Below the pieces are notes generated by a model. The model worked only from the letters and a program-made list of their open reading frames with translations, ran no database searches and had not been told where the DNA came from. Both the position numbers and the translations under genes were made by a program. From a virus: a stretch of 57,774 bases of DNA. Within the stretch, counting starts at the first letter, position 1. Every line of letters begins with the position of its first letter. The DNA is taken from IMG/VR virus record IMGVR_UViG_3300010318_000003, positions 1-57,774 of that record; one strand, written 5' to 3'. Positions 1 to 57,774 of the stretch are shown here, piece by piece.

Positions 1-2
1 AC

Positions 3-212
3 ACTAGCGGGGTCGTGGCTATCGGTGACATCCAGCCTATTTATGAATATAGGACAACCGTTGCATCTGATGTCACATTTACAAATCTAAACGGTGGCCA
101 ATGTCGCTTTGACGTTCAAACTGCTTTAAGTGCTACTCCAAACGCCACTTACAAGGTAGAGGTGCTTTGTCGAGATGGTAAAATAGATCTGTCAAGTGTA
201 TCCAAAACTTGA
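3..212 (+). CDS. C-terminal end of an unidentified protein (partial)
   Basis: The reading frame is open from the first bases of the window, so this is probably the last 69 codons of a gene that begins upstream. A GTG at 15 could serve as a start but has no ribosome-binding site in view. The residues are beta-prone (many Thr, Val and Asn), as in the end of a virion or fibre protein, but I do not recognise the family. The stop codon lies 40 bp before the next gene on the same strand. A free-standing 65-residue protein starting at 15 is the alternative. Confidence 0.5.
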   Translation, partial: TSGVVAIGDIQPIYEYRTTVASDVTFTNLNGGQCRFDVQTALSATPNATYKVEVLCRDGKIDLSSVSKT

Positions 213-252
213 TCTAACCCTACTTAACTTAAAAATTTAATTTATCTTAACA

Positions 253-597
253 ATGACAACATCTTTTAACTGGACCATTAGTAGCTTAGAAAGATACGTA
301 AGCACAGGGATCGTAAAAGCTTTACATTGGCGCGTTAACGCAGAAAAATCAGGGCGCAAGGATTATTCTTATGGCGTTTTGGGCTTGCCCTCTCCTGGAG
401 AAACTTTTGTTCCTTTTGAAGACTTAACAGAAGAGTTTGTTATCGGATGGCTGGACTCTGTTGAGTATTTTGATAAGGAAGAAGTAGAGGCAAAATTAGA
501 AGAAAAGATAGATAAAGTTATCTCGTTAGAGACTACAACTGAGGGACCTTTGCCTTGGTACGTTGAACCAGAAGAAGAAGAAGAAGTACCCGGTTGA
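253..597 (+). CDS. Conserved phage protein of unknown function (DUF7936-like)
   Basis: This 114-residue protein has the pattern of a small family common in marine cyanophages. It has an N-terminal F-N-W-T-I-S-S-L-E-R block, a 'P-x-x-D-L-T-E-E-x-V-I-G-W' block near residues 55-66, an acidic helix at about 75-90, and a terminal P-L-P-W. Its function is unknown. The C-terminus ends in an acidic run (EPEEEEEVPG) that looks disordered. The ATG at 253 is the first in-frame start after the upstream stop. Its TGA stop (595-597) lies inside the -35 box of the promoter for the next gene. Family assignment is from memory of the motif pattern, so it is moderate. Confidence 0.7.
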   Translation: MTTSFNWTISSLERYVSTGIVKALHWRVNAEKSGRKDYSYGVLGLPSPGETFVPFEDLTEEFVIGWLDSVEYFDKEEVEAKLEEKIDKVISLETTTEGPLPWYVEPEEEEEVPG

Positions 598-622
598 CAA
601 AAATAAATTTTTAGGTTAAAAT
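594..622 (+). promoter_or_regulatory. Host-type sigma-70 promoter
   Basis: TTGACA at 594-599 and TAAAAT at 617-622 are separated by 17 bp, a near-perfect consensus. The expected transcript start is near 629, about 25 nt before the ATG at 654. The -35 box overlaps the stop codon of the upstream gene. Confidence 0.8.
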
Positions 623-653
623 ATATTTGTACATAATTGCATAACTTTAAAGT

Positions 654-896
654 ATGGAACCCCAAGCACTTAAGAAAAATTTTACTGAGCAACTCGAGAA
701 GCTCAACACTGAAATTGGTCAGCTTCGCCAGGCTCTGGCTCAACGACAAGAACTCGCCATCAAGCTTCAAGGGGCTGTTGAAGCAATGCAGCTGCAACTA
801 GGAGAAGAGCCAGGTTCTGCACCTGAGCCCGAGGCAGTTGAAGAAGCTACAACCGAAGTAGTAGCAACTAAAGAAGAATTTTACGAGCGTAATTGA
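654..896 (+). CDS. Small coiled-coil protein
   Basis: An 80-residue protein. Residues 1-50 are a heptad-patterned helix (leucines spaced at 3 and 4, rich in Gln, Glu and Lys), likely a coiled coil. Residues 51-80 are acidic and Pro/Ala-rich and look unstructured. It has its own consensus promoter (594-622) and a strong terminator (906-933), so it is probably transcribed as a single-gene unit. No enzymatic motif is visible. Small coiled-coil proteins like this occur in cyanophages without assigned function. The ATG at 654 lacks a clear Shine-Dalgarno sequence, as is common here. Confidence 0.75.
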   Translation: MEPQALKKNFTEQLEKLNTEIGQLRQALAQRQELAIKLQGAVEAMQLQLGEEPGSAPEPEAVEEATTEVVATKEEFYERN

Positions 897-905
897 TAGC
901 AGATA

Positions 906-933
906 GGGCTCAAAAGAGCCCATCTGTTTTTTC
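906..933 (+). terminator. Rho-independent terminator
   Basis: GGGCTC (906-911), an AAAA loop and GAGCCC (916-921) form a perfect 6-bp stem, followed by a T-rich tract to about 933. It ends the transcript of the coiled-coil gene and faces the reverse-strand terminator at 943-979. Confidence 0.9.
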
Positions 934-942
934 TCTATTAAT

Positions 943-979
943 AAAAAAAAAGGCGGGTTGGAATTTAATTCCTTCCCGC
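943..979 (-). terminator. Rho-independent terminator of the reverse operon
   Basis: On the reverse strand GCGGG (979-975) pairs with CCCGC (957-953) around a loop that itself contains GGAATTAAATTCC. Nine T residues follow (951-943). It ends the reverse operon that begins at 1754. Confidence 0.85.
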
Positions 980-983
980 TTTT

Positions 984-1244
984 CTAGTCTTTATAAACAA
1001 TTTTTGCTTCTGCTAACTTAGGGCTAAGCTTTCCTCCTAAAACCCAGATCCTTTTAACAACTTTTTTATCGTCGTAGTATAGATCAAATATATCTACCAT
1101 ATTGTAAGAACGAACTACATCAACAAAGGTTTGTTCTTGCTCTGCAGTATATTCTACGCCATGACAATCAACTGTAAGGCTTGATAAATCAATGTTATCA
1201 ACTTCAAGTTTTTCGCCGATGACTTTTACTTTTGCTTTACTCAT
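984..1244 (-). CDS. Hypothetical protein
   Basis: An 86-residue protein of unrecognised family. It has mixed beta and alpha character, with a single His at residue 29 and a Lys-rich N-terminus (MSKAKVKVIGEKL). It is the last gene of a three-gene reverse operon, and its ATG overlaps the stop of the gene before it (TAATG), which suggests translational coupling. A terminator follows 5 bp after the stop. Function cannot be inferred. Confidence 0.7.
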   Translation of the reverse strand: MSKAKVKVIGEKLEVDNIDLSSLTVDCHGVEYTAEQEQTFVDVVRSYNMVDIFDLYYDDKKVVKRIWVLGGKLSPKLAEAKIVYKD

Positions 1245-1573
1245 TAAGAAATTCGCTCGGTTTGCAAGTTTTCGGCCACCTCTATTATATTACTAATTGC
1301 CATATTTGTCCACCGCCTATCTTCGGGATCTTCTCCCGCGACATTTAGCATTTCTCCCAAGTCAAACTTGGCGTCTGAAGGAGTAGGCCAGCCTTCTTTG
1401 AGGTAGTCAAGCATCCAGTCTTTTACTTCAGGCTTTAAGTACCTTCCGCCAATCAGCCTCCAAATCTGTTTGCTCCAGGCAAATGAGTCACCGTTAGATA
1501 GCACAACAATATCACCCGGGTCTTTTTCCTTAGGAAACTGAGCATTTCCTCTAGGCAATCTTGTTATTTTCAT
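1244..1573 (-). CDS. Hypothetical protein
   Basis: A 109-residue protein of unrecognised family. It contains 'PGDIVVLSNGDSFAWSKQIWRLIGG' (residues about 19-43), a beta-rich stretch, followed by helices and an acidic 'GEDPEDRRW' segment. It is the middle gene of a reverse operon: its start lies 1 bp after the stop of the small gene at 1575-1754, and its stop overlaps the start of the next gene. Its overlaps and open frame support a real gene. Confidence 0.7.
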   Translation of the reverse strand: MKITRLPRGNAQFPKEKDPGDIVVLSNGDSFAWSKQIWRLIGGRYLKPEVKDWMLDYLKEGWPTPSDAKFDLGEMLNVAGEDPEDRRWTNMAISNIIEVAENLQTERIS

Positions 1574-1574
1574 C

Positions 1575-1754
1575 TCAGTACTCTTCGGTAATTTCTACTT
1601 CGCCGCCCATTTGCTCGGACTCAGAAGAGTTGGGAAACAAAATATTAAGGGCCTGCTCAAGGTTATCGATCATAGACCTAATAAGAATTTTGTTTTTAGA
1701 AGCTTTAGCGTCAGCGTAGGCGTCAATAAGTTCTGCAAAAGTTTGCTTGTCCAT
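1575..1754 (-). CDS. Small acidic hypothetical protein
   Basis: A 59-residue protein beginning MDKQTFAELI and ending EVEITEEY. Residues 1-40 look alpha-helical and the tail is acidic. It is the first gene of the reverse operon, its stop is separated by 1 bp from the next ATG, and a GTTAAAGGATAG sequence (a variant of the recurrent promoter element) lies just upstream. The tight spacing is the main evidence that it is translated. Confidence 0.65.
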   Translation of the reverse strand: MDKQTFAELIDAYADAKASKNKILIRSMIDNLEQALNILFPNSSESEQMGGEVEITEEY

Positions 1755-1836
1755 TTTAACACATTAAATAGTCACTATCCTTTAACCCAAAAGGTTGCTG
1801 TTTAAAGATATAATAGTTATATTATTATCCTTACCT
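1755..1836. promoter_or_regulatory. Divergent promoter region with GTTTAAAG element
   Basis: The forward strand carries GTTTAAAG at 1800-1807 followed by ATATAATAG, then TATTAT 16 bp after TTTAAA, and an ATG at 1837. The reverse strand carries GTTAAAGGATAG (about 1786-1775), a one-base-shorter variant facing the reverse operon. The region separates the small reverse operon from the large forward structural block. Confidence 0.55.
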
Positions 1837-4206
1837 ATGGCGCGATATATTGGCCTAGATCCTACAGCAAGGACCGTTGTTCAGATAGACGGAAATAAGA
1901 GCGCATACGTTAATGTCAAATCCTTCGGAGCCGCTGGATTAGATCAGTATTTTACAGGAGGAGTATCAGGGGCAAGTAGCTCTGGCTCTTCAATATTCAT
2001 CAACTCTATTAGCAACTATTCTCAGTTTGAAGAAGACTTTTTTACGGTCGGTAAGCAAATTACGGCCTTTTTCTTAACCGAAGATACTGCTCCTGACGTT
2101 TCTGAGTATGGCGGTATTTTTAGTTCCCCGAACATTTCCGCGGTGGGTTCTATTAGAGACGAGAATCTTTCTTCGGCTAGAACTATTGAATACTACTTGT
2201 TTCCCTACAATGTACAAACAGGAAGATTCTCTCCTTACTCCTTAGTTACTTCTTTAACAGGTATTGTTGTTGGAGACCCTAGAACAGAATTTGACGAAGA
2301 CAATTACGTTCAAGTTACGTTTAATAGAAGTTCTTCTGACTGGATTCCTGTTATCTACAGAAGATACGGTGGAAGAGTTGATTTTATATCAGCAGTAGGC
2401 AACGGGGCACTTCAAACCTCGACTCAGGTAACCTTCTTCGATAGAGGAAGCACTCAAACCCCCTCGTGGGACGAAGCAACTATAGCAGAAGATCCTAATT
2501 TCCTTTTGCCGGACTTTTTGGATGGCCAAATTCTCTTAGGTTCATCAGGTGGGCCCGTTGGTAAAGCCGTAATTGGAAAAAAAGTTTTACAAATTGTAGC
2601 TAAAAATGACGTAACTAAAGTTGTCGAGTTTGCCGATGCTTTAGATCCTACATCTGATTTATCTAGTTATACCGGATCTGGCATAACTGCAAAGTTTAAG
2701 TTTGACGATACTGCCGCAATTCAGAGAACTATAGATTACGCTAAAGATAACGCTGTTAAGAATGTATTTTTCCCAACAGGAACATACAACGTAGGCCATG
2801 TTAGAATCTACAGCACTTCGGATCCTTCAGCTTATAGCGGCATATCTTTGTTCGGTACAGGAAACTCATCTATTATTAAAAAATCTCCTAGTTTTGTAAA
2901 TGGAATAACAGACTTCGGAACAATTGGCGTATTAGGAACAGGAGTTACTGGAAGGATCGACGGTATTACTATTAAGGATCTTGCTTTTGATGGCAATAAG
3001 CCGGAAAGCATTTCCGTTAGATCACCTCAAAGCGACGTATATGGTATCTCTTCTAAGTACCAAGATTTTATTGCACTTGAGTTTGCAGACTCGATAACGA
3101 TCCAAAACTGCTCTTTTTATAACGGTAACGGCTCATCCATCTACTCTCTTCAGAGTGAAAAAATTAACTTCACTAACAACAGAGTATTCCAACTTTCCAA
3201 GCCTTACGAGCCTAACGTTGCTCCTGTTAAAATTAGAGAAACTGACAAGCTTGTTGTTCAGGGTAATCTTTTTGAAAATTGCTCAGCACCGGCTGACTTT
3301 ACGGGCATTGACGTTTCTGTCATCAACAACAACATTGTTAACAATTGCGGAGAAACTGGAATCCAGCTTGTTGCATCTGATAACTGGAACGCACAAGGAA
3401 ACTTAGCTTATAACTCATCTGGTAGTGTTATCCAAAGCACCGATCTTTATCTCAATGAGTATAGCAGAGCCTCTTTAACAATTAAAAAAGGAGTTGTTGC
3501 TGATCCTACTTTCTTTACAGTTACTGACGGTCAATTGCCAGTTCAGATCGCTCCTGGAACTATTAATGCCAGAGTATACCCTCTCACCTCTAGTTATTCG
3601 TTTGACACATCAGGAACTGCAGAATACTTGCAGGTTGTAGAGCAGTCTAATCAACTCAGAGCAGGTATTTTTGCAGTTACGGCTCCAGTTGCAACAATTC
3701 CCTCAGGACAGGGAGGCGGCGGCTCAAATCAAAACAAGAAAATTCTCGGTACTCAAGATTACGGCCTATTAGACGTATTAAACCCCACTGTTTCCCAAAG
3801 AAATTATGGGTACGGCTACAGAATTACTGCAACGGCAAGACTGGGAGGTTTTGCAATCAGAAGAATCTCTGCAGACGTTTCAAACCCAGGCGATGTTCTT
3901 ATTTTGCTAAGAAGCTCCTCTGATCTTCTCCAGCTTAACTTCTTTGCCGGTGGTAACGCATCTAATAGCCTTATCTCTACAACCGGAGTCGCTGTTCCTA
4001 ACAGCCAATTAGAAGATTGGACGGACGAGGTTCCCATTACGGTTAAAGAAGTTGACTCCGAAAACGGAACAATTAGAATTGAAACTCCGGGGTCTGTGTC
4101 TGCATTGTTCTCTTCGACAGAGCAATATGACGTAAGATCTGGTAAAATACAGCTTGTTCAAAACAATTATTTCATTGCCGACGGAAACATCTACGTATCT
4201 GACTAA
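1837..4206 (+). CDS. Tail fibre/tailspike with pectate-lyase-type beta-helix
   Basis: A 789-residue protein starting MARYIGLDPTARTV. An earlier in-frame ATG (1795) lies upstream of the promoter element and encodes an unrelated hydrophobic leader, so 1837 is preferred. Residues 24-34 (V-N-V-K-S-F-G-A-A-G) and 290-320 (DDTAAIQRTID and F-F-P-x-G-T-Y) are the hallmarks of Pectate_lyase_3-type phage beta-helix proteins. Repeated short strands with N-N-N/N-C ladders continue to about residue 560 (INFTNNRV, INNNIVNNC). The likely role is a virion adhesin or polysaccharide-binding or -cleaving spike acting on the host surface. Catalysis is not proven because active-site residues differ among these families. 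It is the first of five large forward genes. Confidence 0.8.
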   Translation: MARYIGLDPTARTVVQIDGNKSAYVNVKSFGAAGLDQYFTGGVSGASSSGSSIFINSISNYSQFEEDFFTVGKQITAFFLTEDTAPDVSEYGGIFSSPNISAVGSIRDENLSSARTIEYYLFPYNVQTGRFSPYSLVTSLTGIVVGDPRTEFDEDNYVQVTFNRSSSDWIPVIYRRYGGRVDFISAVGNGALQTSTQVTFFDRGSTQTPSWDEATIAEDPNFLLPDFLDGQILLGSSGGPVGKAVIGKKVLQIVAKNDVTKVVEFADALDPTSDLSSYTGSGITAKFKFDDTAAIQRTIDYAKDNAVKNVFFPTGTYNVGHVRIYSTSDPSAYSGISLFGTGNSSIIKKSPSFVNGITDFGTIGVLGTGVTGRIDGITIKDLAFDGNKPESISVRSPQSDVYGISSKYQDFIALEFADSITIQNCSFYNGNGSSIYSLQSEKINFTNNRVFQLSKPYEPNVAPVKIRETDKLVVQGNLFENCSAPADFTGIDVSVINNNIVNNCGETGIQLVASDNWNAQGNLAYNSSGSVIQSTDLYLNEYSRASLTIKKGVVADPTFFTVTDGQLPVQIAPGTINARVYPLTSSYSFDTSGTAEYLQVVEQSNQLRAGIFAVTAPVATIPSGQGGGGSNQNKKILGTQDYGLLDVLNPTVSQRNYGYGYRITATARLGGFAIRRISADVSNPGDVLILLRSSSDLLQLNFFAGGNASNSLISTTGVAVPNSQLEDWTDEVPITVKEVDSENGTIRIETPGSVSALFSSTEQYDVRSGKIQLVQNNYFIADGNIYVSD

Positions 4207-4209
4207 TTA

Positions 4210-4236
4210 GATTAAAGATACTTATAGATATAACTA
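4210..4236 (+). promoter_or_regulatory. Variant GTTTAAAG promoter element
   Basis: GATTAAAG (4210-4217) is followed by ATACTTATAG and TATAAC, about 45 bp before the ATG at 4262. It matches the recurrent element with one change and would allow separate transcription of the following giant genes. Confidence 0.4.
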
Positions 4237-4261
4237 TTTTCCGTTATTTACATAGAAGAAT

Positions 4262-7200
4262 ATGGCTTCAAAAGTATCCGTAGGAAAAACCTCCCCAGTA
4301 CCCTTGGGGCAACAACCGGCGGCTAATTCGCTTCCCGTTGTTTTTGCAGAGGACCAGCCTCCTATTCCCGTAGAGGAACAAAATAAGATTCAGTCCGAAG
4401 TTGCCCTGTCGCTCCTTGGTATTCCAAGAGCCGAAGTTGCGCTTGGTATTTTTGCAGACGTTAACACATACGATGTTAGCCCGACCGAATGGGCTCAGTT
4501 TCCTGTGGAAAACGTTGCTGATGCAGATGGAAACGTGGTAGATGGCGTTGAGCACGTCCCCGATGAAGCCGGAGCTAAGCTCGTGGCTACTGACGGAAAC
4601 ACCACAATTCTTACTTCAAAGCGATTCTTCCGCTATCAACCCGGTAGAGTTTCTTCTTCCACTATGGGTGTGAAGATGAACAAAACCCTTGATCCTAACA
4701 CAGATACTACAATGCCTGTGGAGGATAAAAACCGCATGAAGGGTGCTCCTTCTCTTAAGAAGTGGGGTATTTTTGATAAGTTTGACGGATACTATTTTGA
4801 AATTGCAAACGCTGGAGTAGGCAATGACTTCCGCTGCGTAAGAAGAACACAGGCCATTATCGAAACCGAGCCTAAAGGCTTAACTGGCAATACTTCCTGG
4901 GTTACTAACTCAAACACTGAGGGTTTACTCCCCACGTCTAACTTTGGTGTACAAGGAGTTGATCCTGTTATTATTAGAGACGGCCTTGTTTATGTTGCTG
5001 CTGCGATCTATGATCCCAGCCTTTGCTACTCTCCTGAAGATGTTAGAGCAATTGACGGCGTTGGTTCAGTTGGAGCGGGTGGGAGAGAAGGTAAAAACAC
5101 GTCGTTTAGAAACGGTTCGTACGTGTCCCCATCTTACGAGGGAGCTGGAGAAAGACTTAAGGATTATACCTTTGATTCTAATTATGCCGTAAGATTGGCA
5201 ACTCTTAAGTCCGACGGCGTTACTTGGGACGAAAAATTAAACAACAGAAAGTTTCAGTTCCCATTTGACCAAGATACGGTAATCCTCAAAGATAGCGCAA
5301 CCTTCGGTGAAGAAGATTCTCTTGAGAGGGGATATATTAGATCTGACGCCCACTGTAACTTCTTCAAAACTGTTTCTAACTTTAACAGAAAGGGCGGTTA
5401 CACCGGATTTTTAACAACGGCCACTGATTATGGCTCTAGCCCAGAAAACGACGAAAACTTCTTAGTAGAAGGCGTCACTTCTGCTGCGGACTACGGCAAT
5501 CTATTTACCTGGGATCCTAACCCAAGTACTGACGAAAATGTAGGAATTCAAGATAAAACAAAGGTTTGGCACCTGCTGGTCAATGTTCAAGGAAAAGAGG
5601 CCGGCACTGCCTCAGTACAAACTACCGATCTTGATAAAAACGACGTTTACTCAAGAGACGTAACTAACGGCAATGTAACCCTCAAGGAATGGTTTAACAC
5701 CTGCGTTCCTAGGCCTTTCCGCCTTGTATATGAGTGGAGACCCGTTAGAGCAATGTTCTCTGGCGATAAGCTTGATGGAGCCGAAAGTGTTCTTCGCTGG
5801 AGCGACATCAATACTGCTGCTAATGACTCTGTAGTTGGTGGAGGAGACGCTATTAACCGTCCTGGTGATCCGATTATCGGACCCACCGGAGAAGCTCTTA
5901 CGATCCAGTCTGCTTATAACGTAGACTTCTCTAAGGTTACCATGTGGAAGACAGAGTTCTCCTGGTATGGTGCTGTTGGTGCTATCTTCCTTTGCTATGT
6001 TCCCATTTCTAACGGAGAAGCAAGATGGGTAAGAGTTCATCAGATTAGAGCTTCTAACCAGCACTCGGTTGCTTCTTTGGGTAACGCTACGCTGCCGATC
6101 ACCTACCTAACTCATGGCGGAATTCAATCTGGTCTTGATGGACAAGATGGCTCGAATTTAGGTGGTAACATTCTTGTTAAGTACGGTGCTTCTTACTATA
6201 TTGACGGTGGAGATAAGGGAACTGTAAGACTTCTTTCTAAAGCCTCTGATTTTAGTAGAGAGGTTCCTCCTGGATTTATTAAGTTCCCTGGCGGAGCAGC
6301 GCTGAGCGCAGGTGGTTGGGAAAAACAATCAGCAACAACAGCTGCTAAAATTCAAATTAACAACTATGCTGGTAATGCAAATAGGCCAGGCAAATTAGAT
6401 TGGAAATCTGCCGTTGGTTTGATGGGTGCTTACGTAGAAGGAAATACTGCAAATAAGGTTAAGTGGGTTAGCCCTGGTAGCACAGATAACGAAGTTATTC
6501 TTAGCTTTTCTGACGAGCTGCCTGAAGACACCGAAGAGCTTAAGCTCATTATTCCTAGAGCGCAGCAATCTCTTCTTAGCTTTAGAGCAAAAGACTTCAT
6601 TCTTAATAGAAAGGGCGATGAGGTTAGAAACAGACTTCAGATTTATCCTATTAAGCTTGGTGCAGGTATCACCGGAGGCGGCAACGGAGACCTGGTAACT
6701 CTTAGAACTATCAAAAACCCTCTTAAGATTGTAACTAACAAAGAACTAACCAGCGACGTAGCTTCTGAAACGGTATACGGAGACGGAACCCCAGGTCTTG
6801 TTCAGGACCCAGATGACTCGGCCAAAAACTTTGTAAATACTAAAACTTCAACTTTGCCCGCAAAGGTTGCTTTTGCTAGCAATAACAACCCTACTAACAT
6901 TCTTAGCGAAAATGACGTTTACAGATACGGCTACTTTATTGGAACTAGAGATACCACCGCGGCTAACAACTTTGATGCTGCTAATCTTACTGACTATGGC
7001 AATGGCGTATACTTCCCCGTAATCGGAAGACTGTTTAGAAAGAACGGCGAATACTTCTTTGCAAAGTTATTCTCTTATCCCGAGCCTGTATTTATTACTG
7101 GATACTTCCTCCCAGAGCGTCACCTTTCATTAGGATCTTATGATGGCTCAGGATACGACGTGTTTGAACAACAGACTGTAACTGCTAAAAACCACAAAAA

Positions 7201-7537
7201 CTTTGCTGACCAAAGCAAGTGGGACAAGCTCGAAAATGATAACATTGTTACTTGGGAAGAAATTACCCGTCTTTCTGGAGTAAGAGTTGGCCAAGACCTT
7301 AAGCTAACTCCTATTGCTGAAACAGGAAACGAGATTCTTGCTTATTACGGAAATCCTGGAGGATATCAGTTTGACCTCCAAGACTATTTTGCTTATAACA
7401 AAGAATACTTATCTTTCCCGCTTACGGATCAGGTAGACATTTTGAACCTATACGGACACTACGATATTAACTCAGTCGACATGGCTCAGGTTAATTCTTT
7501 CGGACTCAACTCAGCACTTTCTTGGGAGGAACAGTGA
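4262..7537 (+). CDS. Large virion structural protein (paralogue of next gene)
   Basis: A 1091-residue protein with no enzymatic motif. It shares ordered blocks with the neighbour at 7541-11875: E-E-Q-x-x-x-x-S-E-V-x-x-S-L-L-G-I (about residues 38-54), R-Y-Q-P-G-R (about 122-128), W-Y-G-A-x-G-A (about 567-574), G-E-A-R-W-V (about 587-593) and G-A-S-Y-Y-I-D-G-G-D (about 642-651). These blocks resemble ones I associate with cyanophage virion proteins, probably parts of the tail or baseplate-attached fibre. The product is Asp/Asn/Gly-rich and beta-prone, has no signal peptide, and uses mostly AGA for Arg. It ends in 'SWEEQ', and its stop is 3 bp before the next start. Exact role unknown. Confidence 0.7.
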   Translation: MASKVSVGKTSPVPLGQQPAANSLPVVFAEDQPPIPVEEQNKIQSEVALSLLGIPRAEVALGIFADVNTYDVSPTEWAQFPVENVADADGNVVDGVEHVPDEAGAKLVATDGNTTILTSKRFFRYQPGRVSSSTMGVKMNKTLDPNTDTTMPVEDKNRMKGAPSLKKWGIFDKFDGYYFEIANAGVGNDFRCVRRTQAIIETEPKGLTGNTSWVTNSNTEGLLPTSNFGVQGVDPVIIRDGLVYVAAAIYDPSLCYSPEDVRAIDGVGSVGAGGREGKNTSFRNGSYVSPSYEGAGERLKDYTFDSNYAVRLATLKSDGVTWDEKLNNRKFQFPFDQDTVILKDSATFGEEDSLERGYIRSDAHCNFFKTVSNFNRKGGYTGFLTTATDYGSSPENDENFLVEGVTSAADYGNLFTWDPNPSTDENVGIQDKTKVWHLLVNVQGKEAGTASVQTTDLDKNDVYSRDVTNGNVTLKEWFNTCVPRPFRLVYEWRPVRAMFSGDKLDGAESVLRWSDINTAANDSVVGGGDAINRPGDPIIGPTGEALTIQSAYNVDFSKVTMWKTEFSWYGAVGAIFLCYVPISNGEARWVRVHQIRASNQHSVASLGNATLPITYLTHGGIQSGLDGQDGSNLGGNILVKYGASYYIDGGDKGTVRLLSKASDFSREVPPGFIKFPGGAALSAGGWEKQSATTAAKIQINNYAGNANRPGKLDWKSAVGLMGAYVEGNTANKVKWVSPGSTDNEVILSFSDELPEDTEELKLIIPRAQQSLLSFRAKDFILNRKGDEVRNRLQIYPIKLGAGITGGGNGDLVTLRTIKNPLKIVTNKELTSDVASETVYGDGTPGLVQDPDDSAKNFVNTKTSTLPAKVAFASNNNPTNILSENDVYRYGYFIGTRDTTAANNFDAANLTDYGNGVYFPVIGRLFRKNGEYFFAKLFSYPEPVFITGYFLPERHLSLGSYDGSGYDVFEQQTVTAKNHKNFADQSKWDKLENDNIVTWEEITRLSGVRVGQDLKLTPIAETGNEILAYYGNPGGYQFDLQDYFAYNKEYLSFPLTDQVDILNLYGHYDINSVDMAQVNSFGLNSALSWEEQ

Positions 7538-7540
7538 TAA

Positions 7541-10500
7541 ATGGCGGATTATAGAATTAAAGCCCAGAAAACTGGGCCTCGCACCTTTGTGAAAGATCTC
7601 CAGATGATCAGCTTTCGTGGTGCTTCTCTATTTACAGAGTCGGGCTCCCCGCTAATCGCAGAAAAGGAAGTCTATTATCCGCCCGATTTTTTACCTGAAA
7701 CCTCAACCGCTGTAGTTCTTGATTCTGATACTTTTCAAAGTTCCGGGGTTTCCTTAGGCAACGCATTTAGCAAGGGTGGCGGCCGCGCCGCTTTGCCTAT
7801 CGAAGAGCAATTTTCACTCGAGAGTGAAGTAAGCAGAAGTTTGCTAGGTATTGATAGGTCTGAGCAGCAGCAAGGTCTTTTTGGCAATGTTTCTTCATAC
7901 GGATTAGATTTAAAGGATTGGGTTACTTATAGAGGCTACGACGACGGCGGAGAGGCTAATTTTTGGAAAACAAAAAACTCTCCTGCTGGCCCCCACTTCC
8001 CGACAAGAGAAGAAGACGATCCTAAAAACTCTGCTATTCTTTTATCTACTTTCCCCACTCCTTACTCAAACCCGGGTAATCCTCCCGTTGCTAGAGCCGT
8101 AAGCTCAGGTGAGCTGGAAGGAGCGATCCCTAATAGCTGGGCCAGGTATCTTCAGGGTCTAGTTGCTCTGTACATTATAGAGTACATGGTCAATGAGTTT
8201 TCAGATGAGAAAAAAATACTTTTTGGAGTAGATTATATAGATAAAAACTACGCTAAAGAAAACGGAAAGTTTGATCCTATTTTCTGGGACAGAATCTGGA
8301 CCGACATCGACCAAGGAAGAGTGGGAGGAGTCGATAACATTCCTAGAATTCCCCTTGGAGAGTTCAGAAACTTTGGCGCACAAAATTCTAACGATGAAGA
8401 TTATCAAACCATCGATTTAACTGACGAAAGCATTTTCGGAGCGGGCAAATCCACAGATCCAGACCTGACCGAAGTAAGTAATTACTTTGGTAATTTTTTC
8501 GCAGCAAGTACTAGGTATAATTTTACAAACCCTAATAAGGGACATTTTAGATTGAAAACAATTCAGTCTCCTGCGAACTGGAGAGAGCTTTGGCAAATGG
8601 ATTATGACCAATTGCCTCAGGATCTTAAAGATTGGGAGTTTAGAGTACTTGAGCAAGAGCCCGGCCCTGATTCTCCAGAAGTTAAATATAAGCTTCCCTA
8701 CTATTTAATTACTGAGGTTAATGGCAATTCCCCCGAAATTCCTTACGAATCTTTAATTTTTGGAGCCTCCTGGCCCGCAAGATTTGACGACGACACCATC
8801 CCCCAGATTCTTAAAAAACTTACAGAAGGTAATTCCATCGGAACCAGACCGAGCGGAGAGGCAATTCAAACGCTTCAGTCTACCAGAGCATACAGATACC
8901 AACCCGGTAGAATTAGTGGATTTACATACGGAGTTCGAGTTTCTGAAGAAGGAGCAGGGCCCGGAACGGTTATTGAGTTTGGTGTAGAAAACTACTCTGA
9001 TGCCTACTTCTTTAGGCTAAAGGACGGTACTGATTTTTCAATTATTCGTAGGTCTACTGTTCCCCTAGGATCTACTGATTTGTTTAGAGAATCAAACTAT
9101 GAAGAAAAGGAAGTATATGTAAGTAGACTTACCGGTAAAGCTAAATTTAAAGAGCTGCTTTCTGAAACAGAGATAATGCAAGAGGACATGAAAGTAGAAA
9201 GGGGAGATTCCTATCTTGTATTTGAAACCTCTATCGATCAAAGCATAATGAACGGAGATCCCTTGAATAATGAAGGAGAGACCGGTTACATTTACGATCC
9301 AGATACAGTTACCATGTATAAGATCGAGTTTGGTTGGTACGGAGCTATTGGCGCAAGATTCTATGTTTATGTTCCTGTCGGCTCAGGAGAGGCAAGATGG
9401 GTAACATTGCATACTCTTGTTATTGAAAACCAGATTGGCCAACCTTGCTTAGAAGATCCTTTCTTCTTCTTTAAGTACAGAGTATATAACCAGTCTCCCG
9501 CCACAACAAAGTTACCTCAGTTCCTTGAAAAGTACGGTGCTTCTTATTATATCGATGGCGGAGACGAGGGTACTTTAGAAATTGGTAGCGGTAGTGCAGT
9601 AAATAGAAAAATTAAAGATGCTGTAGACGACGATTACCTTAATGGTGGACAAACTTTTCCCATTAGTAAGTGGGCAACTGTTTTAGGAGTTAAGCCTAAA
9701 AAGTTTATTGTAAATAACGAAGGAACAGAATTCTTTAATAAGAAGGAAATTTTCCCCGTAAGTATATCCGTATCTTCTAATAAAAACACAGAACTTAAGT
9801 TTGTTAATCAGTTTGGTTGCCAAGAGCATGCACACACCTTCCAAGAAGGATTTAGATGCGTTCTTCCAGAAAAACAAAGATTAAGAGCAAAGATTAGCGT
9901 TAATAGATCAACTTCGTCGGGACTAAAGGGACCGGCAAAAAGAAAGAAGTCTGCTTCTATTAGACTTGTAGGTCTTGCGGACGGAGACACGTTCCAGAAC
10001 GTAGATGTAACATCACCGACTCCATGGGAACAGCTAAACGGAGGACTATTAGGGTCTAAGATCATTTCAAATGATTTATTTAATGCTTATGTAAATCCAC
10101 TTGAGGATAATCAATATATCGGCGAAGACACAACGCTAGCAGTTATCGGAAGACCGGGACAACGTAAAACGGTATTTGATGGGTCATTTAAAAACTATAA
10201 TGACTGGAGTTTTGGTCCTCTAATTAAAAGATTTACAGAAAACATAGACGTTAAGTTTTCTCCCTTTAGAAGAGACACGACCTTGGTCTCCACGATCGGT
10301 GTTACTCAATCAGAGTTCTTTATTCTATTTACAAGCAGAAGAAATAACGGCCAGCGTTTTGATAGCGTTTCCACCATAGACGGCGTTTCTGTAGACTACG
10401 AGGCAATTTGCAATCAAGACGAAGACGGAAGGTGCGACGGTAAAAACGTTGCCGACTATCAAATAGGTGTAGTTTGGCCCTTTGGAACTAGCACACCGCA

Positions 10501-11875
10501 AACAGACGCAGAGTATGAGTATCCTAAGTCTCATTTGCATAGGTCTAGGGTGGGAAATAATTTCGGTATTCTTATGCCCGATGATAGTCTTGCTAATAAC
10601 GCCGATCTTAGCGGAAAAGACGTTGGCATTGGCACTAACGCTACCGGAGACAAGTACGTTTTTGACAGGCAAATTCCTAACTCTGATGAGTACAGATACT
10701 ACGAAGGCCTTCCCATCGACTTTGAAGACGACGCCGTTCAAGATAACGTTCTAATTACGAACAGCGTGGGCGTAGTTCGTGCGAACAATGGAAGAGAAGT
10801 CGGAGAGGCTCTAGAAAGAGACTTGGGCATTATAGACGCTCAGCAACCTGGAGTTCCTGGTAAAGACGGAGGAGCTTGCAGAGCTATATTTGTAAGGTCT
10901 GGAGAAATTATTGAAGAGGCAAGATTTTTAGAGAGTACGGACGTACAGCCAAAAACTTACTTCTTGGGTAAGGATAGCCGCTGGGACCCCGGATTAACCC
11001 CAGGTAACGTTATATCAGTAGTAAACCCTGAAAATCTTGTGGGAGCAGACTTTGAGATAATAGGTCCTCAAGAACAGTTTATCTTGGGAGAAGGCACCTT
11101 AAATGAGCTTTTAGAGTATAGGCTTCCTGTAAATCCAGTTGACATGGTTCCTATGTCCTTCAACAATGAGCTTATTGTAGAAGTAAAGTATAGGGCGGTT
11201 GCAATGTACCAGCCTAGTCTTCTTTCTGATACGGCCACTTTGCTTGCTAGAAAGGTAACTGGACAAGCCACAGATATTAAAGCGTTTATTAAAATGAGAG
11301 AGGGAGCGGAGCTCGGCTCTGTTGTTATTGCCAAGAAAACTAATAATGGCTTTATAACTCAGCCATTTAGCCCCCACGGATGCACCTTAAGTGTGTCAGA
11401 TGAAGGGGTTTTGGACGAACACAACGGAGGAGTTTCTATTGCAGAATTCCCCGCTTCTAAGAGTATCGGCATATTCTCAGAGCCCGGTGCTTTGGTACCA
11501 GGAGAAGATTACTCCTACGTAGACTACTCATCAGATAGAGCAAACCCAGTAAATAGAGTCAAAAGATGTTACAGTTTCTTATCTAGGAACACCCTCTCCG
11601 GCACTGGATTCTCAAGTACTGGAGACTACCCACTAAGGTTCCTTAAGTTTAAAGACTCAGGAGCGCCGGTTGGAGCTTTTTATCTTAAAGCAAACGAACC
11701 CCAAGAGATTAGCTTAGCCGAACTTTTTAACATTAACGGAGAGTCGGTAACTCCAAGTTTCTGGAATAACAAGGCTTTATTCATGATCGCGCGGGACATT
11801 TCTGGTACTGCTGGAGATCCAAGACCGAACCAAGACGGAACTATATCCGTAACATTGAATTACAAAGAACAATAA
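7541..11875 (+). CDS. Very large virion structural protein (paralogue of previous gene)
   Basis: A 1444-residue protein carrying the same ordered blocks as its upstream neighbour: E-E-Q-F-S-L-E-S-E-V-S-R-S-L-L-G-I, R-Y-Q-P-G-R, W-Y-G-A-I-G-A, G-E-A-R-W-V, and K-Y-G-A-S-Y-Y-I-D-G-G-D near residue 665. An extra N-terminal insert (about residues 100-430) and a longer C-terminal half account for its greater size. GGAGGAAC lies 13-20 bp upstream of the ATG, inside the end of the preceding gene. The pair probably arose by tandem duplication and divergence and forms part of the tail or fibre apparatus. No catalytic motif was seen. Confidence 0.7.
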   Translation: MADYRIKAQKTGPRTFVKDLQMISFRGASLFTESGSPLIAEKEVYYPPDFLPETSTAVVLDSDTFQSSGVSLGNAFSKGGGRAALPIEEQFSLESEVSRSLLGIDRSEQQQGLFGNVSSYGLDLKDWVTYRGYDDGGEANFWKTKNSPAGPHFPTREEDDPKNSAILLSTFPTPYSNPGNPPVARAVSSGELEGAIPNSWARYLQGLVALYIIEYMVNEFSDEKKILFGVDYIDKNYAKENGKFDPIFWDRIWTDIDQGRVGGVDNIPRIPLGEFRNFGAQNSNDEDYQTIDLTDESIFGAGKSTDPDLTEVSNYFGNFFAASTRYNFTNPNKGHFRLKTIQSPANWRELWQMDYDQLPQDLKDWEFRVLEQEPGPDSPEVKYKLPYYLITEVNGNSPEIPYESLIFGASWPARFDDDTIPQILKKLTEGNSIGTRPSGEAIQTLQSTRAYRYQPGRISGFTYGVRVSEEGAGPGTVIEFGVENYSDAYFFRLKDGTDFSIIRRSTVPLGSTDLFRESNYEEKEVYVSRLTGKAKFKELLSETEIMQEDMKVERGDSYLVFETSIDQSIMNGDPLNNEGETGYIYDPDTVTMYKIEFGWYGAIGARFYVYVPVGSGEARWVTLHTLVIENQIGQPCLEDPFFFFKYRVYNQSPATTKLPQFLEKYGASYYIDGGDEGTLEIGSGSAVNRKIKDAVDDDYLNGGQTFPISKWATVLGVKPKKFIVNNEGTEFFNKKEIFPVSISVSSNKNTELKFVNQFGCQEHAHTFQEGFRCVLPEKQRLRAKISVNRSTSSGLKGPAKRKKSASIRLVGLADGDTFQNVDVTSPTPWEQLNGGLLGSKIISNDLFNAYVNPLEDNQYIGEDTTLAVIGRPGQRKTVFDGSFKNYNDWSFGPLIKRFTENIDVKFSPFRRDTTLVSTIGVTQSEFFILFTSRRNNGQRFDSVSTIDGVSVDYEAICNQDEDGRCDGKNVADYQIGVVWPFGTSTPQTDAEYEYPKSHLHRSRVGNNFGILMPDDSLANNADLSGKDVGIGTNATGDKYVFDRQIPNSDEYRYYEGLPIDFEDDAVQDNVLITNSVGVVRANNGREVGEALERDLGIIDAQQPGVPGKDGGACRAIFVRSGEIIEEARFLESTDVQPKTYFLGKDSRWDPGLTPGNVISVVNPENLVGADFEIIGPQEQFILGEGTLNELLEYRLPVNPVDMVPMSFNNELIVEVKYRAVAMYQPSLLSDTATLLARKVTGQATDIKAFIKMREGAELGSVVIAKKTNNGFITQPFSPHGCTLSVSDEGVLDEHNGGVSIAEFPASKSIGIFSEPGALVPGEDYSYVDYSSDRANPVNRVKRCYSFLSRNTLSGTGFSSTGDYPLRFLKFKDSGAPVGAFYLKANEPQEISLAELFNINGESVTPSFWNNKALFMIARDISGTAGDPRPNQDGTISVTLNYKEQ

Positions 11876-11884
11876 TAGGCAGCT

Positions 11885-14800
11885 ATGGCAATTGATCCCA
11901 CCAACTTTTTCAGGTTCCTAGAGCAAACTAGGTCTCCTATAGGCTTTGTAGACAACTTAAACCTTGGCGAGGTTAATGCCTCTGACCAAAGAGATGCTCT
12001 TAGAAATCTCCTACTTAACCCTGAGGGTCTGGATCAAATTAGTGGCCTAGCTAGAGGAGGCGTGGGCTCTAGGCCTCTTCTTAAAGAAGACATTCGCCTT
12101 ATAGGCGGACTTGAAAGCCGCGTTATTGACTCTCTCGGTCTTATAGAAGACGTTAAGCCTAAAGTTACCTTTGAGTTATCTACCTTTATAAGAGTCGGAT
12201 CGCCAATTGGCGAGCCCGAAAAAAAATCCCTCTCTACAAACGCTTTCTCTGATAATATTATTGTACACCATGGTGGATTAGCTGCTAAAAATATTGAGTA
12301 CGACGTATTAGATATTGACGGAGTAAAAAGAACTGTTTCTGTATCTACATCCAGAGAGAGTTTGTTTAACGCAGAATCAAATAGCGACGGAGAATTCACC
12401 GACGTTTCTTTTCCCGGTCTTATTAGATCTAGAAGAAGAAGCCATGTAAATGAAATTAAACTTAGAGAAAAACTCTTTGTTAAAAAAGGATCAATTACAG
12501 AGTCTCCAGGTGCTATTGTTAGAATTCCAACTTACCTACAAACTAGCGCCTCTGGACCTAATCCTGACGTAAAAGTACTAAATACTTATGCAACTAAAGG
12601 ATCACCTTTAGAAATTCCTATCAACAAAATAGGAGAATGTACCTTTGAGATTGGAACAATACTAAGCATTTCTAGTGCTTATTACTTCGGATTCGAGGTT
12701 AAAAGAAAAAGCGACGGGCGCTTAATTATCAGCAAGCAGTTCTCGGGTAATAACGTACAAAATAAACCGGAGAGTATTAGAGAATCTTTCGATTTAACTA
12801 CACAGGCTGGGGGAATCGGTAACGGAGTAGACTGTATTTTATCTATTTTCTGTGTTCCTTCGCTAGTTAAAGAACTAAATTTACAAAACTTAGGCATTAG
12901 CGATGGTGGCCAAAGAGATATCGGGTTAATCGGTTTTGATAATCTAGAAAGGTTAAATCTTCAAAACAACAACCTACAAGCCCTTCCTACGTGGCTAAAA
13001 GTAAACTATAAGACTTTAACTTTCCTGAATCTTTCAGGTAATCCTTTTTGGAACAATGGGCCAGTGAAGTTTTTTGATTCTCAGGTTATTAGTAATAGCA
13101 TTACCGGACGCTCTAGCTCTGCTATTCCTCAGAAAAGTGCCACTCAGATTTTAGCTTATTCTGGCCATATAGATAGCTCTGATGCAGGATCTTTTGGCAC
13201 AGACGCACAAGGAAAATACGAACTTTACGACGGATCTCTCGGTACTGCTAGAGATAAGGCGGGAGAGTTATTTGTAAATAAAAGACAAGCCCATATAGAC
13301 GGTAGCGCGGCTTGTGCAATTGACGAAGAAAACGGCTTTAGAGTTTTTGAAAGATTAGAGACCTTGGTGTTAGGTTCATCTTTTTTAATTTCTAACGGAG
13401 ATTTTTCAGAGCTATTTCCTAACTTGAGTAGTTTGCAACTTCAAAGCCCTGCCAATGGTGGAGACAGAGTAGCTGGACTTTTGCCCAAGGTATTTAATAG
13501 CGAAAACGAGGCCGGTTTTAGTTATGATATTAACCAGCAAAGAAGAGTATCAGGTAACATTAAATATCTTGGATCAACAACCAGATACCAAACTACTCTT
13601 TCTGACGAACAAAAGGCTCAGTACATCGGCCAGTTCCCCATGAGATTATGGGACACTGAATTGTGTGGTTTCCTTGCAAAAGAAAGGCTAGCTGGTGGAA
13701 TTGCAACAGACGATAGTATGATTGCCAATGGCAAAGTGAACGGCGCTCAAGTAGACGGCAGCAACGCTTTCTCTTCTGTCGACGGAGGCAACGCGTCTAT
13801 TGCTTGGAGTAAGTGGCTGGAGCGTTTAGAAAATATTAACATAAGATTTACAGACATAGCTTTTTGTATTGCAAACGGCGACAGTTCAGACTTTGAATGG
13901 AAAGAGCTTAAAACTCTGAACACCGAGTTTACGGGCTTAAACAGTAAAAACGCCGTAAGTAAGCCCCTCCGTCGGACTAAGATAAGGTACAATGAGGGCG
14001 TGACAGGTTTAAACGAGAGTTCCGTAGATAAGCTTCGTGCTCCTAAGCTATCAACTATCAAATCTTCAAGAGGCCACTGGGGAGGAAAGATGTTCTCTTT
14101 AGATGGCAACAACGGTCTGGGTGGTATGTCCCTTAAGACGCTTAATATATCCGCTCAAGCCTGGGAAGGATACGAAGCAGAAGATGGTAGCGGAGTATTA
14201 TATTTCTTACCTAAAAACTTTGCCCCCACCAACGATATTATGTATGCCTTGGAGATATTTCAGGCAGAAAGTCTTCTTAACAAGGATATAATAGATCTAG
14301 AGTTTAGACCAAATGATTTTGAAAGAACTCCTAGACTTAGATTCTTCGACATTAGAAACAGCGGATTTACCGGAGTTTTTCCTAATCTCGTTGCTGAGAA
14401 AAGACCCTTAGATTTAAGAATTGACGGTAACAGATTTTATGATTTAGATAATATTGGTCCTAGATCTAATAGCAATATTGTTAGAATTTTTAGTACTAAC
14501 CAGGGAATACTCAGAGGAGGTTCTATAATTCCCGACTTCTCTGAACCAAATAACGATAACAAAACTCTATTTCAGGTTGTACTTAACGGATCTTTACCTT
14601 CTAAGTATACTTCTGTATGGAAAAATGATCCTACCAAGGCTCGGACTCCAGTGTTTAACGCTTTATTCGGGCTAATTAACGCAGGAAGCAACGAGCCAGC
14701 AAATTACAACCTAATTGTCAAAGAAAGAAACACCGCAGCTGGCGCAACATGGACTTCAAAAAATCGTGCCGGTGTTAATCAACAACCCTCTGAGTTCTTA

Positions 14801-15520
14801 TACCCCTCTATCTCATCACTTTCAATAAACGGATACGTTAGAGTGGGAGATAAAGTTTACAAGAGCGAAAATGGCACGCAACAGGTTGGCGTGGTAAAAC
14901 AGATAAAATCCGGAGCCGGAGCATATATTGTTCTTAGCGACAAAGTGGACTTTAGCTCGCATGAACTTTGGTTCCAAAGAGGCGGAGTTGATGCAGGAGA
15001 CTATTTTAATAAGTGCAAAAATCTTAAAGATATCATTGCTAGAGACTGCTCGTTAGTGGGAAGAGTACCTAAATTTAGAGGAAATAGCGGAAGGTTGGCA
15101 ACTGTTGATCTTGCTTCTAATCTTCTTTTTGATTATCAAAAGGGAACTCTTCAAGAGATTACAGGAAGGGCAGAAGAAAACACAAATCCCCCCGCTTTGC
15201 AAGTATTTAATCTTTCAAACAATCCTTTAACTAAGGCGAGCATAAGAAAGATTATAGAAGACGCGTTTGATGTAGCTGAGTTTTACGGAGATAAATTATC
15301 TTCTAAAAAGTTAGTTATTGATTTAACTGCTACAAAGGCAAATATAGCTGAGGGAAGTTATTCTAACTACACCCTAGATGAAATATTTGATCAGGGTAAG
15401 CCGGGTAACCCGAACTCTGAGCCACCTATCGATCCAATTTCAGACAATCTCCTGGAAAAATTTAATCAACTTAATGGAAACGGAAATAATTTTTCTAGAA
15501 TAAAAGTCCTTCTTAACTAA
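11885..15520 (+). CDS. Leucine-rich-repeat virion-type protein
   Basis: A 1211-residue protein with scattered leucine-rich repeats. Examples are 'LVKELNLQNLGIS' (about residue 325), 'LERLNLQNNNLQALPTWL' (about 355), 'LTFLNLSGNPF' (about 378), 'LETLVLGSSF' (about 490), 'LRFFDIRNSGFTGVFPNL' (about 817), 'LKDIIARDCSLVGRVPKF' (about 1046) and 'LQVFNLSNNPL' (about 1105). The L-x-x-L-x-L-x-x-N pattern with a following G-x-(I/V/F)-P resembles plant-type repeats. The N-terminal 300 residues look like a beta-rich structural domain. It lies between giant structural genes with 9-21 bp gaps, so it is probably a virion part and perhaps a protein-binding adhesin. LRRs are well known in bacterial and eukaryotic surface proteins; a phage copy of this size is unusual. 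Confidence 0.75.
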   Translation: MAIDPTNFFRFLEQTRSPIGFVDNLNLGEVNASDQRDALRNLLLNPEGLDQISGLARGGVGSRPLLKEDIRLIGGLESRVIDSLGLIEDVKPKVTFELSTFIRVGSPIGEPEKKSLSTNAFSDNIIVHHGGLAAKNIEYDVLDIDGVKRTVSVSTSRESLFNAESNSDGEFTDVSFPGLIRSRRRSHVNEIKLREKLFVKKGSITESPGAIVRIPTYLQTSASGPNPDVKVLNTYATKGSPLEIPINKIGECTFEIGTILSISSAYYFGFEVKRKSDGRLIISKQFSGNNVQNKPESIRESFDLTTQAGGIGNGVDCILSIFCVPSLVKELNLQNLGISDGGQRDIGLIGFDNLERLNLQNNNLQALPTWLKVNYKTLTFLNLSGNPFWNNGPVKFFDSQVISNSITGRSSSAIPQKSATQILAYSGHIDSSDAGSFGTDAQGKYELYDGSLGTARDKAGELFVNKRQAHIDGSAACAIDEENGFRVFERLETLVLGSSFLISNGDFSELFPNLSSLQLQSPANGGDRVAGLLPKVFNSENEAGFSYDINQQRRVSGNIKYLGSTTRYQTTLSDEQKAQYIGQFPMRLWDTELCGFLAKERLAGGIATDDSMIANGKVNGAQVDGSNAFSSVDGGNASIAWSKWLERLENINIRFTDIAFCIANGDSSDFEWKELKTLNTEFTGLNSKNAVSKPLRRTKIRYNEGVTGLNESSVDKLRAPKLSTIKSSRGHWGGKMFSLDGNNGLGGMSLKTLNISAQAWEGYEAEDGSGVLYFLPKNFAPTNDIMYALEIFQAESLLNKDIIDLEFRPNDFERTPRLRFFDIRNSGFTGVFPNLVAEKRPLDLRIDGNRFYDLDNIGPRSNSNIVRIFSTNQGILRGGSIIPDFSEPNNDNKTLFQVVLNGSLPSKYTSVWKNDPTKARTPVFNALFGLINAGSNEPANYNLIVKERNTAAGATWTSKNRAGVNQQPSEFLYPSISSLSINGYVRVGDKVYKSENGTQQVGVVKQIKSGAGAYIVLSDKVDFSSHELWFQRGGVDAGDYFNKCKNLKDIIARDCSLVGRVPKFRGNSGRLATVDLASNLLFDYQKGTLQEITGRAEENTNPPALQVFNLSNNPLTKASIRKIIEDAFDVAEFYGDKLSSKKLVIDLTATKANIAEGSYSNYTLDEIFDQGKPGNPNSEPPIDPISDNLLEKFNQLNGNGNNFSRIKVLLN

Positions 15521-15541
15521 TACAAATACACTTAATAAATT

Positions 15542-17485
15542 ATGGCTATCGGATTAAGCAGAGCACTAAATCTCTCAGAAATAAACTTAAATTTAAAAGA
15601 ATCTCTTCAGAAGCTTTATGCTCCTGGAATTGAAAATGACATTGAGTTATTTTCTTTGTCCTCTCAGCTTACCTCAAGTGTTTTATCTGGCCCAGAAGGA
15701 GACAACATTGCCAAATTAATAGGTTTAAGGTCCGAGGCCATTAGAGAAGCAAATGGAGATGTTATTAGAAGAACAAGGTTTTTAACCCAAGGAAACACTT
15801 GGTCAAATAACGACGAAGTATTTTTTGATAACTTTGCTGTTGCTCCTTCTGCCCAGCCCGACGCGGTTAATCCTATATCTAGAATTAACAACGGAATTGC
15901 CTCGGTTAGAGTCCTGTACGGAGGCTCGGGATACTACTTTAAAGAAGTAGCTCCGGCCGGAGTAACTATTCCTAAAAACTTTGTAGCAGATGAGTTAGTT
16001 ATTAAAAACGTAGTTTTAGAAGGCTCTATATCTAAGTCTAATAACGCAAGAGCACAAGTAACTTTTGCAATTGAGCCAGACACTGTATTCCCTTCTTCTG
16101 ATATCGTCTCTTGGCAAGAAAGAAACTCTCAGGTATCTGTGGCCGCAGGAGTTGCCGGGACAGTAAGCGGAACTACAAACAACTTAACAATTAACGCAAA
16201 CGGAACCTGGAACTATTTCTCTCCAGATCAAATAGAGCTATCTACAGACTTATATGTTACCGTACTCTATTCTAACGGAGAAACAAAGGAGTACCTTGTT
16301 ACTACAAGATTATTTACTTCTCAGAACTCTTCCGGAGTACTCCCTCTTGCTCCTATTGGCTCTGAAGAAGATATAGGACCTCTTGCAACATGGACCGGCT
16401 TTTACACAAGAAGATATAGTGTAGCTAAAATAGAAATATTAGAGCAAGGAACCGGGTACTTAGTTGGAGAAAGAATCAATATAGTAACGGAGACAAACGT
16501 AGAAGAAACCTCAAGCTCACAAGAGTGTGTAATTGTAAGACAGATAGGCGAAAGATTTTTCTCTAAAGATCCTAGGATTGTAAACGATAACTTTAAATAT
16601 TCTGTAAGAGGTTCTAATCAAGATGGATTCTATCTCTTTGATAATTTAAGTCAAAAATTTATTTTTATAGACACGGAAATAACTGTAGGGTCTTTTAACT
16701 CGGATACTCCTAGAGAAATTAAATTAGTAAGAGACGATTCTATATTTATTGATAACATTCTCCAGCTTAAGTTTGCTCAGTCTAACATCTATATTTCTAA
16801 TTATGTAGACCCCTTTGTACCCGGCGGAAGTCTTTCTGGAGATTTATTACAAGCAACATCCAGAGCCTCAGAACTCAGATCCGACTCTTTTAGAGCAATC
16901 CAAAACACTAAAAACCCTGAAGAAGTTTCATCTGACGCCAACACTTTAGGATTTAGATTTAATCGTATTTTGGGTCAAGACGCCGGGATTAATCAAAGAG
17001 TTGTAATTAGAGACCAAGACTTTTTACTTGGCACTTTCGGGGTAACAGGGCTTAAGCTAAAAAATAACGTTAGAATTCCTAAGTTTAGATTAGATGATCC
17101 CGATATCAGAGTTCCTGGACTCTTTATTAAAGTAGGCCCTGATTATAAAAGAGCGTTTTCTACACAGGATAAGCCCTTCTTCCAGTTAAACTCCTTACAA
17201 TCTGGTAATATTAACCCGGACGTTGTTGGAGGCTTTACTTACGGAGAATACGCCGTGTTTGCCGCTAATTTGTATGCAGATGGCTGGAAGGGATATAACG
17301 TTAACATTAGCTCGTTTGCTCAAAGAATCTCGGTTCCTGACGGATCTGATCTTACCAACGCAGGAGAAAATGGAGCTTTATTCTATCACAAAAACTCTAA
17401 AGAAGATCTTCCGGTAACTGCAAAGACCTCTGGGAGCAAAAGCTATTACGAGGTCTCTTTGTTTACTTTCTTACCTGGTATCTAA
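15542..17485 (+). CDS. Putative virion structural protein
   Basis: A 647-residue protein of unrecognised family and the last of the forward block of giant genes. It is beta-rich, with 'G-G-S-G-Y' (near residue 130) and 'G-T-G-Y-L-V-G' (near 305) motifs. These recur in phage fibre proteins; the putative structural protein at 23814-24545 also has a G-G-S-G-Y. The Arg codons in the first 70 residues are all AGA or AGG. Its stop is 3 bp from the stop of the convergent gene at 17489-21685, and no obvious hairpin separates them. The role is inferred from context only. Confidence 0.6.
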   Translation: MAIGLSRALNLSEINLNLKESLQKLYAPGIENDIELFSLSSQLTSSVLSGPEGDNIAKLIGLRSEAIREANGDVIRRTRFLTQGNTWSNNDEVFFDNFAVAPSAQPDAVNPISRINNGIASVRVLYGGSGYYFKEVAPAGVTIPKNFVADELVIKNVVLEGSISKSNNARAQVTFAIEPDTVFPSSDIVSWQERNSQVSVAAGVAGTVSGTTNNLTINANGTWNYFSPDQIELSTDLYVTVLYSNGETKEYLVTTRLFTSQNSSGVLPLAPIGSEEDIGPLATWTGFYTRRYSVAKIEILEQGTGYLVGERINIVTETNVEETSSSQECVIVRQIGERFFSKDPRIVNDNFKYSVRGSNQDGFYLFDNLSQKFIFIDTEITVGSFNSDTPREIKLVRDDSIFIDNILQLKFAQSNIYISNYVDPFVPGGSLSGDLLQATSRASELRSDSFRAIQNTKNPEEVSSDANTLGFRFNRILGQDAGINQRVVIRDQDFLLGTFGVTGLKLKNNVRIPKFRLDDPDIRVPGLFIKVGPDYKRAFSTQDKPFFQLNSLQSGNINPDVVGGFTYGEYAVFAANLYADGWKGYNVNISSFAQRISVPDGSDLTNAGENGALFYHKNSKEDLPVTAKTSGSKSYYEVSLFTFLPGI

Positions 17486-17488
17486 GTT

Positions 17489-20400
17489 TTAAACGTATCC
17501 CGGGTCGTTATCGGTTAAAAGACTTATACCTGATACGACCCCCTCTTCTCCGTCTTTTTTAGCAAACAAGAACACTGCCTCTTTAACCGCAGAGCCATCA
17601 GAGAACGTCAAGGCATCTTTAAAAATGTTGTCGTTGGCCACGGCATTATAATCTGTTCTTGAGAACAAACCGGTAGAGTTATTCGGATCTACTAAGTCAG
17701 GGGCTCCGATGTAAGGGCTTAGGTTTACTCTTAGTTTGTGGGTGTAACTATCTGCGACGAAGGTAGGGAATGTGCCCAAGGTTAATAGGCCAGTTAGCTG
17801 CGCTCCTTCTGGAACTATATTAGGTCTTTCTGCCTCAGAAAAGTCTAAAGCAAACTCTTGGTTTACTTGTAAAAACTTTTCGTCTAAAGTAAGTAAACTT
17901 CTTTGAGGAGAACCAAACCACACGTCGTAGTTTCCTACGGCAGAGCTATAAAGCGTAGCATCATTCGCAACAGTATCTTTAAGATTAAGCTCCTGAGTCT
18001 GATAAGGTGGGTAACATAAACCACCTAGGCCGGGGTTAGCAGGATCTGTGGCAGAATTATCAAAGTCAAACGGAGTAACAGTAACCGAAGGCGGAGAAGG
18101 AAGCTCTGTTCCTGTGCCAAAAGGCGTTATCTGAGGATTTGCAGGAGTAGTGTCTGGGGTGGCTACAAAAAGAGTCTCTGAGAAGGATAAACCAGCTCCG
18201 TTATCTGCTCTTGAGAATCCAAAGCCAGAGTTATATACAAAATATATCTGGAATGTAGAGTTGCTGCCGGGCTCTGAAAGATTTGCTACTGATCCGTTTT
18301 CAAACGCTCCCAAAGAGTCAGTTAATTTTTTAGGAACACTCGTAAACTCAAAGTAGTTATAATATACTCTTACAGCATAGGCCACTCCGTTTGCGGGATT
18401 ATTTGCCTCGCCTGATATCACTTCGTAAGTAATTGTCTCAGTACTCTCATCGTATCCTGTAACGTACGCCTGAGAAAAAGGAGCAACTTCTCCGGCCTCT
18501 TGGTCGCCCGAGTTATCTAGATCATCGGAGCTTGAGTAAAACTCAATAAGGGCACCATCATAGAGTTTATTGCCGTCATCAAGACTTAGTGTTTGTCCAA
18601 AATTACTGAACAATGCGCTACTGGTAATATTTCCAGTTCCCGGTGCTCCAGATGGGTCTGGAACCGATATCATCATGTTTCCGGCAGTTAAATTCGGTCT
18701 TGTTGCCAGCAAAAAGTCAATAAAGTATTTTTCTTCTTCGGTTGAAAAAGTAACGCTATTTGTTGCGTAATTTCTTTTTATAAACTTATAGATAAAAATA
18801 GCTTTATTTGTTTTAGTTCTTCCGTTTGTTCCTGTAGTAACTTCATTTACACCGAGGCCACTGGAACTAATCATGCCGCGAGTAACTGCGTCATGTGTTC
18901 CGTTTCCACCGGCGTTAGTTGTTAAAGCTTTAGGGAAAAATATGTTTTTACCTTTTACTTCTGAGTAGTTGATTGTGTAAGTGGTGGGGGTTAAATCACC
19001 GTCACTATCAAATCTATCAGAGGGCGGAAACTGAAGCCCAGAAATATTAATATTTTGGTTATTTTGCCTGAGAGCGTTATTAAAGGTATTTGAGTTATCT
19101 CCGCTGTGGAGAATCTTGCCACCATTATCAAGTCCAGCGGTGTTAAATAACGCGGCCAAAGTATTTGTTGGGTATCCTGAAATCTTTACGTTACCTCCGT
19201 TACCCGCAGCGTCTTCTTCTACAGAGATAAAGGTGTAGTTTTCTCCGGGTACTCTTACTTCTCCATCAGCAAGTGGCTTGGGATCCTGAACAACATTTCC
19301 TGTAAATTGGTCCTGTGCTGTCTCTTGCTTTCTTTGACGACCGATGAATAAAAGCTTGTCGTGGCTATAGTCATAGTCTCGATCACCGGCCAGTGTAGTA
19401 AATCTATTTTTAATAAATCCGTCGTACCTATCGGGTCCGTAGGTGTTTTGGATGGGCCTGTTTCCTAACTTATATTTAAAGTACTCTGGGTTGTCGCTAA
19501 AGGAAACTCTGGAAGTATTTTGCTCTGCAAATCTTTCCGATCCTGCAACCATGTCGGCAGAACCCCTGTAATTTCCAAACTTGTTTGGGTTAAATGCTTC
19601 AGCCTGGAAAAGCTCTTCTCTTTCTCTTTCGGCAGGATCCGCAAGAATATCAGAAGGATCAAGGGGTACTACTGTAAATGCAATGTTTTGTGCAATTATG
19701 TATAACTTATTTCCGTTTGAAGGAGCAAGAGTGCCTGTTGTAAATTCTATTTTATCGGTACTTGCTTGACCTGCGTTAAGAGGATCCTCGACTCTTCTTC
19801 CCGTAATTCTTCTCTGGTCGGGCTGATTGCCGAACGTTCTAACTGACTCAAGACAAGCCACGAGATTTTTTTCACTTGCCCCGAGAGCCGGTGGAATTGA
19901 AGCAGGATCAAGGTCAGTAAAAGCAAGAACCTCAAAGGTAGTTGTTAGCTCGTTTGTGTTTGTTTCGTATCCAGATTCTTGAGGTGTAGATACAACGGTC
20001 CAGTTAGCATTAGCGGAATCGTATTCTAGCTCGTAATATCCCAAGAAGCTGTTCCAGTACTTAAATGTGCCGTCTGGAGGAGTTACGGGGTCTGTGGTGG
20101 TATCTTCAGGCGTGTATCCTAAAGCCGTGTCAACTTGCTCTATAGCAAAAGACGGATCGAAGGTGCTAATAGTTCTTTGAAAGATAGGCAACGGGGACGA
20201 ACTTCTGTCAATAGTGTCCTGTCCGTACCAATACCTAATAACTACAGGTACATAATTATTTTTATACTTATTTACTTCGTTTCCGTCTTCGTCTATATAG
20301 GTATCGGATAGATCAAAAAGATTATTGGTTGCTACAACATCGGAAGAATTTCCGTAGTTAGGACCACCTTGAACAAAAATCTCTTTAGCTCCTAATTGAT

Positions 20401-21685
20401 TATTAACTTTGTCGTTAATATCTATTTCTCTAAAGAACGTAGACTCATCGGTGGTGTCTATCGCGGTTTTCCAAGTACCGATGGCCGCTCCGGTGGTTTC
20501 GTCAAAGCCCGTTTGATCGTAATAGTCAATTTTTAAATGACCATTTACTTGAGCAACAAACCTAGAAAAAGTTCTATTTCCTAAATACTCTCTCTTAATG
20601 AAAAAATCGTATTTAAATCCTACGTTTCTATCCTGAGAAAGAGTTCTTATGCTATCTACAAAATTTAAGTTTCCGTCTTTTACAATTCTAAACTTCGGAT
20701 TATCTTCGCCGGAATCCCCCGGCAAACCATACTGAGTCCTACTTCTAAACTCGAAGTTATACTGACCTTCCCACCAAGACTCCGCTTCTTTCTTTACTAC
20801 AAACTCTCCTCCTTGTAAGCCTCCCAACCTATGGGATTTTTTAAAGTTAGAAACGCTAGGAATTACTTCTGCGCTGTTAAAGTTTGTAGATTCGAGAGGC
20901 TCTTTAAAGAAGGGAGGCTGGACGTTGTGGCAATATCTTTTTCTTAATTTCTTGCCAGCTGTTACAGTTTGTGCAGGAATTGGGTCAAGGGTAATAGAGG
21001 TATTGCTATCTACGCTAACGACTTTATAAATAGCATCGTCTGACTTTCTTTCATCCTCGGTGGCCCCGGTCTTAAATAATGTTTCTCCGTCAGAGTCGTA
21101 CAATACTACGAAGTCTCCAACACTTAATGTAGTATTAAGCTGTTGGCTTGTTTCTGCACCGCTTTCGTCTATAAAGAAAGTACCTGTGCCGGTAACTACT
21201 CCAGTGGTGGAGCTAATCTCTACTGTGCCAGGAAGTAAATCTCCTTCTCTAGGGACGATGTAGGTGAATTTAACTGGACCAGATCCAACAAATTCTATAC
21301 CTCTACCAGTAAAACTCTCTAGCTGAGATATTCTATCAGCGATTCTAAATCTAGGGTTAACAAGAGCAGAGCCGTCTTCTGCAGCTGTGGATCCTCCAGC
21401 TAAAGCCTGTAGATCTTCCTTTTTAATATCAAAATCGACAATGCCGTCAATAACCGTAAGGTCAGTTGCTTTAAATATACCTACCGACTCTCTTTCATCA
21501 GGAGACTGAATATCAAGCAGTACCTGGTCCAAGGCGTCCGGCTTTGACTCTAGGTCGTTTAAAGCCTGATCTCTAATAAGTCCGAAGTACTCTACCTCGG
21601 ACGTAGAAGAAACCTTTGTATTTGAAATAAGAGAGGGGGCAGTTTTGGAGATTCTGACCTTACCCCCAGGCAGTTTACCAGGCAT
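17489..21685 (-). CDS. Very large virion structural protein
   Basis: A 1398-residue protein beginning MPGKLPGGKVRISKTAPSLI. It is Asp/Asn/Ser/Thr-rich and beta-prone, with no signal peptide, membrane segment or recognisable enzyme motif. A short 'G-T-V-x-I-S-S-T-T-G-V-V-T-G-T-G-T-F-F' stretch (about residues 170-190) is typical of repetitive fibre strands. It has its own GTTTAAAG promoter (21712-21719) and is transcribed opposite to the preceding giant genes. Probably a tail, fibre or baseplate-associated protein; family not recognised. Confidence 0.6.
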   Translation of the reverse strand: MPGKLPGGKVRISKTAPSLISNTKVSSTSEVEYFGLIRDQALNDLESKPDALDQVLLDIQSPDERESVGIFKATDLTVIDGIVDFDIKKEDLQALAGGSTAAEDGSALVNPRFRIADRISQLESFTGRGIEFVGSGPVKFTYIVPREGDLLPGTVEISSTTGVVTGTGTFFIDESGAETSQQLNTTLSVGDFVVLYDSDGETLFKTGATEDERKSDDAIYKVVSVDSNTSITLDPIPAQTVTAGKKLRKRYCHNVQPPFFKEPLESTNFNSAEVIPSVSNFKKSHRLGGLQGGEFVVKKEAESWWEGQYNFEFRSRTQYGLPGDSGEDNPKFRIVKDGNLNFVDSIRTLSQDRNVGFKYDFFIKREYLGNRTFSRFVAQVNGHLKIDYYDQTGFDETTGAAIGTWKTAIDTTDESTFFREIDINDKVNNQLGAKEIFVQGGPNYGNSSDVVATNNLFDLSDTYIDEDGNEVNKYKNNYVPVVIRYWYGQDTIDRSSSPLPIFQRTISTFDPSFAIEQVDTALGYTPEDTTTDPVTPPDGTFKYWNSFLGYYELEYDSANANWTVVSTPQESGYETNTNELTTTFEVLAFTDLDPASIPPALGASEKNLVACLESVRTFGNQPDQRRITGRRVEDPLNAGQASTDKIEFTTGTLAPSNGNKLYIIAQNIAFTVVPLDPSDILADPAEREREELFQAEAFNPNKFGNYRGSADMVAGSERFAEQNTSRVSFSDNPEYFKYKLGNRPIQNTYGPDRYDGFIKNRFTTLAGDRDYDYSHDKLLFIGRQRKQETAQDQFTGNVVQDPKPLADGEVRVPGENYTFISVEEDAAGNGGNVKISGYPTNTLAALFNTAGLDNGGKILHSGDNSNTFNNALRQNNQNINISGLQFPPSDRFDSDGDLTPTTYTINYSEVKGKNIFFPKALTTNAGGNGTHDAVTRGMISSSGLGVNEVTTGTNGRTKTNKAIFIYKFIKRNYATNSVTFSTEEEKYFIDFLLATRPNLTAGNMMISVPDPSGAPGTGNITSSALFSNFGQTLSLDDGNKLYDGALIEFYSSSDDLDNSGDQEAGEVAPFSQAYVTGYDESTETITYEVISGEANNPANGVAYAVRVYYNYFEFTSVPKKLTDSLGAFENGSVANLSEPGSNSTFQIYFVYNSGFGFSRADNGAGLSFSETLFVATPDTTPANPQITPFGTGTELPSPPSVTVTPFDFDNSATDPANPGLGGLCYPPYQTQELNLKDTVANDATLYSSAVGNYDVWFGSPQRSLLTLDEKFLQVNQEFALDFSEAERPNIVPEGAQLTGLLTLGTFPTFVADSYTHKLRVNLSPYIGAPDLVDPNNSTGLFSRTDYNAVANDNIFKDALTFSDGSAVKEAVFLFAKKDGEEGVVSGISLLTDNDPGYV

Positions 21686-21719
21686 AGTGCTGTAACTATA
21701 ATATATAGTTACTTTAAAC
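21686..21719 (-). promoter_or_regulatory. GTTTAAAG promoter element
   Basis: On the reverse strand GTTTAAAG (21719-21712) is followed by TAACTATATATTATAG and an ATG at 21685. The sequence AACTATA...TATAGTT is also an inverted repeat. It lies between the phoH stop (21721) and the start of the giant reverse gene. Confidence 0.55.
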
Positions 21720-21720
21720 T

Positions 21721-22452
21721 CTATGCCGCGTATAAATCCGCGTATTCTTTAATTACTGAGCGTACAAAACCTGATCTAACAATTTCATTGAATGAGAATT
21801 CAACGTGGCCCACCTCATTTAGCTTAGAAAGCCTTCTTGCAGCATCAGACAATCCATCCCTTCCGAACTTTCCGTCAAGGTCGCGCTGTACAACGTCTCC
21901 AAGTAAAGCTACTTTGCTGTCACTTCCTAATCTAGTAAGAACAGTAAGAACAGAGTGCGGGATTGCATTTTGCATTTCGTCGGCAATAATGAAACATCTT
22001 GACAAACTTCTCCCTCTGAGGTGCTCTAAAGGAACAAACTCAATGACTTTCTTTTCAATTAGATAGTCTGCCTTGCCCTTTGGCATAAATACACTTAAGG
22101 CGTCTTTAAGAGGAGCAATATGAGGAGCGGTTTTTTCATCGACCTCACCGGGCAAAAAGCCCAAACCTTGCTCGCCTACGACGTCAACGATGGGTTTTAC
22201 ATAGTAGATCTTATCGATTTCTCTTTTTTGAAGCGCTTGGCAAGCCGCATACGTAGAGAGTAGAGTTTTTGCTGTACCTGGAGGTCCTGTAAGAATCGTT
22301 AGAGTTTTTGTTTTCAAATAGTTTAACGCATCTACTTGAGATGGGTTGCGGGGCATTATGATGTTTATTTGGTCCTGTTCTCGATTCTGTGGCATATAGG
22401 ATTGTTCGGTGCGAATTTTTTGTCTGCGAGTGTTTTTAACTTTACGTGCCAT
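21721..22452 (-). CDS. phoH: PhoH-like P-loop ATPase
   Basis: This 243-residue protein matches the PhoH family: Walker A 'TGPPGTAKT' (about residues 53-61), Walker B 'CFIIADEMQNA' (about 153-163) and a conserved 'LGD' segment. PhoH proteins are predicted ATPases or helicase-like nucleases, part of the phosphate-stress regulon in bacteria and very common in marine phages; the role in infection is unknown. The start chosen is ATG 22452 because GGAG lies 5-8 bp upstream. An earlier ATG (22485) would add 11 residues and lacks a Shine-Dalgarno sequence. It has a GTTTAAAG element about 120 bp upstream and an attenuator-like hairpin in the leader. Confidence 0.9.
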   Translation of the reverse strand: MARKVKNTRRQKIRTEQSYMPQNREQDQINIIMPRNPSQVDALNYLKTKTLTILTGPPGTAKTLLSTYAACQALQKREIDKIYYVKPIVDVVGEQGLGFLPGEVDEKTAPHIAPLKDALSVFMPKGKADYLIEKKVIEFVPLEHLRGRSLSRCFIIADEMQNAIPHSVLTVLTRLGSDSKVALLGDVVQRDLDGKFGRDGLSDAARRLSKLNEVGHVEFSFNEIVRSGFVRSVIKEYADLYAA

Positions 22453-22468
22453 AGGGTCTCCATATAGC

Positions 22469-22502
22469 AAAAATCCCCGAGACACACTTCTGTGCCTAAG
22501 GG
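22469..22502 (-). terminator. Hairpin with T tract in the phoH leader (attenuator-like)
   Basis: On the reverse strand CCC (22502-22500) and GGCACA-GAAG-TGTGTC (22496-22481) with GGGG (22478-22475) form a stem-loop with an inner perfect 6-bp stem and an outer CCC/GGG clamp. ATTTTTG follows directly. It lies between the GTTTAAAG element and the phoH start, so it could act as an attenuator for phoH or as a terminator for upstream readthrough. Confidence 0.5.
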
Positions 22503-22539
22503 ACTTTGCTCAAACTAGTAATAAAGTGTCGGAACATTA

Positions 22540-22574
22540 AAATCTTTTTAATCAATGTTCATATAACTTTAAAC
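22540..22574 (-). promoter_or_regulatory. GTTTAAAG element ahead of phoH, overlapping a stop codon
   Basis: On the reverse strand GTTTAAAG (22574-22567) contains the final Val codon and the TAA stop of the fibre gene (22569-23141). TTATATGAACATTG follows, then an AT-rich inverted repeat (AACATT...AATGTT). Confidence 0.5.
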
Positions 22575-23141
22575 CCAAGTAGAAATAGTCGCACGTTTCC
22601 AAGTGTTGCTCGCTACACAAATGTAAACAAAGTCGGTGTCCCAAGCAATGTCCCCTGTTACACCGGGGTCTGTAGCAGCTGTAGGAGGCTGGGAGGGGAG
22701 GTTAATTCTTCCTGCAACTGTAAGATCTCCAGCTTTTGACAAAGAAAGCTTAGAGGAGCCTCCTACGGTTATCTCAAGAGGCTTAGAACCGGCTCCGGAA
22801 AGAGTATCGGTGACAGTTATTTTTAAAGCCGACTGATCGACCGTATTGTCGTTCCAAGTTGTAGCAAGCTCGAGTGGTGCTGTAGGTAGCTCAAGACCTA
22901 TACCTACGTTACCTGCGGAGTAGTAAGCATTTTCTCCAGACTTGGCCCATACACCTGCCAGTTTCTTTGCGGTATCATCTGAATGGTCTACATAGTAGAT
23001 CTCTTGAAGGTTCTCGTTAAGGAAGAGCTCGCCGGGCTTGGCAAAAGTATTGTCGTTGGTATATTGGGTTTGAATATAAGCAAGGTTCTTAGTAGAATCT
23101 GAGGAAAACCTGATTCCCCACCTATGATTAGGAGTTGTCAT
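22569..23141 (-). CDS. Small tail-fibre-like structural protein
   Basis: A 190-residue protein. The N-terminal half has 'P-G-E-L-F-L-N-E-N-L-Q-E-I-Y-Y-V-D' (about residues 36-52), the 'GELF' head motif seen in several phage fibre proteins. The middle has 'V-G-I-G' and 'L-T-V-A-G-R-I-N-L-P' fibre strands. The C-terminus (W-D-T-D-F-V-Y-I-C-V-A-S-N-T-W-K-R) is a motif I recognise from cyanophage fibre tips. The likely role is a virion fibre or spike. It has its own divergent promoter at 23142-23219. Confidence 0.7.
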   Translation of the reverse strand: MTTPNHRWGIRFSSDSTKNLAYIQTQYTNDNTFAKPGELFLNENLQEIYYVDHSDDTAKKLAGVWAKSGENAYYSAGNVGIGLELPTAPLELATTWNDNTVDQSALKITVTDTLSGAGSKPLEITVGGSSKLSLSKAGDLTVAGRINLPSQPPTAATDPGVTGDIAWDTDFVYICVASNTWKRATISTWV

Positions 23142-23219
23142 GTGACTATAACAAAATATCTAATCTAGCTTTAAACTCTAGGCTTCTATGATATAATAAT
23201 ACATATACGACATTTACTG
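23142..23219. promoter_or_regulatory. Divergent promoters sharing one TTTAAA core
   Basis: CTTTAAAC (23169-23176) reads GTTTAAAG toward the fibre gene, with TGTTATAGT 19 bp downstream of TTTAAA. On the forward strand the same TTTAAA sits 16 bp before ATGATATAATA (an extended -10 TGA-TATAAT), which serves the kinase gene at 23220. One palindromic core therefore appears to serve both directions. Confidence 0.6.
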
Positions 23220-23783
23220 ATGCTTCCAAAAATCATTGCTGTCCTAGGTCCTGATCGTGTCGGAAAAAGCACTTTTGTCAACACCAGTGAGTTTGTAATT
23301 GCAGAGTTTGCCAGCGTAGAAAAACTTCACTTCTCAGGTCCTCAGCCCCACCACAACACTCCAATTGATCAGTACATCGAGCCTCTTGATAAAATTATTA
23401 GTAAAAACTCCGCAGAGTTTATTCTTTGCGACAGAGGATTTTCTGAAGTTTGTTTTTATGAAAAGTTCAGACGGAATATCACTATCTCGGATGAGTGGGC
23501 AGTTGCCGCTGAGTCTTACTTTTGCTCTGTTAGCGAAACGATCAATATTTTGCTAATTGAAAGAACCTGGGACTGGGCCCTAGAAAACCATATTAAAGAA
23601 ATCGAAGAGCTTTTTCCTAACGCTACTAACTACTATAAGCGCAATCAGCTTCTTGTAAGAGAGGAAGAGCATAAGCAATACTATGCTTATATGAAAAATT
23701 ATCTTGAAAATGTTTCTACTCTTCCCCACCGAGTTATTCAACCCGAGCTCGGAACGTCCGTCTTGGACTACATTGTGGTTTAA
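23220..23783 (+). CDS. Deoxynucleoside monophosphate kinase (thymidylate-kinase-like)
   Basis: A 187-residue P-loop kinase. Walker A is 'GPDRVGKSTF' (residues 10-19), and a 'CDRGFSEVCFYEKFRR' segment (about 69-84) matches the DR(x) nucleoside-binding motif of thymidylate and dNMP kinases. A central strand 'INILLIERTWDWA' follows, then a helical lid rich in Glu and Arg. It would phosphorylate dNMPs for phage DNA synthesis, complementing the RNR and dUTPase-like genes at 49-54 kb. The final Val codon and TAA stop form part of the next promoter element (GTTTAAAG, 23778-23785). Substrate specificity cannot be read from sequence. Confidence 0.8.
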   Translation: MLPKIIAVLGPDRVGKSTFVNTSEFVIAEFASVEKLHFSGPQPHHNTPIDQYIEPLDKIISKNSAEFILCDRGFSEVCFYEKFRRNITISDEWAVAAESYFCSVSETINILLIERTWDWALENHIKEIEELFPNATNYYKRNQLLVREEEHKQYYAYMKNYLENVSTLPHRVIQPELGTSVLDYIVV

Positions 23784-23813
23784 AGATAAGTAGATTTGTT
23801 ATAAAACAATACT
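23778..23813 (+). promoter_or_regulatory. GTTTAAAG promoter overlapping the kinase stop
   Basis: GTTTAAAG (23778-23785) includes the kinase stop codon. ATAAGTAG follows, and TGTTATAAA (an extended -10-like sequence) lies 15 bp after TTTAAA. The next ATG is at 23814. Confidence 0.55.
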
Positions 23814-24545
23814 ATGGCTAATATTCTGAACGAGGGTTTGTCTCGTACCCTCGGTATTGAATTTGAATTCAAACTTAAATTACAAACTCTGCTTACAGAG
23901 TTTAAAGATAACGCAGTTGTTCAAGCTCAAGCCGGCGAAGCTGCTGCTGCAGCCGCTGCACTTACTAAGTTCGTTATTTGCGGACCTTCTATGGGCTTTG
24001 AAGCTAAGCGTAATGCTTATGCCTGCCTTGAGCAAATTGCTCTTGCTCTTCAAGCAAACGCTAATGTTCCCGCTGCTGACAAAACTGCTCTTACCTCTGA
24101 GTTAGTAAACGTTACTAAATTTGTTGGTTTAGAAGGCGAAGAAGACTTCCATTTTATGGTTGCTACATTCAACCTTTGCGAACTCATCTCTGGTATCCTC
24201 GGCGAAGTTGAAACTGAGGTTGTTGAAGGATCTGCCCCAGAAGGCGGAGTTCTTACCATCACTCTTATCGACGGTGGCTCAGGTTACACCAACGCAGCTG
24301 ATGGCGCCACAACCTTCTTCTTGGTTAGCACCGAAGATTCTGGTGGTGGTGACGGCAACGCGAATCTTGACAACGGCCTGTCTGTTGTTGCCGGAGTTGT
24401 TACGGCATCTGGCGACGAGCTTGGAGTCCCAGTTGCAGGCGCTAATTACTCGGTTGGCGATATCGTTATTATCGCTCTTGATGCGGCTGGTACACTTCCT
24501 GCTGGAGCTACTCCTGCACTTGCGGAGGTTACTCAGTTACTCTGA
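23814..24545 (+). CDS. Putative virion structural protein, Ala-rich
   Basis: A 243-residue protein with two parts. Residues 1-135 are helical and Ala-rich (an A-A-A-A-A-A-A stretch near residue 45, few charges). Residues 145-243 are a beta domain with 'L-T-I-T-L-I-D-G-G-S-G-Y' and 'G-A-N-Y-S-V-G-D-I-V-I-I', a repeat pattern seen in phage fibre and tail proteins. It has a strong promoter element and precedes the baseplate hub, so it may be an abundant tail or structural component. No family is recognised with confidence. Confidence 0.6.
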   Translation: MANILNEGLSRTLGIEFEFKLKLQTLLTEFKDNAVVQAQAGEAAAAAAALTKFVICGPSMGFEAKRNAYACLEQIALALQANANVPAADKTALTSELVNVTKFVGLEGEEDFHFMVATFNLCELISGILGEVETEVVEGSAPEGGVLTITLIDGGSGYTNAADGATTFFLVSTEDSGGGDGNANLDNGLSVVAGVVTASGDELGVPVAGANYSVGDIVIIALDAAGTLPAGATPALAEVTQLL

Positions 24546-24560
24546 TAAAAAATTAAAACT

Positions 24561-24812
24561 ATGTCAAACATTACCTTTTCTGTTGGAGAATACACTTCAG
24601 AAGATAAGACCGTTCTCGTTACCTATACTAACGAAGTCGGGCATACTCATGAGCGAAGAATTGTCCTTCCTAAAACTTCAGAAGGAGAAATTGATGCCGA
24701 GCGTTTGACATCAAGGCTGGACAATCAGCTCCAAGGATTGTATAATAAAGTCGAGGTTGGGGCAGTTACTTTTATTGATCCAAACGCGAATCCTGAGGAG
24801 CCTCCTGTTTAA
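24561..24812 (+). CDS. Small hypothetical protein
   Basis: An 83-residue protein, mixed alpha/beta, beginning MSNITFSVGEYTSEDK and ending in a Pro/Glu-rich tail (N-P-E-E-P-P-V). It is 15 bp downstream of the putative structural protein and is followed by a hairpin terminator, so it is probably the last gene of a two-gene transcript. Family not recognised; a small accessory or chaperone to the preceding protein is possible but unsupported. Confidence 0.65.
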   Translation: MSNITFSVGEYTSEDKTVLVTYTNEVGHTHERRIVLPKTSEGEIDAERLTSRLDNQLQGLYNKVEVGAVTFIDPNANPEEPPV

Positions 24813-24835
24813 GCGCTAAACTTAATAACCTTTAG

Positions 24836-24865
24836 CCCCTGGAAGGAGATCCCTTCTGGGGGTTT
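24836..24865 (+). terminator. Hairpin terminator followed directly by a promoter element
   Basis: CCCC (24836-24839) pairs with GGGG around an inner stem GAAGG (24842-24846) / CCTTC (24852-24856) with the loop AGATC. The short T tract belongs to the GTTTAAAG element that begins at 24862, so terminator and promoter are fused. Confidence 0.6.
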
Positions 24866-24890
24866 AAAGTATATATAGCATATCGCCCTA
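24862..24890 (+). promoter_or_regulatory. GTTTAAAG promoter of the baseplate hub gene
   Basis: GTTTAAAG (24862-24869) is followed by TATATATAG and TATCGC, with the ATG at 24891. It sits immediately after the terminator hairpin. Confidence 0.55.
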
Positions 24891-27800
24891 ATGACTAACA
24901 GTAGTAGCTTGTACAGATGCAAGGCTCGCGTTGCATATAAGCCCTCAGGTGGCGGTGACATCGCTATTGTTTTTCCTGAAAGGCAAATTCAATCTATTGA
25001 AGCCGGGCTCGCGATGAATTGGTCTGGTTTAGTGGCAAACACCCCAAACACGGCTAATTCGCAGTTTTATAATACAGACAAAAACCAATGCAGAATCACC
25101 ATCCAAGATCCCTACCTTGAAGGGCTGGGGTGGATTTCTCTAAATGACGTTGACAGAGTTTATACTAGTATAGCTGAACAAGCCGCGGGGGAGGGAGACC
25201 TTCTTCCTAAATGTGGTCCAGGGCAAAATCCGCAAACTGACAAGTGCTTTCCTTACGCTACTCTGGATTTAAAGAGCTTTGAGCAAAGAACTGTCAATGA
25301 CGGATTTCCCTTTATTATAGTTACTCTATATTATGATATACAGGGAACAAATAGTCAAACTGTTGAGCAAACTTTTTTCTACAGATCAACAGGAATAAAT
25401 ATAACTCATGGTGTTTCTGGCGAACCGACCGTCTCTCTTACCGGGACAAACGCATTTGCCGTAAACTTTCAGGCTACTTTACAGTCAATTTATTTTGAAA
25501 AGGGAAAAAATTTAGTAGATGAGTTTAACGAAAAAACAGATATACCTAAAGCAAATTTTGAGTTAGAAGACGTTTGCTCCACTCCTGCAAATGCTTATAA
25601 GTTAGACAGAAATTACAGAATTAATAACTTAAATAGCTTAGAGCTAATGCAAAAAATGGGCTCGGCTTATAACTTTGATATTTTATCTTTGCCTACAAGA
25701 GAGTTTGCTAATAAAATTCAAATCTGTTCAAACGAAGACTCCAGTTGCCTTAGCCAAAGAGTGTTTTATCTTGGTAAGGGACTATATGAAAAATACACAA
25801 TTAACGCAAAGTATGCTGTTAGTGATTGGCAAAGAAACTCAAGTCAAGGTGCTGCCACTGGAGGTAGAACACCGGCCGACTCTGCAGTACTAGAAGCAGA
25901 AGCTGGAGATGAGTTTACGGTAGACATAAAACGTCCTAATCTTACTAAAGAACAACTAGAAAAAGTTGATCAGAGGGCTTTTCAAGATGACGGAACTCAA
26001 TTTACAAAACTAGAAGACTATAACACAGGAGACTCTACTAACGGGCTAACAGGTATAGTAACTCCTGCCTCCGCTACCTCAAAGGGTAAATTTAAAGTAA
26101 AAAAGCTAGAAAACGTAATGCTTTTTAGGCGAGCTACTGACTCTAAAAATTATTTAGGAGGAAAAATTTTAGAAGCAGGTGACGGAAGAGTCGTGATAGA
26201 GAGCGATTTTGAAATATACTTGTGCAATCGTAGCGATGAGTGTGTTAGCTCTAGAGTTCGCCAAGAATATAAAAATCTTAAGTCTATTAGCGCGAAGAAA
26301 GGGGAAACAGTAAACGTTGGAGATGAAGTGGGAGAGATCGAGCCTGATCCTCAAAAAAGAACTAAGACAAGACTCTTGCTTAAAATTGGTAGAGACTCCG
26401 GTATTAAAGAAGTTACCTTGGATCCTACAACTCTTAAGGGCATTTTAGGAACGACTATAGGTTCAACTGATCAAGACAGTAGAGAGGAAGCTCCAACAAA
26501 TGAAACAGAGCAAAGAGTAGGACAAAAAATAGGAGAAATCGGTAGCACGGGGTCCAGCACCGGACCTCACATTCACGCTCAATGGCAAGATGGCCCTAAA
26601 AGATTACAAAATATTGTTAGGGCAGACGTGGAGAGATATGTAGATATTAGGGGAGCGGTTTCCGTATCTAGTCCGTATAGGTCTGCAAGAAGACCTAACC
26701 ACACTGGTGTAGACTTATCTGGTGCTATTGGAACAGAGCTCTTTGTAAAATCCCCTGCAACTATAAGAGATGCCGATAGAGGCGTGTTGGATCCTAACGG
26801 TTATGGATTTAGTGTTGTAATTGATACACCAGAAGGCGGAATGTTATTAGGCCACTTAAAGGCCGGCTCAATACCAGCAGGCATTCCCAGCGTTGGCCGT
26901 GGGTCGGTTCCTAGTACCCCCTCAAGTGGCGTGGGTGGCGCGGAAACAAGCGGTCCTAATGCTGGTAGCAATAGCCGCTCAGGCGCTCCGTCTGGTATTA
27001 CAAAAGATGGACCCGAGCTTAAAACCAGCTTTAAAGGAGTACCTAAAGCTTTACAAATTCTTCCCGGACGCACAATTTTGTCCTTTGTAACAGATTACGA
27101 CGAGTGGATCTTAGGAAATAAATCTGGAGAAATAGACCCCGGAGTTTGGATACCTGAAAAGTACAGAAGCTGGGCAGTAGTAAAAACTGTATTTAAATGG
27201 AACTCTGGAGACTTGAGAGTTGATTTAGACTGCAGAAGAACTAACAGAAGAAATGTTCAAACCAAACTAGATTTAGTTCCTAATTTTAGAGAGCTTGCCG
27301 TAGAGAAGGGGTATGCAAACTACTACGAATATATTCGTTCTGCCGGAGACCTTTGCTACGGTGACTCTTGCCAAAAATGCAAGAAAGGCGGTGATGGTAG
27401 CCAAATTCAAAGCTCTAGCAGAAATGGCTCAAGCAACCCTGAAAACGTAGAATCAACCTACCCACGAGGAAAGTTTACGTATACATGCAACCAATACAAC
27501 AATAGTAAAGTTCAGGCTTTGCTAGATGCGGGAAGTTTTATCGGGGTAACAAACCGCATTGGTCTTGCGGGTATTGTTAGCGGGGCTTTACGAGAAAGTG
27601 GGGTTAATTTAGACCCTACAATTATAAGTGGAGTTCCTGGAGAAAACAGCCAAGGAATTTTTCAATTGAACCCAGCGGTTGGCAGATTGCAAGCCTTAAG
27701 AGCATATGCTCAAAGCCGGGGGCTAGATCCTCTTGCGTATAATACCCAAGTGCAATTCTTTGTGTTTGAATCTCAAAAATTCCCAAATTTGGTACCTGCT

Positions 27801-27953
27801 TTAAACAACGCAAGATCTCCCTTCGAAGCAGCGCAGGCCTTTGATAAAAATTACACTATCTCTGGCGACAGCAGAGTAGGTCCGAACGAGAAAGGAAACC
27901 CTGCCCGCACGCAATTTGTGATCGATATAGACAAGTGCCTTAAACCATCATGA
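24891..27953 (+). CDS. Baseplate hub with M23 peptidase motifs and tail lysozyme
   Basis: A 1020-residue multidomain protein. Residues 1-330 are a hub-like domain. Residues about 410-500 have a lipoyl-like beta pattern ending V-N-V-G-D-E-V-G-E-I. Residues 545-562 read I-G-E-I-G-S-T-G-S-S-T-G-P-H-I-H, the last motif of M23 peptidases. Residues 604-608 (HTGVD) are the first M23 zinc motif and 654-656 (GHL) the middle one, so the motif order is permuted. Residues about 715-790 look like a further hub segment. Residues 885-960 match phage tail lysozyme (L-R-E-S-G with a candidate catalytic Glu902, S-Q-G-I-F-Q-L-N). It would sit at the tail tip and digest peptidoglycan during DNA entry. Its ATGA overlaps the next gene. 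Confidence 0.8.
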   Translation: MTNSSSLYRCKARVAYKPSGGGDIAIVFPERQIQSIEAGLAMNWSGLVANTPNTANSQFYNTDKNQCRITIQDPYLEGLGWISLNDVDRVYTSIAEQAAGEGDLLPKCGPGQNPQTDKCFPYATLDLKSFEQRTVNDGFPFIIVTLYYDIQGTNSQTVEQTFFYRSTGINITHGVSGEPTVSLTGTNAFAVNFQATLQSIYFEKGKNLVDEFNEKTDIPKANFELEDVCSTPANAYKLDRNYRINNLNSLELMQKMGSAYNFDILSLPTREFANKIQICSNEDSSCLSQRVFYLGKGLYEKYTINAKYAVSDWQRNSSQGAATGGRTPADSAVLEAEAGDEFTVDIKRPNLTKEQLEKVDQRAFQDDGTQFTKLEDYNTGDSTNGLTGIVTPASATSKGKFKVKKLENVMLFRRATDSKNYLGGKILEAGDGRVVIESDFEIYLCNRSDECVSSRVRQEYKNLKSISAKKGETVNVGDEVGEIEPDPQKRTKTRLLLKIGRDSGIKEVTLDPTTLKGILGTTIGSTDQDSREEAPTNETEQRVGQKIGEIGSTGSSTGPHIHAQWQDGPKRLQNIVRADVERYVDIRGAVSVSSPYRSARRPNHTGVDLSGAIGTELFVKSPATIRDADRGVLDPNGYGFSVVIDTPEGGMLLGHLKAGSIPAGIPSVGRGSVPSTPSSGVGGAETSGPNAGSNSRSGAPSGITKDGPELKTSFKGVPKALQILPGRTILSFVTDYDEWILGNKSGEIDPGVWIPEKYRSWAVVKTVFKWNSGDLRVDLDCRRTNRRNVQTKLDLVPNFRELAVEKGYANYYEYIRSAGDLCYGDSCQKCKKGGDGSQIQSSSRNGSSNPENVESTYPRGKFTYTCNQYNNSKVQALLDAGSFIGVTNRIGLAGIVSGALRESGVNLDPTIISGVPGENSQGIFQLNPAVGRLQALRAYAQSRGLDPLAYNTQVQFFVFESQKFPNLVPALNNARSPFEAAQAFDKNYTISGDSRVGPNEKGNPARTQFVIDIDKCLKPS

Positions 27954-28555
27954 TATATTTAGCACCCCTTGTCGGATCAATAATTTCTGCAACTTACCAA
28001 GCAGCGCAGGCAACTCTATTAAACTTAGTTAAAGAGGAAACAAAAAAACAAGTAAAGAAAGAGGCGTTAAAATCTCAGCTTTCTGCGTTTAAATCTATTG
28101 TAGCTGCAGAAGTTGCAAAAGCATATATAGAAAACGTAAAGCTAAAAGCGGAAGGATATGTTAAAGCAGTATCTGATATAGAGCTAAACGTAGAGTTTGA
28201 AAAAACAGATAAAAAAGATTTTGTATATATTGCTCAAAGAGCTCTTAAAAAACTTGAGATATATATCGAAGAGAACAATACTCAAGAGTCTCCAATTATA
28301 TCTTTTTTAAAAAGAAGATATGAAGAGGAAGGCATTCGTCAATTTACAGGAAGACTATATGCTGGGCACTTCATACAAAAAGAATCAGAAGGAGTATATA
28401 GCGTATACAATAGAATGGCGTATGCGCCTCTTGTAGATAAAAATAAGCCCTGGCTAAGTAGCGAAACTACAGCCGAGGGCATAGGAGATATTATTGCTCA
28501 AAGAGCTAGCGAAATTTTTGAAGAAGAGTTTAACCTTACCCTAGGAACCGACTAG
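27950..28555 (+). CDS. Hypothetical protein coupled to the baseplate hub
   Basis: A 201-residue protein with no recognised family. The N-terminal 28 residues are hydrophobic and could be a helix. Residues 30-110 are Lys/Glu/Ala-rich and strongly helical, and the C-terminus is a mixed fold with 'F-T-G-R-L-Y-A-G-H-F' near residue 137. Its ATG overlaps the hub stop by 4 bp (ATGA), which suggests coupled translation and a shared complex, perhaps a tail or baseplate accessory factor. The stop (TAG, 28553-28555) overlaps the convergent gene's stop through a palindromic CTAG. Confidence 0.6.
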   Translation: MIYLAPLVGSIISATYQAAQATLLNLVKEETKKQVKKEALKSQLSAFKSIVAAEVAKAYIENVKLKAEGYVKAVSDIELNVEFEKTDKKDFVYIAQRALKKLEIYIEENNTQESPIISFLKRRYEEEGIRQFTGRLYAGHFIQKESEGVYSVYNRMAYAPLVDKNKPWLSSETTAEGIGDIIAQRASEIFEEEFNLTLGTD

Positions 28556-29262
28556 CCGTAATACTTAGATCCTTTCTTTAGGTTTTCTGTAGCATTTAAA
28601 ACCTGAAGATCAGCATTCATCATATGGTAATCAAAGAAAGACTCAGATAAAGTAGTGTCTTTGAAATAACATTTTGTTCCTTTGCAATAAACGTCAACAT
28701 TCTCTAAGTCTATTTTATAGTCTCTGCAAAACTCTTCTACTATATTTTTAAAGGCATATTTATGATCTATGTGAAACTCACCTGCGTTAATTGCTTGGCC
28801 TGAAATTGCGCATTTAATTTTATGCCCTAAAGGGCCTTGCAATTGTCTTAGTACGCTTTTTCTATAAGAAACGATCTGAGGCTCTACTATTTGCCTCATG
28901 GCAACAAGTGCCTCTTTTTTATTTTGCTTATACTCAGGTATCGGAGTTGCTCTAGGAAACAACTCCTCTACGATCTTACCCTTACCTAGCCATATTTCTC
29001 TTTTAGATTTTGGTGTTATTATTACGATCCCACGCACAGCTCGCCCTTGGAACTTTTTGTTCCTAACTTTATACTTTATTCCCTCTCTTCCGTGCAAGGT
29101 CTTCCACTTCTCGATCTTGCCCACTACCTCGTGAACAAAATCGTAGTCTGGAGGTTTTACAAAGTAATTACACTCTGTATTTTTTACGACCTCGGTCCAC
29201 TTCTTCTCGAAGGCTGTTTTTGTATAGTTTTGTCCACAGACTGATATGACTTGTCTGCCCAT
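28552..29262 (-). CDS. DUF3223-like HNH-type protein
   Basis: A 236-residue protein with an N-terminal domain (V-I-S-V-C-G-Q-N-Y-T-K-T-A-F..., about residues 5-105) resembling DUF3223. The C-terminal motif 'CAISGQ' (about 153-158) with 'HIDHKYAFKNIVEEF' (about 168-182) matches the C..G and H-x-D-H/F-x-x-(I/L)-V-x-x-F signature of DUF3223-linked HNH nucleases. Catalytic His candidates are in HIDH. The likely role is a DNA nuclease, perhaps involved in replication, packaging or homing. Its first 79 nt overlap the sigma gene's 3' end in another frame; the N-terminal residues fit the domain, so the overlap appears real. Family assignment is from remembered patterns. Confidence 0.65.
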   Translation of the reverse strand: MGRQVISVCGQNYTKTAFEKKWTEVVKNTECNYFVKPPDYDFVHEVVGKIEKWKTLHGREGIKYKVRNKKFQGRAVRGIVIITPKSKREIWLGKGKIVEELFPRATPIPEYKQNKKEALVAMRQIVEPQIVSYRKSVLRQLQGPLGHKIKCAISGQAINAGEFHIDHKYAFKNIVEEFCRDYKIDLENVDVYCKGTKCYFKDTTLSESFFDYHMMNADLQVLNATENLKKGSKYYG

Positions 29263-29927
29263 AGTATGTAGTTAATTAGCTGAGTCGAGTAAGACTTAAT
29301 ATCATCGATGTTTTTAAGATGCGGATTTTTTCTAAGCAAAGTAGAAATAGATCTCTTCTTAACAAGATAGTCTATCAAGAAAGTTTCATCAGAGGTTTCA
29401 AGATCCGTAATCCTAAACAAAAGATCCTTATGGTTTGTAAGAAGATCTGCAAAGTTTACTTCAGAAGTTTCTGTAGACTCGATTACGCAATTTTGCTCTG
29501 TAACCGGGTTGAACGACATAGTAAATGCAGTTCGGACGGTGTCTACTTTTTTAACAGGGATGTTTAAATCGTCTGCAATTTCTTGATTGGTAACATTAGG
29601 ATTTTTGATAAGGTACTTCCTAATTTTCAGATACAGATCCGAGTAAGACCTGGGCATTTTAACCAATCTGGAGCTATCTCTGAGATAATTAAGCATGTGA
29701 AACTGCAAGCACCTGTTTACCCAAGTGCTAAAGTTTGCGCCTTTACTTTGATCCCAGGTATCATAGATACGCACAATATACTCGAGGGCGGCGTCTCTGA
29801 GCTCTTCAAATGGCAATCCTGTGAAATTAGTGATCTTTCTTGCAACCTGATCGGCCTTCCACATCTGAGAGATGATATGCTCGTCTCTCTTATCTCTAGC
29901 TCTTTTAGATCTAGTTTTTTCTATCAT
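29184..29927 (-). CDS. Phage RNA polymerase sigma factor (sigma-70 family, gp55-like)
   Basis: A 247-residue protein with sigma-70 region 2 at about residues 35-92. It has the core-binding helix followed by 'G-A-N-F-S-T-W-V-N-R-C-L-Q-F-H-M-L-N-Y-L' and 'R-D-S-S-R-L-V-K-M-P-R', corresponding to the G-x-x-F-S-T-Y-A/R-x-I-R-x-x-x-R-x-V-R-x-P pattern of regions 2.3-2.4. Residues about 95-135 fit region 3 (N-Q-E-I-A-D-D-L-N-I-P-V-K-K-V). No convincing region 4 is present and the tail is basic. It would redirect host RNA polymerase to phage promoters, possibly the GTTTAAAG sites. It follows the thioredoxin gene with a 4-bp ATGA overlap and is probably expressed from a host-type promoter at about 30308-30316. 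Confidence 0.85.
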   Translation of the reverse strand: MIEKTRSKRARDKRDEHIISQMWKADQVARKITNFTGLPFEELRDAALEYIVRIYDTWDQSKGANFSTWVNRCLQFHMLNYLRDSSRLVKMPRSYSDLYLKIRKYLIKNPNVTNQEIADDLNIPVKKVDTVRTAFTMSFNPVTEQNCVIESTETSEVNFADLLTNHKDLLFRITDLETSDETFLIDYLVKKRSISTLLRKNPHLKNIDDIKSYSTQLINYILWADKSYQSVDKTIQKQPSRRSGPRS

Positions 29928-30235
29928 TTCTCAATACAGTTAATGATGTAGTCTTTTAATTGACCTTTGGCCATCATGCCCTCGGTATTAAGACCCAACA
30001 GAACTCCTTCTTCGTCAAATGTTGCGAAGTTAGGTGTACCGTCACATTCAATCTTGTCGCAAAAAGCCCAATCGTCAGAGGTAACATCCCACTCTCCAAA
30101 TCCAACTTTAAGATGGGGATATTCTTCAGAGATTTCTGAGGCAACTTCTGCCCAGATAGGTTTCATTGCTTCACATGCTGAGCAGCTAGGCTGTTTAAAA
30201 AATACAACTCTATATTTAAATTTTGTTTCTGGCAT
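29924..30235 (-). CDS. Thioredoxin-like protein
   Basis: A 103-residue protein with the thioredoxin fold pattern: beta strand 'YRVVFFKQPSCSACEAMKP' with active-site C18-S-A-C21, then a Trp-containing helix, a strand 'VGFGEWDVTSD' and the cis-Pro region 'DGTPNFATF' (about residues 64-72). C-S-A-C differs from the usual C-G-P-C and implies altered redox potential. It could reduce the phage RNR or other targets. It lies 85 bp after terL and is coupled to the sigma gene by ATGA. It could equally be a regulatory partner of the sigma factor, as nothing in the sequence settles this. Confidence 0.8.
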   Translation of the reverse strand: MPETKFKYRVVFFKQPSCSACEAMKPIWAEVASEISEEYPHLKVGFGEWDVTSDDWAFCDKIECDGTPNFATFDEEGVLLGLNTEGMMAKGQLKDYIINCIEK

Positions 30236-30316
30236 AGTAATTACTCATAAGTAATAATAAATCGCGTGCGCTCGTCGTTTTACTATACAAAACCTACGAC
30301 TTTTCTAATTATACCA
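30236..30316 (-). promoter_or_regulatory. Extended -10 promoter and structured leader before thioredoxin-sigma
   Basis: On the reverse strand ATGGTATAAT (TGG-TATAAT, about 30317-30308) is an extended -10 box lying just beyond the terL stop. The leader holds an inverted repeat GTCG-TAGG-TTTT...AAAA-CGAC (30300-30274) and a small TTACT/AGTAA hairpin near the thioredoxin start. Confidence 0.6.
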
Positions 30317-30320
30317 TGCG

Positions 30321-31904
30321 CTAAAGATAACGCACACCTCCCGCGTTGCGGGTGTTTCTTCGGTCTCCTAATAGACTACCTATTGAGTTTGAAGACCTTC
30401 CGCTAGAGTCGTAGTGAAGCTTAGGCAACGTAGTTCTAATGCCTCCTGTTTTGGAACCAGCACCCATTAGCTCGTCTCTATATACCGTTACTCCGTAAAC
30501 AAAGGCGTCTACAAAGTCGTCATTTTTAATAAAAGGAAAAGAGGTAAGCTCGCTCATTCTGTCTTGAAGGTTAGGTATGTTTTCGTAAATACTAACCACG
30601 CCTTCTTCAAGCAAGGGCGCCACGGAGTTTGCTCTCAACACTTTATCTTTAGACGGTATGAGTTCCTTTATTTGTATAGATAGGGCGGAGCGTAAAGTTT
30701 GAATCAAAGGTACTCCGCTTGCTCGGCCTTCGATGTATACGCATCTAATCTTCCATTGCTTTACAACTTGAGGTATTAGCTTTTGTAAATCAGGGAACTC
30801 CATCCGTTCCATGACCACATGAAGCAATCTTAGACCTTTTTGTTTGTCCAACCCCCAAACGCATATAGAGCTAAAGTCGTTCATAGACGTGGCTTTATAC
30901 GCCGTATCAATTGTAGCATATATGTAGCTATACTTGACTTGTTTGTCATAGGTAGGCAACCAGTGCTCTTTAAAGATTGCTCCGGCATCACCAGCAGGTT
31001 GGCCCTGGTACAGAGAGTTAAAGTCCCTCTCACCAATTGACTTTTTAATTGCCTGAAGGTTTTCCAGTGGAAAGAACTCTGGCCAATGAGATTCTCCTAG
31101 CTTCCTACCCAATGAGTCGTTTTCCTCATCGACGCAGATAGCTGGGACGTTAAGTTCTTTCCAGTTATCTCTGTCTGCACTAAGCAATCTGCCAATAACA
31201 TCATCGCAATGAAACCTAGTTCCCATGGAAATAATCGCATGGTTGGGCAAACCACGAGTCAAGAACTGAGCCTGAACCCAGCCAAATGTACTTTCCATAA
31301 CAGTAAGCGAGTTACCATCAGCAAGAAGGTCGTCTAGAATACCGATACCCGGAAGGTCATCATCTGCAATAACACCGTAGCCAAATCCAGTAACACTAGA
31401 TCCAGCAGATGCAATCTTGATTAACCCTCCATTCTCGGTTCTCAAGGCAGTAAGGTTACATTTTTCTCTATTGATTTCACACTCTGGAAATATCCAAGAA
31501 AACTTTTCAGAGGAAATAAACTCCAGTACAGCTCTTGAGTTTTCAGTGGAAAGACCCAAAGCATAAGAGCTCATAATAAATTGAGCTGTAGGACTTCTCC
31601 CTAACTGCCAAGCAGGAAAGATCCGAGAGATAAGCATCGACTTTCCCGTTCTTGGAGGTAGGGAAATTGCACTGCGCTTGTAGTCTTTATTACCGTCGCC
31701 GATATTTTGCAGATAGTTGCAAATTAGCTCATGAACAGGGAAAGCTTTAAATTGTAGGTCTGTGATAATTTTAGCAAAAGTAACAAAGTCTGTTCTGCAT
31801 TTAAGCCTAAGCAGCTCTTCCTTATCTTTTGAAGAAAGGCTGCTGGCCTTCTTTTGCATATCAGCTACTAAAGCCAATTCATCATCTCTTTGATGTTTAT
31901 TCAT
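30321..31904 (-). CDS. terL: Terminase large subunit
   Basis: A 527-residue DNA-packaging motor. The ATPase domain has Walker A 'LPPRTGKS' (residues 82-89), 'S-Y-A-L-G-L-S-T-E-N-S-R' (113-124), 'GFGYGVIADDDLPG' (173-186, Walker B region) and 'I-I-S-M-G-T-R-F-H-C-D-D-V' (sensor region). The C-terminal RNase H-like nuclease has 'A-T-I-D-T-A-Y-K', 'V-Y-I-E-G-R-A-S-G-V-P-L-I-Q' and 'DDFVDAFVYG'. This is the widespread lambdoid/psiM2-type phage terminase, not T4 gp17. It would cut and package concatemeric genomes with a portal and a small subunit that are not in this window. It begins 1 bp after the stop of the baseplate spike gene. Terminase next to baseplate genes on the reverse strand is notable. 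Confidence 0.95.
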   Translation of the reverse strand: MNKHQRDDELALVADMQKKASSLSSKDKEELLRLKCRTDFVTFAKIITDLQFKAFPVHELICNYLQNIGDGNKDYKRSAISLPPRTGKSMLISRIFPAWQLGRSPTAQFIMSSYALGLSTENSRAVLEFISSEKFSWIFPECEINREKCNLTALRTENGGLIKIASAGSSVTGFGYGVIADDDLPGIGILDDLLADGNSLTVMESTFGWVQAQFLTRGLPNHAIISMGTRFHCDDVIGRLLSADRDNWKELNVPAICVDEENDSLGRKLGESHWPEFFPLENLQAIKKSIGERDFNSLYQGQPAGDAGAIFKEHWLPTYDKQVKYSYIYATIDTAYKATSMNDFSSICVWGLDKQKGLRLLHVVMERMEFPDLQKLIPQVVKQWKIRCVYIEGRASGVPLIQTLRSALSIQIKELIPSKDKVLRANSVAPLLEEGVVSIYENIPNLQDRMSELTSFPFIKNDDFVDAFVYGVTVYRDELMGAGSKTGGIRTTLPKLHYDSSGRSSNSIGSLLGDRRNTRNAGGVRYL

Positions 31905-34823
31905 TTAATCACAAGAACCCTCGCTACGAGCAGCTCTTTCTTGTTCATTTTTAATCTGATCCAGTAGTGTATCAAACTCGCCGCTATCCAACTGATTAGG
32001 AGTAAGGAAGTTAATCTGCGTTCTAAGCACGTCGGCACCTGTCCCATTAACAAGCTTAGAAAAGTCTTGGTAAACGTAGTTAACGGTATCTTCTTGTGGT
32101 TGGCTCATACTAAGCTTTGCCGATAGCGAATCGTTAAGTACTTTAGACTCAGTATTTCTTGTTTCAAGGTTTTCAAATGGGGCGCCCAACTGAGGATCAA
32201 GGGAGCTTAAAATACTCAGAGCTTCAAGAATTGTTTTAATTAGGTTGATGATTGCCAGCACTCTTGACTTAGAGAAGTACGCCGGGATTGTTACAGGTTG
32301 TTTTAGAGTAGAAGCTATTGCGGGTGTTGGGCCTGGTCGATTCAGGTTGCCACCATCCTTTTTGCGATCTAACTCCTTAACCATTTCATATAGATCGGCG
32401 ATAGCTTTTGCTTGAGTAACTTCGTCTGCCGTTACCTTGCCAAGCAATCCGCCGGCTGGCCCAGTAATCAAGTTGTTCATGAAGTTTTGGCTACCAAGCA
32501 ATTCGAGGTTCTGAATTAACTCCATCAGGCTCAGGTTGTTGTCGGCAATTTTAAATGTCTTTTCAATCGCCTCAAAAGAATAAAGCATTTCTAGGTCTTT
32601 ATCAAATCCCTCAGCCCCTCCTTTAAATGCGTCTTCTAGCTTTTTGCTCAAGTCTGCGATGCGAGGGATCGACTTAAGCACAGACGTAAAGTCAAATGGA
32701 TTTTTAGGAATAAGATCGGCGCCAATGCCAGAAGTCAGAAGCCCTAGACCTTGCGCCAAGACTCCTTTGTTATTATTTAAAATATCCGATCCATACACAT
32801 TGGAGTTATCTAGCGTAAGGTTTCCGCACGGATCAAGAAGCCTATTGCCGTCGCTATCGACACCGTGGCTTGTTTTTCTACACTTAGGATCACAAGGACA
32901 TCCTCCGCCACCCCCACCAAACAACCCACCAATACCACCAATACCACCAAGAAGCCCTCCACCTCCAAGGATCGAGGTAAGAGGGCTGTTGCCTCCAAGT
33001 AACAAGGTTGCCGCAGTTAATCCGATACCACCAGGTAATGCCGCGGTCAACGGACCTCCGAGCCCTACCGCCCCAAGGAGAGAGGAGGCGCTTGCAGGGA
33101 GCCCAGGAGCAAAGGACGATAGCGCCCCTATATTTCCAAAGTCTTGGAAGATTTTACCCACCTCCCCGAGGTTACCAGAGGTAAGACTGCTTGCAAGGCC
33201 GGAAACATTTACGTTATTGAAGTCAATTCCTCCTGCAATGCTATTTACAACGTCAGATAATCCACCGTCGGCCCCAGCTCCTAATACAGAAGCAATAGCC
33301 GCCGGAGCATTATTCAGGTCTAGATCCTTAATTGCAAATTTAAACGCTTCATTCGCATAACTCGGAACGGCATCGAGTTTATTCTGCACGGCGTAGTTTA
33401 GAGAGCCAAGAGGACCGTCTATGATCATCGCATTTTCTGCACCAGCGTTTACTGGAGATATTGCTCCTAGGCCATCTCTCAAAATATTTGAGCCAGCAGT
33501 TGCAAGTATGCCGCTAAGATCTGCTCCCGCTGTAGCTATCTGCGCAACTTCAGGCCCAATTGCTTCTAAGAAGTTCTGAGCGGTTGCAAGATCGTCGCTT
33601 CTAAGCACCGCATCCAACGCGTTTACGTCTAGCCCCTGTTCTTGTAATAGCCTTGAGCCTAGCTGCATGGCGGTATCAAATGACACATTTCCAGTCTTCA
33701 GCGCCTCTACTGCTTTAGAGGCCTGCTCAATTGCATCATTGGTATATCCAGGAACCACAGCCGCAGCGGTTTGTTGGAAAATAGGTTCGACAAGACCAGG
33801 ATTTCCAATCACAGGATTTACGGCAGCAGCCGCCGCATTTTGAACAGGAGGCTCTACGTTTAGATTTGGATTTGGTTTTATTTTTTTATTTAAAAACTGT
33901 GATTTTTTAGGAGGTTCGGGTTTATTTGCGAACTTAACTACCTGTCGAGATCCGTACTTCACCCATTTCATATCCCGATCGAATCTTACACAAATACCCA
34001 GCTCTGAGTTATGCCCATCGTCGATCAGAGCCGTCTGGCCGTGAATTTTTTCTGTGCAACAGGGAAGCGTAGTTTTAAAATATGTAGGAACACACGCTAC
34101 AGGAGTCCATGCCCAATCTCCATTTTCGTCTTTGTTACAAACAAGCTGAATTTGCCTAAAATTTCTATCTTCAGTAAAAGTAATTTGCTCGGACTCTAGT
34201 TCCTGAGAGCATTTAGGAAGAGGCTTTTTTTCGGCTTTTACTAAGTCACGATCAACTTGCTTTGGGTCATCAGACTTTTCTACAACAAGTCCTCTGGATA
34301 TATTTTTCCACTCCCATACGTCGGCATTCGGATCGTTTTGTCTGTTATTTCTTCTCATACAAATTTTTGCATCTTGAGATACATTATTTGTAAATATATA
34401 AATTCTTCCTTCGTTCTTTTCAGAGCAAATCGACCCCGGATCTGTTGCATTTGCTAAATCTGCTTTGTCAATAACAGGAATCGTGACTGGGCCATTAACT
34501 CCGAGTCCATCTGGTGTATCTCCAAATATACCCAATACAATAGGATTATCTGAGTTACCAGAGATTGTTGCAACAATAGCTTTGGTTCCTAAAAACTGAG
34601 AAGAGATCCTGCCTTTACCTTGATTAAGTACGGGCATCCAGTCAGACTCGGCATTTGCGTTTTCTCCGTATAAAACTTTTACCCTAGAAAGTTCTTCTGG
34701 ATCGGCAACGTTACTAATAGTAGCCGACTGCAGGAAAAGTTCAATTTCCATGCCTCCAAGTTTATTACCCAGTCTTTCGTGGGTTTTTTGAGACGCTATT
34801 ATAGCGTTAATAAACGATGCCAT
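31905..34823 (-). CDS. Baseplate spike/assembly protein with gpV-type OB fold
   Basis: A 972-residue protein. Residues about 45-105 ('V-K-V-L-Y-G...W-M-P-V-L' and 'N-P-I-V-L-G-I-F-G-D-T') match the OB-fold domain of gpV/gp5 baseplate spike proteins. Residues about 130-300 are Cys-rich beta. Residues about 560-670 contain a Gly/Leu/Ala-rich low-complexity region ending in a G-G-G-G-G-C-P-C-D-P-K-C cluster that could bind metal. The C-terminus is helical. It is much longer than gpV (about 200 residues), so extra modules surround the spike fold. It is in line with J-like and gpI-like genes. Confidence 0.75.
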   Translation of the reverse strand: MASFINAIIASQKTHERLGNKLGGMEIELFLQSATISNVADPEELSRVKVLYGENANAESDWMPVLNQGKGRISSQFLGTKAIVATISGNSDNPIVLGIFGDTPDGLGVNGPVTIPVIDKADLANATDPGSICSEKNEGRIYIFTNNVSQDAKICMRRNNRQNDPNADVWEWKNISRGLVVEKSDDPKQVDRDLVKAEKKPLPKCSQELESEQITFTEDRNFRQIQLVCNKDENGDWAWTPVACVPTYFKTTLPCCTEKIHGQTALIDDGHNSELGICVRFDRDMKWVKYGSRQVVKFANKPEPPKKSQFLNKKIKPNPNLNVEPPVQNAAAAAVNPVIGNPGLVEPIFQQTAAAVVPGYTNDAIEQASKAVEALKTGNVSFDTAMQLGSRLLQEQGLDVNALDAVLRSDDLATAQNFLEAIGPEVAQIATAGADLSGILATAGSNILRDGLGAISPVNAGAENAMIIDGPLGSLNYAVQNKLDAVPSYANEAFKFAIKDLDLNNAPAAIASVLGAGADGGLSDVVNSIAGGIDFNNVNVSGLASSLTSGNLGEVGKIFQDFGNIGALSSFAPGLPASASSLLGAVGLGGPLTAALPGGIGLTAATLLLGGNSPLTSILGGGGLLGGIGGIGGLFGGGGGGCPCDPKCRKTSHGVDSDGNRLLDPCGNLTLDNSNVYGSDILNNNKGVLAQGLGLLTSGIGADLIPKNPFDFTSVLKSIPRIADLSKKLEDAFKGGAEGFDKDLEMLYSFEAIEKTFKIADNNLSLMELIQNLELLGSQNFMNNLITGPAGGLLGKVTADEVTQAKAIADLYEMVKELDRKKDGGNLNRPGPTPAIASTLKQPVTIPAYFSKSRVLAIINLIKTILEALSILSSLDPQLGAPFENLETRNTESKVLNDSLSAKLSMSQPQEDTVNYVYQDFSKLVNGTGADVLRTQINFLTPNQLDSGEFDTLLDQIKNEQERAARSEGSCD

Positions 34824-34830
34824 TTTGTAT

Positions 34831-37137
34831 CTATTCTGCTATTTTAGGTTCAAAAAACGCGTCGCCCTGCCGCCAAAGATCCGCCGCAAGATAAGCATGC
34901 TGAACTCTAGGATTAAGCGATCCGCTTACCCAGTACTTAGCCGCTAATTCTACAAGGTTCCAAGTTTTTCCGTCTCTATTATAATAGAAGGGCATTCTAA
35001 AAAACAAGTTATTCGCTTCAAAATTATCAGGAATTGACGTAACACCAGCAATTAGCTGATTCTCGTATGCGTCGATTGTTTTATCTTCTTCTGTCCCCAC
35101 CTGAGTAAAAGTGTACTTAGTAGGCAAGAGTACAGGAGCTAAATTTTCTTGAGCTCTAAGACCAGATCTTACCTTAAATACTCCGTTTACTAACTCAAGT
35201 TCTTTTGCAGAATGAGCTTTTACTTTAAAAACAGTAAATAGGAACACAAGAGATACAATAGTACCCTTAGACTCTATTAAGCCTTTCCAGTCACCTTTGA
35301 ATATACTAAATGAAGGAGCTTTGTCTAAGCTATTTTTCAAGCTATATTCTTCATCGCTAAGCTCTCCCGTTAACTCGTCTAAAACAATCTGGCTTATTTT
35401 AGATAAGTCTACTTGCTCTACGTTTACTTCGTTTCCAGATAGCTCTTCTTCGTTTCTCCAGGCAGATTCAGTAAAAGGATATTGATCTAATACTTCTCCC
35501 TTTATTGTTTTATATTGCTTACCTCCAACTTCTTGAGTGAGACTTTCTTCAAACCATCCTAGGGCATTTTTTATAAGAGTTCTCTTGTATTTGGCTTCCC
35601 ATTCTGTATTCCAAAAAGGCTCAGTAAGTCCCACGTGTTGAGCCAGCCAGTCTAAGTTTTGTACACTGCATTCTGAAGGATCTAAGTAAGAAAAATAAAA
35701 ATCTTCGCTTTCGTATTTCTTTTCTCTAAGAAACTCATCGACTCCAGAAAGTAACCATTTTGCAACTGCGGGCTGAGGTACACGATCTTTGGGTAATAAA
35801 ACCCAAGACTTTACGTCTTTAGGAGAATAAAGTTCTTCTTTAGTTCTTGATGAGTACACCGGAGACATCCCCAGCTTTTTCCTTTCATCTGAGTCAAATA
35901 TAGACCTAGGTAAAAACTGATACGCTTCGGATCTATCACTAAGAACAACAATAGTTCCTATATCCAAAGAAGAAATAGGTAAGCTAAGTCTATCTCTTGG
36001 ATTAGCAACCACAAGAGTCTCGTCTTCTGCGGGCCTATAGGAAAGAGAAGCACCGGGTAATCTTAAATATGTGGGCCTTACATTTTCATCAGATACCTTA
36101 CCTATTCTTGCCTGTTTTAGGTTACTCTTAGTTACTTGTATGCACTGCTTAAGAAGATCTTTTAAAAATCTAAAAGTAAAAGAAATAAACTTTCTATTTG
36201 TTTCTTGATTTATAATTCTATTATTCCAGCGACCTTCAATATAAGTCTCTACTCTTTCTTTCCACACATCTGCCAAAGAGAATAGTATATCGTTTATTAC
36301 ATCAATAACTACTCTTTCTATTCTTCTATCGGCAATGTCTGCCATAGTTGAGCCGATGCTAATCCTTGGGTTATCTCTATAAGCAAGAGTTAAAACAGTG
36401 GATAAAAAGTCTTCTTCAGAACTAACAATACCATCGAGTTCTCCTGTTACCCCATCTAGAGAATAAGCAGAGTTAAATACCTTAAAGTATTCCTGGCTAA
36501 ATACTTTATCCAGATAGTTTACTGGAGGTAGGTATATAAGAGTAGACTTACTGGCGGGCTTGTCTATCTTCTTACCTTCAAAAGCCCCTCTGATTATTGT
36601 CTTTAGCTCGAGTACTTCTTTACCACCAAGGAAGTAAGTTACAGGCTCTGAGTTATCTCCGTACAAAGCAGCGGAGGTATACATCCACTTATACCCAGAT
36701 ACTTTTTTTATTCTGCCTATAACGCACTTTCCGGGGTTGCAGTTACTATCTCCACCCTCGCCATCTTTGCACCTGAGTCCTTCAATAGCGCAGTTTTCCC
36801 TTCCGCCATTAAGGTCTCCTTCCATAGGAGTACCATGAGCCAAAACTTCAAACTCTCCGTTAGAATCCTCCGGTATTTCTAAAGGTTCAGGAGAGAATAC
36901 GTTACCAATAGTTTCATACCTGAAGCCGCTGCTGGTTAGTTTCTTTATATCCCTTGAGATAATTTCATTTCTTTCTTCGTTTCTATCCAGCCTGCTATTG
37001 AACGTAACTTGAGCCAAAGAGTGGTCTGCAATTTTTATTGTTTTTGTTCTTTGAAACTCTATTGTTAAGTCCGCAGGTTTGTATCCTCTTTTAATAAACT
37101 TGCGATTTCTTTGGTCCCAAATAGATAGGTACTCCAT
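34831..37137 (-). CDS. Baseplate wedge protein, P2 gpI-like region
   Basis: A 768-residue protein. The region about residues 495-535, 'L-D-W-L-A-Q-H-V-G-L...W-N-T-E-W-E-A-K-Y-K-R-T-L-I-K-N-A', fits the signature of P2 tail protein I (L-x-x-L-A-x-x-x-x-V-D-x-W-...-R-x-L-I-x-N). The N- and C-terminal parts are beta-rich and unfamiliar, so the gene may be a gpI core enlarged to a wedge or fibre-connecting protein. It sits between the J-like gene (2 bp away) and the spike gene (7 bp away), an arrangement that supports baseplate function. Confidence 0.65.
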   Translation of the reverse strand: MEYLSIWDQRNRKFIKRGYKPADLTIEFQRTKTIKIADHSLAQVTFNSRLDRNEERNEIISRDIKKLTSSGFRYETIGNVFSPEPLEIPEDSNGEFEVLAHGTPMEGDLNGGRENCAIEGLRCKDGEGGDSNCNPGKCVIGRIKKVSGYKWMYTSAALYGDNSEPVTYFLGGKEVLELKTIIRGAFEGKKIDKPASKSTLIYLPPVNYLDKVFSQEYFKVFNSAYSLDGVTGELDGIVSSEEDFLSTVLTLAYRDNPRISIGSTMADIADRRIERVVIDVINDILFSLADVWKERVETYIEGRWNNRIINQETNRKFISFTFRFLKDLLKQCIQVTKSNLKQARIGKVSDENVRPTYLRLPGASLSYRPAEDETLVVANPRDRLSLPISSLDIGTIVVLSDRSEAYQFLPRSIFDSDERKKLGMSPVYSSRTKEELYSPKDVKSWVLLPKDRVPQPAVAKWLLSGVDEFLREKKYESEDFYFSYLDPSECSVQNLDWLAQHVGLTEPFWNTEWEAKYKRTLIKNALGWFEESLTQEVGGKQYKTIKGEVLDQYPFTESAWRNEEELSGNEVNVEQVDLSKISQIVLDELTGELSDEEYSLKNSLDKAPSFSIFKGDWKGLIESKGTIVSLVFLFTVFKVKAHSAKELELVNGVFKVRSGLRAQENLAPVLLPTKYTFTQVGTEEDKTIDAYENQLIAGVTSIPDNFEANNLFFRMPFYYNRDGKTWNLVELAAKYWVSGSLNPRVQHAYLAADLWRQGDAFFEPKIAE

Positions 37138-37139
37138 AC

Positions 37140-38453
37140 TTAGGCTCCTAAGCTTTGCTTATAATCTTGGTCAATAAATGTGTAGGTTACTGGAGCTTTA
37201 GTTGTAGAGGAGATAAGACTAATACGATTCTTATAAGATCTATAAGTTCTAATAGGGTTAGTGTTGCTATAAGAAGAAGACAAAGAATCAACAGTATCCT
37301 CTGCCAGGTCTATACAAACACCTTCAGTTTGTTCTGATATAAATGGAGAGTTGCAATACAGGTCTTTTTGATCTTCTTCTTGTATTTGAAGAATTTTAAT
37401 AGACATAGAACTAATAGACTCTACAAAATCAAGTTCGTATATCTTAGAAAAAATCTGTTGGTAATCAAACTTTTCACCCAAGTCAATTTCAGAAGGTGAC
37501 AGATAAAAATTTAAAATTGCGTTAAGATTAGACGCGTAAAAATCAATTCCCGAGGTAAACTTTTCAGGGTTGTATTCTATGCTAAGAGTGGTTTCAAGCG
37601 GAGATACAACAGGATCAGTAATAGACACTGTTAGTCCTAAAGGAATCTTTTTTCTAAGAGACTTTAAAATATCTCTCCTAAGATCTGCTCCCATCATCTC
37701 TCCATTTTTGTCCCCGAGGATGATCGCAATACTGGAGCTTAAACCTTCTCTTTCTGGGTTTAAGTTAAATCTGTCCTCGTAGGTAAGAACTTTAATTATA
37801 GAGTCAGTAGGGGCTAAAGCTCTAACTTCGTTTAAATAGTCCTCTTCTGAAATTAACGCTCTGCGTCTTAACAAAGCAAAAGCCTTTGACTTTACGTCTT
37901 CAATGGGCTCTAGGTCCTTTCCTCCTTGAGCGGCAGTAAAGTTTGTAACTCCATCAAGTCCTAGTACATTTAAGCTAAGTCTGTCTACGTCTCCGGCTTG
38001 AACATTATATATACTTCCCCACTTCTCTGATTCTGCAATTCCGTTCGCAGATACCTGAGTATCTCCAACCACAACCTGCTCTTTAAGAATAAAGTTAAGC
38101 CCTGAGACAGTAGAAATTTTAGTACCCTTAGGTATGACCACCGATCTTGTAAAACCCTCTGTTTTAATAAAGCTTACTGTAACTATGGCCTTAGCGCCGA
38201 TGCTTCTTTGAATACCTAATTGTCTCAGCCATTGAAGAGTATATGCTTCAGGCAGAGAGTTCAAGTAATACAGAAGCTCGTTTTGAGCGTAGGCCTGTCC
38301 TTCTACAATAGCGGCCAATGGCGATGCCTGGCTAAAATCATTCAGAGTCCCATCAGACTCCAAAAAGATCTTAGTTTGAGTATCCCTTACTAGTGCGGCT
38401 GTGTTCCTCGGGTCAAGTTGTAGAGGAAGTATAGGTCCGAAAATATCAGGCAT
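37140..38453 (-). CDS. Baseplate J-like protein (gp6/gpJ family)
   Basis: A 437-residue protein. The N-terminus 'L-A-A-I-V-E-G-Q-A-Y-A-Q-N-E-L-L-Y-Y-L' with 'W-L-R-Q-L-G-I-Q-R' (about residues 45-83), 'I-P-K-G-T-K-I-S' (about 107-114) and the region around 'A-F-A-L-L-R-R-R-A-L-I-S-E-E-D-Y' (about 190-205) match Baseplate_J proteins, which form the wedge ring around the hub. The position next to gpI-like and gpV-like genes matches the P2 order J-I and the wedge genes of many myophages. It starts at ATG 38453, 12 bp after the stop of the preceding gene. Confidence 0.8.
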   Translation of the reverse strand: MPDIFGPILPLQLDPRNTAALVRDTQTKIFLESDGTLNDFSQASPLAAIVEGQAYAQNELLYYLNSLPEAYTLQWLRQLGIQRSIGAKAIVTVSFIKTEGFTRSVVIPKGTKISTVSGLNFILKEQVVVGDTQVSANGIAESEKWGSIYNVQAGDVDRLSLNVLGLDGVTNFTAAQGGKDLEPIEDVKSKAFALLRRRALISEEDYLNEVRALAPTDSIIKVLTYEDRFNLNPEREGLSSSIAIILGDKNGEMMGADLRRDILKSLRKKIPLGLTVSITDPVVSPLETTLSIEYNPEKFTSGIDFYASNLNAILNFYLSPSEIDLGEKFDYQQIFSKIYELDFVESISSMSIKILQIQEEDQKDLYCNSPFISEQTEGVCIDLAEDTVDSLSSSYSNTNPIRTYRSYKNRISLISSTTKAPVTYTFIDQDYKQSLGA

Positions 38454-38465
38454 TGCGCTAATTGC

Positions 38466-39320
38466 TTATATATTTATTGTAGAGAGATTTATGTTATACA
38501 GAGGATCACTGACAACTTCAGAGGTTTCCTCAAAACTAACAGTGTAGTACTCTATGCTGTCGTTATCTAGTAAACTTTCACCTAGTAAAGCCGCCAAAGG
38601 GTATCCCACGTACCCTTGCGACACTGAATTTTTTAAAGATACATCAGAAGAGTTGTAAGTGCTTCTTCCTCTGTAATAATCTGCTACGGAGGTAGTACCA
38701 ACTCCTATCTCTACTCCGTTGTATTTTTTGCTCAATCTACCTACTTGTTCTAAAGAAACTAGTCTGTCTGGAGGAGCAGCAGAAATTTTTGTAATCGGAT
38801 TATTTGCAGCAATTAAGATTATTTTATTAAGATCTTCTACTAGATAGTCTTCTTCTCTAAATCTTTGTATAAGATTTTTTGCTATGCCTACAAAGTCTAC
38901 TACAAGATCTGGATCCGGGTTTGATCTCCTGTAAACCTCCATAAGAGAGTCTTCCAAGATTTGCTCAAGAGAAGAGTTATAGTCTGATATTCTATTAATT
39001 ATATAGAGCAAGCTATCACAAACTAAATCTGAAAATCTCTCTACTGTGTCTCTATAAAATATGTCTATAAAGTCCGTAAAATTATTATCTTTTTTATATT
39101 CTAAGTCTAATACTATATATACTGTTTCTTTTAAAATAGTTTTTGTAGAAACGTAGTCTAAAACTAAGTTAGAAGGGAGCTGTTCGTCTAGTGGCGAAGA
39201 CAGGGACCCGGTCCTAATTTGATCCGCAACGGTGTAGAATAGCTCAGAAGATCCGTAAGCTACAGCTGCAAGGCTTCCAGTGGTTGTAAATTTATCTGTA
39301 AGGAAGTTATTTTTAGCCAC
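38466..39320 (-). CDS. Putative baseplate-associated protein
   Basis: A 284-residue protein of unrecognised family and the first gene of the reverse baseplate operon, preceded by a GTTTAAAG promoter (39350-39343). Its residues are rich in Asp/Ser/Tyr/Leu. A helical middle (about residues 75-170) is followed by 'Y-N-G-V-E-I-G-V-G-T-T-S-V-A-D-Y-Y-R-G-R' and a beta-prone C-terminus. The ATG at 39320 is the first start after the promoter. Position suggests a wedge or hub-connecting component, but sequence alone does not show it. Confidence 0.55.
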   Translation of the reverse strand: MAKNNFLTDKFTTTGSLAAVAYGSSELFYTVADQIRTGSLSSPLDEQLPSNLVLDYVSTKTILKETVYIVLDLEYKKDNNFTDFIDIFYRDTVERFSDLVCDSLLYIINRISDYNSSLEQILEDSLMEVYRRSNPDPDLVVDFVGIAKNLIQRFREEDYLVEDLNKIILIAANNPITKISAAPPDRLVSLEQVGRLSKKYNGVEIGVGTTSVADYYRGRSTYNSSDVSLKNSVSQGYVGYPLAALLGESLLDNDSIEYYTVSFEETSEVVSDPLYNINLSTINI

Positions 39321-39401
39321 ACGTTAAATTTATCTATTATAGCTTTAAACCGCAAAAAGCAGTTTAAAGGAAGGATAGACTATATACAAATAGAATTGTA
39401 A
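39321..39401. promoter_or_regulatory. Divergent GTTTAAAG promoters between baseplate and fibre operons
   Basis: Reverse: GTTTAAAG (39350-39343) followed by CTATAATAGATAAATTT. Forward: GTTTAAAG (39362-39369) followed by GAAGGATAG and TATATA. The two elements are 11 bp apart, face opposite ways, and lie between the reverse baseplate operon and the forward fibre operon. Confidence 0.6.
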
Positions 39402-39950
39402 ATGAGTCAAGCATCGATTCAAATTTTATCAACCAACGTTGTTGGAGAAGAGCCTTTCATCGGGGACTTGGATGAGGGGGAACTCTTTGTAAATAACGCT
39501 GATGGTAGAGTTTGGGTAGGAGATTCGATAGGCTCTCCTATCGAGATCGGAGGGGCCGTTAAGAACTCTCCGCTGGGAGCTCTAAGATTTTCAAACTATC
39601 TTAGAGTTGACGTAAGTAACCCAGAAAACTTACCTATCTCAAATACTAACCCACTGGTTATACCCGAGGGTTTTTATAGAGAGATGAGAATTTTAATCAC
39701 TTTCCCTCAAGATCCCGTATCAAACGTAGTCTATTTTGATTATCCCATCGACTGGGGAAACAGGGACTCATGGCTTGTCAAATCAAGTGGCATAACATGG
39801 GGCCAGGGTATCGAAATCGTAGATGAGAACGCAGACAATCCAATCGACGCCTATAAGGCATCAGGTAGACAACTAATGATTGAGCTTAGCTCTTTCGGCC
39901 CTGCTGATTCATGGATGGGCAGATTACTTTGGATAAATAATATTTCATAA
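39402..39950 (+). CDS. Fibre-associated structural protein with GELF motif
   Basis: A 182-residue protein. Residues about 20-50 ('D-E-G-E-L-F-V-N-N-A-D-G-R-V-W-V-G-D-S-I-G') form the head motif found at the N-termini of many phage fibre and tropism-determinant proteins. The rest is beta-rich, with a Trp/Asp-rich C-terminus. It lies 10 bp upstream of the S74 fibre gene and probably belongs to the same fibre. The small fibre protein at 22569-23141 shares the GELF block. Confidence 0.7.
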   Translation: MSQASIQILSTNVVGEEPFIGDLDEGELFVNNADGRVWVGDSIGSPIEIGGAVKNSPLGALRFSNYLRVDVSNPENLPISNTNPLVIPEGFYREMRILITFPQDPVSNVVYFDYPIDWGNRDSWLVKSSGITWGQGIEIVDENADNPIDAYKASGRQLMIELSSFGPADSWMGRLLWINNIS

Positions 39951-39960
39951 TTAACCTCCA

Positions 39961-42900
39961 ATGCTTGACAAGATTACATTCGCAAACGGAACTATCGTTT
40001 CAAAGGATTACCTTAACGAGGTACAGAAAGGAACGAGTTTTGATGGCACGACAACCAGAAACGACTTCTACTCAGCCACCGACGCCGAGCAACAAGGCTG
40101 GGGTATCTCGCAGAGAGATAAATTAAAAGACTACGAAATTGCCGATCCTAGAGAAGAAAAGGAAACCTCTATCGGTAGGTTAGCTCATGATGGAATTATT
40201 CTGGGCTACGAAGGTACTATTACTTCTGTCAACGAAGCAACCTTCTCTGAACCTAAGACCGTTCCTGTCACTGTTGGTCAGGATCAGATTCCTGTAATCG
40301 ACTCAACCTCCACTAGCGGAACTAGGGGAATCATTGTAGAAGCTGGTAGCGTTAAGCTTTCCGACGGATCAGTATTTAGCTGGCCTCGTACTCTGAAGCA
40401 ACTTATCGGAGTCGGTGCCACAACGTCCGGTCCTAACTATCTCTATGTAGAAGAGAACGTTTCTGATAAAGCAAACTCTCAGATCGTTATTTCTGCTACA
40501 AACCCCGACATTTCTGCTGTTCCCCATGTACCTCTTGCTGAGCTGAACTTCAGCGCATTTGAGTTCCTCACTGGTACAGATAACAAGGTTGTTGGAACCG
40601 GCGTTATTGATTTAAGGCCTAATGTATTTGTTGGCAACTTGGCCAACTACTCAACTACTGCTCTTAGAAACACAGACATTATCAGTACCTCGCAGGTAAT
40701 TAATTCTGGAGACAGAGCGGTTCTCGATACCAGAAATGGCTCGATAATTATTTCTCTTCCTGAGTCCCCATCAAATAACGCCAGAGTGGCCGTTGTGGAC
40801 CTCGAAGGTTCTTTTGACAGATTCCCCGTTGTTCTCAGACCCGGAGCCGGATCTAAAATTAACGGATCGGTTGACGACTGGATTATTAATATTCGCGATG
40901 CTCACCTCGAGCTCTTCTACTTTGCTCCTACAGGAGAGTGGAAGTTTGAGGAAACTCCTGGCTCTGAGTGCAATCCGACCTTAGGAACATTTATTAGTTG
41001 TGGTGGTAAAGAGTTTATTGGTACAAGAACCGCAGGTGAGTGCCCTGACGGACAACCCATTCCTGCTAACTACCCCGACCCTTCAGAAGGCGTATATCGC
41101 TACGAGGCATCTACTCAAAAGTGCTATAAGGAAATTAGCCCAACTGCCGCAGTATTCTCTAACGGAGAAGGCGGATTAATCAAAGTTTTAAGGTCTTCTA
41201 GATGCATTAAAGATTCTAGTTCGCTTTCTACTATTAGCATTTCTAAGAGTACTATTTACGTCGATCCTTCTAACGGCGACGACGGCGTCTCTAACACTGG
41301 TAACGATCCTGCAATTCCTTTCAGAACCATCGAAAGGGCGATTATTGAAGCTGCTAGAGCGTCTAGAAGAGTCGAGGGCCTTGATGCCTATGACACTACG
41401 GTAATTGAACTTGCACCCGGCGATTACTACGTTGATAACGCACCTGGAGTAAACGGAGTAACAACCGTTTCTGAAGTAGATCAGTACATTAAGCAAGTAG
41501 ATACTGGATTCAGTGCTCTTGAGACTTGGTCTAAAGAGTCTCCTTATATTGTCATTGATACTTCTGACGGTATCAATGAACAGCCTCCCATCTCTCTCAA
41601 TCTTGGTCGTACAATTTACACCGCAGCCGGTGGCATTGGTACAATCTACAAGCTTGAGAAGCAAGGTCGAGGCTCCTCCCGCTGGAAAGTTTACCTTCAG
41701 TTTGTTCAAGGCGCTATTGCCGCAGGTGACAGACTTTTCTACAACCGCCTTTCTGACTTCAACCCTACCACTGGTGGTATCGTTGTTCCTAGAGGTATCT
41801 CTATTAACGGAATTGACTTAAGAAAAGTCAGAATCCGCCCGATGTACGTTCCCAAGCTAACTCCCGGGTCTTTGATTGCTCAGGAAAAGAGAACCTACAT
41901 CTTTAAGGTAACAGGTGGTACTTATATCTCCCTGCTTACTTTCACTGATAACCAGCAGTTCTCTAGAACTCACAATACCGTTACCGCCGTTGGTTTTGCT
42001 TCTGAAGAAGAGATCAAAGGATCTGATCAGGAAACTTCTTATTACAGAAAAATTTCCTCGTTGTTTGCGAATCTTGACGGATGGGGAGACGACTCTATAA
42101 TTCCTACATCTGGAGAAACAACGATTGTTGCTCCTCTTGCCGGATCTAAGGACAACAGATCGCAAGACTTGGAAGAGAACCAAACTGGTATTCAGAGTCC
42201 TGACCTTGATCTCACTAGAAATCCTTCGATTCCTGGCCAATCTATTCTTAAAGTTTCTGAGGGCGGAAGTAATCAGTTCTTTAGGCTTCCCGACGTAAAC
42301 TCAACCAGATCTTCTTCCCCCTACGTCTTTAACTGTTCCGTCAGATCGATCTTCGGTCTTAACGGAATGTGGGTTGATGGATCCAGAGTTTCTGGCTTTA
42401 AGTCAATGGTCACCGCAAACTATACTCAGGTATCTTTGCAAACTGACCCCAACTGCTTCGAGAATCCCTCTATTGACTATTTCTCCGATCCCCCGACTAA
42501 CAAAGATACGGGCGCAGGTAAGAAATACAGAGAGTGCACCGCTGATCCCTTCAAGTATCGTCACTGGGGCTTTAGAGGAAGCTTCGATGCTACCATTCAG
42601 CTTGTTTCTTGCTTTGTTATCGGTAACGCAGATCACTTTATTTCTGAGTCCGGTTCCGATCTCTCCATTACTAACTCCTGCTCGGACTTCGGCGATATTT
42701 CACTCAGAGCTCTCGGATACAAAGGACATGCTTTCTCTCAAGACGAGGGCGTACCTAAGGGCTCTTACGCAGGAACAAAGATCGTTGAGATTATTCCTCC
42801 TCTCCCTCTTTCGTATGAGGCTCTCGATTCGTTCACTCCTCCTACTCTTGAGGATACCATAATCGGCACCGGTCTTACACTTGACTATCAAAACACTCTA

Positions 42901-44988
42901 GAGTACGTTAAAGAAAACTCTTCAAACGGGGTTCAGCCAAATACCTTCAGACTCTATGTCTTTAATTCTAACACGTCTAACGTATTCGATTTACAAAACC
43001 CACCCACTGCTTCTGACGTAGCGTTCGGACAATATTCTTATACTAAGAAAAGAGAAGATGGCAGATACGTTCAAGCCGGCGGTGAGGCAAGAGATAACAG
43101 AAAGAGAATCATTATCTCCGGCTTCGATGAAAACGGTAACTCTGTTAACTATCAGTTAAACATCAGAATCCAAACACCTCAGTCTCTCGGATTTGATGCT
43201 CTTGATGATCGTTCCAAGATCTTTGTTTGGGATCCTGTAAAAACTCGTTGGTATATTGAAGGAGACACCGCTGGAATTGTAGAAGAGGTATTTGACGATA
43301 ATAAAGAAAATAAGGGCGACACCGATGGTGACGGATTCTTTGCTAAGAAGCTTGACTACGCCTTTAGATTCAAGGTATCTACTGCCACAGATATTACTAC
43401 CGAAACTTTCAGGGAAGTTGACTTTATCTTTGATAAAGCACCTCTAAAGATTATCAGAGGCATTGATAGAAGAACCGATCAGCAAAGGATCTACAAGACT
43501 GTTGTAGAAGGCCACTTAAACGAGGCCGGAATCAGAAGACCTCAGGCCTACTACGTCCTGGAAAAACAGGAGCAAGTTCCCGGCTTCCCTCTTAACACCG
43601 GTAAGGATCTAGAAACCGATCCTCTTACTGTTACCCAAGTTATTCCTTATGATCAGTTCATTAGGCCGGGCTCGGTAGATGTAAGGTTCCCTGGCAAGTT
43701 TATTGTCTATCTTACGCAGTCTTCTGACGCAAGAGACGTATTCCAAGGTAACGTACTACCCGCTCAAGATGCCGACGAGCCCGAGCTTACAGAAGATCCT
43801 ACTAATTCTATTACAAGATCCGCTCTTGAAAAGTTTGCTGCTAGATCATCAGTATTCTTGACAAGGCCTTTAGCTCCCAGCGTTTCTTCCATCTTCATTA
43901 AAGAATCTTCTGCTTCTTCTCAGAATGGAATCTTAACTTCTTATCGTAGACCTTCTATTATTAGAGCTTCTGGTCACACCTGGGAGTGGACTGGATACCT
44001 CAACTATGACACCGCTTTCCCAACCTTCCAAGGCGAGCCTCTTGATCAAAACTTTGCTTTAGGCAAGATTATTCTTGAGGAAGACGGCGGCAGAGTGTAT
44101 GCAACCGGCATGAACGAAGAAGGTAACTACTATATCGGAACCACCGTATTCGACCTTAGATCCGGCGAGCAGTTCTCTATTCCTCTTAAGGCGGATAACG
44201 AGATCGGAAATGTAACCAACCAGGTTCTTAATACAGTTGCTGTTCGTTCTAGGTTGCTGCTTTCTGATGGTGCTTCTACGGTATTTTCATCTGACACTAC
44301 GATCTTCTTTAGCGAAACTACAAAGTTCAAGAGCTTAACCACCGGAAATATTACTGCTTCCAGCAATCCTCCTGGGGTTTACGGAACCGAAGAATCAGCA
44401 GGTCTGATTCAGTTTGCGGGAGCCGCTGATATTGCTGGATCAAGAAACAGATTAGGAGGATCCGCAAGCTCCGGCCGTGCTTCTCTCCTTGCTGTTAGCG
44501 CTCTTCAACTTGCCCAAGAGCTCGATACAAGACTCAGAGCGTTTATTAGCGCCGGCACTGGAGTTGAGGTAGTCTCTACTCCTAATCCTGGAGAAGACGG
44601 ACAATCGGGAACCGAGGATGACTTTAATACATTTGTCGTTAGCATTGGTCAACCTGTAGCTACAACAGATAACGTTCTCTTTAATAAAGTTACAGCAACG
44701 GAGGACATTTGCTTAGAGTCTGACTTAAGACTTAAGGATAATGTTATTAGGTTCGATGAATCTCTCGCTAAGATCGAAAAGCTCAGAGGCGTTAGATACG
44801 AACTTAAGGCTAAGCCCGGTGTACCTAGAATCGGACTTATCGCTCAGGAAGTTAAAGAAATTCTTCCTGAGTCCGTAAGCACGGATGCCGACGGAATGAT
44901 GTCTGTTTCTTATCAGTCTCTGATTCCGGTCCTTATTGAAGCGGTCAAGGAGCTTTCTGAAAGAGTTAAAAACTTAGAAAATAAGTAA
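39961..44988 (+). CDS. Tail fibre with C-terminal S74 auto-chaperone
   Basis: A 1675-residue protein. Residues about 430-470 ('I-Y-V-D-P-S-N-G-D-D-G' then 'P-F-R-T-I-E-R-A-I') match the DUF1565 entry to a parallel beta-helix. The long middle is beta-rich. The last 89 residues are an S74 intramolecular chaperone: S1587-D-L-R-L-K-D-N begins it (Ser-Lys dyad, codons from 44719), with 'G-L-I-A-Q-E-V' and 'L-I-P-V-L-I-E-A-V-K-E-L' trimerising helices. The chaperone normally cleaves itself off after trimer assembly, so the mature fibre should end near residue 1586. It is very long compared with typical S74 fibres. Codon use is AGA-rich. Confidence 0.9.
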   Translation: MLDKITFANGTIVSKDYLNEVQKGTSFDGTTTRNDFYSATDAEQQGWGISQRDKLKDYEIADPREEKETSIGRLAHDGIILGYEGTITSVNEATFSEPKTVPVTVGQDQIPVIDSTSTSGTRGIIVEAGSVKLSDGSVFSWPRTLKQLIGVGATTSGPNYLYVEENVSDKANSQIVISATNPDISAVPHVPLAELNFSAFEFLTGTDNKVVGTGVIDLRPNVFVGNLANYSTTALRNTDIISTSQVINSGDRAVLDTRNGSIIISLPESPSNNARVAVVDLEGSFDRFPVVLRPGAGSKINGSVDDWIINIRDAHLELFYFAPTGEWKFEETPGSECNPTLGTFISCGGKEFIGTRTAGECPDGQPIPANYPDPSEGVYRYEASTQKCYKEISPTAAVFSNGEGGLIKVLRSSRCIKDSSSLSTISISKSTIYVDPSNGDDGVSNTGNDPAIPFRTIERAIIEAARASRRVEGLDAYDTTVIELAPGDYYVDNAPGVNGVTTVSEVDQYIKQVDTGFSALETWSKESPYIVIDTSDGINEQPPISLNLGRTIYTAAGGIGTIYKLEKQGRGSSRWKVYLQFVQGAIAAGDRLFYNRLSDFNPTTGGIVVPRGISINGIDLRKVRIRPMYVPKLTPGSLIAQEKRTYIFKVTGGTYISLLTFTDNQQFSRTHNTVTAVGFASEEEIKGSDQETSYYRKISSLFANLDGWGDDSIIPTSGETTIVAPLAGSKDNRSQDLEENQTGIQSPDLDLTRNPSIPGQSILKVSEGGSNQFFRLPDVNSTRSSSPYVFNCSVRSIFGLNGMWVDGSRVSGFKSMVTANYTQVSLQTDPNCFENPSIDYFSDPPTNKDTGAGKKYRECTADPFKYRHWGFRGSFDATIQLVSCFVIGNADHFISESGSDLSITNSCSDFGDISLRALGYKGHAFSQDEGVPKGSYAGTKIVEIIPPLPLSYEALDSFTPPTLEDTIIGTGLTLDYQNTLEYVKENSSNGVQPNTFRLYVFNSNTSNVFDLQNPPTASDVAFGQYSYTKKREDGRYVQAGGEARDNRKRIIISGFDENGNSVNYQLNIRIQTPQSLGFDALDDRSKIFVWDPVKTRWYIEGDTAGIVEEVFDDNKENKGDTDGDGFFAKKLDYAFRFKVSTATDITTETFREVDFIFDKAPLKIIRGIDRRTDQQRIYKTVVEGHLNEAGIRRPQAYYVLEKQEQVPGFPLNTGKDLETDPLTVTQVIPYDQFIRPGSVDVRFPGKFIVYLTQSSDARDVFQGNVLPAQDADEPELTEDPTNSITRSALEKFAARSSVFLTRPLAPSVSSIFIKESSASSQNGILTSYRRPSIIRASGHTWEWTGYLNYDTAFPTFQGEPLDQNFALGKIILEEDGGRVYATGMNEEGNYYIGTTVFDLRSGEQFSIPLKADNEIGNVTNQVLNTVAVRSRLLLSDGASTVFSSDTTIFFSETTKFKSLTTGNITASSNPPGVYGTEESAGLIQFAGAADIAGSRNRLGGSASSGRASLLAVSALQLAQELDTRLRAFISAGTGVEVVSTPNPGEDGQSGTEDDFNTFVVSIGQPVATTDNVLFNKVTATEDICLESDLRLKDNVIRFDESLAKIEKLRGVRYELKAKPGVPRIGLIAQEVKEILPESVSTDADGMMSVSYQSLIPVLIEAVKELSERVKNLENK

Positions 44989-44997
44989 TAAAAAGCT

Positions 44998-47091
44998 ATG
45001 GAATTAGTAGCAACAAAAACTAGCGCAACTACAGTAGACCTAGATCTTACACAATTTGTAGATACCAACGTATTTTTAAACATATCCTGGATAAACGGTT
45101 CCCCAGCCGCCAACTCAGTCGCCTTTGCTACTGGAAACCTGCAGCTTGTTGTCCTTTCTGGTCCGCTGGATGGATTTATTAATTTTGAGTTTGTCGGAGG
45201 GCAGGTTTATACCTTTACCTACACAAACGCGGTTCCAGTTGCAGATCAGGTAAATACACCAGATATTAATGTAAATATCGCCTCTGGAAACTTTGTTAGG
45301 TGGGAATTTGAAGACGGCGGTGGCAATCCTGGCGCTTTTCCAACCTTTTCAGATGGCACTGTTATCATATCCATTGCTCAAGTTCAACCAGATAAGCCCC
45401 CGGTTCCCGATTTTGTCTTGCCGGTTTGTGTCTCACCACCTGCCCTAGAAAGCGATACGACTGACGGATTGCAAATTTCACTAGTAGATTCAGTTGTCGT
45501 AGCCACCAGCAGAACCGCCGGGTTCCCCGGAGCAATAGACGTTACAGGCTATGAAGACTGGAACGAATTTATTAACACCTACGCTATCTCGTTTACGACA
45601 GACATAGCAGGACTTCAAAATAGAACCGACGTTTCAACTATAGACGTGCCCTTTCCGGCCGCTGGACGGTACGTAGTTAGAGCGTCCGCAGATAATTCCG
45701 CTTTATCTTCTCTCACAGTAGATGGAAATGTATGCGCACTTAGCGGGTTCGAGCTCCCCGGTCTATACACAGAGATAGAGATAGATTCTCCCGGTCTTAA
45801 AACCATCGATATCGTTATTGGAAACCAAGACACCGGAATTCCTCTGGAAGAATTTGCCGATAACCCGATGGGCATCGCTTTTACAATTTTTACAAAACCC
45901 GCCGTAGCTTTAAATCTAAGAAATTACGAAAATCAACTCGTAACGCTCAAGCTCGTAAACGAGAAAAATGCTGGGTATCCTCATACCTTCGACTTTTCAA
46001 TACCCGACGCCTCTGACATTGTAGTAGATGGAGTGGCCTTAGGAGGCACAGAGTACGCCAGGGAAGAATTAACTTCAACACTAGGAGACACTGTAGTATC
46101 TTTTACCAGCACGGCCTACTTATATAACTTAGATGGAGGAGACTACAACTATATCTTCTCCAGTTTCTCCACTCCAGACCCACCACCAACACGCCAAAAC
46201 CATAGAACAGTTTGTGCTCCAGATTTAGATGGCTCCTTTGTCACTGAAATTGCAAATAGCAGAAATGCTGGATTTGCTGGTAAAATAGACGTAAGCGGTT
46301 ACGCATCTTGGAGTGACTTTATGAACGCAAACGCAATTTCGTTCACCACGTCCCCGACAAATTTGCAGGGTAGAGTTGACAACGCGAGTGTTACTGTTAA
46401 TTTCCCCACCGCTGGTAGCTATGCGGTCCGAGCAGCTGCGGATAATGGACCTCTTTCATCTGTGACATTGAACGGTACAGTTTGTGCTGTAGGAAACTTG
46501 GACACAGGAGGGGTCGACACCCTGGTTTCCATCCCTGCTGCCGGAGATTACACCTTAGACATTACTATCGGTAATCAAGATACGGGCACAGGGCCTTTAA
46601 CGACTTTTGATGAAAATCCTATGGGACTTGCGTTTCAGATTCTCACGGCTCCTATAGTTTGTGAAGAAGTGCCTTTCACAGAGACTTTCTCTGGAACGTG
46701 GCCTTTTTGCGATAGAGAAATCTTCATAACAAAAAATGGTGGCAATAGTGTAACTTGGTGCTTTGAGGATGGTGGTGGAATCAACTTCTGTGACCAAAGG
46801 ATCACTGTTACTTTAGAAGCGACCAGGGACGTTGTTCCAAATACCGGAAATGCTTGCCTTACCGCAATCCAGAACAACGTGTGGATTGCTGACTCCGCGG
46901 TACCCGCAGCTGATGGCGCCTGCATCTCCCAATACCGAGATCATAGCACAGCTTTTACTCAGAGCAGGTTTAGAATACCCGGAGAAAAAACCTCCAAAGT
47001 TGCGTTTCCCGGCACGCTTTGTTTCTCAGACTTCAGAGGAGTTGCAGGGGCAAAAACTCCAGAAGAACTGAATATACCTCCCGCACCGTAA
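44998..47091 (+). CDS. Fibre/adhesin-like protein with two internal repeats
   Basis: A 697-residue beta-rich protein. Two repeats of about 130 residues (about 172-300 and 422-553) share 'A-G-F-x-G-x-I-D-V-x-G-Y', 'A-I-S-F-T-T', 'V-R-A-x-A-D-N-x-x-L-S-S', 'I-G-N-Q-D-T-G' and 'N-P-M-G-x-A-F'. A shorter pair 'W-E-F-E-D-G-G-G-N' and 'W-C-F-E-D-G-G-G-I' occurs near residues 100 and 587. It follows the S74 fibre by 9 bp and probably belongs to the fibre apparatus or decorates the virion. No enzymatic motif is visible. Confidence 0.7.
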   Translation: MELVATKTSATTVDLDLTQFVDTNVFLNISWINGSPAANSVAFATGNLQLVVLSGPLDGFINFEFVGGQVYTFTYTNAVPVADQVNTPDINVNIASGNFVRWEFEDGGGNPGAFPTFSDGTVIISIAQVQPDKPPVPDFVLPVCVSPPALESDTTDGLQISLVDSVVVATSRTAGFPGAIDVTGYEDWNEFINTYAISFTTDIAGLQNRTDVSTIDVPFPAAGRYVVRASADNSALSSLTVDGNVCALSGFELPGLYTEIEIDSPGLKTIDIVIGNQDTGIPLEEFADNPMGIAFTIFTKPAVALNLRNYENQLVTLKLVNEKNAGYPHTFDFSIPDASDIVVDGVALGGTEYAREELTSTLGDTVVSFTSTAYLYNLDGGDYNYIFSSFSTPDPPPTRQNHRTVCAPDLDGSFVTEIANSRNAGFAGKIDVSGYASWSDFMNANAISFTTSPTNLQGRVDNASVTVNFPTAGSYAVRAAADNGPLSSVTLNGTVCAVGNLDTGGVDTLVSIPAAGDYTLDITIGNQDTGTGPLTTFDENPMGLAFQILTAPIVCEEVPFTETFSGTWPFCDREIFITKNGGNSVTWCFEDGGGINFCDQRITVTLEATRDVVPNTGNACLTAIQNNVWIADSAVPAADGACISQYRDHSTAFTQSRFRIPGEKTSKVAFPGTLCFSDFRGVAGAKTPEELNIPPAP
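45505..45903 (+). repeat. Repeat copy 1 inside the fibre/adhesin gene
   Basis: This encodes the first of two homologous modules of about 130 residues, beginning at A-G-F-P-G-A-I-D-V and ending near N-P-M-G-I-A-F-T-I. Protein identity to copy 2 is roughly half by eye, but the DNA has diverged, so this is an old internal duplication. Confidence 0.65.
46255..46660 (+). repeat. Repeat copy 2 inside the fibre/adhesin gene
   Basis: The second module, beginning A-G-F-A-G-K-I-D-V and ending near N-P-M-G-L-A-F-Q-I. Block order and spacing are the same as in copy 1. Confidence 0.65.
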
Positions 47092-47095
47092 AGTA

Positions 47096-47398
47096 ATGTT
47101 TACAACAATATCAGCAAGTGGCCGGAAGGCCAGAGCACCGCGCTGGTGGAGCGAAACAGTAGATAAGCTTCCTAAGCTCTCTTTACCGTTTCTTTGCCCT
47201 AAAACCTGGAACAAAAAATTAGCATATAAGTGGATCAATGCAATTCCAGATAAGTGCCCGTTTGAACGCCAACTCTGGGTAAAGGATACGCTGTTGCTCT
47301 ATATTCCTCCTCTGTGCCCATTCAATCCGTTCTCTAAGCAGCTATACTCAATAAAGCTCGAAGCCAAAAATTTTATCTACGAATATTACAAAAAATAG
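47096..47398 (+). CDS. Mo-dependent nitrogenase C-terminal family protein (PF06967-like)
   Basis: A 100-residue protein. The C-terminal half matches a small cyanobacterial family through 'I-P-D-K-C-P-F-E-R' (about residues 50-58), 'I-P-P-L-C-P-F-N-P-F' (about 70-79) and a terminal helix. In cyanobacteria these proteins occur as short free-standing proteins and as a domain named for nitrogenase; nothing here implies nitrogen fixation. It points to a cyanobacterial host or gene acquisition. The ATG lies 4 bp after the preceding stop. Its own TAG stop contributes the G of a GTTTAAAG element at 47398-47405. Function unknown. Confidence 0.8.
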   Translation: MFTTISASGRKARAPRWWSETVDKLPKLSLPFLCPKTWNKKLAYKWINAIPDKCPFERQLWVKDTLLLYIPPLCPFNPFSKQLYSIKLEAKNFIYEYYKK

Positions 47399-47405
47399 TT
47401 TAAAG
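47398..47405 (+). promoter_or_regulatory. GTTTAAAG element upstream of a consensus promoter
   Basis: GTTTAAAG begins with the last base of the preceding TAG stop and is followed by GTAGCTATG. It lies 13 bp before the TTGACA box, so the putative ssDNA-binding gene may have two stacked promoters of different types. Confidence 0.5.
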
Positions 47406-47417
47406 GTAGCTATGGGG

Positions 47418-47446
47418 TTGACATAGCGTCATTCCCATGATATAAT
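47418..47446 (+). promoter_or_regulatory. Consensus sigma-70 promoter with extended -10
   Basis: TTGACA (47418-47423), a 17-bp spacer ending CATGA, and TATAAT (47441-47446) give an exact match to consensus plus a TGA extended -10. The transcript should start near 47453, leaving a leader of about 57 nt before the ATG at 47510. Confidence 0.9.
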
Positions 47447-47471
47447 TTCTAAGTGAGCTAAGAGAGATCTT

Positions 47472-47501
47472 ACTCCAAAGGACACATTTACTCAAAGGAA
47501 C
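47472..47501 (+). repeat. Tandem leader repeat near the ssDNA-binding candidate start
   Basis: ACTCCAAAGGAC (47472-47483) and ACTCAAAGGAAC (47490-47501) are near-identical and lie in the mRNA leader. The second includes the AAGGA ribosome-binding site. It could be an operator for translational autoregulation. Confidence 0.45.
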
Positions 47502-47509
47502 CTAACAAA

Positions 47510-48445
47510 ATGTCTTTTACCATCAATACTGTCGACATCTCCACGAATGCCCCTGCTTTGGCTCCGCTTGCAGGTCGTGAGTACAACAGCGACTATACTT
47601 CTTTGCCTAACGCAAATCTGCCAAAAGCAATGCGCAAAGACCTCGATACCGTATTTCAATATTTAACTAAGGAAGAACTCCCCCTTGATGAGAATACTTT
47701 CCTCATTAAGTCCCGCGATAGCATCTACTTCCGCCTCTTTGGCCCCGTACTTAAAGTCGGTGCTGAAGGCGTAGAAGGTACTAAGGATGGCGAACTCTAT
47801 GTTCAGTGGGGTCCTCGTTATATCCCTCTCCAGGTTGATAAGGGTGGATTCAAAACAGAAGATGGCCGAGAGATCGAGGCAGAATTCGGCTCTTACAACT
47901 TCTCTGGTCGTGGCGAAGACGCAGCGCTCTTCATGGCTGTAGATGTTGAGGGTGGTCAAACTGTTCTTCCAGTTGCTATCCGGTTTACCGATTGGGAGAA
48001 TCCTGTTGAGCCCAAGGCTATGAACGCATTGCTCAAGAAGAAGCCTGCGGACATCATTTCCCTTCTTCAGAAAGTTACCGCTAAGGGCAGCGGCGGCGGC
48101 GGCGGCGGTACTCGAATTGAGCCCGATTCCGAAATTGACTTTCGTGAGCTCGAAGTGAATACCCCGTACGAGGTGATCGGTTATTACCCATGCAAGACCT
48201 CATACGGCCTCACATATCGCATCTTGATCAACAATACCCCGGAAGAGGGTAGCGTGGCTGGCGCATGGGCTCATAGCTCAATTCGCCCTCTGCTTGCAAC
48301 CAAGCCTGAGATCAACAAAGAAAAGCCTGCTACTTTGACTCTCCGTAGCAAAGAAGAAATGGATAATGGCCGTATCCGTATCCGTTCCACTCTGCTTCTT
48401 GCTCAGCAAGAAAGCACTGACGAGGACCTAAATTTAGATTTTTAG
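47510..48445 (+). CDS. Putative single-stranded DNA-binding protein
   Basis: A 311-residue protein. It has an N-terminal beta-rich domain, a linker with six consecutive Gly (around residue 195), a second beta domain, and an acidic tail 'S-T-D-E-D-L-N-L-D-F' ending in Phe. An acidic C-terminus ending in an aromatic residue is the signature of bacterial SSB and T7 gp2.5, used for partner contacts. No zinc ligands as in T4 gp32 are seen. All 16 Arg codons are CGN, unlike the AGA-rich structural genes, fitting strong early expression. It has an exact consensus promoter and a terminator. Identity rests on tail and context; a different abundant early protein is possible. Confidence 0.5.
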   Translation: MSFTINTVDISTNAPALAPLAGREYNSDYTSLPNANLPKAMRKDLDTVFQYLTKEELPLDENTFLIKSRDSIYFRLFGPVLKVGAEGVEGTKDGELYVQWGPRYIPLQVDKGGFKTEDGREIEAEFGSYNFSGRGEDAALFMAVDVEGGQTVLPVAIRFTDWENPVEPKAMNALLKKKPADIISLLQKVTAKGSGGGGGGTRIEPDSEIDFRELEVNTPYEVIGYYPCKTSYGLTYRILINNTPEEGSVAGAWAHSSIRPLLATKPEINKEKPATLTLRSKEEMDNGRIRIRSTLLLAQQESTDEDLNLDF

Positions 48446-48465
48446 AACTAAATCTAGTCTTCTAA

Positions 48466-48473
48466 GTTTAAAG
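48466..48473 (+). promoter_or_regulatory. GTTTAAAG element abutting a terminator
   Basis: GTTTAAAG lies between the stop at 48445 and the hairpin at 48473-48490. Any transcript started here would meet the terminator at once, so it may be a decoy, a short-RNA promoter or coincidence. Confidence 0.3.
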
Positions 48474-48497
48474 GCTCTCTACGGAGGGTCTTTTTTT
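48473..48497 (+). terminator. Rho-independent terminator
   Basis: GGCTCTC (48473-48479), loop TACG and GGAGGGTC form a 7-bp stem with two G-T pairs, followed by seven T residues (48491-48497). It terminates the putative ssDNA-binding gene. Confidence 0.85.
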
Positions 48498-48537
48498 ATG
48501 AATAAAACACACTATGTATACTACTCGTAAACTTTTA

Positions 48538-48561
48538 GGGCCCAAAAGGCTCTCTTTTTTT
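48538..48561 (+). terminator. Second rho-independent terminator
   Basis: GGGCC (48538-48542), loop CAAAA and GGCTC (48548-48552) form a short stem, followed by a T tract to 48561. Two terminators in 90 bp give strong insulation of this early transcript. Confidence 0.7.
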
Positions 48562-48591
48562 GTTTAAAGATATTCACCACAAAAAATAATA
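48562..48591 (+). promoter_or_regulatory. GTTTAAAG promoter after the double terminator
   Basis: GTTTAAAG (48562-48569), then ATATTCACC and an A-rich stretch with AATAAT, ahead of the ATG at 48592. It begins directly after the second terminator's T tract, the same arrangement as at 24862. Confidence 0.5.
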
Positions 48592-48777
48592 ATGGAAAAT
48601 AACAAGGATCTCATCCCACCCGATGGCTGGAAGGTATACGTTGCTCCAGGTCCCCAGACTGGTGAGGATGATTATCATTCTAAGTTTGTCGACCCCAAGT
48701 CCAAGTTCGGCGCTACCGACAGCTCTACTCCAGACAACAGTAGTTACGGAATTGTAAAACCCACTGATTTCGCCTGA
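48592..48777 (+). CDS. Small hypothetical protein
   Basis: A 61-residue protein beginning MENNKDLIPPDGWKVY. It is Pro/Asp/Ser-rich and probably disordered, with no recognised domain. It has its own GTTTAAAG element and lies between terminators and the metallophosphatase gene. The downstream 39-bp gap contains an extended -10-like TGATAGAAT (48782-48790) that may start the next transcript. Confidence 0.55.
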   Translation: MENNKDLIPPDGWKVYVAPGPQTGEDDYHSKFVDPKSKFGATDSSTPDNSSYGIVKPTDFA

Positions 48778-48816
48778 TCTGTGATAGAATAACTCTATTA
48801 TGATTCAGAGCTATCC

Positions 48817-49554
48817 ATGCCAGAGAACCTTCTGTTAGTCTCAGACATTCACTCAAGAAACGACGCTCTCTCAAGGCTACTGGATAAGCTTACACCAAAA
48901 ATCAACGCTGGAGCTCACATTGTATTTCTCGGAGATCTAAACGATTGTAGAGATAAATCTTACCAAGATCAATGTAGCTTTAATGAGGTATATTGCCTTG
49001 TTCGCCAGCTCTGTGATGAAGGTTATGCAACTCTTGTTCACTCCAACCACTCACAAAATCTTTGCGATCACTATCTTAAAAGAAGGAAGGTTCATAAAGG
49101 AGTTATGGGCTTCAAACATACTCTCCAAGAAATAGACCAACTCGATGAAGAATATAGGCAAGACATGATAGAGTGGCTGGATTCTCGACCTTTAGGACTT
49201 AGCTACAAACTTGATAACGATAATCATTATCACATATCCCATGCGTTTCACGATCGAAAGCTAGATTATAGCAATCCATCCACTCTAACACCGGAGCAAA
49301 TAGACAGAACTCTTAGAGGAGTAAAGCACTCTTGGCTGTATCAGGGAAAGAAATATAGCAAGCATATCGGCTTTTGGAGAAACCCAGAAAAGCGTGGCGC
49401 AGTTGATAACCACATTTTATGTGCAGGACACTGGGAACAAGTAATTGTAACCGATAATTGCGTGGTCAATGATCCAGGTGGACATAAGACTGACGGTACA
49501 ATAGGAGTATATAACGCAATCGAGCACGAAATTACTATCTACGAAAACAAATGA
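48817..49554 (+). CDS. Calcineurin-like metallophosphatase
   Basis: A 245-residue protein with the metallophosphoesterase signature: D10-I-H12 ('SDIHS'), G-D40-L-N-D ('FLGDLNDCRD'), N77-H78 ('HSNHSQ', where Gly-Asn-His-Glu is usual), and later 'HAFHD' and 'AGHWEQ' metal-binding His residues. The overall layout fits PPP-type protein phosphatases and ApaH/PrpE-like enzymes, which remove phosphates from proteins or dinucleotide polyphosphates. Its substrate is unknown. Its stop overlaps the nrdB start (4 bp), so it is the first gene of the RNR operon and may counter a host phospho-signal or nucleotide alarmone. Confidence 0.8.
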   Translation: MPENLLLVSDIHSRNDALSRLLDKLTPKINAGAHIVFLGDLNDCRDKSYQDQCSFNEVYCLVRQLCDEGYATLVHSNHSQNLCDHYLKRRKVHKGVMGFKHTLQEIDQLDEEYRQDMIEWLDSRPLGLSYKLDNDNHYHISHAFHDRKLDYSNPSTLTPEQIDRTLRGVKHSWLYQGKKYSKHIGFWRNPEKRGAVDNHILCAGHWEQVIVTDNCVVNDPGGHKTDGTIGVYNAIEHEITIYENK

Positions 49555-50576
49555 CAAGCAGCATATTGACCCATGACCCAATGCTATTTAAGAAAGACGG
49601 AGGGTTTGATTTTCCAGAGTTTTACGAATACTACGAAAAAGCAGTAGCAAGCGTTTGGCGCCACCAAGAAGTTGCGATGGAGTCAGATCTTCGTGATTGG
49701 CAATTTAACTCTACTCCTGAAGAACGTAACGTAATTGCAGGTATTCTCAAGGGATTTGTTAGCGCCGAGCTAGGTATAGGATGCTACTGGGCAGATAAAG
49801 TTTGCTCTATTTTTCCTAAGCCAGAAATTCAGTCTATGGCTCGCGCATTTAGTTTCTTTGAAACAATTCACGCTGGAGCGTACTCCTACCTCAACGACAT
49901 CCTAGGTCTCGATGAGTACGATGAGTTTATCAACGACGAAGTAGCTAGAAAGAAAGTAGAGACTTTTTTCGATACTTATTCCGATAAAGTGTCTCTAGGA
50001 GTGTTTTCTGGTGCAGGAGAAGGAGTAAGTCTATTTAGCTCTTTTTCGGTACTCTTAAGCTTCAATAAGGATGGCAGGTACAAGGGTTTGAGCCAAATTA
50101 TCTCATGGTCCGCTATCGACGAGCAAATTCATTCTGAAGCAGGATGTAAATTATTTCGTAAGTTAGTAGAAGAAACTGGGCTAACCGACGAAGAGCGCGA
50201 TGGAGTTTATGAAGGTTTTCGTCTCGTAGTTGACAACGAGGAAAAATTTATAGATAATATCTTTAATGGTTATAAACTAACCACAATTGATGCTCAAGAG
50301 TTGAAGGCCACAATTGATGCTCAAGAGTTGAAGGCTTACATAAGGAATCGTGCAAACGAACGCCTACTTCAGCTTGGCTTAGATCAAATTTTCAAACTTT
50401 CTACCGAAGAGTTATCAAAGGCAAAATCTATAGCAGCATGGTTTGATCCAACAATTCGTGGGGCAAGTAGCACCGACTTCTTTGCTCAAGCACGAGACGG
50501 ATCAAACTACACCTCTAAAATTTCCCAAGATTTTACGTCGGTAGACCTAACTTCTCTAGAACTTTCTTTGTCATGA
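49551..50576 (+). CDS. nrdB: Ribonucleotide reductase small subunit
   Basis: A 341-residue class I RNR beta subunit that carries the diiron centre and radical. Seen residues: E104, H107 and the radical-type Tyr111 in 'FFETIHAGAYSYLND' (E115/H118/Y122 in E. coli), 'G-A-G-E-G' near residue 158, and 'D-E-Q-I-H-S-E' (about 194-200). It makes dNTP precursors with NrdA downstream. Residues 245-253 and 254-262 are an exact tandem duplication (T-I-D-A-Q-E-L-K-A). Its ATG overlaps the phosphatase stop. A homing endonuclease separates it from nrdA. Confidence 0.92.
   Translation: MTSSILTHDPMLFKKDGGFDFPEFYEYYEKAVASVWRHQEVAMESDLRDWQFNSTPEERNVIAGILKGFVSAELGIGCYWADKVCSIFPKPEIQSMARAFSFFETIHAGAYSYLNDILGLDEYDEFINDEVARKKVETFFDTYSDKVSLGVFSGAGEGVSLFSSFSVLLSFNKDGRYKGLSQIISWSAIDEQIHSEAGCKLFRKLVEETGLTDEERDGVYEGFRLVVDNEEKFIDNIFNGYKLTTIDAQELKATIDAQELKAYIRNRANERLLQLGLDQIFKLSTEELSKAKSIAAWFDPTIRGASSTDFFAQARDGSNYTSKISQDFTSVDLTSLELSLS
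50283..50336 (+). repeat. 27-bp in-frame tandem duplication inside nrdB
   Basis: Copy 1 is 50283-50309 and copy 2 is 50310-50336. They differ only at the last base (GCC and GCT, both Ala). Each encodes nine residues and the frame is kept, so the event is probably recent. Confidence 0.95.
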
Positions 50577-50731
50577 TTAAAATGCCTTACTACGAGACTA
50601 GTCTGAAAAAATGGGTTGTTGATTGCGGAGACCACAACGTATATTTTCCTGATGGAGAAACTGCTGAAGATTTCTATTTAATGAATAAAGCTAGATACAA
50701 CAAAGAAAATGAGCAATTACCAAGTACCTGA
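50573..50731 (+). CDS. Small hypothetical protein between nrdB and a homing endonuclease
   Basis: A 52-residue protein (begins MIKMPYYETSLKKWVV). Its ATG overlaps the nrdB stop (ATGA, 50573-50576) and its end overlaps the endonuclease gene by 23 bp in another frame. It has one Cys, an Asp/Glu-rich middle and a Lys/Glu-rich tail; no family recognised. The ATGA overlap suggests real translation. Confidence 0.55.
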   Translation: MIKMPYYETSLKKWVVDCGDHNVYFPDGETAEDFYLMNKARYNKENEQLPST

Positions 50732-51068
50732 CGGATGGGCCGAGTTTGGCGAAGAATGGAAGCGCTGGAAAAAGTCTCCGTACTTTGTTAGCGACAAAGG
50801 TCGTGTAAAGAGGGACGGAGAAATCCGCGCCCTCCGCGATGACGACCGTGGTCACTTTAGAGTAAATCTAACTTACGACGGCAAGAGAGAGGAGCCTAAG
50901 GTTCATCAAATGGTAATGGAGCTTTTCGGCCCACCCAAGCCCGATGGAGACCCTGTTATTCTGCACAAGAACAACAACGGACAAGATAATAAAATCTCTA
51001 ACCTTGAGTGGGGATCGCGTAGTAAAAACACTAAAGATGCTTACGACGACGGGTTAATAGATAAGTAA
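50709..51068 (+). CDS. HNH homing endonuclease (NUMOD4-type)
   Basis: A 119-residue protein. The N-terminal 'W-K-R-W-K-K-S-P-Y-F-V-S-D-K-G-R-V-K-R' fits NUMOD4, a DNA-binding module. The C-terminal 'V-H-Q-M-V-M-E-L-F', 'V-I-L-H-K-N-N-N-G-Q-D-N' and 'I-S-N-L-E-W-G-S-R-S-K-N' is an HNH_3 nuclease (H-K-N-N plus N-L-x-W). Free-standing HNH genes like this commonly sit inside or beside phage RNR genes. No intron or split is evident, so nrdA and nrdB remain intact. A consensus promoter follows it. Confidence 0.85.
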   Translation: MSNYQVPDGWAEFGEEWKRWKKSPYFVSDKGRVKRDGEIRALRDDDRGHFRVNLTYDGKREEPKVHQMVMELFGPPKPDGDPVILHKNNNGQDNKISNLEWGSRSKNTKDAYDDGLIDK

Positions 51069-51075
51069 GTAATTA

Positions 51076-51104
51076 TTTACTAAGTGCAAATTTTTTGATA
51101 TAAT
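51076..51104 (+). promoter_or_regulatory. Host-type promoter of nrdA
   Basis: TTTACT (51076-51081), a 17-bp spacer ending TTGA, and TATAAT (51099-51104, preceded by TGA). The nrdA ATG is at 51128. Confidence 0.75.
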
Positions 51105-51127
51105 AGGCAATAGGCTATCTCTCCAAA

Positions 51128-53053
51128 ATGACTCCATTTAAAACAGAAAAGATTGCTCCTGACTGGATGTCAAAGGAAGCAATTGATACGCTTTCACGCG
51201 GATATTTAAGACCCGGCGAAACTCCAAAAGACCTGTTTATTAGGGTCGCCAAAACAGCTCAAAAATATCTTACCAAAAACCCTGGCCTTGGCGAGGACAT
51301 TTTTGAAATGATGTGGGAAGGGTATGTTGGTGGTGCTTCTCCTGTTCTTTCTAATTTTGGAGCAAGTTCGGGTCTTCCAATTTCATGCTATTCTGTGCAT
51401 TTATCTGATTCTGTGCAGTCCATCTATTCCCACTTAAAGGAGGTTGCGGCCCTCTCTAAGAACGGTGGAGGAGTTGGTGTGTATCTTGGAGATGTTAGAC
51501 CTGCCGGAGCCCCTATTACAGGGGGAGGTAAGAGCACGGGTGTGGTGCCGTGGGCCCAACAGTACGACCTGGCAGCAAGTGTAGTAAGCCAAGGCGGCGT
51601 GAGACGGGGTAGCTTTGCTATTTATCTTCCCATTACCCACTCAGATTTGCCTGAACTTCTTCGCTCTAAAGACCATTCTCAAGGCGACCCTCGTAAGTTT
51701 ATCGATAGCAACATTGCAGTTACCGTTGACGACGAGTTTATTAACGCCATGATCTCCGGTGACTTGGAAAAGCAAAAGCTATTTGGCGAAGTGTTGAAGA
51801 TTAGAATGGTGTCAGGATCTCCTTATATTATTTATATCGATAACGCGAATCGCCAAAACCCTGAATGTTACAACCAACGAGGACTAGAAGTCTCTACCTC
51901 TAATCTCTGCTCTGAAATCTTCTTGCATACCGATGAGAACCACTCGTTTGTTTGTGTATTGAGTAGCCTTAATTTAGCAAAATATGACGAGTGGAAAAAC
52001 TGGAGAGGAAAGAACACCGGAAAGACCGTTCCAGAGCTCACAACTTATTTACTTGATGCTGTTGTCGAGGAGTTTATTCACAAGGCGGAGCGCTTGCCGT
52101 CAATGGGAAGAAGTGTCAGATTTGCTAGGAAATCCAGAGCTTTAGGCCTGGGAACAATGGGATTACACGCCCTTTATCAAAGCCGCGGCTATGCATTTAA
52201 ATCAGAAAAGGCACGGCAACTCAACATTGAATGTCATAAATTTATTAAAGATAACGCCGAGAAAGCATCGAAACAGATGGCTAAAGAATATGGCGAACCT
52301 GAATGGTGTAAGGGCAACGGAATGAGGCATACACACCTTGTGGCTATTGCCCCTACTAGGTCCAACTCCGTTATCTCTGGAGCAGTGTCCCAAGGCATCG
52401 AGCCCTTAGATGCCAATTTTTATGTTGCAAAACAAGCCAAAGGAACTTTTGTTCGTAAGAATCCTTACCTTGAAAAGCATCTAGAAAGCATTGGTAAAAA
52501 CAACGAAGATGTTTGGGAATCAATTCTGGAAATGAGAGGAAGTGTACAACATCTCGAGTTCTTGAGTGAAGAGGAAAAAGAGCTATATAAAACCGCACGC
52601 GAAATCGACCAATTCGAGTTGGTAAGACAGGCAGGTGATCGCCAGCCGTTTGTTTGCCAAGGCCAATCACTCAATCTCTTCGTAGATCCAGAGGCCGATG
52701 CTTCTGAAATTTTTAAGCTTCATCTTAGCGCTTGGAAAGTTGGACTGAAGTCGTTGTACTATCTGAAGAGCTCCTCTCTCCTAGTCAAGAAATCTGCTCC
52801 TAAGTCATCAGAGGCCAAAGCAAAAATTATCACCAAATCCGACTGTCCTTATTGCGTAAGAGCCAAAGCGCTCCTAAGCTCGCAAAACATCTCATACAAA
52901 GAGATCAAACGCGAGGACGTTGAAGACTTCCCCTACGCAACGGTTCCCCAGATCTGGCTGGATGGTCAGCACATTGGCGGCTTTTCAGAACTTGAGGAAA
53001 AGTTTACAGGAGAAAAGTCAAAATATTCCGAGTGCGTAGCTTGTGAAGGTTGA
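51128..53053 (+). CDS. nrdA: Ribonucleotide reductase large subunit with internal glutaredoxin
   Basis: A 641-residue class I alpha subunit without an ATP-cone domain. Catalytic pattern: Cys87 ('SCYS'), N259-x-C261-x-E263 ('SNLCSEI'), Cys276, and the radical-pathway pair Tyr544-Tyr545 ('SLYYLKS'). Residues about 563-628 are a glutaredoxin: 'KIITKSDCPYCVRAKALL' with C573-x-x-C576, 'T-V-P-Q-I-W' and 'I-G-G-F-S-E-L'. After it come S-K-Y-S-E-C636-V-A-C639-E-G, the redox-active C-terminal tail normally placed straight after the barrel. It reduces ribonucleotides with NrdB; the glutaredoxin may re-reduce the tail. The start lies 24 nt after the -10 box. Confidence 0.92.
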   Translation: MTPFKTEKIAPDWMSKEAIDTLSRGYLRPGETPKDLFIRVAKTAQKYLTKNPGLGEDIFEMMWEGYVGGASPVLSNFGASSGLPISCYSVHLSDSVQSIYSHLKEVAALSKNGGGVGVYLGDVRPAGAPITGGGKSTGVVPWAQQYDLAASVVSQGGVRRGSFAIYLPITHSDLPELLRSKDHSQGDPRKFIDSNIAVTVDDEFINAMISGDLEKQKLFGEVLKIRMVSGSPYIIYIDNANRQNPECYNQRGLEVSTSNLCSEIFLHTDENHSFVCVLSSLNLAKYDEWKNWRGKNTGKTVPELTTYLLDAVVEEFIHKAERLPSMGRSVRFARKSRALGLGTMGLHALYQSRGYAFKSEKARQLNIECHKFIKDNAEKASKQMAKEYGEPEWCKGNGMRHTHLVAIAPTRSNSVISGAVSQGIEPLDANFYVAKQAKGTFVRKNPYLEKHLESIGKNNEDVWESILEMRGSVQHLEFLSEEEKELYKTAREIDQFELVRQAGDRQPFVCQGQSLNLFVDPEADASEIFKLHLSAWKVGLKSLYYLKSSSLLVKKSAPKSSEAKAKIITKSDCPYCVRAKALLSSQNISYKEIKREDVEDFPYATVPQIWLDGQHIGGFSELEEKFTGEKSKYSECVACEG

Positions 53054-53083
53054 TTGACAGCCGGCCTCATTCCATGATATAAT
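53054..53083 (+). promoter_or_regulatory. Consensus promoter with extended -10
   Basis: TTGACA (53054-53059) directly follows the nrdA stop. An 18-bp spacer ending CATGA precedes TATAAT (53078-53083), giving a TGA extended -10. The 10 bases CATGATATAAT-like block matches that at 47436-47446. The next ATG is 53108. Confidence 0.9.
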
Positions 53084-53107
53084 AAAACCAGTTACAAAAC
53101 AACAACC

Positions 53108-53566
53108 ATGGACCTTGTAAGTTTTATCAACGACGGATTCACTTCTCAACAAAAGTACGCTACTGCATCTGGCGTAAAAGGCCCGTTCGACTATATGTCC
53201 CGCGAGGAACGCCACGCCAAGGTCATTGAATGCATTGGCCATATGATCGAAGAAACCATCGAGGCCCGCGTATATGTCCCTCGTCGTTCCTGGAAAACTG
53301 CAGAACCATCATTTCTTGATAATGCTAAGCTCCGCGAAGAGTTTATTGCAGAGATGTTTGACGTTCTACTCTTTTTTCGTGCTACTCTTGCCTACGCTGG
53401 TGTTGATGGCTCAGATTTTGTGGCTACAGCAAGTAGGAAATTAAATTACAACGCTAAGCGCAAGGATCACAAAGTCAACGGAGATAAAGCCGCACCGGCC
53501 GATCCGTCCAAAGAACTTCAGGGAGACTGCAACTCTGCAAAATTCGACAATGACGAAGCAAACTGA
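53108..53566 (+). CDS. MazG/dimeric-dUTPase-like nucleotide pyrophosphohydrolase
   Basis: A 152-residue all-alpha NTP-PPase candidate. 'E-C-I-G-H-M-I-E-E-T-I-E-A-R' (about residues 41-54) and 'W-K-T' (about 62) plus 'F-I-A-E-M-F-D-V-L-L-F-F' (about 79-90) supply the E-E-x-x-E and E-x-x-D metal-binding pattern. The R-R-S-W-K segment resembles dimeric dUTPases more than MazG. It would hydrolyse dUTP or another NTP and keep uracil out of DNA next to the RNR. Arg codons are mostly CGN. It has a consensus promoter and overlaps the next small gene by 17 bp. Confidence 0.7.
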   Translation: MDLVSFINDGFTSQQKYATASGVKGPFDYMSREERHAKVIECIGHMIEETIEARVYVPRRSWKTAEPSFLDNAKLREEFIAEMFDVLLFFRATLAYAGVDGSDFVATASRKLNYNAKRKDHKVNGDKAAPADPSKELQGDCNSAKFDNDEAN

Positions 53567-53717
53567 GCACAGGGCCTTCGGGCCCACAAAATGTCATTAT
53601 TGCGACGGCAGAGGATTTTTAATAATTTTTTGCACCTCTTCCGAGGGAAAAATACTGCCGAGTTTGGTAGAAGAATGCGAGCACTGCAATGAAACTGGAG
53701 TCCTTCAAAAAAATTAG
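53550..53717 (+). CDS. Small zinc-finger protein with DnaJ-like CxxCxGxG repeats
   Basis: A 55-residue protein carrying 'C-H-Y-C-D-G-R-G' (residues 15-22) and 'C-E-H-C-N-E-T-G' (about 43-50), two C-x-x-C-x-x-x-G motifs as in the DnaJ zinc-binding domain. Two such motifs could coordinate one zinc. The gene overlaps the dUTPase-like gene by 17 bp and the HNH gene by 29 bp, both in other frames, so it relies on coupled or overlapping translation. It might be a tiny chaperone-like or RNA-binding adaptor. Confidence 0.65.
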   Translation: MTKQTEHRAFGPTKCHYCDGRGFLIIFCTSSEGKILPSLVEECEHCNETGVLQKN

Positions 53718-54183
53718 TCCGTTAGCTAAAGAACAAATTCTTGTTCTAAACGCGTCATACGAGCCAATTAATATTACGTCGTGGAAAAGAGCATTTGTGC
53801 TTCTTTTAAAAGACAAGGCTCAAGTTATTTCTGATACGGTTATAAAACTTACAAACTTTATAAGAATTCCTTATAATAAAATGATGAGAGCTAAGCCTTC
53901 TAGGCAGTCAATTTATATTAGAGATAACCATAAGTGCCAGTATTGTGGGTCTACAAGAAAGCTTACCATAGATCACGTAATTCCAAAATCTAGGGGTGGC
54001 GATGATAGCTGGGAAAATCTTGTAGTTGCCTGCAGTAGATGCAACACTCTAAAGGGAAACACTCCCTTAGAGCAGTGCAGCTTAAAGCTTTCAAGAAAGC
54101 CTACTAAGCCAAGAACTCACTTAGATTTAACTTTGTATAAATCTAGTAACGAAGAGTGGAAAGAATACTGCTTTATTGTTTAA
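53689..54183 (+). CDS. HNH endonuclease (cyanobacterial type)
   Basis: A 164-residue protein. 'V-L-N-A-S-Y-E-P-I-N-I-T-S-W-K-R-A' (about residues 19-35) is the N-terminal block of a widespread cyanobacterial HNH family. Residues 81-120 supply the HNH core: 'H-K-C-Q-Y-C-G-S', 'T-I-D-H-V-I-P-K-S-R-G-G' and 'N-L-V-V-A-C-S-R-C-N', with zinc-binding C-x-x-C pairs and the catalytic D-H. The last residues (C-F-I-V) plus the stop codon create the GTTTAAAA promoter core at 54178-54185. It may cut DNA nonspecifically or at host targets. Confidence 0.85.
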   Translation: MKLESFKKISPLAKEQILVLNASYEPINITSWKRAFVLLLKDKAQVISDTVIKLTNFIRIPYNKMMRAKPSRQSIYIRDNHKCQYCGSTRKLTIDHVIPKSRGGDDSWENLVVACSRCNTLKGNTPLEQCSLKLSRKPTKPRTHLDLTLYKSSNEEWKEYCFIV

Positions 54184-54207
54184 AATATAATAGGAGTATG
54201 ATATAGT
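54178..54207 (+). promoter_or_regulatory. Promoter overlapping the HNH stop codon
   Basis: GTTTAAAA (54178-54185) includes the Val codon and TAA stop. TTTAAA is 17 bp before TATAGT (54202-54207), which is preceded by TGA (extended -10). It serves the two small genes at 54228 and 54465. Confidence 0.6.
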
Positions 54208-54227
54208 ATATTCCTACGTTCATCCAG

Positions 54228-54428
54228 ATGCTTAGTTTACTTCTGGCTTTTACCTTAGTACACCACGCAGACGATTCCTCCTACGGGTGGCACATGTCGT
54301 GTGAAAGGTTCCAACAAAGAAAAGTTGAAATCTCTATGGATAACAACTTAGATCAAAAATCTAAGTATAATCTTATTGGTTATCTTAAGTCAAAGGTTGA
54401 AGGTGAATGCAACAGCAAACTAATCTAG
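54228..54428 (+). CDS. Small protein with signal-peptide-like N-terminus
   Basis: A 66-residue protein. Residues 1-10 (MLSLLLAFTL) are hydrophobic and could be a signal or anchor. The rest holds 'S-Y-G-W-H-M-S-C' (about 18-25), a basic middle and a Cys near the end. I recall similar small cyanophage proteins with this layout, but no function is known. The TAG stop begins the conserved GGACGCAA repeat. The following small gene has a similar size and N-terminus. Confidence 0.65.
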   Translation: MLSLLLAFTLVHHADDSSYGWHMSCERFQQRKVEISMDNNLDQKSKYNLIGYLKSKVEGECNSKLI

Positions 54429-54454
54429 GACGCAAGTAAGTCGCGCAACGGATA
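54428..54454 (+). repeat. GGACGCAA-N11-AACGGATA motif, copy 1
   Basis: GGACGCAA (54428-54435), 11 variable bases and AACGGATA (54447-54454). The motif starts on the last base of the upstream TAG stop and lies 10 bp before the next ATG (54465). Confidence 0.8.
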
Positions 54455-54464
54455 CGTTGATCCT

Positions 54465-54635
54465 ATGATAGATATACTTTTATACACCTCTTTAACTTGT
54501 TCTCAGGCTGACGCAGTTATGCTTAAGATCAAAAACAACGATCATATGTCGAAGGAAATTCGCATTGAACTTTTAGAAGTGGTAAAAGAATCTAACCCAA
54601 ATTGTAAATTTGGCGCATGGGACGCAAACGACTGA
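54465..54635 (+). CDS. Small hypothetical protein
   Basis: A 56-residue protein (begins MIDILLYTSLTCSQAD). Residues 1-12 are hydrophobic; a helical middle (K-E-I-R-I-E-L-L-E-V-V) and 'N-C-K-F-G-A-W-D-A-N-D' follow. It has the size and layout of its upstream neighbour and belongs to the same apparent pair. Its last codons lie inside copy 2 of the GGACGCAA motif. Function unknown. Confidence 0.6.
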   Translation: MIDILLYTSLTCSQADAVMLKIKNNDHMSKEIRIELLEVVKESNPNCKFGAWDAND

Positions 54636-54646
54636 AGGAACGGATA
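54620..54646 (+). repeat. GGACGCAA-N11-AACGGATA motif, copy 2
   Basis: GGACGCAA (54620-54627), 11 variable bases containing the upstream TGA stop, and AACGGATA (54639-54646). Spacing and both 8-mers match copy 1 exactly. The next ATG is 40 bp away (54686). Confidence 0.8.
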
Positions 54647-54685
54647 AGCCTAATAACCTTATACCTAAACTTCAGGAGAAAACAA

Positions 54686-54823
54686 ATGACCACAGCAACC
54701 TACAGAGGAATTCAGTACAACGTCAAGGCCGAGCTTAACGAGCTCTCTATTATTAAGAAGAGACTCGAGAAGGTAGAAAAACTCTATAACGCTCAGCTCG
54801 TAATGGCAGGCAAAAAAGGGTAA
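54686..54823 (+). CDS. Small DUF4278-like protein
   Basis: A 45-residue protein (begins MTTATYRGIQYNVK). The 'Y-R-G-x-x-Y' motif is typical of DUF4278, common in cyanobacteria and cyanophages. The remainder is a helix rich in Lys, Leu and Glu. The ATG at 54686 is chosen because AGGAG lies 8 bp upstream; a longer frame from 54617 has no Shine-Dalgarno and would read through the repeat motif. Function unknown. A strong terminator follows 24 bp after the stop. Confidence 0.7.
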   Translation: MTTATYRGIQYNVKAELNELSIIKKRLEKVEKLYNAQLVMAGKKG

Positions 54824-54847
54824 CTGATAAGTAATATATATAGCAAA

Positions 54848-54872
54848 GGGGGCTCATTGGCCCCCGTTTTTT
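54848..54872 (+). terminator. Strong rho-independent terminator
   Basis: GGGGGC (54848-54853), loop TCATTG and GCCCCC (54860-54865) form a perfect 6-bp G-C stem, followed by six T residues (54867-54872). It ends the forward early block and faces the convergent methyltransferase. Confidence 0.92.
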
Positions 54873-54875
54873 ATG

Positions 54876-56087
54876 TTAGATTGACCAGATTGGCTCCATT
54901 GCTTTCTTAGAAACTACGTTTGATTGTCTAAGAATCTTTGGAGTTCCATCGTCCTTGAGCTCAGGCTCAATCCACTCTCTTTCTCCATCAAGAGCTGCAA
55001 CAGCTTCTTCAAGCCAGCATTGAGCAGCGTTTACCGGAACATTCTGGCAAATAACGTTAGAGTCCTTTGTAGAAATTTCTGTTTTATCCGCAAAGTCGTC
55101 TGGAAATCCCATAAGGGCCAGAGCCTCACTCGTCATGAGCCAGCGGTCTTCATAAGGATGTTTTAGCATCGGAAGTGTGCGCCACATCAAAGCTTGAGTT
55201 CTATACCATGCAAGCTTCATGCTTCCGTCCATGATATTTAGTCCGTTAGCTTTCTTTTCACGAGTATAGTTTAACCAACGATTCATACGCTCATCGCGAA
55301 CCGCTATGCACGCTTCGTCTAACCACCCAGAGTTGTAGATAACGTTCCACGTGCTAACCATTCTTTGACTTGCAATCTGAGAAAGTATGTCTTGATCACT
55401 TGAGCCTCTGTATTTTTCTTTGATAAATTGCCACAACGGGTCGGTGCTAGGAGCGGGCTTATTACTTACCAACGGAGATTTGCTAAAATGTCTATCTCCT
55501 AGAAACTTATGAAAAGGAACAAAAGGCTTGGATACCTCATTAAATACAGGGACCTTATTGCCCTTCCATAAAAAGAAGAAGCTACGCGTTCTTTCTTGAG
55601 GAAGGCCGTTTTTCAACGCAGATGTTTTGATAAGGGTCATTGCGTATCCGTTTTCTTGGGCCAAGGTGTTAATCCTCTCAGCAAATTCCTCTCCGGCTTT
55701 AGAGTACAGAGTTGGCGCGTTCTCAACCATTATAACTTTTGGTTTAATTTTTTTCATCGCGAACTCAGACCCGTTAATCATGTGAATATTACTCGGAGCA
55801 GAACATCCACGGGGGTTGTTTGCATCAGGGCCTTTTGTCGTGTTTGCATTTGATAAACCCGCGCATGGAGGCAAACATGTAATAATATCTACGTATTTTT
55901 TAGGCTCGGTCTCTTCTAGGTTAAAATATGGTATAGTGGGGTAGTATTTCAGGCAGTACTGGTCATTTCCGCTAAAAACGCTATCCCAAGACGCAATCCA
56001 TTCAGCAGGTTTACCGAGAAGCTGTGTAGCTCCAATAACGCTCCCTCCTACAAGAGGGATAACGTGCCCGTGAGTGTAATTTGACAT
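54876..56087 (-). CDS. DNA (cytosine-5) methyltransferase
   Basis: A 403-residue C5-methyltransferase. Motif IV 'L-P-P-C-A-G-L-S' has the catalytic Cys (about residue 75), motif VI is 'V-E-N-A-P' (where E-N-V is usual), and motif VIII is 'Q-E-R-T-R'. A C-terminal 'Q-N-V-P-V-N-A-A-Q-C-W' corresponds to motif X. The N-terminus (MSNYTHGHVIPLVGGSVIGA) stands in for motif I (usually F-x-G-x-G) and is divergent. It would methylate phage DNA, likely against host restriction. It is convergent with the early block and starts 58 bp from the divergent homing endonuclease gene. A truncated 5' copy lies at 56901-57077. Confidence 0.9.
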   Translation of the reverse strand: MSNYTHGHVIPLVGGSVIGATQLLGKPAEWIASWDSVFSGNDQYCLKYYPTIPYFNLEETEPKKYVDIITCLPPCAGLSNANTTKGPDANNPRGCSAPSNIHMINGSEFAMKKIKPKVIMVENAPTLYSKAGEEFAERINTLAQENGYAMTLIKTSALKNGLPQERTRSFFFLWKGNKVPVFNEVSKPFVPFHKFLGDRHFSKSPLVSNKPAPSTDPLWQFIKEKYRGSSDQDILSQIASQRMVSTWNVIYNSGWLDEACIAVRDERMNRWLNYTREKKANGLNIMDGSMKLAWYRTQALMWRTLPMLKHPYEDRWLMTSEALALMGFPDDFADKTEISTKDSNVICQNVPVNAAQCWLEEAVAALDGEREWIEPELKDDGTPKILRQSNVVSKKAMEPIWSI

Positions 56088-56145
56088 AGTTAATCTTAAT
56101 TCAGAAACCTTTAGACTGGTTTAAATATAAATAAGAGTATTTGCC
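56088..56145. promoter_or_regulatory. Divergent region between methyltransferase and homing endonuclease
   Basis: On the forward strand GTTTAAAT (56119-56126) runs into TATAAATAAGAG, which contains TATAAATA, the T4-type late promoter core, and precedes ATG 56146. TTTAGACTG (56110-56118) also occurs upstream of the truncated methyltransferase copy, so this region appears duplicated. Confidence 0.5.
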
Positions 56146-56916
56146 ATGGTTAATCCAGAAGAAAAATACCTAAGATTTATCGAGCATTGCTCTAAGAAAA
56201 AGTACCACCCAACAGAGTACTTAGAGCGCCATCACATCGTTCCTAAGCACGAAGGTGGGTCGGATAGTCCTTCTAATATCATAAAGCTAAGCCTTAAAGA
56301 TCATAGATTAGCTCATAAAATAAGATACGAAACATACGGTAATAAGTATGATCTTTCTGCGTATAAGTTTATGGAAGGCCAGAGCGCGGAGGCAAAAAGA
56401 GCTATCTGTTCTGCAAATGGCTCAAAAAGTAAAGGGAGAAAACTAACAAAAGAGCACAGAGAAAAACTTAGTAGGCCCGGAAGTTTAAATAGTTTCTATG
56501 GACAAACTCATTCGGTGGCTTCTAAGCAAAAAATGAGACAAGAAGCTACTGGGCGAAAGTGGAAAGAAGAGGCTAAAGAAAAACTTAGCGAAACTTTAAG
56601 AAATAGTCCTGAAACTACAGGGAGTAGGAGATGTAAAATAGAAGGAAATGTTTATAGGTCTTGTGCAAAAGCCGCTAGCTCTTTGGGGTTAAAAAGAGCC
56701 ACGTTAAAGTATAGATTAGATTCTAAAAACTACGAAGAGTATATTTGGCTGGACCCTCCCAAAACTACTAAGGTCAACCACCAGTCTTTACAAGTATTAG
56801 TAAATGGTATAGAGTACCATTCTGTTAGCTACGCAGCAACCCAGTTGAGTCTTCACCCAAAAACGGTCTTTAGAAGATGTGAAAATCCTGCGTATCAAAA
56901 CTATAAATTTTTATAA
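56146..56916 (+). CDS. HNH homing endonuclease with NUMOD3/NUMOD1 modules
   Basis: A 256-residue protein. The N-terminal HNH domain has 'L-E-R-H-H-I-V-P-K-H-E-G-G' (about residues 25-37), 'N-I-I-K-L-S-L-K-D-H' and 'A-H-K-I-R-Y'. Then come NUMOD3-like motifs ('S-K-G-R-K-L-T-K-E-H', about 85-94, and 'N-S-F-Y-G-Q-T-H-S') and two NUMOD1-like segments ('S-C-A-K-A-A-S-S-L-G-L' and 'S-V-S-Y-A-A-T-Q-L-S-L'), each a DNA-binding helix-turn-helix. It is a mobile homing nuclease placed between an intact methyltransferase gene and a stump of another copy. Its last 16 bp overlap the stump's 3' end in the opposite frame. Confidence 0.88.
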   Translation: MVNPEEKYLRFIEHCSKKKYHPTEYLERHHIVPKHEGGSDSPSNIIKLSLKDHRLAHKIRYETYGNKYDLSAYKFMEGQSAEAKRAICSANGSKSKGRKLTKEHREKLSRPGSLNSFYGQTHSVASKQKMRQEATGRKWKEEAKEKLSETLRNSPETTGSRRCKIEGNVYRSCAKAASSLGLKRATLKYRLDSKNYEEYIWLDPPKTTKVNHQSLQVLVNGIEYHSVSYAATQLSLHPKTVFRRCENPAYQNYKFL

Positions 56917-57077
56917 AATGGAGTTTCTGAAAAGAATTTTAGGCAATAAGAGTCATTTGTCCCAAACGTATTGGACCATGATGCGATCCACTCTGGATCA
57001 CGACCGAGAGCAGTGGTTGTGCCTACAACCGATCCACCAACAAGAGGAATTATATGACCGTGAGAATAACTACTCAT
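56901..57077 (-). pseudogene. Truncated N-terminal copy of the C5-methyltransferase
   Basis: 58 residues starting MSSYSHGHIIPLVGGSVVG. They align end to end with the start of the intact methyltransferase (54876-56087), sharing 'H-G-H-x-I-P-L-V-G-G-S-V', 'E-W-I-A-S-W' and 'Y-C-L-K', and stop at an in-frame TAG near the endonuclease stop. No catalytic motifs remain, so it is a remnant. The divergence from the intact gene (about 60-65 % by eye) shows it is not a fresh tandem copy but a different allele. The reading frame before residue 1 (from 57119) has no known start. Confidence 0.85.
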
Positions 57078-57121
57078 AATTAAATTATTTTTTACTGAGA
57101 TCTTTAGACTGAGGATCATCG

Positions 57122-57149
57122 GTTTAAAGTTTCATGAGATATGCTATAG
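57122..57149 (+). promoter_or_regulatory. GTTTAAAG promoter with extended -10
   Basis: GTTTAAAG (57122-57129); TATAGA follows 16 bp after TTTAAA and is preceded by TGC (extended -10). The ATG is at 57153. Confidence 0.55.
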
Positions 57150-57152
57150 AGC

Positions 57153-57774
57153 ATGAAAAATAATATTAGTTACCAGGCCCCAGAAGATTGGGGCGTTTCT
57201 TCAGAGGATACGTGGGTTAGTTTTGAAGAGCTAAAAGACAATGGCGCACCTGCTCTTGAGGGTAGGGATGTTGTAGGTTTTATTGAGTTTAACGACGAAC
57301 TTGTTCCTGAAGCAGTAAGAAAAACTGCAGAAGTAGGAACAACATACGTAAATGACAAAACAAAAAATATTTTAACAAAGCAAAAAAACGGCCGTTGGAA
57401 GATTACAGGTAATACTGACACTAGCCAAAGGATGCAACAAGCTGATATAAGCAAAATTGACCCTAAAGGCAGAGACTCAGAAAAAGAAGTTACAGAAAAG
57501 CCTAAACCTAAACCTAAACCTAAACCTAAACAAGAAGCGCCTGTTGCTCCAGAGCCGGAAAGAGAGACAGAGGCTCAAAGAGAGGCAACAGAAAGGGCGC
57601 AAAAAGAAATTAAAAAAGATAGCTCTGTAGAATCTTATAGGCAATCTGAGGTATTTAAAAAACAAACAATTTTTACCTCGGAACAATTTATGAAAGCTCC
57701 TCCTCATGCACTCGTTAATGGAGCCCCATTTGTAGATGTAAAGAAAAGATTATCAGAAAGTGGCGCTTTCCCAG
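57153..57774 (+). CDS. Unidentified protein with K-P repeat (partial, runs off the window)
   Basis: At least 207 residues, open to the window end, starting MKNNISYQAPEDWGVSSEDT. Residues 1-105 are a mixed domain. A Lys-Pro repeat (K-P x5, about residues 116-126) forms a stiff linker, followed by a Glu/Arg/Lys-rich helix and more folded sequence. The start ATG follows the promoter element by 23 bp. I do not recognise the family; K-P or A-P linkers often tether virion or cell-wall domains. Completeness cannot be judged. Confidence 0.7.
   Translation, partial: MKNNISYQAPEDWGVSSEDTWVSFEELKDNGAPALEGRDVVGFIEFNDELVPEAVRKTAEVGTTYVNDKTKNILTKQKNGRWKITGNTDTSQRMQQADISKIDPKGRDSEKEVTEKPKPKPKPKPKQEAPVAPEPERETEAQREATERAQKEIKKDSSVESYRQSEVFKKQTIFTSEQFMKAPPHALVNGAPFVDVKKRLSESGAFP
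57501..57530 (+). repeat. Five-copy CCTAAA microsatellite
   Basis: Five exact CCTAAA hexamers code for (Pro-Lys)5 inside the last gene. Such repeats change copy number by slippage without breaking the frame. Confidence 0.95.

Follow-up and report, generated by a model that had tools for sequence, protein, structure and literature searches.

Phage class I ribonucleotide reductases with a predicted glutaredoxin domain between the catalytic barrel and the redox tail

The catalytic subunit (NrdA) of a class I ribonucleotide reductase (RNR) encoded in the window, the whole 57,774-nucleotide stretch of marine cyanophage DNA analysed here, carries a predicted glutaredoxin (Grx) domain between its catalytic barrel and its C-terminal redox tail. 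Judging by sequence comparison, this barrel-Grx-tail order is a real, conserved and recurrent domain arrangement among Grx-RNR fusions. Trees of the barrel indicate that it arose in unrelated phages at least twice independently, and this repeated origin suggests that the fused phage RNRs recharge themselves with glutathione (GSH).

Domain organisation of the fused protein

The nrdA-grx fusion gene (51128-53053, plus strand) is open across 641 amino acids and was assigned, from the reading frame, Pfam and NCBIfam matches and PDB sequence and fold matches, to an ATP-cone-free class I RNR catalytic subunit; Pfam gave no ATP-cone match in this protein. Residues 1-548 (51128-52771, plus strand) comprise the all-alpha region and a complete catalytic barrel, as delimited by PF02867 (up to residue 546, E 4.9e-104), a PF00317 match below the cut-off, and fold and human R1 alignments. 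They are followed by a cysteine-free linker (residues 549-562; 52772-52813, plus strand), recognised by pLDDT values below 50 at residues 556-561 and by the linkers of homologues, and by the Grx domain (residues 563-628; 52814-53011, plus strand), defined by PF00462, a Grx3 fold match and predicted secondary structure. The displaced NrdA redox tail (residues 629-641, ending ECVACEG; 53012-53050, plus strand) was assigned from the homologous tails of Grx-less proteins and pLDDT values below 50. The C-terminus reads YSECVACEG, its CVAC being encoded at 53033-53044. The only cysteines of the protein are 87, 247, 261, 276, 369, 394, 510, 573, 576, 636 and 639; there is none between residue 510 and the CPYC motif, and hence no cysteine pair between barrel and Grx. 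Pfam, PDB matches and the cysteine map bear out the first-pass annotation, which had placed a CPYC glutaredoxin between the NrdA barrel (ending, in that annotation, near residue 553) and a C-V-A-C motif at 636-639.

Residues 13-551 matched the class Id NrdA 6dqw in a phmmer search of the PDB (E 4e-138), and the best fold match of the barrel in VIA-align was the class Id NrdA 6dqx (Z 53.4, rmsd 1.3, 512 residues). These enzymes of Flavobacterium johnsoniae and Actinobacillus ureae (6dqw, 6dqx) are likewise minimal, ATP-cone-free barrels, with 41-42% identity, but unlike the window NrdA they have no Grx. Residue alignment to human R1 showed that the C87/C276 redox pair, the thiyl site C261, N259, E263 and Y544-Y545 are retained (7/7), as had been claimed for the catalytic residues. 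In a sub-clade represented by loci L006 and L007, Gln (SQLC[AS]EI) takes the place of the active-site Asn, which is N259 in the window NrdA.

The radical-generating partner is encoded by nrdB (49551-50576, plus strand), identified by PF00268, alignment A6 and PDB alignments. Its ligand set is E73, E104, H107, E157, E191 and H194, together with Tyr111. E73 aligns with the first Glu ligand of 6cwo and Tyr111 occupies the Tyr104 position, giving the Tyr/Glu pairing that has been named as a mark of class Id (PMC8463856). Lys71 of F. johnsoniae, which lies beside the metal site in 6cwo, aligns with Gly77. By the closeness of NrdA and the Tyr/Glu pairing of NrdB, the window RNR would be class Id-like, a firm class Id assignment being withheld because Gly77 replaces the metal-site lysine. 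S-TIM5 has been assigned to the NrdAi/class Id group (Harrison et al. 2019, PMC6370689).

The Grx domain scored 41.3 bits against PF00462 (residues 567-616, E 1.8e-10, cut-off 22.9), and residues 564-622 matched E. coli glutaredoxin 3 (1fov) in a phmmer search of the PDB (E 3e-11). It contains CPYC (573-576), the cis-Pro motif TVP (605-607) and GG (617-618). The structure predicted with AlphaFold2 from a 54-sequence alignment (mean pLDDT 90) showed a confident barrel and Grx fold (565-627), a disordered linker (556-561) and a disordered tail (632-641). The predicted Grx secondary structure was strand-helix-strand-strand-strand-helix, helix 2 being a mere stub. Modelled alone, the domain matched E. 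coli Grx3 (Z 9.8, 67 residues, rmsd 1.6) and the H. influenzae hybrid Prx5 (1nm3; Z 10.4), a natural Grx-peroxiredoxin fusion; it shares the Grx fold and CPYC with both. The CPxC, TVP and GG motifs and the modelled fold mark residues 563-628 as a dithiol glutaredoxin, with a predicted GSH-dependent disulfide reductase activity.

Distribution and independent origins of the arrangement

Scanning viral contigs with a C-terminal profile revealed at least 485 relatives, and the barrel-linker-Grx-tail order was present in every complete protein of the best 80 loci, which were inspected. The order is common to at least 72 distinct viral-contig proteins, and CPxC was intact in 72/72 Grx-bearing homologues. 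A second scan of viral contigs used the NrdA barrel alone as the query, blind to the C-terminus, and yielded 80 loci. Grx was found in all 33 loci at 60-84% identity (three end at contig edges and one has TYP for TVP) and was absent from all 47 at 45-52%; this split (33/33 at 60% or more against 0/47 at 52% or less) points to a Grx that is fixed in the clade of the window NrdA.

The same order was found in S-TIM5-type and S-CBWM1 cyanophages. The named phages carrying it were S-TIM5, S-TIM54, S-TIM61, S-TIM66, S-CBWM1, C48C1, Delftia phage phiW-14 and Acinetobacter phages nACB2 and SH-Ab 15599; the Delftia and Acinetobacter phages show that it is peculiar neither to the window cyanophage nor to cyanophages. 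The NrdA of S-CBWM1 contains an annotated intein (L011, 3784-4809), and fused NrdA reading frames of about 1000 amino acids (L025, L027, L032, L034 and L060) are probably intein-bearing too.

In the barrel trees, Grx-bearing enzymes formed two remote clades, and the branch separating them had 100/100 support. Clade A (the window, S-TIM5, S-CBWM1) was placed among class Id-like enzymes, and clade B (C48C1, phiW-14, nACB2) near the NrdA of Sutterella, Bermanella and alphaproteobacteria. A single origin of all fusions was rejected, as constraining the barrel accordingly costs 293 log units (AU p 3e-50). The Grx-domain tree, from a short, long-branched Grx set, also spoke weakly against one clade (p 0.016). 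The NrdB partners have Tyr/Glu in the window, S-TIM5 and S-CBWM1 versus Tyr/Asp in C48C1 and phiW-14. Within clade B, the Grx-less bacterial Bermanella sequence L179 nested beside a fused sequence in the barrel tree, so an extra gain or loss of Grx is possible there. No cellular source of the fusion was found among 80 bacterial loci, save for a Sphingobacteriales MAG contig (L100, 2492-4477) with a clade-B-type NrdA-Grx C-terminus, which probably stems either from a provirus or from a phage contig that was misbinned.

Compared with Grx3 and Prx5, the Grx of clade A is missing helix 2 (about 8 residues) and has the NrdA tail in place of its C-terminal end. The distance from CPxC to the cis-Pro is 28-33 residues in clade A versus 35-36 in clade B and 36 in Salmonella Grx3. 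Free-standing mini-glutaredoxins of the cyanosiphophages S-CRES1 and S-CBS2 (L018, 2989-3180; L189, 286-489) are also without helix 2 and group loosely with the clade-A Grx; proteins of this kind are a possible donor type for it. The fused Grx of L223 has TYP instead of TVP. In the two unsaturated pairs (most pairs were saturated), dN/dS was about 0.09-0.10 for the Grx; the barrel gave 0.03-0.07. These values indicate that the fused Grx is under purifying selection.

Identity of the C-terminal tail

The bare CVAC DNA motif is expected by chance about three times per window, and its meaning therefore rests on position and conservation. In 71/71 complete Grx-bearing homologues the chain ends in a CxxC with no more than four residues after it. 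Relatives without Grx end like the window protein: L228 in YYVRSSSVLRADLSSRGECVACEG, Lau218 in ...MSIEDEDVCLACEG and Mx1 in ...SKDECAACEG (fuller C-terminus YYLRAEGVLKGDLASRSKDECAACEG). The C-terminus of L009, which also has no Grx, is YYCKSTKAKIETYADCEACHG. The shared endings of L228, Mx1 and Lau218 bear out the earlier proposal that the terminal CVAC is the NrdA redox tail. Since these relatives have the same tail directly after the barrel, the Grx was inserted between the two. In clade B the flanks are clearer still: they are LYYLRTEAVSRAENVGMKIERMSIEDEDVCLACEG in Lau218 and LYYLRTSAGAKADTVSIKATRVALKDYADDDECLSCQG in Bermanella L179, both Grx-less, and LYYLRTEAKSRAENVSEKVERVALQEDT-[Grx]-DESEECRACEG in the fused L072; as the fused and Grx-less flanks correspond, the Grx lies between an ancestral linker and the ancestral tail.

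The linker was cysteine-free in 71/72 homologues, that of L032 having a single cysteine, and contained a pair in 0/72. This rules out an ordinary tail concealed upstream of the Grx, in agreement with the view that none precedes it in the window protein. Equating the tail CxxC of Grx-less proteins with the CPYC of the Grx, as in a naive alignment (A1), is judged an artefact, given that the Grx fold is complete and the chains end in CxxC-E-G/A. A fusion by simple loss of the stop codon that separates nrdA from a neighbouring grx gene was also ruled out, as it would yield barrel-tail-Grx. The distance from GG to the first tail cysteine was 17-20 residues in 60/71 complete fused proteins, across both clades, with L044 at the extreme (11 residues). 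In Grx-less tails, mostly 14-23 residues separate the Tyr pair from the cysteine. About nine residues lie between the end of the Grx helix and C636 in the window NrdA.

Other redox genes and the nrd neighbourhood

The fused Grx was the sole PF00462 match in six complete fused phage genomes. Separate Grx genes (1-3) were present in 7/11 Grx-less relatives; the chance of 0/6 was 462/12376 = 0.037, calculated by hand for a hand-picked, non-independent set of phages. Agrobacterium phage Atu_ph07, Sinorhizobium phage Phosso and Rhizobium phage B1VFA have a separate grx directly behind nrdA. They combine nrdB, a related nrdA and grx in one cluster, the same three partners as in the window, but as two proteins with the NrdA tail at its own end, unlike the fusion. 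The thioredoxin-like C-S-A-C protein reported elsewhere in the window was confirmed (103 aa; 29924-30235, minus strand; PF00085 Thioredoxin, E 1.1e-6) and is a possible alternative RNR reductant. S-TIM5 has a Thioredoxin match of similar size; no such match was found in the other five of the six complete fused phages.

PF00268 was the only match above cut-off in the window NrdB, which has no fused Grx. NrdA carries the sole Grx of the window, so the system is not of the Grx::NrdB type (Francisella, Facklamia ignava). The NrdB of Delftia phage phiW-14 (L180, 3936-4976) is annotated as a bifunctional Grx/NrdB; contrary to this annotation, the sole Grx match in that genome lies inside NrdA. The gene order nrdB-HNH gene-nrdA, with nrdB upstream, is identical in S-TIM5, where HNH genes flank nrdA on both sides. 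Three HNH/NUMOD endonuclease genes surround nrdAB in the window (50709-51068, 53689-54183 and 56146-56916). A perfect 27-bp tandem duplication in nrdB (50281-50334) adds TIDAQELKA; the S-TIM5 NrdB, 97% identical, is without the second copy. A C5-methyltransferase gene (54876-56087, minus strand) and a brief repeat of its N-terminal part (56901-57119, minus strand) are separated by an opposite-strand HNH gene, which gives the appearance of a paralogue that was truncated or interrupted.

Discussion

The mechanism that we consider most likely for the NrdA with an inserted Grx, at a probability of roughly 0.7, is a relay from GSH through CPYC and the tail pair to the active site. Each turnover would leave C87-C276, the active-site pair, oxidised; the mobile tail pair C636-C639 would reduce it and itself become oxidised; the tethered CPYC (C573-C576), which lies beside the tail on the same arm, would reduce the tail pair of that arm or of the partner's; and host glutathione and glutathione reductase would restore the Grx. 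We infer that CPYC reduces CVAC inside one arm or one dimer, with GSH as the electron source. The barrel-Grx-tail order would let the terminal pair enter the cleft unhindered and keep the Grx adjacent when the tail swings out. The relay fits the retention of CPxC, TVP and GG, the purifying selection and the lack of a second Grx in the six fused genomes. The first-pass annotation had called such a relay self-contained, which is too strong, since GSH and glutathione reductase must still be supplied by the host. As the tail behind the Grx is short (about nine residues, and a GG-to-Cys distance of 11 in L044), the Grx may need to dock at the mouth of the active site. The fusion would hold the reductant at high local concentration and in a fixed 1:1 ratio, and a tethered reductant would aid a lytic phage whose picocyanobacterial host has a class II reductase. 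The bolder statement, that phages have at least twice made a class I RNR its own glutaredoxin on a tuned arm (spacing of about 18 residues), with only GSH needed, stands at about even odds.

The same short tail, down to 11 residues from GG to Cys in L044, could mean that the tethered Grx enters the cleft and reduces C87-C276 directly, CVAC being a relic or a mere resolving pair. This is very unlikely: no complete homologue in either clade has lost its CxxC tail, which would not be the case for a relic, and redoxins do not fit the active-site pocket according to a review (PMC4390871). The relay could also run mainly in trans, with the Grx-tail arm of one protomer acting on its partner, at the active site or at the tail. 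Such a course, which is a sub-case of the preferred relay and not its opposite, is a tentative possibility; inter-subunit electron transfer has been shown in a class II RNR (PMC5704485) and the short tail leaves the reach in cis uncertain, but the short chain distance between CPYC and CVAC would favour cis for the Grx-to-tail step.

A different role for the Grx, in redox sensing, control by glutathionylation or folding, with a host or phage thioredoxin reducing the tail, is unlikely. The thioredoxin-like proteins encoded in the window and S-TIM5 would accord with it, but the other five fused phages gave no thioredoxin match, the dithiol CPxC/TVP/GG set is fully conserved, and the two independent insertions occurred at the same junction of an enzyme classically served by Grx. 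A fused Grx moreover acts as a reductant in F. ignava (PMC6187632). Finally, the window is a metagenomic virus record, in which a sequencing error might have joined two genes during assembly or annotation; the chance of this is negligible, and the artefact was rejected, as the same domain order occurs in the isolated, completely sequenced phages S-TIM5, S-CBWM1, phiW-14 and SH-Ab 15599 and in dozens of contigs.

Grx::NrdA fusions, with both on one polypeptide as here, have been listed in two viruses (Rozman Grinberg et al. 2018, PMC6187632, Table S1); the main-text passage on them that we consulted gives no placement, tail, evolution or assay. Our guess is that the two viruses are S-TIM5 and phiW-14, both of which have RefSeq records. 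The same paper describes the Grx fused to the F. ignava NrdB as an efficient GSH-driven RNR reductant. In that Grx::ATP-cone::NrdB (class Id), the Grx is likewise carried on a class I RNR subunit and GSH reduces the holoenzyme, but the Grx sits at the N-terminus of NrdB and has to reach the NrdA tail on the other subunit to reduce it, whereas the window Grx lies inside NrdA, adjacent to the tail. Harrison et al. 2019 mention fused Grx trimmed off beta sequences (PMC6370689), and glutaredoxin is unmentioned in the main text of two family-wide RNR studies (PMC9531940, PMC9669993), the latter describing class I C-termini as disordered tails. The cysteine-rich C-terminal domain of class II NrdJ (PMC5704485) is likewise a redox domain on an arm feeding the active site; unlike the Grx, it is zinc-binding, unrelated in sequence, and was not reduced by the redoxins tested. 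Internal placement, repeated origin, fixed spacing, fixation and loss of a separate Grx were not found in the searchable literature, which holds few subscription journals and supplements. Within that literature, the internal placement of the Grx, its independent origins and its fixed spacing appear to be undescribed before.

Studies of how the active-site disulfide is regenerated usually employ external redoxins, which have to find a floppy tail. In a natural protein whose redoxin is joined to that tail, one can ask whether the encounter with the redoxin limits RNR turnover, and whether the tail acts in cis or in trans. The arrangement also shows that marine and other phages have rewired DNA-precursor synthesis repeatedly, and it provides a ready-made case of an RNR that may run on GSH alone.
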